A stretch of DNA of 49,259 nt from Oceanobacillus indicireducens (GTDB lineage Bacteria > Bacillota > Bacilli > Bacillales > Amphibacillaceae), in contig NZ_BMOS01000025.1 in the NCBI RefSeq assembly GCF_014647195.1, positions 1 to 49,259 of the forward strand. Reading direction: 5' to 3'. The notes under the pieces are model-generated. The model saw only the letters and a program-made list of their open reading frames with translations. It made no database searches and was not told where the DNA came from. The translations under genes and the position numbers were made by a program. Below, piece by piece: positions 1-49,259 of this stretch (positions are counted from its first letter, which is position 1; each line of letters starts with the position of its first letter).

Positions 1-393
1 ACAATTAGCAAGTGTTTTAGATGGAACAATGTGGAGCTTTACATGAATCCGAGCTAAGCACACTTCCACATAGACAGCTTGTTTATTTTTATGAAGAAGT
101 TCAACATGCATGCCTTCTTCTTTTTCCATGTCTAAGTACTGCTCGACTCTCTTTGGTTCGAGTGGTTGAATTCGCTCATACCATGGGTTTCCGATAAGCT
201 CTTCCTGCCTATAACCCAGTAAGTTTTTCACGGACTGACTAACAAAACAGATTCGATCTTTATCATCCCAGACAATAAATGCATCATTTAAGTGATTCCC
301 CATCCACTCCAGTATGTTTATTGGCAATTTGGGAAAATTGGAAAATAATAGCTGCTGCTCGAATTCTAATGAATAAATCTCTCCTATCTTCAT
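1..393 (-). CDS. PAS-domain sensor protein, N-terminal part (runs off the window)
   Basis: An open frame on the minus strand starts with ATG at 393, preceded by a GGGG-type ribosome binding site, and stays open for 131 codons to the window edge. Residues from about 30 onward read as a PAS domain: a segment DAFIVWDDKDRICFVS, then a GYRQEELIG turn typical of PAS folds. PAS domains of this type head the sporulation kinases and other histidine kinases of Bacillaceae, so a sensor kinase is the likeliest identity. The kinase part lies outside the window, so a diguanylate cyclase or another PAS regulator is possible. It is transcribed divergently from yneK. Confidence 0.7.
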   Translation of the reverse strand, partial: MKIGEIYSLEFEQQLLFSNFPKLPINILEWMGNHLNDAFIVWDDKDRICFVSQSVKNLLGYRQEELIGNPWYERIQPLEPKRVEQYLDMEKEEGMHVELLHKNKQAVYVEVCLARIHVKLHIVPSKTLANC

Positions 394-503
394 TCAATTG
401 TCCCCTTTCTTTTTAATGAAACAATAAAACCCTTCCCCCTAAATTAAAACATAATATATTTATATGTAATATTATCTATATGATTCGCTATCATTTTTAT
501 TCT

Positions 504-530
504 GATAGATTGAAATGTGATGAATCTATC
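504..530. promoter_or_regulatory. 8-bp inverted repeat in the divergent PAS-gene/yneK region
   Basis: GATAGATT (504-511) and AATCTATC (523-530) form a perfect inverted repeat with an 11-bp spacer. It sits in the 291-bp AT-rich gap between two divergent genes. A dimeric regulator could bind here, but nothing identifies one. No other feature is visible in this gap. Confidence 0.3.
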
Positions 531-684
531 GACTGTTATACTTGTTACTTGAACAGTTTCTTCTTATAATGATGTTAAGTATATTTCTATCTTACTATAA
601 AATATTCTAAAAATAAATTATTCAATTGTTTATAATCCCATTATTAATAATTTTGTCATAAAGTAAAGAAATAGGTGAATATTA

Positions 685-1146
685 TTGAGTATTATTCTTG
701 TATTATGGGGTTTTCTCCTAATTTCGCTTATGGGAATTGGCGGGTTCTTCATGTTCCGTAAGTTCCTGAAAAGCTTGCCTAAGGAAGACGGGAAATCTGT
801 TCTGGACTGGCAAGAGCATTATGTCGATTTGACTAAAGAGATGTGGAGGGATGAGGAGAAAGCTTTACTAGACGAACTCGTCTCCCCTGTTCCCGAGCTA
901 TTCCGTGATGTCGCCCGCCAAACGATTGCAAGTAAAATTGGTGAAGTCGCCTTAAAGAAAAAGGAAGAAGTGATTACGCAAGATACATTAATTGAAGGTT
1001 ATATCATTGCTACACCAAAACGTGACCATAAATTCTTGCGTAAAAAACTTAAGGAGAAAGGAATCCCAGTGGAACCGTATGAACATTTATTCCAACTCTC
1101 CAAAAATGACTATCGCACAAACTGGCAAGAGAGCTATAAGAAATAA
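685..1146 (+). CDS. yneK: YneK, DUF2621 membrane-anchored protein
   Basis: This 153-residue protein has one N-terminal membrane segment (about residues 3-23) followed by a charged cytoplasmic region. It matches the DUF2621 family, called YneK in B. subtilis, both in sequence character and in position next to the ccd genes. The start is TTG at 685 with AGGTGA at 673-678, six bases upstream. Its function is not established in any organism I know of. It faces ccdC convergently and shares a bidirectional terminator with it. Confidence 0.8.
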   Translation: MSIILVLWGFLLISLMGIGGFFMFRKFLKSLPKEDGKSVLDWQEHYVDLTKEMWRDEEKALLDELVSPVPELFRDVARQTIASKIGEVALKKKEEVITQDTLIEGYIIATPKRDHKFLRKKLKEKGIPVEPYEHLFQLSKNDYRTNWQESYKK

Positions 1147-1150
1147 GACA

Positions 1151-1182
1151 AAAAGCACCTCGCTTCTATGCAAGGTGCTTTT
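1151..1182. terminator. Bidirectional terminator of yneK and ccdC
   Basis: AAAAGCACCT (1151-1160) pairs with AGGTGCTTTT (1173-1182) around a 12-nt loop, with A-runs and T-runs on both sides. The right arm and loop lie inside the last codons of ccdC, which ends at 1166. Confidence 0.85.
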
Positions 1183-1648
1183 GCTCTGCTATTGACTTTC
1201 TAAGTTGCAGGTACTGATATAACATAGCAATCCGCCATGTAAGGATCATGCCGAATGCGAGCATGAAGAAGATTCCGCCGGTCTCTCCAAGTGAAATGTA
1301 TCCACTGATTAATACCTTCAATGCTAAGCGGACGACGAGAAGTCCAAATAATATAAACGGAAACGCTTTTGACGGATTGAGGTAAATTTCGCCATCGTGA
1401 ATCTTAAACTTCGAATACTTAATTAGAATAATAGAGAACACCATTCCAAGTGCAAAGGATTCGATAACTTGGAACCAGCTAATCTGGAATATGGGAAAGA
1501 TATACATGAGAGCGCCAGTACTCATAAATAGCGGCGGTAGGATAATCTTCTTCACGGATGCAGGCTTCTTCCCCATTTTCAAACGAACAAAAATCATGAT
1601 GACAGCCATCATTGTGGCTCCAATCGTACTTGCAATACCCCAAAACAT
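1166..1648 (-). CDS. ccdC: Cytochrome c biogenesis protein CcdC (YneJ)
   Basis: This 160-residue integral membrane protein has about five hydrophobic segments (near 2-22, 33-52, 57-79, 94-114 and 122-142). It corresponds to CcdC/YneJ, which in B. subtilis is encoded downstream of ccdA and ccdB, although its contribution to cytochrome c maturation is unclear. Here it follows ccdA after only 55 bp, so the response-regulator-like ccdB/yneI gene that separates them in B. subtilis is missing. The last codons overlap the shared terminator with yneK. Confidence 0.85.
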   Translation of the reverse strand: MFWGIASTIGATMMAVIMIFVRLKMGKKPASVKKIILPPLFMSTGALMYIFPIFQISWFQVIESFALGMVFSIILIKYSKFKIHDGEIYLNPSKAFPFILFGLLVVRLALKVLISGYISLGETGGIFFMLAFGMILTWRIAMLYQYLQLRKSIAEQKHLA

Positions 1649-1703
1649 GTTTTTATCACTCTCTCAAAAATTCTTACTCCCCATTATATCATCAATAGTT
1701 GCA

Positions 1704-2408
1704 TTAAAAACCGTAAAAACCAAACCAGTTGGCAAGCAGTGCCGTCACATCGGTCATCCAATCAAAGAACAGGGCAACTCCGAAGAAGACCATCACATAG
1801 CCACCGATTTTAACAATTTTCATGCTGTGTTTCCTGATCCAATTCATCCTTCCGATAAAGAATGCCATAACGAGGAATGGAATCGCAAATCCTAAAATAT
1901 AAGCGATCATCATAATCATTCCGAGCTCTGGATTGGATGCTGCAAGGGAGAACACAACCATTAAGATCGGTCCCGTACAAGGTGTCCAGCCGAGGGAAAA
2001 CGCAATCCCGATTAATAGTGTACCGATGTATCCGGTTGGACGGCTTTTAAATTGAATCTGTCTGTTTTTCATTAGAAATTTAAAGTTTAAAACACCGACA
2101 ATAACCAACCCAAAGAAAATAATTAAGATTGCACCGACTTGTCTAATGATATCTTGATAAGTCAATAAAAATGCTGAAATTGCGGAGGTAGAGAAACCAA
2201 TCGCAATAAAAATACTCGAAAAACCGATCAGGAAGAAAATCGTATGGAGTAATGCTTGTCGGTTCATTTTTTTATTATCATCTTTAATTTCATTAATGCT
2301 CATACCTGTAATATAGGATAAAAATACAGGATATACAGGTAGGACACAGGGTGAAACAAAAGAAAGAAACCCAGCACCAAAGGCTAGAAATATATTGATT
2401 TCTGACAT
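1704..2408 (-). CDS. ccdA: CcdA thiol-disulfide interchange membrane protein
   Basis: This 234-residue polytopic membrane protein has six predicted helices. CcdA moves reducing power from cytoplasmic thioredoxin across the membrane, to keep apocytochrome c and spore-maturation thioredoxins reduced. The two conserved cysteines of the family are visible: FVSPCVLPVYP in helix 1 and LGWTPCTGPIL in helix 4. The start at 2408 has a GGGGAGA ribosome binding site. It probably forms an operon with ccdC. Confidence 0.93.
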   Translation of the reverse strand: MSEINIFLAFGAGFLSFVSPCVLPVYPVFLSYITGMSINEIKDDNKKMNRQALLHTIFFLIGFSSIFIAIGFSTSAISAFLLTYQDIIRQVGAILIIFFGLVIVGVLNFKFLMKNRQIQFKSRPTGYIGTLLIGIAFSLGWTPCTGPILMVVFSLAASNPELGMIMMIAYILGFAIPFLVMAFFIGRMNWIRKHSMKIVKIGGYVMVFFGVALFFDWMTDVTALLANWFGFYGF

Positions 2409-2571
2409 ATAATCTCCCCTATATTTTTGTTATGTTCCCCTATTTTACCAGAAACGTCTTGGGAGTAGCGGCCTTGTTTTTGACAAAAAGACAACACTTA
2501 CATCGTATTCCAACTCCTAGTATATAAGAATTGAGAGACCTTGTCGTTTGATTCGCACTTCAAACATCCGC

Positions 2572-3171
2572 TTATCTTGAAACAAATGAGTTACCAGCAA
2601 CCCAAAAACGGTAGGGAAAGTCACGAGCTTCTCCTGTATTCGGTATTCCTATACGCGGTCCTGTCAGAATGTCATCAACCGTGATACCTTCAGCGATATA
2701 TAACGGTTGTTTGTATATTCGCTCGCCATACGCTTGCATCGTTATTCCGAGCGCTTTCGTCAGCTTTCCAGGCCCGCTTGTCAAATTCTGCATTTTATTG
2801 ACCGGACGTTTTTGCTTCATCAAGTCTATTCCAGTGTATGGTTCTACAGCGCGGATTAGGACTGCTTCCGGCTCACCGACTTCTCCACTCACGATATTAA
2901 GTAGACAATGCGTATGCATTCGGTAGGTATAAATTAGCCCCGCCTGATGATACATAATCTCCGTTCGCTTCGTTCGCCTGTATCCATAACTATGTGCAGC
3001 CCGGTCTACAGCACCGAGATAAGCCTCTGTTTCCACAATCACTCCGGAACTTATTCCTTCCTCTGTTTCATGGACAAGGATTTTACCGAGTAGTTCTTTT
3101 GCAAGCGTGAGCGTTGGCCGCCTGTAGAAACTTTCAGGTAGTATTTGAAAACTATTTTCGTCGTTTATCAT
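2572..3171 (-). CDS. 3-methyladenine DNA glycosylase, AAG/Mpg family
   Basis: This 199-residue protein spans the full AAG fold. AAG enzymes excise alkylated and deaminated purines by flipping the base and cutting the N-glycosidic bond. The segment VIVETEAYLG contains the general-base glutamate of the family, and the YTYRMHTHCLLN segment carries the tyrosine that intercalates into DNA. SGPGKLTKALGI is another family signature. The B. subtilis homologue (aag/yxlJ) maps elsewhere, so placement between ccdA and yneF is unusual. It lies between terminators and is probably transcribed alone. Confidence 0.92.
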   Translation of the reverse strand: MINDENSFQILPESFYRRPTLTLAKELLGKILVHETEEGISSGVIVETEAYLGAVDRAAHSYGYRRTKRTEIMYHQAGLIYTYRMHTHCLLNIVSGEVGEPEAVLIRAVEPYTGIDLMKQKRPVNKMQNLTSGPGKLTKALGITMQAYGERIYKQPLYIAEGITVDDILTGPRIGIPNTGEARDFPYRFWVAGNSFVSR

Positions 3172-3224
3172 TTGGCATTTCCTTTCTGTAAACTATTCTA
3201 TATTAATAGTATAGATAAAAACAT

Positions 3225-3269
3225 AAAAACCACTCTTTTCTGTTTAAAGTTAACAGAAAAAGTGGTTTT
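3225..3269 (-). terminator. Terminator of yneF
   Basis: AAAACCACT near 3226-3234 pairs with AGTGGTTTT near 3261-3269, and inner arms CTTTTCTGTT and AACAGAAAAAG extend the stem. An A-rich flank becomes a U-tract on the minus strand, just downstream of yneF. Confidence 0.8.
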
Positions 3270-3291
3270 GAATTCGTGTGATGATGTTTTA

Positions 3292-3513
3292 TTACTTATC
3301 TACCTGGTTATTCATTGCGCGCATCATTTGATTAATTTTCTTTTGTGATGGCTTTTGACCCATTTGCATCATTAATGTACGAAGCATTTGCTCATTAATT
3401 GGCGGATTCTTTTTCAAGTAGTTCATCATATATTTTCTTGCAATAAAAAACCCAAGAGCAACACCTGCTATTAAAGCTGCAATAGCAATTAATACTACCC
3501 AAATTGTGCTCAT
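3292..3513 (-). CDS. yneF: YneF family (UPF0154) small membrane protein
   Basis: This 73-residue protein has one N-terminal membrane helix (about residues 5-24, [20 protein letters not shown]) and a basic cytoplasmic tail containing [21 protein letters not shown]. That tail is the signature of the YneF/UPF0154 family in Firmicutes. The molecular role is unknown. In B. subtilis yneF lies directly next to sirA. Here about 5.9 kb of accessory DNA separates the two, which marks an insertion in this lineage. Confidence 0.92.
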
Positions 3514-3570
3514 GTCTGCCTTCCTCCTTCGTTACTCTCTTCAACAAGTATATATAATTATGGGTAAGAA

Positions 3571-3666
3571 TACAATCGATTTTGTAAACAATGGAATCAA
3601 TCTATTGAAACCCTACCACAACAACATTAAATAGAATAATACAAGAAAAATAAAAACGCAAGATAG
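3571..3666. repeat. Direct repeat, copy 1 (about 95 bp)
   Basis: The stretch beginning TACAATCGATTTTGTAAACA recurs at 4599-4697 in the same orientation. The first 44 bases are identical, with only a few substitutions and small indels after that. This copy lies just upstream of yneF. Copies 1 and 2 bracket about 1 kb with a decayed frame and a lipoprotein gene. Confidence 0.9.
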
Positions 3667-3669
3667 TTA

Positions 3670-3816
3670 AGTCGGTGAAACCTGTCCAGTGATCGAATTT
3701 AACTGCTTCATTTTCACTAAGTCAAGATATTGCTCTTGCCCATCTTTCCATTTCAATTAGTCTCGGTTCTACGTGTGTATGGTACTTACTTTTTCTACAC
3801 CTTTGCTTTTACTCAT
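3670..3816 (-). pseudogene. Decayed or very short reading frame with a good ribosome binding site
   Basis: ATG at 3816 follows GGAGG at about 3830-3834 on the minus strand, and the frame reads MSKSKGVEKVSTIHT before a TAG at 3771-3769. In a neighbouring frame the sequence continues with protein-like composition (EPRLIEMERWARAIS, a stop, then LSENEAVKFDHWT). This looks like a small gene broken by a frameshift and a nonsense change. I do not recognise the family. A genuine 15-residue peptide or chance are the alternatives. Confidence 0.35.
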
Positions 3817-3850
3817 GTCACATCACCTGCCTCCGTAATTTTAAGCATAG

Positions 3851-3876
3851 AAAAAGACACCCAATGAAGAGTGCCT
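3851..3876 (-). terminator. Terminator of the lipoprotein gene
   Basis: On the minus strand GGCACTC and GGGTGTC pair (two wobbles) around a short loop, followed by TTTTTC. The hairpin starts 11 bases after the lipoprotein stop codon. Confidence 0.6.
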
Positions 3877-3886
3877 GTAAAATTAA

Positions 3887-4444
3887 TTATTTTATGTCAA
3901 TACTCACTACTGAATCATTTAGTGCTTCAAAATTTTCATCCAAGATCATTAATTTAAACTCAAGATTTTCGTTCAGTTCTGGCAGTTCCTCATCAAGCGC
4001 CATAATTGAAAGTTCCGCATTTGATTTTTTTCCTCCAGCTACAGTTTCGCTAAAGAATACCATGTCATCAACCATAAGACCATCAAGTGACACTTCATGT
4101 GCCTGAACTTCTATAGTTTCATCAAGTTTATTTTCTATAGTTAATTTAACCTTATACTCATCGCCAAAGGTTTCATCTCTAATTGTCTCGATGCCTTGTA
4201 AGGAAACCATTGCATCATCATTATCCAGTAGTACCTCATCATAGGTGCTTGACTCAACTTCTTCAGATTCTTCAGCTGCTTCACTTTCTTCTGAATCAGA
4301 ACTTCCTTCAACTTCTTCTTGCTCGGATTGTTTTTCTCCTTCTGAATCAACTTCCCCGATTTCCTTTTCCTCCGACTCGCTACCACACGCCGCTAAAGTT
4401 AAAGCGACAATCAATGACAAAAATAAAATTAAGACCTTCTTCAT
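3887..4444 (-). CDS. Putative lipoprotein with acidic linker and Ig-like domain
   Basis: This protein of about 185 residues starts with a lipoprotein signal peptide: MKK, a hydrophobic core, and a lipobox LTLAAC giving an N-terminal lipid-modified cysteine near residue 20. A low-complexity Glu/Ser linker (about residues 21-68) probably spans the cell wall. The last 115 residues form a beta-rich domain (for example EYKVKLTIENKLDETIEV) that resembles the extracellular immunoglobulin-like domains DUF4352/DUF5067. The ligand and function are unknown. The ATG at 4444 was chosen because GGGGG lies seven bases upstream; a GTG one codon earlier is possible. The gene lies between two direct repeats. 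Confidence 0.75.
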   Translation of the reverse strand: MKKVLILFLSLIVALTLAACGSESEEKEIGEVDSEGEKQSEQEEVEGSSDSEESEAAEESEEVESSTYDEVLLDNDDAMVSLQGIETIRDETFGDEYKVKLTIENKLDETIEVQAHEVSLDGLMVDDMVFFSETVAGGKKSNAELSIMALDEELPELNENLEFKLMILDENFEALNDSVVSIDIK

Positions 4445-4598
4445 CACTATTCCCCCTAAAAAAGTAATGTTATAGGCATATTATCTTATATTTTGTAAAC
4501 TATTTCAAGACTATTTTACTGAATAGATTGTTGCTTATTTTAAAAGTTAAATCCTCTATCTTCCCTTTGATGAAATGGACCATGGTAATTGATTTTTT

Positions 4599-4697
4599 TA
4601 CAATCGATTTTGTAAACAATGGAATCAATCTATTGAAACCCTAACACAACAACATTAAATAGAATAACAAGAAAAATAAAAAATAGAAAAGCAAGAT
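4599..4697. repeat. Direct repeat, copy 2 (about 95 bp)
   Basis: This is the second copy of the repeat seen at 3571-3666, same orientation, about 1028 bp away. It lies about 150 bp upstream of the lipoprotein gene, as copy 1 lies upstream of yneF. The stretch 4698-4796 after it holds no recognisable feature. Confidence 0.9.
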
Positions 4698-4796
4698 AAT
4701 GCAAGTTAATGAGCCAATTTGAGACTACTTTTGGGGCTAGATTGGGACCGATATTTTGTGGGTAGACTTTAAAAATATGGGACAAATAAAAAACAT

Positions 4797-5037
4797 GAGG
4801 CTGAGACATAACTTCTTAGTATGGTTATAAATCCGAACAAATGATAAGAAAGAGCATCAACAACCGCTCCGGGAATATACTACGCTTTCCGCAGGCGGCT
4901 GGTGAGCCTCCTCGGGCTGCTGCCCTGCGGGGTCTCACCGATGCTTTTCCTCCTTCTGGAGTCTCCGTATATTCCCAGAGCTAGTTAGCAGTTTTGTTCG
5001 GATTTAATTCATATTAGAATAGTTATGTCCCAGCCTC
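4797..5037. repeat. MITE-like nested palindromic element 1
   Basis: Terminal inverted repeats GAGGCTGAGACATAAC (4797-4812) and GTTATGTCCCAGCCTC (5022-5037) match at 15 of 16 positions. Inside them are ATCCGAACAA/TTGTTCGGAT (4831-4840 and 4994-5003) and a 13-of-14 pair at 4867-4880 and 4967-4980. The GC-rich core (about 4884-4940) matches, in reverse complement, the core of the element at 30442-30557. There is no coding capacity. Such interspersed palindromes are common in Bacillaceae but poorly characterised. Confidence 0.85.
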
Positions 5038-5040
5038 TTG

Positions 5041-5352
5041 TCAATCAATCCAAACGCCTACAATTGCATCCAACGGCAATTCCATACCCTCTAATCTTAA
5101 ATAATTATTGAGCGGATCAACAGCCAATAACTTATCTCTAACTTTGTGATAATCATGATTTTTGAAATACTCCACTTCAACAGTTAATTCATTATGTAAT
5201 GCTAGTTGTAGCTTTAAATTAATTTCCATTACGAGCTGTTCATCTAAGATCGGTTTCTCATTCCATTCATCACGAGCCCACATTTCTTTTAATAAATTTG
5301 CGTGCTCCGGTAGCATGATTGATGTCCATTTGATATTTCCTCTATCCTTCAT
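5041..5352 (-). CDS. YolD-like family protein
   Basis: This 103-residue protein carries the YolD signature near its N-terminus (MKDRGNIKWTSIMLPEHANLL), followed by an alpha/beta domain ending in LPLDAIVGVWID. YolD-like proteins are usually encoded beside UvrX-type Y-family DNA polymerases and are proposed to act like UmuD accessory factors. No polymerase gene is present here, so this is an orphan copy. The ATG at 5352 was chosen over one eight codons upstream because AAGGAGA lies seven bases before it. A LexA box and a sigma-A promoter lie upstream (5573-5627), which supports a DNA-damage role. Confidence 0.85.
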   Translation of the reverse strand: MKDRGNIKWTSIMLPEHANLLKEMWARDEWNEKPILDEQLVMEINLKLQLALHNELTVEVEYFKNHDYHKVRDKLLAVDPLNNYLRLEGMELPLDAIVGVWID

Positions 5353-5501
5353 TACACTATCTCCTTCCCAGGCCAAACGAAAAGATATTCAAGTTTCGAC
5401 GTTCGGTCCTTTTTGCAGTTGTAACGGTAAACCAAGATGTGACTGTCATTCCTACAGACACGTATATATTGCTCGGTAGCTTTACCACTGTAATCATCCA
5501 A
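5352..5501 (-). other. Open frame coupled to the yolD-like gene by TAATG
   Basis: From a TTG at 5501 a frame of 49 codons reads to a TAA that overlaps the yolD-like start as TAATG. That arrangement is typical of translational coupling. No ribosome binding site precedes the TTG and I do not recognise the peptide, which ends in FVWPGKEIV. It may be the remnant of a lost upstream operon gene, a leader peptide, or chance. Confidence 0.25.
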
Positions 5502-5535
5502 ATAAAAAAGATAATAATCTTTTATTTGGATGATT
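5492..5535. repeat. Perfect 16-bp inverted repeat in the yolD-like leader
   Basis: AATCATCCAAATAAAA (5492-5507) and TTTTATTTGGATGATT (5520-5535) are perfect complements around a 12-nt AT-rich loop. In a transcript from the SOS promoter this would form a hairpin in the leader about 140 bases before the yolD-like start. It could be a terminator-like attenuator or a protein site. Confidence 0.5.
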
Positions 5536-5572
5536 AAGCTCTAAAATAACCCTTTTTTGCTAGCCTTCAATC

Positions 5573-5627
5573 AGAACTATTGTTCTCATTCCGATTTAAT
5601 TGTATGCGAACTTTCATTCCATTTCAA
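5573..5627 (-). promoter_or_regulatory. LexA-controlled sigma-A promoter for the yolD-like gene
   Basis: On the minus strand TTGAAA (plus 5622-5627) and TACAAT (plus 5599-5604) are separated by exactly 17 bp. AGAACTATTGTTCT (5573-5586), with perfect GAAC-N4-GTTC symmetry, lies just downstream of the expected start site. It has the same AGAAC/GTTCT half-sites as the LexA box at 13385-13398. Repression by LexA and induction by DNA damage are expected. Confidence 0.8.
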
Positions 5628-5747
5628 GTGGGAATTAAAACCATTGATTCGCATCCTCTTTTAATTTTTTCAATTGTATGACCAGCTTGGATACTCTGGG
5701 GATTTGGACTATACCAATTCAAAAAACATGCCTGAAAGTAAAATACA

Positions 5748-5766
5748 TTGTACAATAAGTATACTT
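5748..5766. promoter_or_regulatory. Two adjacent palindromes before the fabF-like operon
   Basis: TTGTACAA (5748-5755) and AAGTATACTT (5757-5766) are both perfect palindromes, lying 24-42 bases before the ATG and directly upstream of its ribosome binding site. They are candidate operators for the fabF/ligase/thioesterase operon. TACAAT (5751-5756) could be a -10 element, but no good -35 is visible. Confidence 0.4.
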
Positions 5767-5789
5767 GCGCTTTAAAGGAGGTTATCATC

Positions 5790-7022
5790 ATGAAACGGCG
5801 GGTAGTCATTACTGGTACAGGTGTGATTTCTCCACTTGGTAATGACACAGACACACTTTGGAAAAATATAAAACAAGGTCAATCAGGGATTAAACGATTG
5901 GATTCTGAAAAATTCCGAGATATCAAGACAAAAATCGCCGGCTATATCGAGGATTTTCAAAGTGAAACATATCTTGAACCAAAAGAAGCACGACGTTATG
6001 ATTTATTCACTCAATATGCGTATGCGGCCGCTACCCAGGCGCTTGAAGAATCCGGAATAAACTTGAAAAAGTTAAACAAAGACCGGGCAGGCGTTTATAT
6101 TGGTTCAGGTGCCGGCGGGCTGACAACCTTGCTTGATAATTATAAAACCATGCTTGAAAAAGGATCTAATCGGGTCTCTCCCTTTATGCTGCCTGGCTCC
6201 ATTTCTAATATGGCGAACGGCTTAACCGCTATAAAAACAGGTTTTCGTGGACCGAGTTTCTCCTCCGCTTCTGCGTGTGCAACGAGCAATCATGCGATTG
6301 GAGAAGCTTATCATAACATTGCTCATGGCTATTCCGATGTCATGCTTGCAGGCGGTGCTGAGGCGACCATCCATCCGTTTTACTTTGCAGGTTTTTCAAA
6401 AATGCGTGCGATGTCCACAAAAAATGATGCGCCGGAACAAGCCTCCCAGCCATTTAACAGCAATCGGGACGGCTTTGTCATGTCTGAAGGCGCCGGTGTA
6501 CTGCTGCTTGAAGAATATGAACACGCAAAGCAGCGTGGCGCTAATATTCTCGGTGAAATTATCGGTTATGGGAGCACGACCGATGCCTATCATATTACCG
6601 ATCCCGCACCCCACGGGGCACAGAAGGCAATGCAGCTAGCCATTGAGCGGGCAGGTATTTTACCGGAAGACGTTGATTACATCAGTGCTCACGGAACGAG
6701 CACGCCAGCTGGTGATGTATCCGAAACAACTGCTATTAAAGAAGTTTTTGGAGAACATGCTTATAGGTTGAAAGTTAGTTCTACCAAGTCAATGACGGGC
6801 CACTTGTTCGGAGCGGCGGGTGGCGTAGAAAGTATTGTTACAGTAAAAAGTATGAACGAAAATATTTTTCCGCCAACGATGAATTTACATCAGCCTGATC
6901 CAGATTGTGACTTAGATTATGTACCGAACAAAGCCGTCAAGGGACATATTGAAATTGCTTTATCGAATGGATTTGGTTTTGGCGGACATAATGCCGTCCT
7001 TGTTTTTAAAAAAATGAAATAA
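5790..7022 (+). CDS. Beta-ketoacyl-ACP synthase II (FabF-like)
   Basis: This 410-residue thiolase-fold enzyme condenses an acyl thioester with malonyl-ACP by decarboxylative Claisen chemistry. The KAS-II triad is intact: Cys163 in SASACATSN, His301 in SAHGTSTPAGD and His338 in SMTGHLFGAAGG, with Lys333 before it. The start at 5790 has AAAGGAGG nearby; an in-frame TTG further upstream lacks one. It heads an operon with an acyl-activating enzyme and a thioesterase. Core bacterial fabF normally sits beside fabH or fabD, so this is probably a second, pathway-specific copy. The product is unknown. Confidence 0.88.
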   Translation: MKRRVVITGTGVISPLGNDTDTLWKNIKQGQSGIKRLDSEKFRDIKTKIAGYIEDFQSETYLEPKEARRYDLFTQYAYAAATQALEESGINLKKLNKDRAGVYIGSGAGGLTTLLDNYKTMLEKGSNRVSPFMLPGSISNMANGLTAIKTGFRGPSFSSASACATSNHAIGEAYHNIAHGYSDVMLAGGAEATIHPFYFAGFSKMRAMSTKNDAPEQASQPFNSNRDGFVMSEGAGVLLLEEYEHAKQRGANILGEIIGYGSTTDAYHITDPAPHGAQKAMQLAIERAGILPEDVDYISAHGTSTPAGDVSETTAIKEVFGEHAYRLKVSSTKSMTGHLFGAAGGVESIVTVKSMNENIFPPTMNLHQPDPDCDLDYVPNKAVKGHIEIALSNGFGFGGHNAVLVFKKMK

Positions 7023-7051
7023 ATACATCATTGATTGAGAGGAGATTGTCA

Positions 7052-8773
7052 TTGTCTAAGGCTTTATTAGCAAGTGTTGAAGAAAGAAGAAACAAATTAG
7101 AAAATCGTTTTCCCGTCTGGCCCCGTGATACGTTAGCCAGACATTTTGAAAAAGCGACAAAAGCTTATGCTGAGAAACCTTTTCTATATATTAACGGTGA
7201 AGAGCATCGTTACGGTGATATTTGGGAACGAGCAATCAAGTATGCGAAAGGCTTTATGCAGCTTGGTGTTAAACGCCGCGATCATATCGCTATTTTAATG
7301 GATAATGATGCATCCTTCCCCTCCCTCATGATTGCTGCGTCGATGGTCGGAGCGGTATTTATTCCAATAAATTCAATGCTGACCAAAGGGGAAGTTGAAT
7401 ATATTTTGACCCAGTCAGACGCCAAATACTTAGTTTTACAGGAAAAAGTCAAAGATAAACTGCATGGAAAAGCTGTTAAAGAGCTCATGTCAACACCAAC
7501 GTTTCAAGAAAACAGCGTCCTTGAGAAAGTCATTAGTTTTGAAAAAGTGGGTGCAGAACCTATTGATGAACAGTTCCTGTCCCGGGAAGACTTTTTAAAC
7601 GGAGCAAAGAAGATTTCCGATTCAGAGCTAGACGCACGCTGGGAGCTGTCCCGCTACCCAGATGAAGTAGCAATTATTATGTATACATCAGGTTCTACCG
7701 GAAGTCCTAAAGGGGTTATGTTAACGGATGATATGCTGCTCAGATGCTCGTATGGTACGGTCTTAAGTCGGGCGATAGAGGAAGGAAGAGTGACATTTGC
7801 ACCGCTCCCGTTTTATCATTGTTTTGCGATTATTGAAGCGATTGGTGCCATGTCTTTTGTCGGAGGTTCAGTCGTTTCCGCATTAGGGGCTTCCCCGCTT
7901 AAATCCCTAGAGTTGATGGAGAAGTACCAAGCAAATGATTATCTCTGCGTCCCTTCCACGTTGATGCCAGTTTTAAATCATCCGAGGGTCGGGGAATTCG
8001 ATTTATCGAATTTGTTCGCCATGTGGTGTGGAGCGGCCGCGGCACCCGTATCAGTTTGGCAAAAAGCGCTTGACGTTCTTGGTGTCACTGAAATGATCAC
8101 AGGTTATGGACAAACTGAAGTGGTTTCATCCGGCGTAACTACAGAAATAGGCGATCCTTTAGAACGTATCTCTACCCGAGTCGGTCGTCCTAAACTGAAT
8201 GGCGCGAGCGGTTTACCTGAGTTTAATGGGAGCAGTGTTCAATATAAAACGATTGACCGCGACACAGGTGAGGACTTACCAGACGGCGAAATCGGTGAGC
8301 TTGCTGTTAGAGGTGCTACCGTTACGCATGGTTATTATAAAAAGCCTGAAGAAACAGCTAAAGTCATTGATAAGGATGGTTGGCTCAGAACAGGCGATGT
8401 CGGCAGAATTGATGAAAATGGCTATATCCAAATGCTCGGCAGAAGTAAGGAAATGTTTAAAGTGTCCGGAGAACTTGTCTCACCAAGAGAGGTAGAGATT
8501 GCGATTTCTTATCATCCAGCCGTCGAAGCAGTACAGGTCGTCGGTGTCAGTGATAAAATCACAACTGAAATCGGAGCGGCCTTCATTGAATTAAAAGAAG
8601 GTGAAACCTTAAAACGAAAAGACGTCACCGATTGGTGTGCCGAGCGCTTAGCCAAATTTAAAGTTCCACGTCATGTTTGGTTTATAGAATCCTCAGACTG
8701 GCCAATGACGAGTACCGGTAAAGTGCAAAAGTTCCGTTTGCAAGACATCGCTGAAGAGCGAATCAAAAGATAA
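7052..8773 (+). CDS. Acyl-CoA/acyl-ACP synthetase, ANL superfamily
   Basis: This enzyme of about 573 residues activates a carboxylic acid as an acyl-adenylate and transfers it to CoA or a carrier protein. The AMP-binding P-loop TSGSTGSPKG, the GYGQTE motif, the GWLRTGDVG motif and the C-terminal lysine context STGKVQK are all visible. It most resembles medium- or long-chain fatty acyl-CoA ligases, but substrate cannot be read from sequence alone. TTG at 7052 was chosen because AGGAG lies seven bases upstream; an in-frame TTG at 7031 has no ribosome binding site. It follows the FabF-like gene after 29 bp. Confidence 0.88.
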   Translation: MSKALLASVEERRNKLENRFPVWPRDTLARHFEKATKAYAEKPFLYINGEEHRYGDIWERAIKYAKGFMQLGVKRRDHIAILMDNDASFPSLMIAASMVGAVFIPINSMLTKGEVEYILTQSDAKYLVLQEKVKDKLHGKAVKELMSTPTFQENSVLEKVISFEKVGAEPIDEQFLSREDFLNGAKKISDSELDARWELSRYPDEVAIIMYTSGSTGSPKGVMLTDDMLLRCSYGTVLSRAIEEGRVTFAPLPFYHCFAIIEAIGAMSFVGGSVVSALGASPLKSLELMEKYQANDYLCVPSTLMPVLNHPRVGEFDLSNLFAMWCGAAAAPVSVWQKALDVLGVTEMITGYGQTEVVSSGVTTEIGDPLERISTRVGRPKLNGASGLPEFNGSSVQYKTIDRDTGEDLPDGEIGELAVRGATVTHGYYKKPEETAKVIDKDGWLRTGDVGRIDENGYIQMLGRSKEMFKVSGELVSPREVEIAISYHPAVEAVQVVGVSDKITTEIGAAFIELKEGETLKRKDVTDWCAERLAKFKVPRHVWFIESSDWPMTSTGKVQKFRLQDIAEERIKR

Positions 8774-8812
8774 AGTGGAAAATCAATCAAAAAAAGAAAG
8801 GAGATTTTTATA

Positions 8813-9286
8813 TTGACAGCAAAGTGGCATCAAACAAATTATCGTGTACCCTATAAAGACACAGACCGAATGGGCGTTGTCCATCACGGCAACTATATCA
8901 ACTGGTTTGAAATGGCTCGGACCGAATGTATGCGCCACTACGGTGTGGCCTACAGTCATGTGGAAGAAAGGGGCTTCTTACTCCCGGTTCTTGGGGTCGA
9001 ATGCGATTATAAACAATCGGCGACATTCGATGACTGTATTGCGATTTACACAAAAATCACTGACTATTCACCTATCAAACTCACATTTGCTTATGAGGCC
9101 CGGAAAATATCAGAAGAGAATTTCACCACAACACATAATCAAATCGTTATTGAACCTACAGGTGAACTCATTACTTCAGGTATCACAAAACATATGTGGG
9201 TTAATCAAGACTTCAAGCCAACGCGGCTCGAGCGATCTGCGCCTGATTTATACCGTGTTCTCGAGAAGTTTGGAGAGAAAGAGTAA
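8813..9286 (+). CDS. Acyl-CoA thioesterase, 4HBT/YbgC-FadM type
   Basis: This 157-residue hotdog-fold protein hydrolyses acyl thioesters. The family signature is clear near the N-terminus: DTDRMGVVHHGNYINWFE, with the catalytic Asp and the HHGNY loop. It resembles B. subtilis YneP, which lies some genes away in the same chromosomal region. The start is TTG at 8813 with AAAGGAG nine bases upstream. It is the last gene of the operon, 39 bp after the ligase, and is followed by a strong terminator. It probably releases the acid made or loaded by the two upstream enzymes. Confidence 0.88.
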   Translation: MTAKWHQTNYRVPYKDTDRMGVVHHGNYINWFEMARTECMRHYGVAYSHVEERGFLLPVLGVECDYKQSATFDDCIAIYTKITDYSPIKLTFAYEARKISEENFTTTHNQIVIEPTGELITSGITKHMWVNQDFKPTRLERSAPDLYRVLEKFGEKE

Positions 9287-9345
9287 GTACACGTGCAGTT
9301 GTTCGTTGAAAACCATTGAAAACTCTAATCTTACGTGAAAATTTA

Positions 9346-9388
9346 CCGTCTGAAATCCATTTTAATTTATCGATTTCAGACGGCTTTT
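9346..9388 (+). terminator. Terminator of the fabF/ligase/thioesterase operon
   Basis: CCGTCTGAAATC (9346-9357) and GATTTCAGACGG (9372-9383) form a 12-bp perfect stem followed by CTTTTAT. Confidence 0.92.
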
Positions 9389-9451
9389 ATACTAAAGAGG
9401 TTCATCTGGTTATAAACATCTATTCAACCTTGCAATAGATAAAAAATATAA

Positions 9452-9901
9452 TTATGGGTAGGAAAAAAATATTTGATTATTGATCAATTTGTTATTTTTA
9501 ACTGATAACCAGCCATAGTCATTCAAACGATTGTTTATGACAAAATAAAATCCTGGTGAATTACGAAGGATTGGAAAGAAGAATTCCTCTGCTTCTTGAA
9601 TGGATGAACAAGTTAGTTCAATATGATGACCATCCTCATAGATCGTCAAACTTTTTCCTTCCCAAAAAATCTGTATGTATTTATCCTTCTTTTCTATGTT
9701 TACGTCATCGGTTAAGCTGCGCAGGTAAGCTGCCACAAGTGATAATTGGAGTGGTTCAATGACATAATTATATTGTAACTGCAAATAGGTAAGCCTTGGG
9801 CATTCTTTAAACTCTTTGAAAAAACGGAAAAGAACACTTGTCTTATAGAAATAATGTACGGCTATCTCGGATTTAACAGAAAAAATAGAATACGTATACA
9901 T
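9452..9901 (-). CDS. sirA: SirA, sporulation inhibitor of DNA replication
   Basis: This 149-residue protein matches SirA (YneE): the N-terminal segment MYTYSIFSVKSEIAVHYFYKT followed by LFRFF, and a conserved C-terminus LNDYGWLSVK. SirA is made under Spo0A control at the start of sporulation, binds domain I of DnaA and prevents new rounds of replication. The ATG at 9901 was chosen over one three codons upstream because AAAGGAG lies eight bases before it. It follows tkt in the conserved order, but a terminator separates the two. A clear Spo0A box was not identified. Confidence 0.88.
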   Translation of the reverse strand: MYTYSIFSVKSEIAVHYFYKTSVLFRFFKEFKECPRLTYLQLQYNYVIEPLQLSLVAAYLRSLTDDVNIEKKDKYIQIFWEGKSLTIYEDGHHIELTCSSIQEAEEFFFPILRNSPGFYFVINNRLNDYGWLSVKNNKLINNQIFFSYP

Positions 9902-9991
9902 GGAAAGCACTCCTTTTTCATTCCATTATACGTATTCCGCGATACGATTACTGTCATATTCTGTTATAAATTCCCACTAGTTTTGTCGATT

Positions 9992-10029
9992 AAAAAATTG
10001 GCCTCTAAAACATTCGCGTTTTAGAGGCC
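9992..10029 (-). terminator. Terminator of tkt
   Basis: GGCCTCTAAAAC (10000-10011) pairs with GTTTTAGAGGCC (10018-10029). The preceding A-run at 9992-9997 gives a U-tract on the minus strand. Confidence 0.9.
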
Positions 10030-10057
10030 TGCTCTTCTTTTGAAAATCTAGCTAATC

Positions 10058-12058
10058 TTAGTTATTAACAAGTTTTTCAGTTAGTTGTACGACATTTTCA
10101 ACAGTGAATCCAAACTCTGCTACAACTTTATCTCCTGGGGCTGATGCACCAAAGCGATCGATCGCAAGAATGTCACCTTCTGTACCTATGTAGCGGTCCC
10201 ACCCGAAGGATGCACCCATTTCGATACCTAGACGCTTCGTAACATTCTTAGGCAGTACACTATTCTTATATGCTTCGTCTTGTTTGTTAAAGCGATCCCA
10301 TGATGGCATGCTTACTACGGAGACGTCAATTCCTTTTTCTTTCAGCGCTTTTTGTGCTTCTACAGCGAGTTGTACTTCAGAACCAGTTGCTAGCAGTAAA
10401 GCATCCGCTGTTTCTTTCTCAGCTGGACTTACAATGTATGCACCCTTCTTCACGCCTTCATAAGCTTTCTGGACTGTACCAGGAAGGGTCGGTAGGTTCT
10501 GTCTAGTAAGAACAAGTGCTGTCGGCTCATCTTTAGATTCTAACGCAAGTCTCCATGCTGCAGCAGTTTCATTCGCATCTGCTGGACGGATTAAGGAAAG
10601 GCCAGGCATTGCACGTAATGCAGCAAGATGTTCAACCGGTTCGTGAGTCGGACCATCTTCCCCTACCGCAATCGAGTCATGCGTAAACACATATGTTACC
10701 GGTGTCTTCATGATCGAAGCTAGACGAATGGATGGGCGTAAGTAGTCACTGAACACAAAGAACGTTCCGCCATAAACTTTCAAACCGCCATGAAGTGCCA
10801 TACCGTTTAAGGCAGCACCCATTGCGTGTTCACGAACACCAAACCAGATGTTGCGCCCTGCATAATCTGCTTTTGTGAAGTCACCTTCATCGTTCATCAT
10901 TGTTTTGTTCGAACCTGCCAAGTCTGCACTACCACCGAAGAAAGTAGGTACTGCTTTAGCGATTGCGTTTAACACTTCACCAGAGGATGCACGAGTTGCA
11001 AGAGAGCTTCCTTCTTCAAATACAGGAATCGCTTCTTCCCAATTAACTGGAAGTTCACCTTTGATAGCTTGTTCCAATTGTTCTGCTTCTTCCGGATATT
11101 TTTCTTTGTAAGTAGCGAATTGGTCATTCCAAGCATCTTCTGCTTTCTTGCCATTATCTTGAATTTTCTCTTTGAAATCAGCGTACACTTCTTCTGGTAC
11201 GTTGAATTCTTCGTGAGCCCATTTGTAATATTCTTTTGTAAGTGTTACTTCATCTTTACCTAATGGCGCTCCGTGGGAAGCTGCTGAGTTTGATTTGTTT
11301 GGTGAGCCGTATCCGATAATTGTTTTTACTTCGATTAATGTTGGTTGATCAGTGTTTGCTTGCGCTTCCTTAATGGCTGCACGGAGAGCATCTACATCAT
11401 TACCATCTTCCACACGAATTACTTGCCAACCGTATGCTTTGAAACGACTTTCTGTATCCTCTGAGAAGGAACGATCAAGTTCACCATCTAGAGAAATATC
11501 ATTCGAATCATATAGAGCAATTAGCTTACCTAAGCCAAGGTGGCCCGCTAAGGAAGCTGCTTCATGGGAAATACCTTCCATCAAGTCACCGTCACTCACC
11601 AGTGCATATGTGTAATGATCGATGATGGATGCATCTTCTTTATTAAATCTTGCCGCAAGATGTGCTTCTGCCATTGCCATTCCAACAGACATTGCAATAC
11701 CTTGTCCAAGTGGTCCAGTAGTTGCTTCTACACCGTCTGTATCGAGAACCTCCGGATGTCCAGGTGTCCGGGAATTCCATTGACGGAAGTTTTTAAGATC
11801 ATCAATTGTAACATCATAGCCTGAAAGATGTAATAGGCTGTATAACAGCATAGAACCGTGTCCTGCAGATAAAACAAAACGGTCACGATTAAACCATTTT
11901 GAGTTTTTTGGGTTATGATTCATAAAATCAGTCCATAGCGTGTAGGCCATAGGTGCAGCACCCATCGGTAGACCCGGGTGGCCAGAATTGGCTTTCTCAA
12001 TCGCATCAATTGAAAGTGTGCGGATCGTATTGATCGATAGTTGTTCAATATTAGACAT
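10058..12058 (-). CDS. tkt: Transketolase
   Basis: This 666-residue thiamine-diphosphate enzyme has the full three-domain length. It moves two-carbon ketol units between sugar phosphates in the non-oxidative pentose phosphate pathway. The ThDP motif is visible as SDGDLMEG with the closing Asn in ALYDSNDIS. The transketolase signature [14 protein letters not shown] and the [22 protein letters not shown] segment of the pyrimidine domain are present. The start at 12058 has AAAGGAG. A sigma-A promoter is visible upstream (12104-12132). The order tkt-ynzC-yneB-lexA matches B. subtilis. Confidence 0.97.
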
Positions 12059-12103
12059 AATTATCTCCTTTCAAAGTTCCACAATAATATGTATCTATTT
12101 TCT

Positions 12104-12132
12104 ATTCTATAATGAATGTGCAAACTTCACAA
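12104..12132 (-). promoter_or_regulatory. Sigma-A promoter of tkt
   Basis: On the minus strand TTGTGA (plus 12127-12132) and TAGAAT (plus 12104-12109) are spaced by 17 bp, about 45 bases before the tkt start codon. Confidence 0.6.
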
Positions 12133-12159
12133 GCGAATTAAGTCGAATGCCCAAACAAA

Positions 12160-12390
12160 TTAGTGCTTTTCATTTCTTTTTTGCATATCTTTCACCTTTA
12201 GTGGAGTGACGTCATTACCTGCTGGATCAATAACTTTAAGGGTTTTCAGTTGGTTTGTAAATGAACCGCGGATGTTTTGTAAATATTCTTCGCGGAGTTG
12301 TTTTTGCTCGGATTTTTCCTCATCGGTTAGGGAGGATTTTTTTGCTTTTTTTGCTAGCTCGTTAATCCGCGCAAGTTTTTCTTTTGATAA
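12160..12390 (-). CDS. ynzC: YnzC, DUF896 family protein
   Basis: This 76-residue protein matches the DUF896/UPF0291 family: an N-terminal helical hairpin ([18 protein letters not shown], then [18 protein letters not shown]) and a C-terminal [11 protein letters not shown] segment. B. subtilis YnzC belongs to the SOS-induced yneA-yneB-ynzC operon, but its role is unknown. The ATG at 12390 was chosen because GGAGG precedes it by seven bases. The stretch 12391-12540 between it and yneB holds no other gene. Confidence 0.9.
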
Positions 12391-12540
12391 CATATATGTA
12401 CCTCCTCTTACAGTTTCCATGAAGGATTAATGCAGGTTGTATCTAACATGTAATAATACCCTACTTTGTACAATAATAACCGTAATTATTTGTAGTATTA
12501 TTATTGTTTTTCACATTTATTTATAAAGCATAAAACAAAA

Positions 12541-12563
12541 AAAGACAAGCAATACAACTTGTC

Positions 12564-12564
<1 letters not shown>
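12541..12564 (-). terminator. Hairpin at the yneB 3' end
   Basis: AGACAAG (12543-12549) pairs with CTTGTCT (12558-12564) and is followed on the minus strand by a U-tract. It overlaps the yneB stop codon. It would attenuate readthrough from the SOS promoter into ynzC. Confidence 0.65.
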
Positions 12565-13362
<798 letters not shown>

Positions 13363-13384
13363 AGTTAAATCCCTCCACTTTTTT

Positions 13385-13398
13385 AGAACTTTTGTTCT
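13385..13398. promoter_or_regulatory. LexA box 1 (mini-yneA side)
   Basis: AGAACTTTTGTTCT has a perfect GAAC-N4-GTTC core and lies at the expected transcription start of the minus-strand promoter for the small membrane gene. Confidence 0.88.
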
Positions 13399-13405
13399 AG
13401 AACGT

Positions 13406-13434
13406 ATTATCGCACGAACAAGTGGTCCTGTCAA
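13406..13434 (-). promoter_or_regulatory. Sigma-A promoter of the mini-yneA/yneB operon with embedded LexA box 2
   Basis: On the minus strand TTGACA (plus 13429-13434) and GATAAT (plus 13406-13411) are spaced by 17 bp. The imperfect LexA box CGAACAAGTGGTCC (13415-13428) fills the spacer, so LexA binding would block RNA polymerase directly. Confidence 0.85.
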
Positions 13435-13443
13435 CAGTTTTTT

Positions 13444-13483
13444 CGAACGAACGTTTGCATAATCTTTCTTACGATGGTAAACT
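13444..13483 (+). promoter_or_regulatory. lexA promoter with LexA box 3
   Basis: TTGCAT (13455-13460) and TAAACT (13478-13483) are separated by 17 bp. CGAACGAACGTTTG (13444-13457) is one base from the CGAAC-N4-GTTCG consensus and overlaps the -35 hexamer, consistent with autorepression. Confidence 0.8.
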
Positions 13484-13519
13484 AGTAATAATAAATCCTA
13501 TGTAAGAGGTGATAAATAG

Positions 13520-14143
13520 ATGACAAAAGTTTCTAAAAGACAACAGATGATTTTAGATTTTATAAAAAAAGAAGTTCATGCAAAAGGTTATCCACCATCC
13601 GTTCGAGAAATCGCTGTGGCTGTCGGACTTGCATCGAGTTCAACCGTTCATGGACACTTGGAAAGATTAGAAGCAAAAGGGTTTATCCGTCGTGACCCGA
13701 CTAAGCCAAGGGCCATTGAAATATTAGATCAAGACGGTGAAGGGAATATTCCGAAAAATACAGCTCGTTATGCTCCAGTAATCGGTAAGGTTACTGCTGG
13801 AATACCCATTACCGCTGTTGAAAATATCGAGGAGTATGTCCCTGTGCCGAGTTCACATGCGAGCCCGGATGATAATTTATTTATCCTTGTCATTGAAGGT
13901 GAAAGTATGATTGAAGCTGGTATTCTTGAAGGTGACATGGTCATTGTAAAACAGCAGAACACGGCTAATAATGGAGATATCGTTGTAGCGATGACAGATG
14001 ATGACGAGGCAACGGTGAAGCGTTTCTTTAAAGAAGAAAAAATGATTCGCTTGCAACCAGAAAACGCTACAATGGAACCATTATTTTATGAAAAGGTTAG
14101 TATTTTAGGTAAAGTAATCGGATTATACAGAGATATTCATTAA
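13520..14143 (+). CDS. lexA: LexA repressor
   Basis: This 207-residue SOS repressor has an N-terminal winged helix (residues 1-70, with [20 protein letters not shown]) and a C-terminal S24 protease domain. The self-cleavage site Ala93-Gly94 ([10 protein letters not shown]), the catalytic Ser129 (GESM) and Lys167 (EATVKRFF) are visible. RecA filaments stimulate self-cleavage and so induce the regulon, which in this window includes lexA itself, the mini-yneA/yneB operon, the YolD-like gene and recA. The start at 13520 has AGAGGTGA upstream. Confidence 0.98.
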
Positions 14144-14186
14144 AAAACATCTGATCTTCGCATTCGGTGCAAAGATCAGATGTTTT
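14144..14186. terminator. Bidirectional terminator between lexA and glnA
   Basis: AAAACATCTGATCTT and AAGATCAGATGTTTT form a 15-bp perfect stem between the convergent lexA and glnA genes. Confidence 0.92.
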
Positions 14187-14196
14187 GTTTACAAGA

Positions 14197-15534
14197 TTAA
14201 TAGGATGTTAAATATTGTTCGCGCTCCCAAGGATGAACTGTATTATTAAACATTTGCCACTCATATTCTTTTGCTTCCACATAATTTTGATAGAGATGTT
14301 TTCCTAGTGCCTGAATAATGACAGGGTCTTTTTCCATCTCATCAAGCGCTTCTTTCAATGTGGCTGGTAAATCTTTCACTCCATTTTCTATTCTTTCTTT
14401 TTTCGTCATTGCATAAATGTTCTGGTCAACTGCTTGTGGTGGTTGTAATTTATGTTCGATCCCGTCTAGGCCTGAAGCAAGCAAGACAGAAAGTGCCAAA
14501 TATGGATTTGATGCCGGATCCACACTTCTTACTTCAACACGTGTACTCACACCTCTTGAACTTGGTATCCGTAATAACGGACTCCGGTTCGAACTGGACC
14601 AAGCTACATAACAAGGTGCTTGGTAACCTGGTACGAGCCGTTTATATGAGTTTACAATTGGGTTTGTCACTGCAGTGAAGTTAGTTGCATGTTCCAGAAG
14701 CCCAGCGATAAATTGGCTAGCTATATCCGTCAATTGGCGTTCACTTGCTTCATCAAAAAACATATTTTCACCGTCTTTAAACAAGGACATGTTGACATGC
14801 ATCCCTGATCCGTCTACACCAAATAGTGGTTTCGGCATAAATGTCGCGTGCAGATTATGTCTTCTTGCGACCGTTTTAACGACAAGCTTAAACGTTTGGA
14901 TATCGTCCGCGTGACGAACAGCATCCGAGTATTCAAAGTCAATTTCATGTTGTCCTGGTGCACCCTCATGGTGTGATGCTTCAATTTTAAAGCCCATTTC
15001 TTCCAGTTCCAGAACAATATCCCGCCTGCAGTTTTCCCCAAGATCTGTTGGGGCAAGATCGAAATAACCACCATGGTCATTCAATTCAAGAATTGGTTCA
15101 CCTTTTTCATTCAGCTTAAATAAAAAGAATTCCGGTTCGGTACCGATATTAAATGTATCAAATCCGAGCTCTTCCATCCGTTTCAAATTTCTTTTTAAAA
15201 TATAACGGGGACATCCCGAAAACGGTGTTCCATCCGCATTGTAAATATCACAGATGAAACGGGCTACTTTTCCTTTATCAGATGTCCAAGGAAATACAAC
15301 AAAGGAATCTAAGTCCGGATATAAATACATGTCTGATTCCTCAATACGCACGAACCCTTCGATTGAAGAACCATCAAACATCATCTTATTGTTTAACGCT
15401 TTATCCAATTGACTGAGTGGTATCTCCACATTTTTAATTGTTCCAAGAATATCGGTAAATTGCAGTCTAATAAAGCGGACATTTTCCTCTTTAATCTTTT
15501 CTTTGATCGTTTCCTTTGTAATTTCGGTTCCCAA
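14197..15534 (-). CDS. glnA: Glutamine synthetase, type I alpha
   Basis: This 445-residue enzyme makes glutamine from glutamate, ammonia and ATP. Visible family motifs are [21 protein letters not shown] near residue 55, PEFFLF, the glutamate-site loop [12 protein letters not shown], and NRSPLLRIP. In Bacillus the feedback-inhibited enzyme also controls the repressors GlnR and TnrA. The start is TTG at 15534 with GGAGGAG upstream. GlnR is normally encoded directly upstream of glnA, but here only 58 bp separate glnA from ynbB and no glnR is present. I see no TGTNA-N7-TNACA operator in the gap. Confidence 0.97.
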
Positions 15535-15592
15535 CTAAATCTCCTCCAACTATTAGTTTGGATGTTAATCTCCACCCAAATATTACTATACC

Positions 15593-16837
15593 CTATTCAA
15601 CGAGGAGAAAACCTTTTTTCTCAAGTGCTGTGACTGCCCGGGTTAAAGCAAGTTTTACGTGGGAATACGTAAGCCCCCCTTGAACGTAAGCCGTGTACGG
15701 AGCACGGATTGGTCCATCTGCGGATAATTCAATGCTTGATCCTTGAATGAATGTTCCCCCTGCCATAATGACTTCATCTTCATAGCCTGGCATTTCACTT
15801 GGAAATGGTGTCACATAAGCATTTACAGGGGAATTCTCTTGGATTGCCTGGCAAAATGCAATCATTTGCTCCGCTGTATCGAATGTGACAGATTGGATTA
15901 AATCGGTCCGTTTGCTCTGGTAAGCTGGTGTCGTTGTAAACCCGGCCAATTCAAGGAATCGTGACGTAAATATTGCGCCCTTTAATGCTTCGCCAACTAC
16001 ATGAGGAGCGAGGAAAAATCCTTGAAACAGTTCTTGCAGCATGTTTAATGTCGCTCCGCTTTCTTTCCCTAGTCCAGGTGCAGTTAAACGGTTGGCACAT
16101 TGTTCGACCAAAAGTTCGTCTCCCACAATATAGCCACCAGAGCGAACAATTCCTCCGCCTGGATTTTTAATGAGGGACCCTGCCATCAGATTAACACCTA
16201 CATGAGTTGGTTCCAGCTCTTCCACAAATTCACCGTAACAATTATCAACAAATACGATAACGTCATCTTTTATTTCTTTTACAAAATCGACCATTTCTTT
16301 AATTTCTGCCACTGTGAAAGAAGGTCGGTCATCATAACCTTTTGAACGCTGAATGCCGATTACTTTCGTATTTGCTCGGATTCTTTGACTGACGGCAGCA
16401 AAATCAACAGCCCCGTCCTCCTGCAAATCAACTTCTCCATAACCGATTGCATACTCTTTTAATGAACCTGGAGAATTTCCTCTTTTACCAACTACTTCTT
16501 CGAGCGTATCGTACGGCTTTCCTGTTATATATAGGAGTTCATCTCCTGGTCGAAGCACACCAAATAAGGCGGTCGAGATGGCATGTGTACCGGAAACGAG
16601 TTGGGGACGGACGAGCGCATCTTCTGTCCCGAATACATCACGATATACCGCTTCAAGCGCGTCCCTGCCCATATCATCATACCCATAACCAGTTGTAGAG
16701 TTAAAATGGCTGTCACTTACCCGATTTTCAATAAAAGCATCGAGCACACGTTGCTGATTTTTCTCCACTACGGTATTTACTTGTTCTTTCAATGTTTTAA
16801 TATCTTGTTCTGTCTGGTTGATTAAGTCCAAAAGCAT
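15593..16837 (-). CDS. ynbB: YnbB, PLP-dependent Cys/Met-metabolism family enzyme
   Basis: This 414-residue fold-type I pyridoxal-phosphate enzyme belongs to the family once labelled aluminium resistance or methionine gamma-lyase-like. The segment GSLIKNPGGGIV contains the likely cofactor lysine, and FVDNCYGEFVE precedes it with the cofactor Asp. The substrate has not been established. Its ribosome binding site AGGAG lies within the last codons of hflX, with a long spacing of about 12 bases, so translational coupling to hflX is likely. The order hflX-ynbB-glnA follows B. subtilis minus glnR. Confidence 0.88.
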   Translation of the reverse strand: MLLDLINQTEQDIKTLKEQVNTVVEKNQQRVLDAFIENRVSDSHFNSTTGYGYDDMGRDALEAVYRDVFGTEDALVRPQLVSGTHAISTALFGVLRPGDELLYITGKPYDTLEEVVGKRGNSPGSLKEYAIGYGEVDLQEDGAVDFAAVSQRIRANTKVIGIQRSKGYDDRPSFTVAEIKEMVDFVKEIKDDVIVFVDNCYGEFVEELEPTHVGVNLMAGSLIKNPGGGIVRSGGYIVGDELLVEQCANRLTAPGLGKESGATLNMLQELFQGFFLAPHVVGEALKGAIFTSRFLELAGFTTTPAYQSKRTDLIQSVTFDTAEQMIAFCQAIQENSPVNAYVTPFPSEMPGYEDEVIMAGGTFIQGSSIELSADGPIRAPYTAYVQGGLTYSHVKLALTRAVTALEKKGFLLVE

Positions 16838-16846
16838 ATTTGTTCA

Positions 16847-18079
16847 TTACTCCTTTAATCTGTTTAATAATGCATGATTTTCTCGAATGTATCCTTTAAT
16901 ATGATAGCGATTATCCGCTTCATTATAGGACTTATCTGTAAGGATTGCTTCTTGCTCCAATTGGACCATCAGTCTGCCTTCATTTGCTTCCAGCGCGACA
17001 TGGAACGGCACCCATACCTCTTTTAACATCTCTTCTATTTTCCTTAAGATGAGCTGCATATCTTCTTCTTCGTACGCAGAAACAAGAGAATACGGGCGTT
17101 CGTGAGCAATGAAATCTTCCTCTAGAAGGTCTTTCTTATTATAAATATATAACATCGGCAATTGATCTGCATCCAATTCCTGTAAAAGTTCTTCCACTGT
17201 TTCAATATGTTGTTCGTAATCCACATGGGATACATCGATAACATGTAAAAGAAAATCAGCTTCTGCAACTTCCTCTAATGTTGAACGGAATGCTGCAATA
17301 AGAGATGTCGGAAGATCCTGAAGGAAACCAACCGTATCGGTCATTATCGCTTGAAATCCAGAGGGGAGTACGACCCTCCTCGTTAATGGATCCAGTGTCG
17401 CAAAAAGCTTATCTTCCTGAAGTGTATTACTATCCGTTAATTGATTAAATAAAGTTGATTTTCCAGCATTTGTATACCCGACAATGGCAATCTGGAAAAT
17501 CGCATTATTCCTTCTGCGTTTCCGGTATTGCTCACGCTGGTTGACAACAAGTTTTAGGCGATTTTTAATATCACCGATTCTGCGCCGGATATGACGGCGG
17601 TCTGTTTCTAATTGCGTTTCTCCCGGACCTCTTGTCCCAATTCCACCGCCGAGACGGGATAATTCAATTCCCTGACCTCGTAATCTTGGTAATAAATATT
17701 CCAATTGGGCAAGCTCCACTTGCAGCTTACCTTCTTTCGTTTGAGCCCGCTGCGCAAAGATATCTAAGATCAGCTGGCTCCGATCAATAATCCGGACTCC
17801 TAGATAATTATTTAAATTCCTTAATTGGCCGCTAGACAATTCATCGTTGGAAATAACAAGGTCGATTTCCTTTGCTTCAACCTCATCTTTAATCTCCCTC
17901 AATTTCCCTTCACCGAGGTAGGTTGCCGGATGGATGTGGTTGCGATTTTGCGTGAAAACCCCCTCCACTTTCCCGCCGGCTGTATTACTCAATGAGATTA
18001 TTTCATCGAGTGACGATTGAAACCGTTCCTGTAATTGTTCTGGCTTTCTTACTGCGATAACTAAAATCTTTTCTGCCAT
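16847..18079 (-). CDS. hflX: HflX GTPase (YnbA)
   Basis: This 410-residue GTPase binds the large ribosomal subunit and splits stalled or hibernating ribosomes. An N-terminal HflX domain (VFTQNRNHIHPATYLGEGKLREI, LDIFAQRAQTKEGKLQVELAQLEYLLPRL) precedes the GTPase domain. G1 is GYTNAGKST, G3 DTVGFL and G4 NKKD. The glycine-rich segment SRLGGGIGTRGPGETQLE links the domains. It starts 14 bp after spoVK with AGAGGT as its ribosome binding site and is coupled to ynbB. Confidence 0.95.
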   Translation of the reverse strand: MAEKILVIAVRKPEQLQERFQSSLDEIISLSNTAGGKVEGVFTQNRNHIHPATYLGEGKLREIKDEVEAKEIDLVISNDELSSGQLRNLNNYLGVRIIDRSQLILDIFAQRAQTKEGKLQVELAQLEYLLPRLRGQGIELSRLGGGIGTRGPGETQLETDRRHIRRRIGDIKNRLKLVVNQREQYRKRRRNNAIFQIAIVGYTNAGKSTLFNQLTDSNTLQEDKLFATLDPLTRRVVLPSGFQAIMTDTVGFLQDLPTSLIAAFRSTLEEVAEADFLLHVIDVSHVDYEQHIETVEELLQELDADQLPMLYIYNKKDLLEEDFIAHERPYSLVSAYEEEDMQLILRKIEEMLKEVWVPFHVALEANEGRLMVQLEQEAILTDKSYNEADNRYHIKGYIRENHALLNRLKE

Positions 18080-18093
18080 AAGTTACCTCTCTT

Positions 18094-19008
18094 TTACTCA
18101 TTTTCAAATTTAATATCTGCTGCGGTAATTTCCATTAGCCTTTCCGGTTGGTAATTTTCCGTCTGGACGAGTCGGTATGCCTGTAACCGAATCGCCTTTT
18201 CCATCAAGTTCCGTACCGAACGGGCATTGGCGAAATGTCTTCCTTTCGTTGCTAATTGATGATATAAATAATCCCTTAGCTTTCTGTCCGCTTCCATTGT
18301 TAATTGATATTCCCTTAATCGAACCATTTGATGTGCTATTTCCATTAATTCTTCCAATTTATAATCGGGAAAATCAAGAATAAACGGAAACCGCGATTCC
18401 AGTCCTGGATTGGTCGAAAGAAATCGGCCCATTTCAGAGGGATAACCTGCGAGTATAAGAATGAAATCCTTGTGACCGTCTTCCATATGTTTTACAAGTG
18501 TATCAATCGCCTCTTTACCAAAGTCCTTTTCTCCACCGCGGGCAAGTGAATAGGCTTCATCGATAAAGAGAATGCCCCCCATTGCTTTTTCAATTAGCGC
18601 TCTTGTTTTTTGCGCCGTCTGTCCAATATATTCCCCAACAAGATCGGCCCGTTCCGCTTCAATAAAATGTCCCTTCGAAAGGATTCCAAGGTCAACATAT
18701 AATTTAGCAAGTCTGCGTGCAAGTGTTGTTTTTCCTGTACCGGGATTGCCCTTAAATAACATATGCAATACTTGCTGGTTAGAAGAAAGCCCTGCTTCCT
18801 TTCTTTTTTCGTTAATAAGTACGGTCGCATAAATTTGTTTTATCGTTGTTTTAATTTGTTTAACGCCAACAAACGAGTTAAAAGCTTCCTCTATTTGTTT
18901 GAACTGATTATTAAAACCGGCTGAACGCTTTCTTTCAGTCTGGGATAGAGTATCTTGCAAAACAATATTGATCCGGCCATTCCGGCTCGCTCTCATTTCC
19001 GTTTCCAT
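18094..19008 (-). CDS. spoVK: Stage V sporulation protein K, AAA ATPase
   Basis: This 304-residue AAA ATPase resembles CbbX/SpoVK. Walker A is at residues 87-94 (GNPGTGKT), Walker B near 145-151 (GGILFIDEA), and the sensor segment LILAGY follows. SpoVK is required for spore maturation in B. subtilis, where it is expressed in the mother cell; its substrate is unknown. The start at 19008 has AAGGAG seven bases upstream. It lies directly before hflX, as in B. subtilis. Confidence 0.93.
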   Translation of the reverse strand: METEMRASRNGRINIVLQDTLSQTERKRSAGFNNQFKQIEEAFNSFVGVKQIKTTIKQIYATVLINEKRKEAGLSSNQQVLHMLFKGNPGTGKTTLARRLAKLYVDLGILSKGHFIEAERADLVGEYIGQTAQKTRALIEKAMGGILFIDEAYSLARGGEKDFGKEAIDTLVKHMEDGHKDFILILAGYPSEMGRFLSTNPGLESRFPFILDFPDYKLEELMEIAHQMVRLREYQLTMEADRKLRDYLYHQLATKGRHFANARSVRNLMEKAIRLQAYRLVQTENYQPERLMEITAADIKFENE

Positions 19009-19109
19009 ACACTCACTCCTTCGTCATCCCAGTATACGTAGATAATCATAAAAGGGTGACAAACGCCCAAATTCAAAGACAGTAGTGTCCATCCAGGCTA
19101 AGTGCGCGG

Positions 19110-19215
19110 GTTCGATGTCGCCCCATACATGAGAGTACTTAATCGAACTTCCTTTTTACAGGAATGCTATAAAGTAAAACTCATTCAGCAAGTGGGAGGA
19201 TAGAAGTTTCATTAG
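19110..19215. repeat. Degenerate repeat remnant between spoVK and hfq
   Basis: GTTCGAT (19110-19116) and ATCGAAC (19142-19148) can pair. From about 19170 the sequence TATAAAGTAAAACTCATTCAG resembles the start of the structured elements at 26549 and 46573 (AAAGTGAAACTTCATTCAG) and is followed by GTGGG. It looks like a decayed partial copy. No gene is seen in 19009-19247. Confidence 0.4.
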
Positions 19216-19218
19216 AAA

Positions 19219-19242
19219 ACGGATGCCAATAATAGCATCCGT
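19219..19242 (-). terminator. Terminator of hfq
   Basis: ACGGATGC (19219-19226) pairs with GCATCCGT (19235-19242), with TTTTCT following on the minus strand. It lies just after the hfq stop. Confidence 0.85.
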
Positions 19243-19247
19243 CGTTA

Positions 19248-19472
19248 TTACTCATTTTCTAAGTTAACATTTTTCACTGGCGCAAAAGTTGAAATTGCGT
19301 GTTTGAAAATTAGTTGCTGCTTTCCGTCGGTTTCCAGTAAAATCGTAAAATTATCAAACGCTTTGATAATCCCTCGTAATTGAAATCCATTTGTCAGAAA
19401 GACAGTAACCGAAGTGTGATTCTTTCTTAATTGATTTAAATAATGTTCTTGAATGTTGACATTTTGTGCCAT
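19248..19472 (-). CDS. hfq: RNA chaperone Hfq
   Basis: This 74-residue protein has the Sm1 motif ([25 protein letters not shown]) and Sm2 motif ([13 protein letters not shown]) of Hfq, with the conserved KHA triplet. Hfq forms a hexamer that binds small RNAs and A-rich RNA; in Bacillus its effect on sRNA regulation is mild. It starts 38 bp after miaA with a GGGAGG site and ends at a strong terminator, so miaA-hfq form an operon. Confidence 0.98.
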
Positions 19473-19510
19473 GGTACTTCCTCCCTTTTTCTATCTATAT
19501 AATCTTAATT

Positions 19511-20446
19511 CTACTTCATTTTCAATATTCCTGCTATCTTTTGCAAAATCATTGTAAACTTTTCCTCTTTTTCTTCCGGATGGATCGAAAACCACTCTAC
19601 TGGCAATTGGTTTTTAAACCAGGTAAATTGCCTTTTTGCATAGCGTCTTGAATTTTGTTTCAATTTCTCGACTGCTTCATCCAGACCTTCTTTGCCTTCT
19701 AAATACGGAATAAATTCTTTATAGCCAATCGCTTTCATTGCCTGGGTATTTGCGTAACCCGCATGATAGAGGGCCGTAACTTCTTCAAGCAGGCCTTCTT
19801 CCATCATCATATCCACGCGGGCATTAATTTGTTCATAAAGTGTTGCTCTTTCCATTTCAAGCCCGATAAACAATGTATTGTACTTCGGTTCTTTTTTTTG
19901 CTCACTTTCCCATTCCGTTTTGGTTTTCCCGGTAGTTTCATATATTTCCAGCGCACGAATAACGCGACGATGGTTGTTTGGGTGAATTTTTCTTGCCTGA
20001 TCGGGATCGACCTCCTCAAGACGGCGGTAAATCTGGTTAATCCCTTCTTCTCTTGCTTCATTTTCTAACTTTTTAGTCCTGAATTCATCCCGAGGGATGT
20101 CAGGGAAATTATAATCAAATAAAGCAGCCTGTATGTATAGGCCGCTACCGCCCACAATTATAGGCAGGCGGCCTCTTGCGGTAATTTCTTCGATTCTGTT
20201 TTCCACATCAGCTTTGTATGCTGCTGCCGAATATTCTTCCGTCGGCTCTAACATATCAAGCAGATGATGGGGGATTCCTGCCATTTCTTCTTTACGGATT
20301 TTAGCCGTACCGATATCCATCCCTTTGTACACTTGCATCGAGTCACCGCTGATGATTTCACCTTGCAGTTGTTTGGCAAGATAAATACTGAGAGCTGTTT
20401 TCCCAACAGCTGTTGGACCTACAACGGCTATGACTGTTTTTTTCAT
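19511..20446 (-). CDS. miaA: tRNA dimethylallyltransferase MiaA
   Basis: This 311-residue enzyme adds a dimethylallyl group to N6 of A37 in tRNAs reading UNN codons. MiaB, encoded at 27.2-28.7 kb, then methylthiolates the same base. The P-loop GPTAVGKT is at residues 10-17, and DSMQVYKGMDIGTAK is the substrate-binding segment. IVGGSGLYIQA and RRYAKRQFTWFK are further family motifs. It is upstream of hfq in an operon and follows dps. Confidence 0.97.
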   Translation of the reverse strand: MKKTVIAVVGPTAVGKTALSIYLAKQLQGEIISGDSMQVYKGMDIGTAKIRKEEMAGIPHHLLDMLEPTEEYSAAAYKADVENRIEEITARGRLPIIVGGSGLYIQAALFDYNFPDIPRDEFRTKKLENEAREEGINQIYRRLEEVDPDQARKIHPNNHRRVIRALEIYETTGKTKTEWESEQKKEPKYNTLFIGLEMERATLYEQINARVDMMMEEGLLEEVTALYHAGYANTQAMKAIGYKEFIPYLEGKEGLDEAVEKLKQNSRRYAKRQFTWFKNQLPVEWFSIHPEEKEEKFTMILQKIAGILKMK

Positions 20447-20474
20447 CGTATTACCCCTAGATTATTATAGATTG

Positions 20475-20924
20475 TTATTTCTCTTCCTGATAGCTCCTGA
20501 GCATCCATAGTTCTTTCTCGAATGATGCCAATTGTTCAATAAGCAAATCATTCGTCGGTTCATCCGCGAATTCTGCTGTTAATACAAGACCGGTCTCTCT
20601 TATTTCATTAGCGATTTTCTCAAAATCATGAATTAATTGGGTAATCATTTCCGCCTCTGTATCATCCGCGTTCGCTTCTTCAAGCGTGCCTTGCTTCAAA
20701 TACATACTCATGGTCGCGAGCGGCTGGCCACCAATCATAATAATTCGTTCAGCAACTTCATCAAGCTGGCCTGCTGAACGATTATAGAGCCCTTCAAAAT
20801 GTTCATGGAGCTGGAAAAAATTCTTTCCTTTAACGTACCAATGGTAGCGATGGAGCTTCACATACAGAATAAAGTGATTGGATAGTAATTGGTTCAAAAA
20901 GTTTATTAACGACTGGTTATCCAA
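20475..20924 (-). CDS. Dps-family DNA-protecting ferritin-like protein
   Basis: This 149-residue four-helix protein belongs to the Dps family. Dps forms a dodecamer that oxidises and stores Fe(II) with hydrogen peroxide, protecting DNA. The inter-subunit ferroxidase ligands His28, His40, Asp55 and Glu59 have the spacing (12, 15 and 4 residues) known for Listeria Dps. B. subtilis Dps and MrgA map elsewhere, so its place between mutL and miaA is a lineage trait. No PerR box was recognised upstream. Confidence 0.9.
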   Translation of the reverse strand: MDNQSLINFLNQLLSNHFILYVKLHRYHWYVKGKNFFQLHEHFEGLYNRSAGQLDEVAERIIMIGGQPLATMSMYLKQGTLEEANADDTEAEMITQLIHDFEKIANEIRETGLVLTAEFADEPTNDLLIEQLASFEKELWMLRSYQEEK

Positions 20925-21069
20925 AGCTATTCACCTCATGAATTTTTTCTTACTAGTTTACTCCATTCAGGTATTTGTTATACCCTAAAACTTTCACACC
21001 TCAAACAGGAAAGTAAATCAGCAGCCTCATCAAGCACTCGCTGTGTTTGAAGAATTTTTTTGGGTGATC

Positions 21070-21176
21070 CCTTTTATTCAGTGTAAATTTTCATCTGGAG
21101 GTCCGCCGGGAAGCTGAACGGCGGGTAGAACTAGGACGCTAAAAATGAGAATGCTCAAGACACTTGCGCTGATTAA
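21070..21176 (-). repeat. Deletion derivative of the palindromic composite element
   Basis: On the minus strand the left end (CAGCGCAAGTGTCTT, then GCCGTTCAG and CCCGGCGGAC) matches the left end of the element at 30162-30596. It joins directly to the matching right end (CCTCCAGATGAAA, then CACTGAATAAAAGG). The hairpin CCGCCG/CGGCGG (21103-21108 and 21119-21124) remains. The rest of the 400-bp gap 20925-21324 holds no supported gene. Confidence 0.6.
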
Positions 21177-21324
21177 GGTAATCCGTCATGTCTTTCGTTT
21201 ACTTTTAAAAAGGCATTATTGGGAAATGGAACAAACTTTTAGAGTCGTATCCATAGGCCTAAGTACTAATTATAACAAGGGATAGCAAACTGTTTTTAGG
21301 CTGCGAAGGCTTGAGGTTATACCT

Positions 21325-23157
21325 TTACATGCTCCGCTTAAACATCTTCTCAAGCTCATAGCTGGAAAAATGGATAATGATCGGTCGTCCATGAGGGCAA
21401 GTGAACGGATCTGTTGTCGATCTCAAGTCTTCAATTAGTTGGAACATATCATCTATCGTCAGATGGTGATTTGCTTTAATCGATCGTTTACAGGCCATCA
21501 TAATTGCCGCTTCCTCACGGATATGCGCGATATTAATTTTATCATCTTTCATAATCTGCTCGATAATATCACGAACGACTTCTTCCTCAAATCCCTTTGG
21601 AAACCAACTCGGACAGGAACGAATGATATACGTTTTCTCCCCAAACGGTTCAAAAAAGAGCCCGACCTTTTCCAAGTCCTCTTTATATGCTTCGATAAAC
21701 AATGCCTCTTGGTTCGAAAATTCAAAAGTTAAAGGGAGGAGCAGTTGTTGGGAGTCCGTACTCGGTTTCCCAAGTTTATCCCTAAAAAACTCATATTTGA
21801 TTCGCTCCTGGGCAGCATGCTGGTCAATCATATAAAAGCCTTCTTCATTCTGTGCGAGAATGTACGTGCCATGCAGCTGACCAATCGGATAAATCAATGG
21901 AATCCGGTCTTCTTTAGGTGCCTCTACTGCCTCTTCCTGTACCGGTTCTAAATATTCTGGTTCAGGATCTGGCACCGGGATCGTTTCATCCTGTTGCTGA
22001 ATCGACTCTTTCATGACCGGTGGCTGTATTTCTCTTGTCGGTTCTTTAATAATGGTTTCTTCTCTAACCGATTGCTTGTTCACTTCCTCTTCCATAGGTG
22101 CCGAAAAGGTGAATTGTTCTTGGATTGATTGCTGTTTTTCTTTCGGTTGTTTATATTCGATTTCCGGTATTAAAGTCTCTTGTCTAAGTGCTGTTCGGAT
22201 TGTTTCTTTCACAGATTCATAAAGTTCTTTATCCTTACTAAACCGTACCTCCAGTTTCGTTGGATGAACGTTCACGTCCACTAAAATTGGATCCATGTTT
22301 ATTTTCAGAACGACGAGTGGATACTTTCCAATGGTAAGCATTGTATGATACCCATCCATAACTGCTTTAGCCAATGGATAATTCTTAATATAACGGCCAT
22401 TGATAATCGTCGATATGAAATTACGTGAAGCACGAGTCACTTCCGGCCGGGCGATATACCCTGTAATTTCATAATCAAGCGATTCATGGTGAACTGGAAG
22501 CATCTTGCGCGCTACCGACATGCCATACACTTGAGCAATGACTTGCAACAAATCACCGCTTCCAGAAGTTTTAAATAACGTTCTTCCATTATGAATCGCC
22601 TCAAAGCGAATTTCCGGATAAGATAGAGCGAGTCGGTTTAATAAATCAGTAATATGGCCTAATTCCGTATGAAGGCTTTTCATATATTTCAATCGGGCTG
22701 GAGTATTGTAAAATAGTTGCTCGACAGTTATCTCTGTACCCTTTCTCGCATCACTTTTATTTCTTTCTACAATCTCACCGCCTTCAATGGATAAAATAGT
22801 ACCAGCTTCTTCTCCTGTAGATGTTTTGAGAGTTAGTTTGCTGACAGCAGCAATACTTGCAAGCGCCTCGCCACGGAATCCGAGGGTACGGACATGGAAT
22901 AAGTCTGTCTCATTACTGATCTTGCTTGTCGCGTGGGCGAGAAATGCCCGCTCGCTATCAGCCGCGGTCATTCCATCCCCATTGTCCGTCACTTTAATTC
23001 GGGTAATTCCTGCTTCATCAAGTTCTATTTTTATCGAGGTACTACCCGCATCAATACTATTTTCCACCAACTCCTTCACAACAGATGCAGGACGTTCGAC
23101 AACTTCTCCTGCTGCAATTTTATTCGCCAGTTCGGTAGGCATCTGTTTTATTTTCAT
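21325..23157 (-). CDS. mutL: DNA mismatch repair protein MutL
   Basis: This 610-residue protein has the N-terminal GHKL ATPase domain ([23 protein letters not shown]) and a C-terminal dimerisation and endonuclease domain. The endonuclease motif DQHA-x2-E-x4-E is present in [16 protein letters not shown], and CPHGRP lies near the C-terminus. This nicking activity replaces MutH in Bacillus-type repair. The linker (about residues 340-420) is rich in Glu, Pro and Gln. It follows mutS by 31 bp. Confidence 0.98.
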
Positions 23158-23188
23158 AGAAACATCCTTTCTAACTTCAAGCCGTCCG

Positions 23189-25765
23189 TTATTTTAGCTT
23201 TTTTTGGAGTTGATATAATGCATTCATTGCTTCCATTGGCGTCATTTCAAATAAGTTTAACTGTCCTAAGTCATCGATTACTTGCTGCTCTTTTTTTGTG
23301 AGCTTATTTTCTTTCTCAGGTGAATTTTCTTCAATAAAGAAGGAGAGTTGACCAGCTTCCATTCTTTCTGTGACCGGTTCATGTTCAGCACCCTCTTCCA
23401 ATTCTGTAAGAATCGCCGTCGCCCGTTCAATTAATGCATCTGGAAGTCCAGCGAGCTTGGCAACTTGAATTCCGTAACTTTGGTCTGCCGAACCTTCCTT
23501 AATCTGGTGAAGAAATACAACATTGCCCTCATATTCTTCCGCGCGGACATGAATATTCTTCAACCGTGGAAGGGTCTCTTCCATCGCAGTTAATTCATGA
23601 TAATGTGTGGAAAACAATGTTTTTGCTTCTATATTATGATGAATGTACTCTACAATCGCTTGGGCAAGTGCCATGCCATCATATGTACTCGTTCCTCTGC
23701 CTATTTCATCCAGTAGGATTAAACTGCGATCGGTCGCTTTTGCCAAAGCATGATTTGCTTCAAGCATCTCCACCATAAATGTACTTTGACCAGAAACAAG
23801 ATCATCAGCAGCACCAATCCGCGTAAAAATCTGATCGAATAGGAGCAAATCAGCTTCCTCACACGGTACAAAACATCCGATTTGAGCCATAATTACCGTT
23901 AGAGCGAGTTGCCGCATATACGTGCTCTTACCTGACATGTTCGGACCGGTAATTAATAGAATACTATTTTCGTTATCCAGTTGAACGTCATTCGGCACAA
24001 ATGTCCCCTCTGTCATTACTTGCTCAACAACTGGGTGGCGGCCATTTTTAATCGATAAATTCTCTCTCACAAAGCGCGGTCTTGTGTAATTATTTGCCTC
24101 ACTGACTGTAGCAAAGGACTGAAGCACATCAATCTGACTGATATGCTCAGCAAGTTCTTGGAAGAGTGGAATATGATTTTTCATTTTATCTCTAATTTCA
24201 ACGAATAAATCATGCTCCAGTTCGATACTTTTATCTTCTGCTTCAAGAATAATTGTCTCTTTTTCTTTTAGTTCTGGCGTGATGAACCGTTCGGCATTCG
24301 TTAACGTTTGCTTTCGTTCATATCGTCCTTCTGGTAAAAGATGTAAATTCGCTTTCGTAACTTCAATATAATAACCAAATACTCGGTTATATCCGATTTT
24401 TAGTGATCTGATGTTGGTTCGTTCTTTTTCTTTTTGTTCTAATTCTGCGATCCATTGTTTCCCATTTCGCGATGCATCACGGTATTCATCTAGTTGTGCA
24501 TTGTATCCATCTTTGATGATATCTCCTTCTGTGATCGATGCAGGCGGGTCATTCGTAATACTTTGCTCAAGCAGTGCAACGACTTCTTTAGGATAGGTAA
24601 GTTCATCTGCTAATACTTTCATTTCTTCATTTGGGAATTGATAGAGAACTTGTTTGATTTCAGGGATGTTTTGTAAGGATTGTTTCAACTGGATGAGATC
24701 GCGCGCATTTACATTCCCGTAAGCGATCCTTGCAGCCAATCTTTCCATATCATATACGGACTTCAACGCTTCTCTCAGCATGTCCCTTTCCATAAACCCG
24801 TTGTAAAATACTTCAACGATATTCAATCGTCTTTCAATTTCTGTTTTCGTTAACAGCGGTCGCTCGAGCCACTTTTTCAATGTACGAGAGCCCATTGCTG
24901 TAATCGTTTCATCGAGCACCCATAATAAACTGCCATGTTTCCCTTTTTTGATAATCGTTTCTGTTAATTCCAGATTACGTTTTGAAAACATATCGAGTGA
25001 TAAATAATTCTTTAATTCGATAACAGTTGCCTGTTGTAAATGGTCGAGTGAACGTTTCTGGGTCTGTTGAATATAGTTAAGCAACCTGCTAAAGGCTGTC
25101 ATTAGACGTTCGTCATTTAAATTCTCCGCTAAATCACGGTACTCCCCATTAAATGTAATCTCATCTTGATAAGATAACGTAATCTGTAACCTTTCTTTTA
25201 ATTGCGCTTGCAAATCCTCTTCTAAAGTGGAAGATATGACAATTTCTTTGATCGGCTGATTGTATAATTCATGAAGAACTGCTTCCCAGCCTGCTTCAAT
25301 GAGAGTTACACGGTTCTCTCCGGTCGATAAATCATTATAAACAACGACATAAGAGCCGTCATTGAAATGCGAAAGACTGCAGAGATAATTATTCTCCCCT
25401 TCATCAAGCATCGATTGCGACATAACCGTACCAGGAGTAATAATCTGAACGACCTCTCTTTTCACAACTCCTTTTGCTGTTTTTGGGTCTTCTACTTGTT
25501 CACAGATTGCTACTTTATAGCCTTTATCTATTAGTGTTTTTATATAGTTCTCCGCAGAATGATAAGGAACTCCGCACATTGGAATTGCTTCACTTTCACG
25601 CTGCGCGCCTCTTTTTGTTAATGTTATTTCAAGTTCTTGTGCCGCTTTAATTGCATCATCATAAAATAATTCATAGAAATCACCTAGGCGGTAAAATAAA
25701 AATGAATCTTGGTGAGCGGCTTTTATTCTTAAGTATTGTTCCATCATTGGTGTGTTCTTTGCCAT
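23189..25765 (-). CDS. mutS: DNA mismatch repair protein MutS
   Basis: This protein of about 858 residues recognises mismatches and recruits MutL. The mismatch-probing Phe-x-Glu is in GDFYELF near residue 35. The ATPase Walker A is [10 protein letters not shown], followed by [10 protein letters not shown] and [16 protein letters not shown]. The C-terminus has the beta-clamp-like motif QLNLF. The start at 25765 was chosen because GGAGG lies seven bases upstream; an ATG one codon earlier is possible, and a longer upstream extension lacks similarity to MutS. Confidence 0.97.
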
Positions 25766-25893
25766 CATTAAGCCTCCAACATATCCGAAATCTTCTCCCG
25801 CCATTATAGCATAGATTAATAACTTCACTCTAACCCGCTGACTATTATTTTTCACGAAAGCTAGGTTATTATTTATTGATTTCGGAAGTATGC

Positions 25894-25921
25894 ACTTTAG
25901 GTGTTTGCCATGCATAAAATG
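25894..25921 (+). promoter_or_regulatory. Candidate mother-cell sigma promoter of cotE
   Basis: CATAAAATG (25913-25921) resembles the sigma-K -10 (CATAnnnTA) and the sigma-E -10 (CATACAAT). AC at 25894-25895 lies 17 bases upstream, as a sigma-K -35 would. B. subtilis cotE has both sigma-E and sigma-K promoters. Confidence 0.4.
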
Positions 25922-25951
25922 ACTATGAAAAAAGAGGAGGTAAATACAGCT

Positions 25952-26527
25952 ATGTCTTTTCTAAAAAAAGATTATCGAGAAATCATCACTAAGGCAGTTA
26001 TTGGGAAGGGACGTAAGTTTACAAAGGAATTTCATACGGTTACTCCCCCAAACCGTCCCTCGAGCATTCTCGGGTGCTGGGTGATTAATCATTTATACCA
26101 CGCAAAAATGAAATCTACGGATAGTGTAGAAATAAATGGTAGCTATGAAGTAAATATTTGGTATTCCTTTAATGATAATACAAAGACGCAGGTCGTTACG
26201 GAAAAAGTAACATATCGTGATATTGTGCCCCTATCCATCAAAGATGAAAATTGCCTGAATGATGATTTCGATGTGATTGCAAAAGTGTTACAGCAGCCAA
26301 ATTGCCTAGAATGCAAAATTGAGAAAAAAGGAAATAAAATTAAAGTTGAGGTGGAAAGAGAATTTATCGTGCAAGTAATTGGCGAAACAAAATTACTCGT
26401 AAAAGTGGATCCGACTTGGGATGCAAATAAGGTGGAAGATGAAGACGATGATGAAGTGTGGGATCATGCCGTGACGGATGATGAATTAGAAGATGTCCAA
26501 ACAGATTTCATCCATACTAAAGATTAA
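25952..26527 (+). CDS. cotE: Outer spore coat morphogenetic protein CotE
   Basis: This 191-residue protein is CotE: start [23 protein letters not shown], the conserved [14 protein letters not shown] segment, and an acidic C-terminus with [11 protein letters not shown]. CotE forms the layer on which the outer coat assembles around the forespore and binds many coat proteins. The ATG at 25952 was chosen because GAGGAGG precedes it; earlier in-frame ATGs lack the family start. It diverges from mutS and is followed by structured element A. Confidence 0.96.
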
Positions 26528-26548
26528 GCAGTTTCCCAAGCGGAGAGC

Positions 26549-26706
26549 TAAAGTGAAACTTCATTCAGTGGGGGGGATATCCTTATCTCCCCCACTGAAT
26601 GTTAGTTGAACAGAATCAGGTATTTACGGACTGTATATCCCCCACCCTCACATATTGGGCTTCCCTAATGTTTAGGGGTGGGGGTATTACAGACCGTTAA
26701 TACGTG
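26549..26706 (+). ncRNA. Structured repeat element, copy A (158 nt)
   Basis: Hairpin 1: CATTCAGTGGGGG (from 26562) pairs with CCCCCACTGAATG (to 26591), extended by GATA/TATC around a UCCU loop. Hairpin 2 is long: TTACGG-CTGTA (from about 26623) and ATCCCCCACCC pair with GGGTGGGGGTAT and TACAG-CCGTTAA (to 26700), enclosing TTGGGCTTCCCT. A second copy with compensatory changes is at 46420-46573. It follows cotE on the same strand. Whether it is an independent RNA, a 3' UTR element or a mobile-element derivative cannot be told; a distant link to IS200/IS605-type ends is one idea. Confidence 0.6.
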
Positions 26707-26708
26707 CT

Positions 26709-26744
26709 AAAAAAACCAAGCATAATAGATTGCTTGGTTTTTTT
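26709..26744. terminator. Bidirectional terminator between cotE and ricA
   Basis: AAAAAACCAAGCA pairs with TGCTTGGTTTTTT around a short loop. It serves the minus-strand ricA gene and could also end transcripts of element A. Confidence 0.92.
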
Positions 26745-26746
26745 AG

Positions 26747-27157
26747 CTATTTCGTTACTTTTGTACCTGTTTTGCCTTCTAGTACATTACCGCCTGTCCC
26801 TTCAATAATACGGTTTGTTACTTCTCTAGAAATTGTAGTAGATACAAGCTGTAAGACATCATTTACTGTCACTTGAAGTTCTTTGAATTCCGAAACGATA
26901 GGGATACCGTCCAACTCACTTTGTAAACGATCCAGTTGCTCTTCTACACGGGCTAATGCTTCTTTCTTATCATAAGCCTGCAAATTTACTGCTTGTTTTT
27001 GTAAAGCTTTAATCTTTGTAATCAGTGTTTGAATTTTTGTACTCGCATTTATTTTAGCTTCGAGTTCTTTAAAGCGGTCAATTTCTTCCGTATTTGCTAG
27101 CATGTCTGCCAAATTTTTTGCCGCGTCAAGTACTTCTTTCCTTGAATATTGTGCCAT
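26747..27157 (-). CDS. ricA: RicA (YmcA), RNase Y specificity-complex subunit
   Basis: This 136-residue helical protein is YmcA/RicA. With RicF (YlbF) and RicT (YaaT) it forms a complex carrying Fe-S clusters that directs RNase Y to specific mRNAs and affects competence, biofilm formation and sporulation. The alpha-helical core (KIQTLITKIKALQKQAVNLQ) belongs to the YlbF/YmcA family. It starts one base after the miaB stop, so the two are translationally coupled. RNase Y itself (rny) is encoded 4 kb upstream. Confidence 0.93.
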   Translation of the reverse strand: MAQYSRKEVLDAAKNLADMLANTEEIDRFKELEAKINASTKIQTLITKIKALQKQAVNLQAYDKKEALARVEEQLDRLQSELDGIPIVSEFKELQVTVNDVLQLVSTTISREVTNRIIEGTGGNVLEGKTGTKVTK

Positions 27158-27158
27158 G

Positions 27159-28715
27159 TTACTTCACCTCAATTTTACTTTCTGCCATGATACCATCTAA
27201 GGACCAAGTTTTTGCTTCGGTAATTTCCACTTCCACAATCTGACCAATTGCTGATTTCGGTCCTTTGAAGTTCACAAGCTTATTCTTCTCTGTATACCCT
27301 GCGAGAATATCAGGATTTTTCTTACTTTCACCCTCAACGAGTACTTTTACTGTTTTTCCTTCATATTTCCTCATTGATTCCGCAGATTGTTTGTTTACAA
27401 GTTCATTTAAACGATAAAGACGCTGTTTCTTCACTTCTTCCGGTACATCATCTTTTTTTCTTGCAGCCGGCGTTCCTTCACGCGGAGAGTAGATGAACGT
27501 GTACGCTGCTTCAAAGCCGACTTCTTCCATCAGTGTCATCGTCTCTTCAAACTGTTCATCCGTTTCGTTCGGGAATCCGACAATGATGTCAGTCGTCAAT
27601 GTGACATTGGGAATTGCTTTTTTAATTTTACGGACAAGTTCCAAGTATTCTTCCCGTGTATATTTACGGTTCATTTTCTTCAGTACTTCTGAGCTTCCGG
27701 ATTGGACCGGTAAATGAATGTGATCGAGCAAGTTTCCACCCTGGGCCAATACGTCAATCAAATGATCATCGAAATCTCTTGGATGAGATGTCGTGAAACG
27801 GACCCTTGGAATGTCGATTTTATGAATGTCATTCATTAAATCTCCAAAGGTATAATCCAGATCTTCAAAATCTTTACCATATGCATTCACATTTTGACCG
27901 AGTAAGGTGACTTCTTTATAGCCCTGGGCGACCAGATGTCTTACTTCTTGAATAATATCCTCCGGTCTTCTGCTGCGCTCTTTTCCTCTTGTCATTGGGA
28001 CGATACAATACGTACAGAACTTATCACAGCCATACATGATGTTGACCCAAGCTTTGATTTTTCCTTTACGAGCTTTCGGAAGGTTTTCAATGATATCGCC
28101 TTCTTTTGACCATACTTCGACGACCATTTCTTTTCCAAACATCGCTTCTTTAATCAGGTGGGGTAACCGATGGATATTATGTGTTCCAAAAATAAGATCA
28201 ATATGTTGATGTTTCTTTAATATCCGATCAACAACTGATTCTTCTTGGGACATACATCCGCAAACACCAATAATGAGATCCGGATTTTCAAGCTTTAATG
28301 GTTTCAAGTGTCCAATCTCACCGAACACTTTATTTTCCGCATTTTCCCGGATGGCACAAGTATTTAATAAGATGATATCTGCTTCTTTTACATCTTCTGT
28401 TGCAGTATAACCCATTTCCATAAATATTCCAGCCATTACTTCTGTATCATGTTCATTCATTTGACAACCATAGGTGCGAATTAAGAACTTACGGCCCTCA
28501 CCCACCGTTTGCATATCTTCGGGAATAGAAAAATCATATTTAAATTGGACTTCTTCTTTCCTTCTCTTTCTTGCTTTTTTTATGTCAGGGGTTTTGGGGG
28601 TGTAATTGGTATGGAAATACTTTGCGATCATATCTTCACTGGACGTTTGTTTAATCCGTTCGAAATTCTCTTCTGTATTAATTTGTGCCTGCTGCTTTCG
28701 CTCTTGTTCGTTCAT
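27159..28715 (-). CDS. miaB: tRNA-2-methylthio-N6-dimethylallyladenosine synthase MiaB
   Basis: This 518-residue radical-SAM methylthiotransferase acts after MiaA on A37. An N-terminal extension of about 65 residues precedes the UPF0004 domain ([19 protein letters not shown], with further cysteines in [11 protein letters not shown] and [10 protein letters not shown]). The radical-SAM motif CxxxCxxC is in [17 protein letters not shown], and a C-terminal TRAM domain follows. In B. subtilis tdh-kbl lie between spoVS and this gene; they are absent here. Confidence 0.97.
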
Positions 28716-28822
28716 CTCGGCTCTCCTTTCAATGAGTACTTCTATGTATAAGTTTACAACATAATAAGTATAAGGCTTATGAATAAATTTAACAATATAT
28801 ACCGCGAAACTGCAAATAAAAA

Positions 28823-28844
28823 CCTTCCTTGATTAGAAGGAAGG
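28823..28844 (-). terminator. Terminator of spoVS
   Basis: CCTTCCTT (28823-28830) pairs with AAGGAAGG (28837-28844), followed by a U-run on the minus strand. The gap 28716-28822 holds nothing else that I can see. Confidence 0.85.
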
Positions 28845-28862
28845 CGTATGATTGCTTTTTAA

Positions 28863-29123
28863 TTATCTTGGTTCCACGATTAATTTGATTGCAGTTCTTT
28901 CTTCTTCATCAATCTTGATATCGGTGAATGCCGGTATACAAATGAGATCTACTCCACTTGGAGCAACGAATCCTCTTGCAATGGCTACAGCCTTTATTGA
29001 TTGATTCAATGCTCCTGCACCAATCGCCTGAATTTCTGCAGTTCCTCTTTCGCGAAGCACATTTGCGAGAGCCCCTGCTACTGAATTTGGATTAGATTTT
29101 GATGAAACCTTCAATACTTCCAT
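28863..29123 (-). CDS. spoVS: Stage V sporulation protein S
   Basis: This 86-residue protein of the SpoVS/Alba-like family starts MEVLKVSSKSNPNSVAGALANVLRE and is almost identical across Bacillaceae. It affects septation and coat assembly through an unknown, probably nucleic-acid-binding, role. The start has AGGGAGGT upstream. It stands alone between ymdB and miaB with its own terminator. Confidence 0.97.
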   Translation of the reverse strand: MEVLKVSSKSNPNSVAGALANVLRERGTAEIQAIGAGALNQSIKAVAIARGFVAPSGVDLICIPAFTDIKIDEEERTAIKLIVEPR

Positions 29124-29266
29124 TAGTAGTACCTCCCTTACCTCAGTTTTATAGTTCTATTTCTACTATATTCTTTGAGTTGTAAGCTTATTCCCTAAAC
29201 CTGTTAGAAGACATCAGGAACAACCAACTCGTATTGCCTCAGCAAAAGGGATGTTCTGAATAACAG

Positions 29267-30064
29267 TCAGGCAAAGAAGGGGTGGTCATCATTGATTAAT
29301 ATTCTTTCGATGTCTACTGCTTTCCCTGTTTTTGAATCAATGGAAACTAACACTGCATTTAATTGTTTTCTACCCTTTTTTGTAATTTCAAAACGTACAG
29401 GCAGTGATGTTAGAAAGCGTTTTAGAACAGCTTCTCTTTCTACTCCAAGTATTCCATCGTAAGGACCAGTCATGCCTACATCAGTGATATAGGCGGTACC
29501 GTCGGGAAGAATTCGCTCGTCTGCAGTTTGTGTGTGAGTGTGTGTGCCGACGACAGCGCTGACTTTTCCGTCAATATACCAGCCAAATGCTTGCTTTTCA
29601 CTTGTTGCTTCACCGTGGAAATCGACGAAAATAATGTTCGTGTGCTTTTTTGCTTCTTGAATCAGGTTATCTATCGTGGTAAATGGGTCTTCAATTGCTG
29701 GCAGGAAGGTTCTCCCTTGCATGTTAATGACAGCTACTTTAAGATCATTTACGTTTAAATAGATGATTCCTTTTCCTGGGTTGTTGTCCGGAAAGTTTGC
29801 AGGGCGGATAAGGTATTTGGCTTCATCAATGAAGTCAAAGATTTCTTTTTTATCCCATGTGTGGTTTCCCATTGTAATTGCTTGGGCACCCCATTCGAGG
29901 AAGTTGCGGTAAATCGTTTCTGTAATTCCTTTGCCCGCTGCTGCATTTTCGCCGTTAAGAATCGTGACGGTTGGGCGGTATTTTTCTTTTAATCTTGGCA
30001 GATATTCCTTAACCATTTCCCGTCCTGGTGAACCAACAACATCACCAATAAATAAAATTTTCAT
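29267..30064 (-). CDS. ymdB: YmdB, calcineurin-like metallophosphoesterase
   Basis: This 265-residue protein of the TIGR00282 family has a dimetal active site: GDVVGSPGRE at the N-terminus, then NGENAAAGKG, GNHTWD and VGTHTHTQT. B. subtilis YmdB hydrolyses 2',3'-cyclic nucleotides and affects the choice between biofilm and motility as well as nanotube formation. It follows rny in conserved order, but here 660 bp of palindromic repeats separate them, so they are probably not one operon. Confidence 0.95.
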   Translation of the reverse strand: MKILFIGDVVGSPGREMVKEYLPRLKEKYRPTVTILNGENAAAGKGITETIYRNFLEWGAQAITMGNHTWDKKEIFDFIDEAKYLIRPANFPDNNPGKGIIYLNVNDLKVAVINMQGRTFLPAIEDPFTTIDNLIQEAKKHTNIIFVDFHGEATSEKQAFGWYIDGKVSAVVGTHTHTQTADERILPDGTAYITDVGMTGPYDGILGVEREAVLKRFLTSLPVRFEITKKGRKQLNAVLVSIDSKTGKAVDIERILINDDHPFFA

Positions 30065-30217
30065 CTTTACATCATCCTAACCTAATTCCTAGTTTTTAAA
30101 AGTCTGTTCTGTTTTCCCAATTACTCCCTCTTAGGAAGTAACCGAAAGAAACTACTGAATCCTTTCATTCAGCGTAAGTGTCTTTGCTCGTTCCTATAGT
30201 TTAGAACTCTAATCGCC

Positions 30218-30343
30218 GTTCAGTTGCCCGGTGGACGGATGCTTTCCGCGGGCACAGCCGAAGCCTCCTCGGGCTATCGCCCTGCGGGGTCCTCCGGACT
30301 CGTGCTATTCCCGCAGGAGTCACCGTCCACCGGGCAACTGAAC
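30218..30343. repeat. Palindromic element 2
   Basis: A 21-bp perfect inverted repeat (30218-30238 and 30323-30343, core TTGCCCGGTGGACGG) encloses a core with GCTTTCCGCGGGC, CCTCCTCGGGCT and CCCTGCGGGG. The core blocks match those of elements 1 and 3, but the arms do not. Confidence 0.85.
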
Positions 30344-30441
30344 TGGAAGAGAGCGTTATTATTATTGGAAACAATCATATCATGATGAGAATTCTATTCC
30401 TAAAATAATAAATAGGATTCCAAATTCGGTCTTCCCTGGGA

Positions 30442-30557
30442 GCAGTCCAGACACCTTGAGACTCCAGCAGGAGGATAGGCATAGGTGAGACCCCGCAGGG
30501 CGGCAGCCCGAGGAGGCTCACCAGCCGCCTGCGGAAAGCGAGAGGTGTCTGGACTGC
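30442..30557. repeat. Palindromic element 3
   Basis: GCAGTCCAGACACCT (30442-30456) and AGGTGTCTGGACTGC (30543-30557) are perfect 15-bp inverted repeats. The core (about 30457-30541) is the reverse complement of the core of element 1, including CCCCGCAGGGCGGCAGCCCG. Confidence 0.85.
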
Positions 30558-30699
30558 GAACCTCCAGAAGAAAGTTGCACTTACGCTGAATGAAAGTAAT
30601 TACGATTTCGATTTCTTGGTGTCATCGTTTTCTTATTTTAGGGGTGGCGAAGGTTGAATTATTATTTTACCCAGTAAAGATTTTTTTAACGGTGGCAAA

Positions 30700-30731
30700 A
30701 AATAAAAGCAGTCCGATGACTGCTTTTATTT
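30700..30731 (-). terminator. Terminator of rny
   Basis: AAATAAAAGCAGTC (30700-30713) pairs with GACTGCTTTTATTT (30718-30731). It overlaps the rny stop codon. Confidence 0.88.
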
Positions 30732-32291
30732 GGCATATTCAACTGCTCTTGTTTCCCTGATTACCGTTACTTTAATATGGCCAGGGTAATCGAGCTCGCT
30801 TTCGATACGATTACGAATCTCCCTTGCAACTCTCAATGAATCAAGATCATCAATTTCATCAGGTTTTACCATAATACGAATCTCTCTACCCGCCTGAATT
30901 GCATAGGATTTCTCTACACCTTCGAATGATTCGGAGATTTCCTCTAGTTTCTCCAGACGTCTAATGTAGTTCTCGAGCGTTTCGCTTCTTGCACCTGGCC
31001 GTGCAGCGGATAGGGCATCAGCTGCTGCGACTAATACTGAAATGATGGAAGTAGGTTCTTCATCACCATGGTGGGAAGCAATCGCATTAATAACAACCTC
31101 ATGCTCTTTATATTTCATCGCAAGTTCTTTTCCAATTTCTACGTGACTACCTTCTACTTCATGGTCAATCGCTTTTCCAATATCATGAAGTAAACCAGCT
31201 CTTCTTGCTAATATTACATCTTCACCTAGTTCTGCAGCAAGCAAACCAGATAAGTAAGCAACTTCTGCCGAATGTTTTAATACGTTTTGACCATAGCTTG
31301 TACGATATTTTAGACGACCAAGTATTTTCACAAGATCCGGGTGCAGTCCATGCACACCAACCTCAAATGTCGTTTCTTCACCGACTTCACGAATATATTC
31401 ATCAACTTCACGTCTTGCTTTATCTACCATTTCTTCAATTCGTGCCGGATGGATTCTTCCATCTTGGACAAGTTTTTCCAAGGCAATACGAGCAATTTCC
31501 CGGCGAATTGGATCAAATCCAGATAATATAACAGCTTCTGGCGTGTCATCGATAATTAAATCAATACCAGTCAACGTTTCTAATGTTCGTATATTACGTC
31601 CTTCTCGACCAATGATTCGACCTTTCATCTCATCATTTGGCAGGGTGACGACAGATACAGTTGTCTCAGCAACATGGTCTGCAGCACAGCGTTGCAGCGC
31701 TAACGAGAGAATGCTTTTCGCTTTTTTATCAGCTTCTTCTTTCGCCTGATTCTCTGTTTCTTTAATCATAATAGCCGCTTCATGCTTCACTTCTTTTTCA
31801 ATTCGTTCTAAAATAATTTGTTTTGCCTGGTCCGTTGTATAACCTGAAATGCGCTCAAGCTCAGCTTGCTGCTCCTCTTTCATAGCCTGCACTTTGCTTT
31901 CCATTTCTTCAGTTTGCTGTTGTCTCTCCGTTAAAGCTTCTTCCCGTTTCTCCAGTGATAATTCACGGTTATCTAGAGAGACACTTTTTTGGTCAAGAAT
32001 ATCTTCTTTTTGCGTTAAGCGATTTTCTTGTTTCTGGAGTTCAGCACGGCGTTCACGCAGCTCATCCTCTGCTTGCTGTCGTAATTTATGGTTCTCATCT
32101 TTTGCTTCCAGGAGTGCTTCCTTTTTAGCTGCATCCGCATTCCGATGTGCTTCTTCGACGATTTGTTTCGCCAAGTCTTCTGCACTTGAAATCTTTGCTT
32201 CTGCAATCGATTTTCGAATCAGATAACCAACAAACAGACCTATGATAAGGATGAATACTAGCAAAAGGGAGATGATCAAAGGGTGGTCCAT
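30726..32291 (-). CDS. rny: Ribonuclease Y
   Basis: This 521-residue membrane-anchored endoribonuclease initiates mRNA decay in Firmicutes. It has an N-terminal membrane helix (about residues 4-25), a long coiled coil (about 30-180), a KH domain ([25 protein letters not shown]) and an HD domain with [16 protein letters not shown] at 32291 was chosen because GGAGGTGA lies five bases upstream; a GTG three codons earlier is inside the ribosome binding site. Confidence 0.97.
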
Positions 32292-32395
32292 ATTTTTCAC
32301 CTCCTATTGCTATAAAGTTGTTGTACAATTCATTATCTTCGTCATGTACCCATTATCAATACAAGGATTAATAATTACCGTATAATTGAATAAAA

Positions 32396-32438
32396 TTATA
32401 CAATGTTAATTTTAATTGTCAATTTACTTATTGTCAAG
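32396..32438 (-). promoter_or_regulatory. Two overlapping sigma-A promoters for rny
   Basis: On the minus strand TTGACA (plus 32433-32438) with TAAAAT (32410-32415), spacer 17, overlaps TTGACA (32418-32423) with TATAAT (32396-32401), spacer 16. The leader is then about 100 nt. The rest of 32292-32544 shows no gene. Confidence 0.8.
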
Positions 32439-32549
32439 GAAACTTCAGAAGTATTTCAGAAGTATTTCAAGTAAAAGTCATATTGTAAGAAAGCAAGTAC
32501 AAGTTCCAATTTCTATCTTCTCATACCCCTTACCAGAAATTCAATAAAA

Positions 32550-32582
32550 AAGCTGTCCTCCGATAAAAACCGAATAGACAGC
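32550..32582 (-). terminator. Terminator of recA
   Basis: AGCTGTC pairs with GACAGCT around an inner CCG/CGG arm, with a long U-tract on the minus strand, directly after the recA stop. Confidence 0.85.
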
Positions 32583-32588
32583 TGCATA

Positions 32589-33647
32589 TTATATGTCAAG
32601 ACTTTCCTGTTCATCAGATGACGCTGATGTATTCTCTGTATCCGCGTCTGTGCTTTCACTTGCTTCGAGTTCATAATGACTACGGATTTCACGATTTACT
32701 TCTTCAAAAATTTCAGGGTTTTCTTTCATGAATGTTTTTGCGTTCTCTCGACCTTGTCCTAAGCGCTCTCCTTTATAAGAATACCAGGCACCACTTTTTT
32801 GAACGATATCAAGATCTGCACCAACATCGATGATTTCACCTTCTTTAGAGATTCCTTCACCATACATGATATCTACTTCAGCTTGTTTGAACGGCGGTGC
32901 TACTTTGTTTTTCACAACTTTTACCCTCGTTCGGTTACCGATCATTTCATTTCCCTGTTTCAACGTTTCTGCTCGGCGAACTTCTAAGCGGACAGAAGAA
33001 TAGAATTTAAGTGCGCGGCCTCCCGGTGTTGTTTCTGGGTTACCGAACATAACTCCAATCTTCTCACGGACTTGGTTAATGAAGATGGCGGTAGCATTTG
33101 ATTTATTGATTGCACCTGATAGCTTACGCAAGGCTTGAGACATTAATCTTGCCTGAAGTCCCATATGAGAGTCGCCCATTTCACCTTCAATTTCCGCTTT
33201 TGGTACAAGAGCAGCAACGGAGTCAACAACAATAATATCAACTGCACCGCTACGCACAAGTGCTTCTGTAATTTCAAGTGCTTGTTCTCCGGTATCAGGC
33301 TGCGAGAGCAACAGTTCATCTGTATTTACTCCAAGTACCCGTGCGTAAGTTGGATCAAGTGCATGCTCCGCGTCGATAAATGCTGCTTGTCCACCTTGCC
33401 TCTGAGCTTCAGCAATTGCGTGGAGGGCAAATGTTGTTTTACCCGAGGATTCAGGTCCGTAAATTTCAATTACTCGTCCTCTAGGATACCCACCAATTCC
33501 AAGTGCCACGTCCAAGGCTAAGGAACCACTTGGGATTGTGGCAATCTGTTGGTTCTGCTCTTCTCCAAGTTTCATAATCGAACCCTTACCGAATTGTTTC
33601 TCTATCTGTCTTAAAGCCATATCTAAAGCTTGTTTTCTCTCACTCAA
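32589..33647 (-). CDS. recA: Recombinase RecA
   Basis: This 352-residue recombinase forms filaments on single-stranded DNA, drives strand exchange and stimulates LexA self-cleavage. Walker A (GPESSGKT) is near residues 64-71, Walker B is [11 protein letters not shown], and the L2 region [22 protein letters not shown] is intact. The C-terminal tail is acidic. The start is TTG at 33647 with GGAGG eight bases upstream. Its promoter carries a LexA box, closing the SOS loop within this window. Confidence 0.98.
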
Positions 33648-33677
33648 TGAAAATACCTCCTCAAATTATCTATCTCT

Positions 33678-33728
33678 ATCATACGCTTTTTTTCACCGTT
33701 TGACAAGCAAAAAACGAATAGACGTTCG
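33678..33728 (-). promoter_or_regulatory. recA promoter with LexA box
   Basis: On the minus strand TTGTCA (plus 33701-33706) and TATGAT (33678-33683) are spaced by 17 bp. CGAATAGACGTTCG (33715-33728) is one base from the LexA consensus and lies just upstream of the -35. Confidence 0.85.
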
Positions 33729-33821
33729 ATAAATATCACACCTGTCCTCACCGTCATTTTTAAATTTTTAAGTAGAGCTGGAGGTTCGTTTCTTCAATAT
33801 AAAGCATGAATAGAACGTAAA

Positions 33822-35072
33822 TTACACTTTTACATAGTTAAAAATTAATTCAAGACCTTTCATAACTGTGCGGTTTCGGATGGTATTCCGGTCTCCCTGG
33901 AATTGGAATCCGAATGCTTTATCCTCTTCCCCAATAACGGATAACCCAATATAAACGGTTCCAACTTGCTTTCCTTCCACTTCATTCGGACCGGCAACGC
34001 CTGTAAAGCTGATACCGACTGAAGATTGTAATTTCTCTCTCACATTTCTTGCTAAAGATAGAGCGCATGCTTCACTTACCGTACCCTTTTCCGCTATTAC
34101 TTGCTCTGGTACTTCCAGGACGCCCGTTTTCACCGCTTCACTATAGCAAACTACACCGCCTTGTACGACTTCACTTGCTCCAGATACGGAGATGAGCCGA
34201 TCGGTAAATTTCCCGCCGGTAAGACTTTCCGCAGCTGCGATAGAGAGTTGTTTCTTTTTAAAGTGTTCAATAATAATTTGTTCAATTGTTTCATCATTCT
34301 CAGCTACAAAATAATCTCCCACTTTCAGGAGTACAGCGGATTTCGCTTCAGTGAGTAAGGCGTCTAGCCCTTCTTCCGAGTCAGCTTTTGCTGTTAAACG
34401 AATGATAATCCCATCATCTGTTGCAAGGGGAGCGATGGTCGGATTCGTTTGTTCACGGATGAGATCCTGTAATTCATGTTCAAGTGCTGATTCACCAATC
34501 CCAAGGAACTTTAGAATGGTCGAACGAATCATTTGCTCTTTACCTGTCAATTTATAAAGATATGGTAAAATATCTTCTTTAAACATTGCTTTCATTTCAC
34601 GCGGAACCCCTGGCAGAAATATCCATGTTCGTTCTTCGTACTGGACAATCATCCCAGGCGCCATCCCTTTCTTATTAAATAAAACGGTAGCTGTTTCAAA
34701 CACGCGCGCCTGCCTGCGGTTATTCGGCGTCATTTGCCAACCTGTTCGCTTAAACCAATCTTCTATCTTTTTCATTGAAGGCTCATGTTCGACGATTGGA
34801 ATATTACAAATAGCTTGGAAAGCTTCACGGGTCAGATCATCTTCCGTTGGGCCTAATCCACCTGTGACAATAATAATATCTGAACGTTCATGAGCCTGTT
34901 TAAACGTGCTTGCAACCCGGTTCAAATTGTCACCAACGACGACATGGTTGTAAACATTTATACCGTATAAAGCTAACTGCTTGGATATCCATTGTGCGTT
35001 TGTGTTCGCGATTTGCCCTAATAACAACTCTGTTCCTACTGCGAGAATTTCTGCTTTGTATTGTTTTTTCAT
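33822..35072 (-). CDS. cinA: CinA, competence/damage-inducible protein
   Basis: This 416-residue protein has an N-terminal MoaB/MogA-like domain (GTELLLGQIANTNAQWIS, VTGGLGPTEDDLTRE) and a C-terminal NMN-deamidase-type domain (AAESLTGGKFTDRLISVSGAS, GVAGPN). In several bacteria CinA acts in NAD recycling, as an ADP-ribose pyrophosphatase and NMN deamidase; its competence role is indirect. Its ATG overlaps the pgsA stop by four bases (ATGA), so it is translationally coupled. recA has its own promoter downstream. Confidence 0.95.
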   Translation of the reverse strand: MKKQYKAEILAVGTELLLGQIANTNAQWISKQLALYGINVYNHVVVGDNLNRVASTFKQAHERSDIIIVTGGLGPTEDDLTREAFQAICNIPIVEHEPSMKKIEDWFKRTGWQMTPNNRRQARVFETATVLFNKKGMAPGMIVQYEERTWIFLPGVPREMKAMFKEDILPYLYKLTGKEQMIRSTILKFLGIGESALEHELQDLIREQTNPTIAPLATDDGIIIRLTAKADSEEGLDALLTEAKSAVLLKVGDYFVAENDETIEQIIIEHFKKKQLSIAAAESLTGGKFTDRLISVSGASEVVQGGVVCYSEAVKTGVLEVPEQVIAEKGTVSEACALSLARNVREKLQSSVGISFTGVAGPNEVEGKQVGTVYIGLSVIGEEDKAFGFQFQGDRNTIRNRTVMKGLELIFNYVKV

Positions 35073-35647
35073 TTCGAATCCCTCATTACATGCCAGTTTT
35101 TGTAAAAGTAATCAACACCTGAAATCACAGTAAAGATTAAGGCTAAGTAAAGCATGATTGTTCCCAATGGGAAATTTAAATAAGAAAAAGGAAAATTATG
35201 AAGGAGCAGGATAATAATAGCAATCATTTGCGTTGCTGTCTTCAATTTACCCATACTGCCGGCAGCAAGGACAATACCTTCTCCTGCAGCTACTAAACGC
35301 AGCCCGGTTACAGCAAACTCCCTGCTAATAATGACAATTACAATCCATGCAGCTGCAAGATCCATCTCCACCAGCATAATGAGCGCGGCAGAAACGAGCA
35401 GTTTATCAGCTAATGGATCAAGAAACTTACCAAGGTTTGTAATCAGATTATGTTTACGGGCATAATATCCATCGACCCAGTCCGTTGCAGAACCAATAAT
35501 AAATATAAGTGCTGCAATGAAATGGTGAACCGGCAATGTAGTGTTACCTATATCCCATTCTCCAAAGTCGAGAGGGAGCGATAATAATAAAATAAAAATC
35601 GGGATGAGAATAATACGAGATAGGGTGAGTTTATTAGGTAAATTCAT
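35069..35647 (-). CDS. pgsA: Phosphatidylglycerophosphate synthase PgsA
   Basis: This 192-residue membrane enzyme transfers a phosphatidyl group from CDP-diacylglycerol to glycerol-3-phosphate, the first committed step to phosphatidylglycerol. The CDP-alcohol phosphotransferase motif is visible as TDWVDGYYARKHNLITNLG followed by KFLDPLADK, with all metal-binding aspartates. Several membrane helices follow. It is coupled to cinA and separated from ymfM by a terminator. Confidence 0.96.
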   Translation of the reverse strand: MNLPNKLTLSRIILIPIFILLLSLPLDFGEWDIGNTTLPVHHFIAALIFIIGSATDWVDGYYARKHNLITNLGKFLDPLADKLLVSAALIMLVEMDLAAAWIVIVIISREFAVTGLRLVAAGEGIVLAAGSMGKLKTATQMIAIIILLLHNFPFSYLNFPLGTIMLYLALIFTVISGVDYFYKNWHVMRDSK

Positions 35648-35710
35648 GAGCCTTCCTCCTTGATGCTAATGCTTTTCTTTTTTTAGTTTTCTTGATATTA
35701 AAATGATAAA

Positions 35711-35736
35711 ACCCTTCCGCATTCGGTTGGAAGGGT
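35711..35736 (-). terminator. Terminator of the ymfM gene
   Basis: ACCCTTCC (35711-35718) pairs with GGAAGGGT (35729-35736), with TTTT following on the minus strand. Confidence 0.85.
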
Positions 35737-35746
35737 TGAAGCATAA

Positions 35747-36646
35747 TTACTTAGTGTTGAACCATAAGCGTTGATGGTCCTTTTCAGTTGGGTCAACCGG
35801 ATATTCAAATGGTACATCATTAATTGTTATATCCAAGTTGGGCGTGCTGCCGATATTTAAAAAGATTGATTCTTGGCCAGTAACATCTACTTCTACCGGT
35901 GAATTATCAGAAGTAACAAAGCCTCCGTAAAAAACTTCCCCGGCACTGTTCTTCACATCAAGCCAAACACTTGACTCGGATTCAAATTGGAAGATTAACT
36001 TATCTCCGGGATTTGTAATGGCAACAGTCGATTCAGGCGGAGATCCGGTACCGACTTCTTCCACTTCAAAAGTTATTTCTTCTGTTTCTTCTTCAGTAGA
36101 ATCTTCTTCCTTCTCCTCTTCCTCGGCATCATCCGTTGCATCATCTTCTTTTGCGCTGTTTCCTTCTGCACCTGAGGCGTCTTGGTTATTCTCACTAGGG
36201 TCCTTAATAATTACTTCATCCGATTCTTCAATCTCCTGCGGGTCGTTAGGTGAATAGGATTGGTAATAAAACCAAATCCCCGCCCCAATAATACCGATAA
36301 TTAGGAGGACGACAATAATTTTAGGTAACACGGAAAAGAATGCTCCTGATCGTTCAGCTGCATTTTCCTTTGAGCGTTCAACTCGTGTATATTGGATTTC
36401 GCTCTCTGTTTCAGATTTTGGAATTTCTTCTTTATGTTCTTTTAACAATTCATCGGAATCGAGCCCAACTGCTGTTGCATATTCTTTAATAAAAGCTCGA
36501 GCATAAAACTTTCCAGGGAGCAGATGGAAATTTCCTTCTTCAATTGCAACTAAATATCTCTTCTGTATCTTCGTCGTTTCCTGTAAACTTTCCAATGAAA
36601 GGCCTTTTGCGATTCTCGCTTCCTTCAGCCTAGCACCCACATCCAT
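35747..36646 (-). CDS. ymfM: RodZ-like helix-turn-helix membrane protein (YmfM)
   Basis: This 299-residue protein has an N-terminal Xre-type helix-turn-helix (residues 3-65, GARLKEARIAKGLSLESLQ) and one membrane helix (about 108-128). A very acidic Glu/Asp linker (about 135-195) and an extracytoplasmic DUF4115-like domain complete the RodZ layout. RodZ links MreB filaments to the elongasome in rod-shaped bacteria. ATG at 36646 was chosen because GGAAGGTG lies six bases before it. Confidence 0.9.
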   Translation of the reverse strand: MDVGARLKEARIAKGLSLESLQETTKIQKRYLVAIEEGNFHLLPGKFYARAFIKEYATAVGLDSDELLKEHKEEIPKSETESEIQYTRVERSKENAAERSGAFFSVLPKIIVVLLIIGIIGAGIWFYYQSYSPNDPQEIEESDEVIIKDPSENNQDASGAEGNSAKEDDATDDAEEEEKEEDSTEEETEEITFEVEEVGTGSPPESTVAITNPGDKLIFQFESESSVWLDVKNSAGEVFYGGFVTSDNSPVEVDVTGQESIFLNIGSTPNLDITINDVPFEYPVDPTEKDHQRLWFNTK

Positions 36647-36663
36647 AATTAACACCTTCCATC

Positions 36664-37452
36664 TTAAATATCAAACATGTTAAAGCCACCACTTGAACCA
36701 AATGTTTGATTTTCAATTGATTCATATGTAATTTCTTCTTCTTTGTGGCTTCTTAATTCAATAATATAATCAAAATCATCTAACGTATATTCCGTGGCCT
36801 GAACAAATATGTCAGGATGTTCCACAACTTTTACAGCAGGAAGCTGCATCACTTCTCGAATGAGACGCCAATGCTCTTCATTTGCCCGTTTTTTTGAAAC
36901 AACACCATCTATAATAAAAATATTGTCTTTATCATACTCTCCGGCAATTAATTTATTTCTTACCGTTTGCTTTATCATGGTACTTGAGACGAACAACCAG
37001 CGTTTATTGGAAGAGACACTTGCTGCAACAATCGATTCAGTTTTACCTACCCGCGGCATCCCCCTGACACCGATCAGCTTATGGCCATCCTGCTTAAATA
37101 ATTCTGCCATGAAATCAACAAGAATACCGAGTTCATTTCTCACAAAGCGCACTGTTTTTCGGTCATTATCCGTATGAATATATTTACCGTGACGCACAGC
37201 CATCCGGTCTTTTAATTTTGGTTTTCGGATTTTAAGAACCTTTATAATATCAACGGTTTCCAGAATGGAAGCTAATCTTTTAATATTCTCATCCCGTTCA
37301 GAAAGCAGTAGTAGGCATCTTCTGGAGTTCTCAAGGCCATTAATCGTAATAATGTTAATTGAGAGCATACCTAACAGGGATGAAATGTCCCCTAATAAAC
37401 CTGGACGATTAATCTGATTCTCATATTCAAGATACCATTCTGTTCTTTCCAT
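36664..37452 (-). CDS. ymfK: YmfK, DUF3388 family protein
   Basis: This 262-residue protein matches YmfK/DUF3388. The N-terminus (YLEYENQINRPGLLGDISSLLGML) reads as an ACT-like domain, and a P-loop-like segment (VRGMPRVGKTESIVAASV) lies near residue 130. The function is unknown. It lies 17 bp upstream of ymfM in the conserved ymfF-to-ymfM order. The ACT-like and nucleotide-binding readings are my inference. Confidence 0.85.
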   Translation of the reverse strand: MERTEWYLEYENQINRPGLLGDISSLLGMLSINIITINGLENSRRCLLLLSERDENIKRLASILETVDIIKVLKIRKPKLKDRMAVRHGKYIHTDNDRKTVRFVRNELGILVDFMAELFKQDGHKLIGVRGMPRVGKTESIVAASVSSNKRWLFVSSTMIKQTVRNKLIAGEYDKDNIFIIDGVVSKKRANEEHWRLIREVMQLPAVKVVEHPDIFVQATEYTLDDFDYIIELRSHKEEEITYESIENQTFGSSGGFNMFDI

Positions 37453-37563
37453 CTTCCGGTCTCCTTTACAAACGGGGAATGGCGTTTGTATGAAATGATG
37501 AATAATCTATTTATACTATAAATGATTTTTTAAAAAGTGAAAAGCGAAATAGCGAACAAATTG

Positions 37564-37601
37564 AAAAAGAAGCTATATAGATTAACTATACAGCTTCTTT
37601 A
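37564..37601 (-). terminator. Terminator of ymfJ
   Basis: AAAGAAGCT pairs with AGCTTCTTT around an inner CTATA/TATAG arm, followed on the minus strand by a U-tract. Confidence 0.85.
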
Positions 37602-37606
37602 ACGAA

Positions 37607-37870
37607 TTATCCATTATTATTTCCTTGTTGTTCAACCAATCTCACCATGGAGCTTGCAATTGCTTGTTGCTCCTCCTCAGAAGCGGCATTCCACAGTTCT
37701 TTCAGTACTGCTTCTTCTTTATTCTTTGCATCTACATTCGATGCAAGATAGTCCCCCACTTCTTGAGCGAAGTTCGTAATGGTTTCATGATTCATCCCAC
37801 TAGATTTCGCTTGCTGCAAGCGATTAGCAAGAAATCCTTTCCATGAATCGAAATTATCGAGAATGGACAT
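37607..37870 (-). CDS. ymfJ: YmfJ, DUF3243 family protein
   Basis: This 87-residue helical protein starts MSILDNFDSWKGFLANRLQQAKSSGM and matches DUF3243. The function is unknown. ATG at 37870 was chosen because AAGGAGG lies seven to eight bases upstream; a longer N-terminal extension is not typical of the family. It lies between ymfI and ymfK, as in B. subtilis. Confidence 0.9.
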   Translation of the reverse strand: MSILDNFDSWKGFLANRLQQAKSSGMNHETITNFAQEVGDYLASNVDAKNKEEAVLKELWNAASEEEQQAIASSMVRLVEQQGNNNG

Positions 37871-37954
37871 TGATTTAGCCTCCTTTTTATTACAACCGTA
37901 TGCACCTATAGTATTCAACATCTACTTCTGCTTTATGCACCGGAAACGAGTTGG

Positions 37955-38674
37955 CTAAATCATCCATCCCCCGGTAACCGGAAGAATCTGGCCGTTTAAA
38001 TATGGTGTCGGACAATCCATAACATAGCTTACAGCTTCTGCGACCTCATGTGGAGAGCCTGCCCGCTTTAACGGAATTGCTTCGTAAATTTCAGCCCTTT
38101 CCTCCGCCAGTAAAGATCCGTTCATTTTCGTATCGATGAATCCTGGACTAACTGCATTTACTGTCACGTTACTTGCCGCTACCTCTTTAGCAAGTGCCTT
38201 CACGAAACTGTTCTGTGCCCCTTTTACGGTTGAATAGAGCACTTCATTGCTCGCTCCTACTTCTCCCCAGATGGAAGTGATAAAGATCAGCCTGCCAAAT
38301 TGATTCCTAATCATGCTTGGTAGTAACTCATGCGTTATTTTAAGTGGTGCATGTACATGGAGAGTGAGCATCTCGGTAAAGCTATCTTCATCCACGTCCT
38401 GGAATAAGCCGAATTCTGTTTTCCCGCTTGCAAAAATAATACTGTCGACCTGAAAAACAAGACTCGAAAGCAGCTTATTTATCCCCTCTCCTGTTGAGAG
38501 ATCAGCTTGGATAATCTGCAAAACCTGATCACTTGCAAATTCTTCCGCCAACTTTGTAATAACGGAAATGTTGGAATGGTAATGAAGAATTAATTGATCC
38601 CCTTTTTTCACGCGCTGTTTGGCAATAGCTATTCCGATATCACCACTTGCACCAATGATTAAAACATTTTGCAT
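37955..38674 (-). CDS. ymfI: YmfI, SDR-family EF-P 5-aminopentanone reductase
   Basis: This 239-residue short-chain dehydrogenase has the Rossmann motif GASGDIGIAIA and the catalytic YxxxK (YSTVKGAQNSF), preceded by a conserved Ser (FITSIWGE). In B. subtilis YmfI reduces 5-aminopentanone on Lys32 of elongation factor P to 5-aminopentanol, a modification needed for polyproline translation and swarming. It starts three bases after the ymfH stop, so the two are coupled. Confidence 0.9.
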   Translation of the reverse strand: MQNVLIIGASGDIGIAIAKQRVKKGDQLILHYHSNISVITKLAEEFASDQVLQIIQADLSTGEGINKLLSSLVFQVDSIIFASGKTEFGLFQDVDEDSFTEMLTLHVHAPLKITHELLPSMIRNQFGRLIFITSIWGEVGASNEVLYSTVKGAQNSFVKALAKEVAASNVTVNAVSPGFIDTKMNGSLLAEERAEIYEAIPLKRAGSPHEVAEAVSYVMDCPTPYLNGQILPVTGGWMI

Positions 38675-38677
38675 GAT

Positions 38678-39961
38678 TTAAGCCTGCTTGATCGTACAAA
38701 CTGCAAGCTGGTCTTCTTTAATCCATTCCTTTAGAAACTCATTGACATCCGCTGTAGTCAACGCTTCAATTTGTGGGATGACATCAAAGAAATTAATACC
38801 GTGACGATGATAATCGATAAAATTGTTGGCAATATACTCTAGCGAATTCATGGCGCGAAGTATCTGGCCGATTTTCTTTTTCTGCATTCGACGAAACGCT
38901 TCGTCCGTTATTTCTGCATGAGTTGTTGAGAGTAGTAATTCCTTCACTTTAGCGGCAAAATCTTCTGGTCTTGCCGTGTTACCGCCAATTAATGAATAGC
39001 CGAAGCTCGTTTCTAAATTCGTTTCAAAAGAGAAGCTTCCATCAATCAATTCATCTTTATACAATTCTTGATAAAACTCGCCACCTCTTGCAAAGTAATG
39101 ATCTAGGACCATCGTTGTAAGCAGTTCTTTTTTCAAAAATGCTTCTTTATCTAAATGGCTGCTCGACTCTTTAATTCCAACCGTACACTTTGGAATTGAA
39201 ACTGGCATCTTGATTTCCTTGTATTTCTCTGCAACTTCTTCCGGCTCATCTGGAAATTCTCGCTTGATTTCCGCGATATCCGCAAAGCGTTTTCCTGCTT
39301 GATTTTCTTCAATTAGTTGGGACAATGATTCCGCGTTAATATTTCCAATGATGAACAAGGTCATGTTTTCAGGATGATAAAACGTGTTGTAGCACGTATA
39401 TAAATCATCTTTCGTGATCTTCATGATGGAATCAACCGTTCCTGCAATATCAATATTTACCGGATGATTTTTAAACAAAGCTTGGATGGTACCCATGAAA
39501 GACTGCCAATCCGGCTGGTCATCATACATATTGATTTCTTGTGCGATGATTCCTTTTTCCTTTTCCACTGTTTGTTCGGTGAAATAAGGGTCCTGCACAA
39601 AGTCCAGCAATATCTCCACATTTTTCTCAATATGATTGGTTGCAGCGAATAAATAAGCGGTCTTCGTAAAAGAAGTGAATGCGTTGGCAGAAGCACCTAG
39701 CTTACCAAAGTCAGCAAATACATCTCCATCTTCTTTCTCAAATAATTTATGTTCAAGGAAATGGGCCACCCCATCTGGTACAGTTACTGCTTCCGATTCA
39801 CCAATCGGAACAAATCGCAGGTCGATGGAGCCATAATTTGTTGTAAAGATTGCATAAGCTTTCTCCATTTCCGGTCGTGGCATGAGAAAAACAGATAAGC
39901 CGTTATCTAGCTTTTGGGAGTAAATAACTTCATCAATGTCTGTATATGTCTTCTTATTCAT
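38678..39961 (-). CDS. ymfH: YmfH, M16-family zinc peptidase
   Basis: This 427-residue peptidase has the inverted zinc motif HxxEH at residues 67-71 (VAHFLEHKLFE), with a downstream glutamate in KEKGIIAQEINMY. It is the catalytic half of a pair with YmfF. Related M16 pairs (for example AlbE/AlbF) process peptides. The ymfF stop overlaps its start by eight bases, indicating translational coupling and 1:1 production. Confidence 0.9.
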   Translation of the reverse strand: MNKKTYTDIDEVIYSQKLDNGLSVFLMPRPEMEKAYAIFTTNYGSIDLRFVPIGESEAVTVPDGVAHFLEHKLFEKEDGDVFADFGKLGASANAFTSFTKTAYLFAATNHIEKNVEILLDFVQDPYFTEQTVEKEKGIIAQEINMYDDQPDWQSFMGTIQALFKNHPVNIDIAGTVDSIMKITKDDLYTCYNTFYHPENMTLFIIGNINAESLSQLIEENQAGKRFADIAEIKREFPDEPEEVAEKYKEIKMPVSIPKCTVGIKESSSHLDKEAFLKKELLTTMVLDHYFARGGEFYQELYKDELIDGSFSFETNLETSFGYSLIGGNTARPEDFAAKVKELLLSTTHAEITDEAFRRMQKKKIGQILRAMNSLEYIANNFIDYHRHGINFFDVIPQIEALTTADVNEFLKEWIKEDQLAVCTIKQA

Positions 39962-41243
39962 TTACTTCTCCTCCTTGTGCAGTGAGAAGATATAATGTAT
40001 CTTCCTCGATTCGTTCACCAACACGAATCACATCTTCTTTTGTTACTGCGGAAATATTATCAATAATTTCCTCCAGTGATCGGTCTGTTCCTGCAAGTTG
40101 TTGCTGATAAAATAATTCTACAAGACCATGAGGATTATCCATTGTTTCCCGTAAAGAATGGATAATCATATCCTTCGCTTCGTTCATTTCCTGTTCTGAA
40201 AAATTCCCTGCCTTCATTTCTGTCATTTGCTCCCGGATGATATCCCGTGCTTTTTCGTAATCTTCCGGTGCGATTCCGCTTAATACGAAGAGAAGCCCCT
40301 TATGACTCTCCACCTGGGAAGAAGCATAATAAGCTAAACTATTTTTCTCCCGCACATTCATGAAAAGTTTCGAACTAGGGAAACCGCCAAATAAGCCATT
40401 GAATACTTGTAGAGCAGGATAATCTTCATCAGAATACACCGTATGCGTACGATAGCCGATATGGAGCTTTGCCTGTTGAATCGGCTCTTCTTCTATAATT
40501 TCTTTCGGTTCCTTTACTTGTTTCGGTTCCGGGCGATTACTTACTTCGGCTGCTGATCCTTCTTCTTGTTTAAAAGTTGAAATGATTATTTTTTCCATCG
40601 CTTCGGTGTCCATATCACCTACGACATAAATATCGAATCGATCCTCTTTCAGCATCTCAAGATAGTAATTGTATAAACCTTCAGCAGTAATTGCATCAAG
40701 GTCTTCTTCATACCCATTCACGTGAATAGAAAAAGCTTCATTTTTACACATTTCATCAATTAGGCGGCCATTGGCATAACGGATCTTATCATCGCGAATC
40801 GCTTGGATCCTCTGTTTTAATGTAGCTTTTTCCCGTTTAACGATTGCCTCAGAAAATTTGTTGTTCTCAAGATACGGTTCATAAATCATTTCGGCGAGCA
40901 GTTGCAATGCTTCTTCTGTTACAGCTTCCTTGTCCGGAAGATAGCGCTCATTTGCCACTTCAAGGCGGAAACTCATCACATGCTCCTCGCCCCGCTTCGC
41001 CCCATCAACAAAGAGAACGGAGCCATACAGGTCATCAAGTTTTAATTGGAGCTCGGTCCGACTCGGATAATTCTTAGTCGCTTCCCGCAGCACGTTTTGC
41101 AATAATGCTCGTTTCGATATCGTCTCTCTTTTTAATGGTGCTTTAAGTTTGACGACAAAGGTTAATGTTTTAAATTTTTTCGTAGGTATAAAATGAATAT
41201 TGTAGCCATTTTTATTAACGGTCTGTTCTACAAGCAAATTCAT
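39954..41243 (-). CDS. ymfF: YmfF, M16-family non-catalytic partner
   Basis: This 429-residue protein has the M16 two-domain fold but no HxxEH in the expected place (about residues 45-75), where the sequence reads LLQNVLREATKNYPSR. It is therefore a pseudo-peptidase, by analogy with other M16 heterodimers, and probably pairs with YmfH to form one active chamber. It is the first gene of the ymfF-ymfH-ymfI group. Confidence 0.88.
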   Translation of the reverse strand: MNLLVEQTVNKNGYNIHFIPTKKFKTLTFVVKLKAPLKRETISKRALLQNVLREATKNYPSRTELQLKLDDLYGSVLFVDGAKRGEEHVMSFRLEVANERYLPDKEAVTEEALQLLAEMIYEPYLENNKFSEAIVKREKATLKQRIQAIRDDKIRYANGRLIDEMCKNEAFSIHVNGYEEDLDAITAEGLYNYYLEMLKEDRFDIYVVGDMDTEAMEKIIISTFKQEEGSAAEVSNRPEPKQVKEPKEIIEEEPIQQAKLHIGYRTHTVYSDEDYPALQVFNGLFGGFPSSKLFMNVREKNSLAYYASSQVESHKGLLFVLSGIAPEDYEKARDIIREQMTEMKAGNFSEQEMNEAKDMIIHSLRETMDNPHGLVELFYQQQLAGTDRSLEEIIDNISAVTKEDVIRVGERIEEDTLYLLTAQGGEVNE

Positions 41244-41369
41244 GAAACAGCCTCCTATGTTCTGTGTTTTTACTCTTATTAAATATTCTACACATCTTTC
41301 AAACGTTCATCCATTAAAACATATTAAACTTTTTACATAATCTGATTCTATGTTGCAAGAAGTAAATTC

Positions 41370-41516
41370 TTTCCGACTCCGCAGCGAGCTGCCCGCGAGG
41401 TAGACTAAGAACGCTCTCGTATGTGGCAACGTCTGCATTAGCGCGTCCTGTGCGTCGAGGCTCACCAGCCGCCCGCGGAAAGCAAGAGGTAGCGGGACTG
41501 CGAACCTCCAATGAAG
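41370..41516. repeat. Palindromic element 4, degenerate
   Basis: The right half (GGCTCACCAGCCGCCCGCGG, then AAAGC, AAGAGGTAGCGGGACTGCGA and ACCTCCA) matches the right half of element 3. The left half is diverged and the arms pair poorly. It occupies the 41244-41534 gap between ymfF and spoIIIE. No gene is supported there. Confidence 0.7.
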
Positions 41517-41534
41517 CAATTTTCATTTCATAAG

Positions 41535-41570
41535 AAAAAACTGACTTGTATGGTGGCAAGTCAGTTTTTT
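41535..41570 (-). terminator. Terminator of spoIIIE
   Basis: AAAAAACTGACTTG (41535-41548) pairs with CAAGTCAGTTTTTT (41557-41570). Confidence 0.92.
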
Positions 41571-41572
41571 GA

Positions 41573-43861
41573 TTAGACGGATGGTGCTTCTTCTTCTGTT
41601 TCTGTTTTGGAAACGAGGACAGTTCGTGGTTTGCTGCCTTCATATGGTCCAACGATGCCTCTTGCTTCCATTGCGTCGATTAGTCTCGCCGCACGTGTAT
41701 AGCCGATGCGGAAGCGGCGCTGGAGCATCGAAACACTTGCGCTTTGCAGTTCAATGATAAGTTCCACTGCTTCTTCATAGAGCTCATCATCTACCTCTTC
41801 CACCACTTCATTCGTTTCTTCTGGAATCATTTCCTCTTGATAAGATGCTTTTTGCTGGTCAATACAATGATCAACGACACGCTCTACTTCTTCATCAGAG
41901 AGAAATGCCCCTTGAACACGGACTGGCTTAGATGAGCCAACTGGCATGAACAGCATGTCCCCGCGGCCTAATAATTTCTCCGCTCCGCCGGAATCGAGGA
42001 TCGTCCGGGAATCCGTCTGTGAAGAGACACTAAAAGCAATTCGGGATGGAATATTTGCTTTAATGACTCCCGTAATAACGTCTACAGAAGGTCGCTGTGT
42101 TGCAATGATGAGATGGATTCCAGCTGCACGGGCCATTTGGGCAAGTCGTGTAATTGCATCTTCCACATCATTTGAAGCAACCATCATCAGATCTGCCAAT
42201 TCATCGACAATAACAACAATATATGGCAGTTCAGCTTCCGTTTCTTCCTCCGTTGCTGTTTGATTATATTTTCTTATATATTCGTTATAGCCTTGAATAT
42301 TACGTGTACCAGAATCGGAAAACAGATCATATCTCCGCTCCATTTCTGCAACAACTTTCTTTAAGGCGCGGGAGGCTTTCTTCGGATCTGTTACAACCGG
42401 CGCAAGTAAATGCGGTATTCCGTTATAAACATTCAATTCTACTTTCTTCGGATCAATCATCATCATTTTCACTTCATGGGGTTTCGTACGCATGAGAAGG
42501 GTTGTAATGATTCCATTCACACAAACACTCTTCCCGCTCCCCGTTGCCCCAGCGATCAGTAAATGCGGCATTTTACTAAGTTCTGTCATAATCGCTTCAC
42601 CAGAAATATCTCTTCCAAGGCCAACTAATAGTTTAGAAGACTTATCACTAAGTGTGTCGTCCATCACTTCACGTAAAGAAACCATCGCTATTTCTTTATT
42701 AGGAACCTCAATTCCCACAGCAGATTTACCGGGGATCGGTGCTTCAATCCGAATATCTTTCGCCGCGAGGGCTAAAGCAATATCATCATGTAAGCTAACA
42801 ATCCGGCTTACTTTTACGCCAGCTTCCGGCGAAATTTCGTATTTCGTTACAGCGGGACCTACATTTACTTTGGTAACTTTCGCTTTAACTCCGAAGCTTT
42901 GGAAGGTTTTTTCCAATTTCCTTACCGTTGCCTGTACTTGCGATTTTTCATATTGTTGACTCGTTTTCACTGGTTCACTTAAGAGCTCAATCGGCGGAAG
43001 AATATATTCAGGATTTTCGCTTTCTGCCTGAGATAGCTCTGGCTCGTCAATATCTTCCTCTGCTTCGTCCTCCTCTTCCTCCTTGTCTACAGCTGTAACT
43101 GATGCAGCTTTAGGCTTCTCTTCCCGGTAGCTGATCTCCGTAAAGTCATTAATAAGAGGTTCTTCCTGGGCAGGGGTTGCATCCTCTATTTGCGCTTCGG
43201 AAGCATAAACCGGTTCATCCTTTTCCTTCCGATTCTCTTTATACGTCTGTAGCTTATCGCCCATATTCTTACCAAGCTTTTTCAGAGAGGTGAAAAACTT
43301 AGCTACAATGTCACCGAGTGAAACTTCGGTAATGAACAAGACTCCGATAATAATGGAAAAGACGGACACAATAATTGCACCGGCATAGGAAAACAAATAA
43401 TAAGTAAAAGCAAATAAAATGGCACCAACCATCCCACCGCCCGTACGGCTCGATGGCACTTGTCCGCTTATATAGGAAATATAATTATCCCAAGTAGCAG
43501 CAAGCACGGAAACATTCTGGCCTCCCTGTATAATTGGTTCATAGGTTTGGACATGTGTCAATAAAAGAACACCAGCAAATAAAATATAAAACCCGACTAT
43601 TTTTCTTGTAAAATAATTAGGGTATCTACGTTTAATTAATAAAACAATTCCCGTAACTAATAAAAAGATGGACGCAACAAAATACCAAATCCCTAGGAAA
43701 AAGTGAAAGAAATATTCTAACCAGCCAGGGATAGCTCCGTCACTAATGGCACTTGCTCCACTGCCAAAAATGGCTAAAAAGATAAATAATAGGCCTAATA
43801 ATTCATATTTTAATAGATTTGATTTTTTCTTAGATTTTCTTTTTCGTTTCTTTTTCGCCAT
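41573..43861 (-). CDS. spoIIIE: DNA translocase SpoIIIE (FtsK family)
   Basis: This 762-residue membrane-anchored ATPase pumps the forespore chromosome through the asymmetric septum. A basic N-terminus and four membrane helices (about residues 20-175) precede a charged linker (about 190-290). The motor domain has Walker A GATGSGKS and Walker [10 protein letters not shown]. The C-terminal gamma winged helix ([24 protein letters not shown]) reads SRS/KOPS sequences. ATG at 43861 was chosen because GAGGTGA lies five bases upstream. Confidence 0.97.
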
Positions 43862-43920
43862 TTTCTCACCTCGCACTCGAACATTTATAACCCACTGCAT
43901 ATTATATTAGTTGAGTTTTA

Positions 43921-43952
43921 TAAAACCCTCACCTGATTGTTGGCAAGGGTTT
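43921..43952 (-). terminator. Terminator of the tepA-ylzJ operon
   Basis: On the minus strand AAACCCT and AGGGTTT form the stem, with inner CC/GG pairs, followed by TTTATAA. It lies downstream of ylzJ and upstream of spoIIIE. Confidence 0.75.
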
Positions 43953-44036
43953 GTCCGTTTAACTCATTTAATTATAGCATACTTCATCTCGTAATTTCCT
44001 ATTTCAGGGAAGGTTTCCATCTATAATTTCATACGG

Positions 44037-44243
44037 TTAATGCAAGGGGGCACCTGGTGAGTAATTGGCATTCAAATAATCATTCGGCTCTGTTGAAACT
44101 AATTGGGATAACTGATACTCTCCGCTTGGAAGCTTGTCGACATAGAACATTTTTCCTGCGTGGGTAATATAGGAGCGTTCCATTTGGGCTTCCTCTGGAT
44201 TTGCAAATACCTCTTCTAATTGTAACGGTGTATAGAAAATCAT
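44037..44243 (-). CDS. ylzJ: YlzJ-like protein
   Basis: This 68-residue protein matches YlzJ ([13 protein letters not shown] at the N-terminus, [18 protein letters not shown] near the C-terminus). The function is unknown. Its start overlaps the tepA stop by four bases, so the two are coupled, as in B. subtilis. Confidence 0.88.
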
Positions 44244-44959
44244 TGTAATATCTCACCTTCCTCACCTTTTTCCCCGATAAATTCGTTCATTTTTTCCATT
44301 GCTTCTTTTATTCCACCGACTGCATCAATTAATCCATGGGCTACTGCCTCTTTACCAACCACATTCGTACCAATATCTCTCGTTAAATTCCCTTTAGCAA
44401 ACATTAATTCTTTAAAAGTATCTTCTTTGATTTTTGAATGATTCATTACAAATTGTATCACTCGATCCTGCATCTTATCCAAGTATTCAAAAGTTTGGGG
44501 GACACCAATAACAAGTCCTGTTAACCGCACTGGATGGATCGTCATCGTTGCAGTTGGCACGATAAAAGAATAATCGGTTGCGACGGCAATTGGCACGCCA
44601 ATAGAATGCCCACCACCGAGCACAACAGAAACAGTCGGCTTCGATAACGATGAAATCATTTCAGCCAAGGCAAGGCCTGCCTCCACATCGCCGCCGACGG
44701 TGTTTAACAAAACGATGAGCCCCTCAATTTTTGGGTTCTGTTCAATTGCTACAAGTTGCGGGAGTAGATGTTCATATTTCGTCGTTTTATTCTGAGGTGG
44801 CAGCTGCATATGGCCTTCCACTTGACCGATGATTGTTAGGACATGAATATTCGATTCCCCAGTTTGAGCAATATTTGTTTGGCCCAGTGCTTGAATTTTC
44901 TCAACGATACTATCTGCCGGATTCTTTTGTTTCTCATCAGGGTTTAAATCTTTGTTCAT
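44240..44959 (-). CDS. tepA: TepA, ClpP-class translocation-enhancing protein
   Basis: This 239-residue cytoplasmic protein of the ClpP/TepA family has the nucleophile context [11 protein letters not shown] and a following catalytic His ([10 protein letters not shown]). TepA was described as improving preprotein translocation and degrading signal peptides in B. subtilis, and it contributes to spore development. The start has GGTGGAGG upstream. In B. subtilis the gene before it is rnjB; here it is dapG, behind a terminator. Confidence 0.93.
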
Positions 44960-45040
44960 AAACGGATAACCTCCACCAATTTATCATTACATATAGTATG
45001 TTCATTGGTGAAGCGTTCCATGTATTGAGTACTCCATTTA

Positions 45041-45077
45041 AAAAGGACGGAGACAATAATTGTCTTCCGCCCTTAAA
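45041..45077 (-). terminator. Terminator of dapG
   Basis: An imperfect stem (AAGGaCGGAgACAAT with ATTGTCTTCCGCCCTT) lies directly after the dapG stop, with a T-rich flank on the minus strand. It separates dapG from tepA. Confidence 0.8.
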
Positions 45078-46305
45078 AATAACTCGGGATTGCTTCATCT
45101 AATTTGAAGGTTTCATGGAGGATATTTACTGCACGTTTTAATTTCTCTTCGGGCACCAACACCCAAATCGTTGTGTGGCTGTCGGCAGCTTGTAAAATTT
45201 GAATATCATGCTTCACTAAGGCAGAGACAATTTGCGATGCTACCCCAGGTATTCCGCTCATTCCTGCGCCGACAGCGGCGATTTTTGCGCAATGTTCGGC
45301 CAGTGTTACTTGAAGATTTAGTTCTTTGAAAATGCCTTTTGCTTGTTGAAGGGTTGAATTTGGAAGGGTAAATGCCAATTGGTTTGGAGATATGTTAATG
45401 AAATCAATAGAAATTCCAGCTGCAGCCATAGCCTTAAAAATAGCTGTCATTGAATAATCCGGATTCTCTTTGCGGCTGATTTTCACTTGTGCAATATCAG
45501 CTTGATGAGCAATACCGGTTATTAGTTTGTTCTTTTCTTTTGATCCGTTTTTATCTTCTCTTAAGCTTGAGATAATTGTGCCATGGTAACGTTTATAAGT
45601 GGAACGGACATGGAGTGGAAGTTTCGCTCGCATTGCAATTTCAACTGCCTGGGGATGGATGACTTTAGCTCCTTGGTAAGCGAGATTGCATGTTTCGGTG
45701 TACGTACAGTTCTTTAGCACACGAGCAGATGTGACAAGCTTCGGATCAGCGGTCATAATCCCCTCAACGTCTGTGAAAATTTCCGCTCGGACAGCATCCG
45801 TCGCTACAGCAAGAGCTGCTGCTGTCGTATCGCTTCCTCCCCTGCCAATCGTTGTAACATCCCCCTTTTTTGTCTCCCCTTGGAAGCCAGCCACTACAAT
45901 ACAATCGTAAGTATCAAAAGCACGAAACAGCCGCTTTGGATTAACATGTTGAATTTTTGCATTCGTATGGTTTTCCGTTGTCATTATTCCGGCCTGTGCT
46001 CCCGTAAAAGCTGTTGCACTTATCCCAGCCTGTTTCAGTTCATTTGCGACTACGACTGCTGAAATAATTTCCCCGCAGGCTAACAAAAGGTCAAGCTCCC
46101 TATCTGAAGCATTTGTTTCGGGATAGTTTACCAATTGCAACAAAGAATCAGTTGCATATGGTGCAGGATTTTTCCCGAGGGCGGAAACGACAACGATAAC
46201 TTTATAATCCGCATCAATTGCTTTTTTAACGTGGTAAAGCACATGTTTTCGGGTGTTTTCCGTCTGTAATGAAGTGCCGCCAAATTTCTGCACGAGAAGT
46301 TGCAT
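45073..46305 (-). CDS. dapG: Aspartokinase I (DapG)
   Basis: This 410-residue enzyme phosphorylates aspartate, the first step to diaminopimelate, lysine and dipicolinate. The N-terminal kinase motif VQKFGGTSL, the TIGRGGSDTTAAALA segment and two C-terminal ACT domains are visible. DapG is the diaminopimelate-inhibited isozyme in B. subtilis and lies in the spoVF-asd-dapG-dapA group; dapA is absent after it here. A hairpin with a U-run lies directly before its ribosome binding site. Confidence 0.93.
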   Translation of the reverse strand: MQLLVQKFGGTSLQTENTRKHVLYHVKKAIDADYKVIVVVSALGKNPAPYATDSLLQLVNYPETNASDRELDLLLACGEIISAVVVANELKQAGISATAFTGAQAGIMTTENHTNAKIQHVNPKRLFRAFDTYDCIVVAGFQGETKKGDVTTIGRGGSDTTAAALAVATDAVRAEIFTDVEGIMTADPKLVTSARVLKNCTYTETCNLAYQGAKVIHPQAVEIAMRAKLPLHVRSTYKRYHGTIISSLREDKNGSKEKNKLITGIAHQADIAQVKISRKENPDYSMTAIFKAMAAAGISIDFINISPNQLAFTLPNSTLQQAKGIFKELNLQVTLAEHCAKIAAVGAGMSGIPGVASQIVSALVKHDIQILQAADSHTTIWVLVPEEKLKRAVNILHETFKLDEAIPSYF

Positions 46306-46330
46306 TTCTTCACCTCTCTTTCCAATGAAA

Positions 46331-46390
46331 TAAAAGCAGCTACTATTACTCTTCTGTAGATGTTTAAAGATGTAATTAATAGCCGCTTTG
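46331..46390 (-). terminator. Hairpin and U-run directly upstream of dapG
   Basis: On the minus strand AAAGCGGCTA near the 5' side and TAGCTGCTTT near the 3' side pair with one mismatch, followed by TATTTC. It ends about 25 bases before the dapG start. It may terminate asd transcripts or act as an attenuator for dapG. Confidence 0.5.
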
Positions 46391-46419
46391 TTTATTTTTC
46401 TTTTTTAACTTCTTTCTAT

Positions 46420-46573
46420 CACGTATTAACGGTCTGTAATATCCCCACCTTGAAACATGAGGGAAGCCCAACAGTGTGAAGTTGGGGATAAACAGTCCGT
46501 AAATCCCTGATTCGGTTCAACTAACATTCAGTGGGGAGGTAACGAATTCCCCACTGAATGAAGTTTCACTTTA
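46420..46573 (-). ncRNA. Structured repeat element, copy B (154 nt)
   Basis: The reverse complement matches copy A (26549-26706) over its whole length. Hairpin 1 is CATTCAGTGGGG/CCCCACTGAATG. Hairpin 2 keeps TTACGG-CTGT and ATTACAG-CCGTTAA as its base and encloses TTGGGCTTCCCT. In hairpin 2 the inner stem ACTT/AAGGT replaces ACCC/GGGT of copy A, keeping pairing. The first bases (TAA) are the asd stop codon. Like copy A it lies directly after a gene on the same strand. Confidence 0.6.
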
Positions 46574-47617
46574 TAACCAGTTATTATCAACGACAGATTG
46601 AGCGATTTGAACAGTATTTAAAGCCGCGCCTTTTACTAGATTATCGGAGACAATCCATAAATGGAAACCATTTGCCTTATCCGGATCTTTCCGTACACGA
46701 CCTACAAATACTTCATCTTTATCAGCTGATGATAACGGGGTCGGATAGACTTGTTTAGAAGGCTCATCCTGCAGGACAATTCCTGGAGCTGATTCGAGTA
46801 CTTTCCAAAGATCCTCTACCGTCACATCATCTTTATCAATTTCAATATATACACTTTCCGCATGGGATGTGAATACCGGTAGACGGACACAGGTTGCCGC
46901 GACTGATAATTCCTGATCATGAAGAATTTTCTTCGACTCATTAATCATCTTCCACTCTTCCTGTGTGTATCCTCCATCGGAAAATACATCAATCTGTGGC
47001 AATGCGTTAAAAGCAATTGGATAGTGCTTTTCCTCGGATCCTACCGGGAGTACGTTCGCTTCCATCTCTTTACCATTTACATATTGTTCTGTTTGCTTTT
47101 CCAGTTCGCTAATAGCATGATCACCGGCACCGGAAACGGCTTGGTAAGTTGAAACAATTATTCTTGAAAGACCAAACGTTTCTTTAATCGGGCTTAATGC
47201 AGCAACCATTTGAATCGTCGAACAATTCGGGTTAGCAATAATCCCTTTATGATCCTTAATGTCTTCTTTGTTCACTTCCGGTACAACTAAGGGCACACCT
47301 TCAGTCATCCGAAATGCACTTGTATTGTCAATGACAACTGCACCACGCTCTACCGCTTCATTTGCTAATGCTTTCGTTACGGATCCACCTGCGGAGAAGA
47401 GGGCAATATCAACTCCATTAAAACTTTCCGGAGTTGCTTCTTCAATCGTCTTCTCTTCTCCTTTAAATTCGATTGTTTTACCCGCAGATCGTTTTGAAGC
47501 TAATACTTTTAATTCATTAATCGGAAAATTTTTTTCTTCTAATATTTGTAATATTTTCTTCCCTACAGCCCCTGTTGCACCGACTACGGCTATATTGTAA
47601 GCATTTTTTTCTGCCAT
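46571..47617 (-). CDS. asd: Aspartate-semialdehyde dehydrogenase
   Basis: This 348-residue enzyme reduces aspartyl phosphate to aspartate semialdehyde, the branch point to lysine, diaminopimelate, dipicolinate, threonine and methionine. The NADP site GATGAVGKKILQ is at the N-terminus and the catalytic cysteine is in ANPNCSTIQM. It is co-oriented with spoVFA/B upstream (66 bp away) and dapG downstream, as in B. subtilis. Its stop codon is the first triplet of structured element B. Confidence 0.97.
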   Translation of the reverse strand: MAEKNAYNIAVVGATGAVGKKILQILEEKNFPINELKVLASKRSAGKTIEFKGEEKTIEEATPESFNGVDIALFSAGGSVTKALANEAVERGAVVIDNTSAFRMTEGVPLVVPEVNKEDIKDHKGIIANPNCSTIQMVAALSPIKETFGLSRIIVSTYQAVSGAGDHAISELEKQTEQYVNGKEMEANVLPVGSEEKHYPIAFNALPQIDVFSDGGYTQEEWKMINESKKILHDQELSVAATCVRLPVFTSHAESVYIEIDKDDVTVEDLWKVLESAPGIVLQDEPSKQVYPTPLSSADKDEVFVGRVRKDPDKANGFHLWIVSDNLVKGAALNTVQIAQSVVDNNWL

Positions 47618-47683
47618 TTCTCGTTACTCCCTTCGATTACTCTAAATATTTGTACTGTTAGCGTCATATTATATCATATAATT

Positions 47684-48271
47684 CTAGTTATACGAAATGA
47701 GAATTGGTTGAAGTTGATTTTTAGTCAATGCGAATTGGAGCGTTTCATGGAGGGACGGCCAATCGGCAACGAGGGAATTTGGTTTATTAAATGGATCATC
47801 CTGGCCAAAGGGAATAAAGAATATATTTTTAGTCGCCATTAAGCGCATTAAGTTAACTCCATTTAATCCGAGGGCATCATTTGTCGACACTCCTAAAACA
47901 ACGGGAGAATCATTACGTAGCGTTGCTTTTGCAGCCATCAAGACCGCGTTGTCCGTAACCGCATTCGCCAGTTTACTCAAAGAGTTTCCTGTTAGTGGTG
48001 CAATGACCATACAGTCTAATGGGATTTTCGGACCGAATGGTTCGGCTTCCACGATGGTTGAAACAACTGTCTTACCAGTGATTTCCTCGATTTTTTTAAT
48101 CTTATCCACTGCTTTACCGTGAACAGTATCGGTATGCTTGACAGCGTCTGTAATGAATGGATATACATCTGCCCCTTCTTTAACTAGCCGAGTAAGCTCT
48201 TTAAATACGAAAACATGGGAATGATGCGAACCAGTAATACCGAAACCGATTTTCTTTCCAGAAAGTGACAT
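47684..48271 (-). CDS. spoVFB: Dipicolinate synthase subunit B
   Basis: This 195-residue flavoprotein-like subunit belongs to the flavin mononucleotide-dependent decarboxylase fold (GFGITGSHHSHVF, then DCMVIAPLTGNSLSKLANAVTDNAVLMAAKA). With SpoVFA it oxidises dihydrodipicolinate to dipicolinic acid, which loads the spore core with calcium. It starts two bases after the spoVFA stop, which implies translational coupling. Confidence 0.95.
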   Translation of the reverse strand: MSLSGKKIGFGITGSHHSHVFVFKELTRLVKEGADVYPFITDAVKHTDTVHGKAVDKIKKIEEITGKTVVSTIVEAEPFGPKIPLDCMVIAPLTGNSLSKLANAVTDNAVLMAAKATLRNDSPVVLGVSTNDALGLNGVNLMRLMATKNIFFIPFGQDDPFNKPNSLVADWPSLHETLQFALTKNQLQPILISYN

Positions 48272-48273
48272 GT

Positions 48274-49149
48274 TTATCTCCTTCCTTCTATCACTTGCAT
48301 AATCACATTCGCTAAAATTTTGCCAGAAGTCTTCGGAGCAACGACACCAGGGAGACTTTTTGCTAGAATTGCTTTAATTCCGCGCTTCTCAGCAAATTCA
48401 AAGTCCGTTCCACCCGGTTTCGAAGCAAGGTCGATAATAACCGTATGGGCAGGTAACTTTTCAATAGCTTCACGCTTAATAACAAGTGCAGGTATCGTAT
48501 TGATTAAAAGATCACATTGGTCAAGATGGTCTGGCAGTTGCTCAAGGGGAATCGCCTGAAGGTTCATCTCTGTTATGCGGGCAAGGTCACTTAAATCCCT
48601 TGAAGCTACACTTACCTTTGCACCAAGACTTGAGAATTTATTAGCAATCGTATGACCAACACGGCCAAATCCAGTTACAATGACATTGGATGAATGAATC
48701 GTATAATCCGTATGCTCAATTGCCATCATAATTGTACCTTCAGCAGTAGGTATCGAGTTATAAATTGCGACATCATCCCGGTTAAGAAGCGGTACAAGTT
48801 CAATTCTATTATTTTCAGCCTGTTCCTTTAGAAAATCATTTGCTATTCCAGTAAACATAATTGCGGATTCCTTTAGATTTTTAAACCATTCTTCTGTCAA
48901 TTGGAGCGGCTGATCGGAAAAGACCGTTTCTACATTACCTAACTCATCAGTTCCGGTAATTGGTAAAATAATTACATCCAGATCAGCGGGGTGAATCTCC
49001 GATAGATCGCTCTGTTTTAATCCTGTAAAGCTTTGTTCCAATTTATCAAACCCGATTAAAACAATTGTTACTTTTGGTAATGCTTGCAGCTGGCGGATTA
49101 ATTCCAGGTAGCGAGCATCACCGCCAATTACAGCAATGAGTTGCTCCAT
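48274..49149 (-). CDS. spoVFA: Dipicolinate synthase subunit A
   Basis: This 291-residue subunit has a dinucleotide-binding Rossmann motif (VIVTGFGRVGHTIA) near residue 155 and belongs to the SpoVFA family, which resembles D-isomer-specific dehydrogenases. It works with SpoVFB in the mother cell. The start at 49149 has GGAGG upstream, and a good sigma-K promoter precedes it. Confidence 0.95.
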   Translation of the reverse strand: MEQLIAVIGGDARYLELIRQLQALPKVTIVLIGFDKLEQSFTGLKQSDLSEIHPADLDVIILPITGTDELGNVETVFSDQPLQLTEEWFKNLKESAIMFTGIANDFLKEQAENNRIELVPLLNRDDVAIYNSIPTAEGTIMMAIEHTDYTIHSSNVIVTGFGRVGHTIANKFSSLGAKVSVASRDLSDLARITEMNLQAIPLEQLPDHLDQCDLLINTIPALVIKREAIEKLPAHTVIIDLASKPGGTDFEFAEKRGIKAILAKSLPGVVAPKTSGKILANVIMQVIEGRR

Positions 49150-49185
49150 TATTGCTACTAACCTCCAAACATCATTTTCTCTCTA

Positions 49186-49212
49186 TAGAATATGATGATT
49201 GCGCCTTAGAGT
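49186..49212 (-). promoter_or_regulatory. Candidate sigma-K promoter of spoVFA
   Basis: On the minus strand CATATTCTA (plus 49186-49194) fits the sigma-K -10 CATAnnnTA exactly, with AC (plus 49211-49212) 16 bases upstream. SpoVF is transcribed by sigma-K in B. subtilis. From 49234 an A-run with GGCTGATATC begins what may be another hairpin, cut by the window end. Confidence 0.6.
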
Positions 49213-49259
49213 GATTGTAGACTAGCCAATAAATGAAAAAAGGCTGATATCTTGAGATA

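Follow-up and report, generated by a model that had tools for sequence, protein, structure and literature searches.

The 49,259-nt stretch of Oceanobacillus indicireducens contig NZ_BMOS01000025.1 analysed here (the window) contains two members of a mobile repeat with a high copy number, sharp ends, empty sites, two unlike subterminal hairpins, compensatory base changes and head-to-tail arrays. The repeat is probably a non-coding, non-autonomous MITE-like element of about 150-155 nt, moved as single-stranded DNA by an HUH/Y1-like enzyme acting in trans. From the combined analyses, we judge it closest in kind to bcr1 and to the ends-only derivatives of IS200/IS605 elements, and not a two-copy RNA.

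A preliminary description of the window had presented copies A and B as a structured element, and the coordinates that it gave for both are correct to the base, as judged from boundaries in a multi-copy alignment (see the table). The two copies align end to end with 87% identity (blast). The window holds no further copies; all other matches are the copies' own palindromes or have E > 1. Inspection of copy A against copy B bears out the base changes that had been reported: C-G and U-G pairs become U-A pairs in the inner stem of hairpin 2, the stem of hairpin 1 differs in length on both arms together, and TTGGGCTTCCCT is conserved. The RNA fold of copy A has a predicted energy of -88 kcal/mol, compared to -44.8 +/- 4.05 for shuffled sequences (z -10.7; 0/200), and its bottom strand, folded with DNA parameters, gives a z of -8.1 against shuffles. 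The adjoining gene, which we take to be cotE, encodes a protein 96% identical to that of Oceanobacillus alkalisoli and 83% identical to that of O. luteolus, which places the window in an Oceanobacillus close to O. alkalisoli.

Features of the window and of the compared loci (empty cells, no entry)
Feature	Coordinates	Strand	Remarks
Copy A, full length	26549..26706	+	lies between cotE and a convergent ORF
Left neighbour of copy A, presumed cotE	25901-26527	+	name from the preliminary description
Convergent ORF, right of copy A	26747-27157	-
Hairpin 1 of copy A, CATTCAGTGGGG.../...CCCCACTGAATG	26562..26601	+	fold; 12 pairs tested for covariation
Linker of copy A between the hairpins, TTAGTTGAACAGAAT	26602..26616	+	alignments; search pattern TGTTAGTTGAACNRAATC
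Hairpin 2 of copy A, right end CGTG	26617..26706	+	fold; helices 2 and 3 in covariation test
Target pentamer right of copy A, CTAAA	26707..26711	+	O. alkalisoli empty site, ATAAA
Terminator-like inverted repeat with A-tract and T-tract, abutted by copy A	26709..26746	.	inspection
Copy B, full length	46420..46573	-
Leftmost TAA of copy B	46571-46573	-	stop codon of ORF 46571-47617 (-)
ORF upstream of copy B, presumed aspartate-semialdehyde dehydrogenase	46571-47617	-
Pentamer right of copy B, ATAGA	46415..46419	-	target variant; left end of copy B, ATAAA
Empty site CTAAA, mutS end	23193..23197	-	filled in O. alkalisoli (L208)
Site of L238			empty form ATATG in two relatives; right flank ATAAG; left arm TAAA
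Site of L174			empty form ATAAA; left arm TAAA
Site of L239			empty form ACGAA; left arm TAAA
Site of L171			empty form GAAAG; right flank GGAAA; left arm TAAA; one or two bases of alignment ambiguity
Site of L172			empty form ATATA; right flank ATAGA; left arm TAAA; one or two bases of alignment ambiguity
Minimal copies (14, of 45-48 nt), own genome (G000)			L133, L150, L017, L066, L131, L154, L165, L011, L018, L046, L118, L123, L134, L152
Palindromes flanking the RAYT-like gene of L032	about 1097-1167 and 2228-2310 of L032

The claim that the element exists in two copies proved wrong. An 18-base pattern for the right end, ACAGACCGTTAATNCGTG, matches the genome 111 times (52 forward and 59 reverse; none for the reversed control), and the fetched loci yielded 88 distinct full-length copies. 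Counts from blast searches of the genome are lower bounds, because only the best 40 of 208 and the best 40 of 213 first-look candidates were scored. The 108 elements in which both ends could be recognised fall into a main class of 140-169 nt (88 elements), a minimal class of 45-48 nt (14 elements) and six of intermediate size. Members of the minimal class keep both ends and lack both hairpins; their sequences suggest that they are probably deletions between two GTGGGG repeats. Forms without hairpin 2 also occur, both in this genome (L013) and in O. alkalisoli (L208, about 90 nt). Further, copies of the repeat form head-to-tail arrays. At one locus (G000:C37:11569-12187), four copies lie head to tail with a run of N inside. 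A supposed second subfamily, consisting of model positions 60-154 only, was dropped, as its hits proved to be hairpin 2 matched by its own reverse strand.

The repeat reads (A)TAAAGTGAAAC, hairpin 1, a conserved linker, hairpin 2 and CGTG, and lies 5' of an ATAAA-like site, which on the bottom strand corresponds to insertion 3' of TTTAT. Among 59 non-tandem copies, the left side is unstructured up to position -2 and then begins with A (frequency 0.92) TAAAGTG, and the right side consists of CGTG followed by ATAAA, with frequencies of 0.78-0.90 per base. By inspection, the two ends, ATAAAGTGAAAC and CGTTAATACGTG, do not form an inverted pair, i.e., there are no terminal inverted repeats. Both pentamers are intact in 27 of 53 clean copies and both deviate, with a shared variant, in one; an intact left pentamer with a deviant right one was seen 21 times and the reverse 4 times (p = 9e-4). 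For TAAA alone, the right side deviates in 20 of these copies and the left side in one (p = 2e-5). Since the left TAAA is nearly invariant and the right one varies, the most plausible assignment is that the left TAAA belongs to the element, with the right ATAAA being its target.

Comparison with empty sites, as the preliminary description had suggested, leads to the same assignment. Eleven empty/filled pairs were examined and eight were readable at the junction; the other three (c11 in G011, L176 and L246) are too diverged. Copy A is absent from the orthologous site of O. alkalisoli, which reads GCGGAGAG-ATAAAAAAACC; conversely, O. alkalisoli has a short copy at the mutS end, a site that is unoccupied in the window. 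Five sites were read in three genomes that are 86-93% identical at the compared sites (G025, G017 and G016), and a site between genes that we take to be comF-like and yvyF-like fits as well, compared against the more distant G011. The four sites with an empty form other than ATAAA (ATATG, ACGAA, GAAAG and ATATA) still show TAAA at the left end of the inserted copy. Thus, the left TAAA belongs to the element, and there is no target duplication at most sites. Copy A is the one contrary case: it has CTAAA on both sides and an empty site of ATAAA, and taken alone it resembles a target duplication. Together with the 27 clean copies flanked by ATAAA on both sides, copy A is what speaks for a MITE mobilised by a DDE transposase with a 5-bp ATAAA target duplication. 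We regard such an origin as very improbable, given the lack of terminal inverted repeats, the asymmetry between the two TAAA motifs and the persistence of the left TAAA at copies with an empty site or a right flank other than ATAAA.

The preliminary description had also proposed selection on the hairpins and named absence of covariation in a larger alignment as grounds for rejecting it. We aligned 41 copies from many genera, hand-picked for diversity, one of which (L222) is not independent. Overall, 89.6% of cells in the named structure are paired, rising to 95.5% for the 12 pairs tested in hairpin 1, and the linker between the hairpins is among the most conserved parts of the repeat. Changes on both sides of a pair occur at 13 of 34 pairs, in 65 cells, versus 6-14 cells when the partner is slid by 1-3 columns. 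The covariation score was equalled by 0/500 shuffles and the number of doubly changed pairs by 1/500, confirming that the hairpins covary. One pair, 78-167, is unsupported (unpaired in 22 of 41 cells), and at three more the bases fail to pair in 12-13 sequences. An RNAalifold consensus from another alignment contained only 16 pairs, with hairpin 2 lacking its outer stem; it was replaced by the explicit pair count.

Covariation this strong would also fit a repeat that is kept and spread as a functional RNA, whether as a small RNA, a stabiliser of 3' UTRs or a terminator component. Such a role would agree with the many copies at gene ends, with copy A being flanked by cotE and a terminator-like repeat, and with a study in which intergenic bcr repeats were part of mRNA in two B. 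cereus strains (84/165 and 62/155; PMC3446304). G-U appositions would be expected to outnumber A-C ones if selection acted on a top-strand RNA, and no such excess is seen in counts run without a positive control: the family alignment has 41 of each, 55 copies from this genome have 34 vs 57 (p = 0.02, with A-C the commoner) and 15 relatives have 21 vs 17. Top-strand RNA selection is therefore unsupported, and DNA, or the bottom strand, is the likelier form in which the structure is kept. Further, right ends occur in both orientations in similar numbers, the bounds of the scattered copies are sharp, and copies are missing at orthologous sites. A search of the whole window against Rfam, a match to which had been named as a second ground for rejection, returned no family at gathering score; the sub-threshold hits look like chance. 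Taken together, these results disfavour the small RNA or 3' UTR class put forward in the preliminary description, and we assign a functional RNA a low probability. The Bacillaceae-1 RNA (RF01690), considered for its loop motif, was set aside, as its sole hit (L231:2884-2952) does not overlap the copy in that locus (L231:1501-1653).

The orientation of the repeat was compared with replication in two complete genomes from another genus (G070 and G080), in which dnaA was located to set the direction of the fork. Matches with two mismatches were dropped and same-strand neighbours within 600 bases were merged. The bottom strand lies on the lagging-strand template in 58 of 83 copy clusters (p = 3.8e-4), with the top strand against the fork in 39/57 clusters of G070 and 19/26 of G080. 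Mean GC skew agrees with the replichores, and assigning fork direction by local GC skew gives 56/83. At sites where at least one flanking ORF does not run with the fork, the bias persists (30 vs 10; p = 0.002), and copies whose two neighbouring ORFs both run with it behave the same as the rest (28 vs 15). The strand in fork direction contains similar numbers of ATAAA and TTTAT, and their abundance does not explain the bias. A hand count in G025 showed no strand bias (4 against the fork, 5 with it).

Site-specific recombination, in which a tyrosine or serine recombinase would join the ATAAA core of a circular form to a chromosomal ATAAA, as suggested for bcr repeats, is compatible with ATAAA at both ends and with the head-to-tail arrays. 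Neither the lagging-strand template bias nor the conservation of unlike hairpins close to both ends follows from it, and insertions at sites other than ATAAA keep the left TAAA, an outcome that coupling-sequence models could allow. We consider this route unlikely. In transfer of the repeat as single-stranded DNA, the reading that we favour, the bottom strand would be exposed on the lagging-strand template and there cut and joined. An HUH/Y1-type enzyme acting in trans would recognise the hairpins and cleave at two sites, the CTTTAT end of the element itself and the target TTTAT.

Searches for the mobilising enzyme centred on Y1 genes. A first scan, of 32 loci that together include 30 Y1 places, gave no Y1 gene bearing the ends of the repeat and one unlinked full copy (L110). 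Similarly, a wider scan of 52 loci, which represent part of all Y1 matches, found loose single-end motifs in 12 loci and both ends in none. One candidate, L372, appeared to be a Y1 gene with the repeat's left end; reading the locus showed short copies nearby instead. Y1 genes are present in 64 of 76 carrier genomes and 55 of 83 non-carriers, a weak association (p = 0.011; kinship ignored), and at E <= 0.001 there is no Y1 hit in 12 of the 76 carriers. Indeed, G070, a complete genome with 57 copy clusters, has no PF01797 hit at this threshold. Either these carriers lost their Y1 genes once amplification had taken place or a different enzyme acts. A tentative and less probable variant of the latter is that the mobiliser is an unrecognised, possibly host-encoded and chromosomally kept single-strand-processing enzyme, with no Y1 transposase, that sustains one conserved element throughout the family; this would explain both the identity of about 80-88% over the first 80-90 nt across genera and the high count in G070. 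The earlier suggestion of a non-autonomous IS200/IS605 relative thus holds for the insertion anatomy and the strand bias, which fit, and falls short at the transposase, none having been found with the same ends. The genome of O. indicireducens does encode a RAYT-like Y1 gene (L032; G000 C2:230352-230684), which is flanked by a palindrome of its own, of the GGGACA...TGACCCC type, unrelated to the repeat; the L032 locus contains no copy of the repeat.

The bcr1 element is about 155 bp long, and the repeat resembles it in being high-copy, non-coding, intergenic, structured, MITE-like and associated with a TTTAT motif. Published accounts of bcr1 describe a structured intergenic repeat with these properties that reaches up to 130 copies per genome (PMC6542083, PMC3446304) and also occurs on some B. 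cereus plasmids (PMC6542083). By description, which is the basis of this comparison, bcr1 is restricted to the B. cereus group, whereas our repeat occurs in Oceanobacillus and across 27 genera and, with two copies as queries, gave no match among 72,556 plasmid records. IS200/IS605 elements, as portrayed in two reports, have no inverted ends, cause no duplication, insert 3' of a tetra- or pentanucleotide, carry end hairpins and use the lagging-strand template (PMC6006769, PMC7290912). The repeat shares these features with them and with ends-only PATEs: it has no inverted ends, subterminal hairpins, a fixed short target without duplication, copy A excepted, and a lagging-strand bias, G025 excepted. 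These reports also mention hairpins of 20-25 nt, with a guide sequence 5' of the hairpin foot that pairs with the cleavage site (PMC6006769), and no strand preference among 22 tnpA copies (PMC7290912). Unlike IS200/IS605 elements, the repeat has hairpins longer than 20-25 nt, no tnpA with the same ends was found in the loci scanned, and some carriers have no Y1 gene. REP/REPIN elements with RAYT (TnpA-REP) are likewise high-copy palindromic intergenic DNA; a Y1 enzyme is believed to move them in trans (PMC8266576), and REPs are described as species-specific (PMC6006769). In contrast, our repeat spans 27 genera, has no GT[AG]G foot at either hairpin on inspection and has no copy beside the RAYT-like gene of its own genome.

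The repeat is present in 26 of 28 Oceanobacillus genomes, that of O. indicireducens included (E <= 1e-5). In the GTDB family, where five candidates per genome were scored with a copy from G025 as the query, it was found in 76 of 159 genomes and 27 of 46 genera (E <= 1e-6), and matches to its first 80-90 nt are about 80-88% identical across genera. Neither the plasmid records, searched with two copies as queries, nor phages gave a match, and one 25-base pattern of the repeat had none in viral contigs. A 3.15-kb stretch with one copy in another genus (L222; G139:C15, around 1274397-1274550) is 99.4% identical to L005 of O. indicireducens (G000:C26) and is a recent horizontal transfer or a contamination of one assembly; L222 is therefore not an independent copy. 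Besides G139, further genomes under its genus code also match the repeat. A record titled Roseburia sp. 1XD42-34 contains a diverged copy (L210, 885-1026, minus strand) and a cotE 69% identical to that of the window; its name is probably wrong and the organism Virgibacillus-like. The listings and abstracts of open-access literature that we searched describe no such repeat from Oceanobacillus or Virgibacillus. With its sequence and covarying hairpins kept across 27 genera, insertion at stop codons and beside terminators, no target duplication at most sites and no visible transposase, the repeat offers a direct system for asking what mobilises bcr1-like repeats, a long-standing question. It also explains structured DNA between the genes of these genomes that would otherwise prompt false small-RNA calls.

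Many copies adjoin gene ends. The repeat's own TAA is the stop codon of the upstream open frame in 9 of 57 copies, copy B among them, compared to 3 for the two remaining registers combined. A-rich flanks (at least 7 A in 10) lie to the right of 19/59 copies and to the left of 2/59. A hairpin starts within 22 nt of the right end in 22/59 copies and of the left end in 11/59 (shuffles, 25/295), and a hairpin with a T-tract was seen in 7/59 right flanks, 2/59 left flanks and 1/295 shuffles. At some of these copies, an adjoining terminator-like inverted repeat recreates the setting of copy A. Insertion beside stop codons and terminators may spare the neighbouring genes and so allow a high copy number to be tolerated. 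An IS200-like Y1 element from the same genus (L094, L095, L110 and L111), with ends that differ from those of the repeat, also sits, by inspection, directly behind terminator-like T-tracts.
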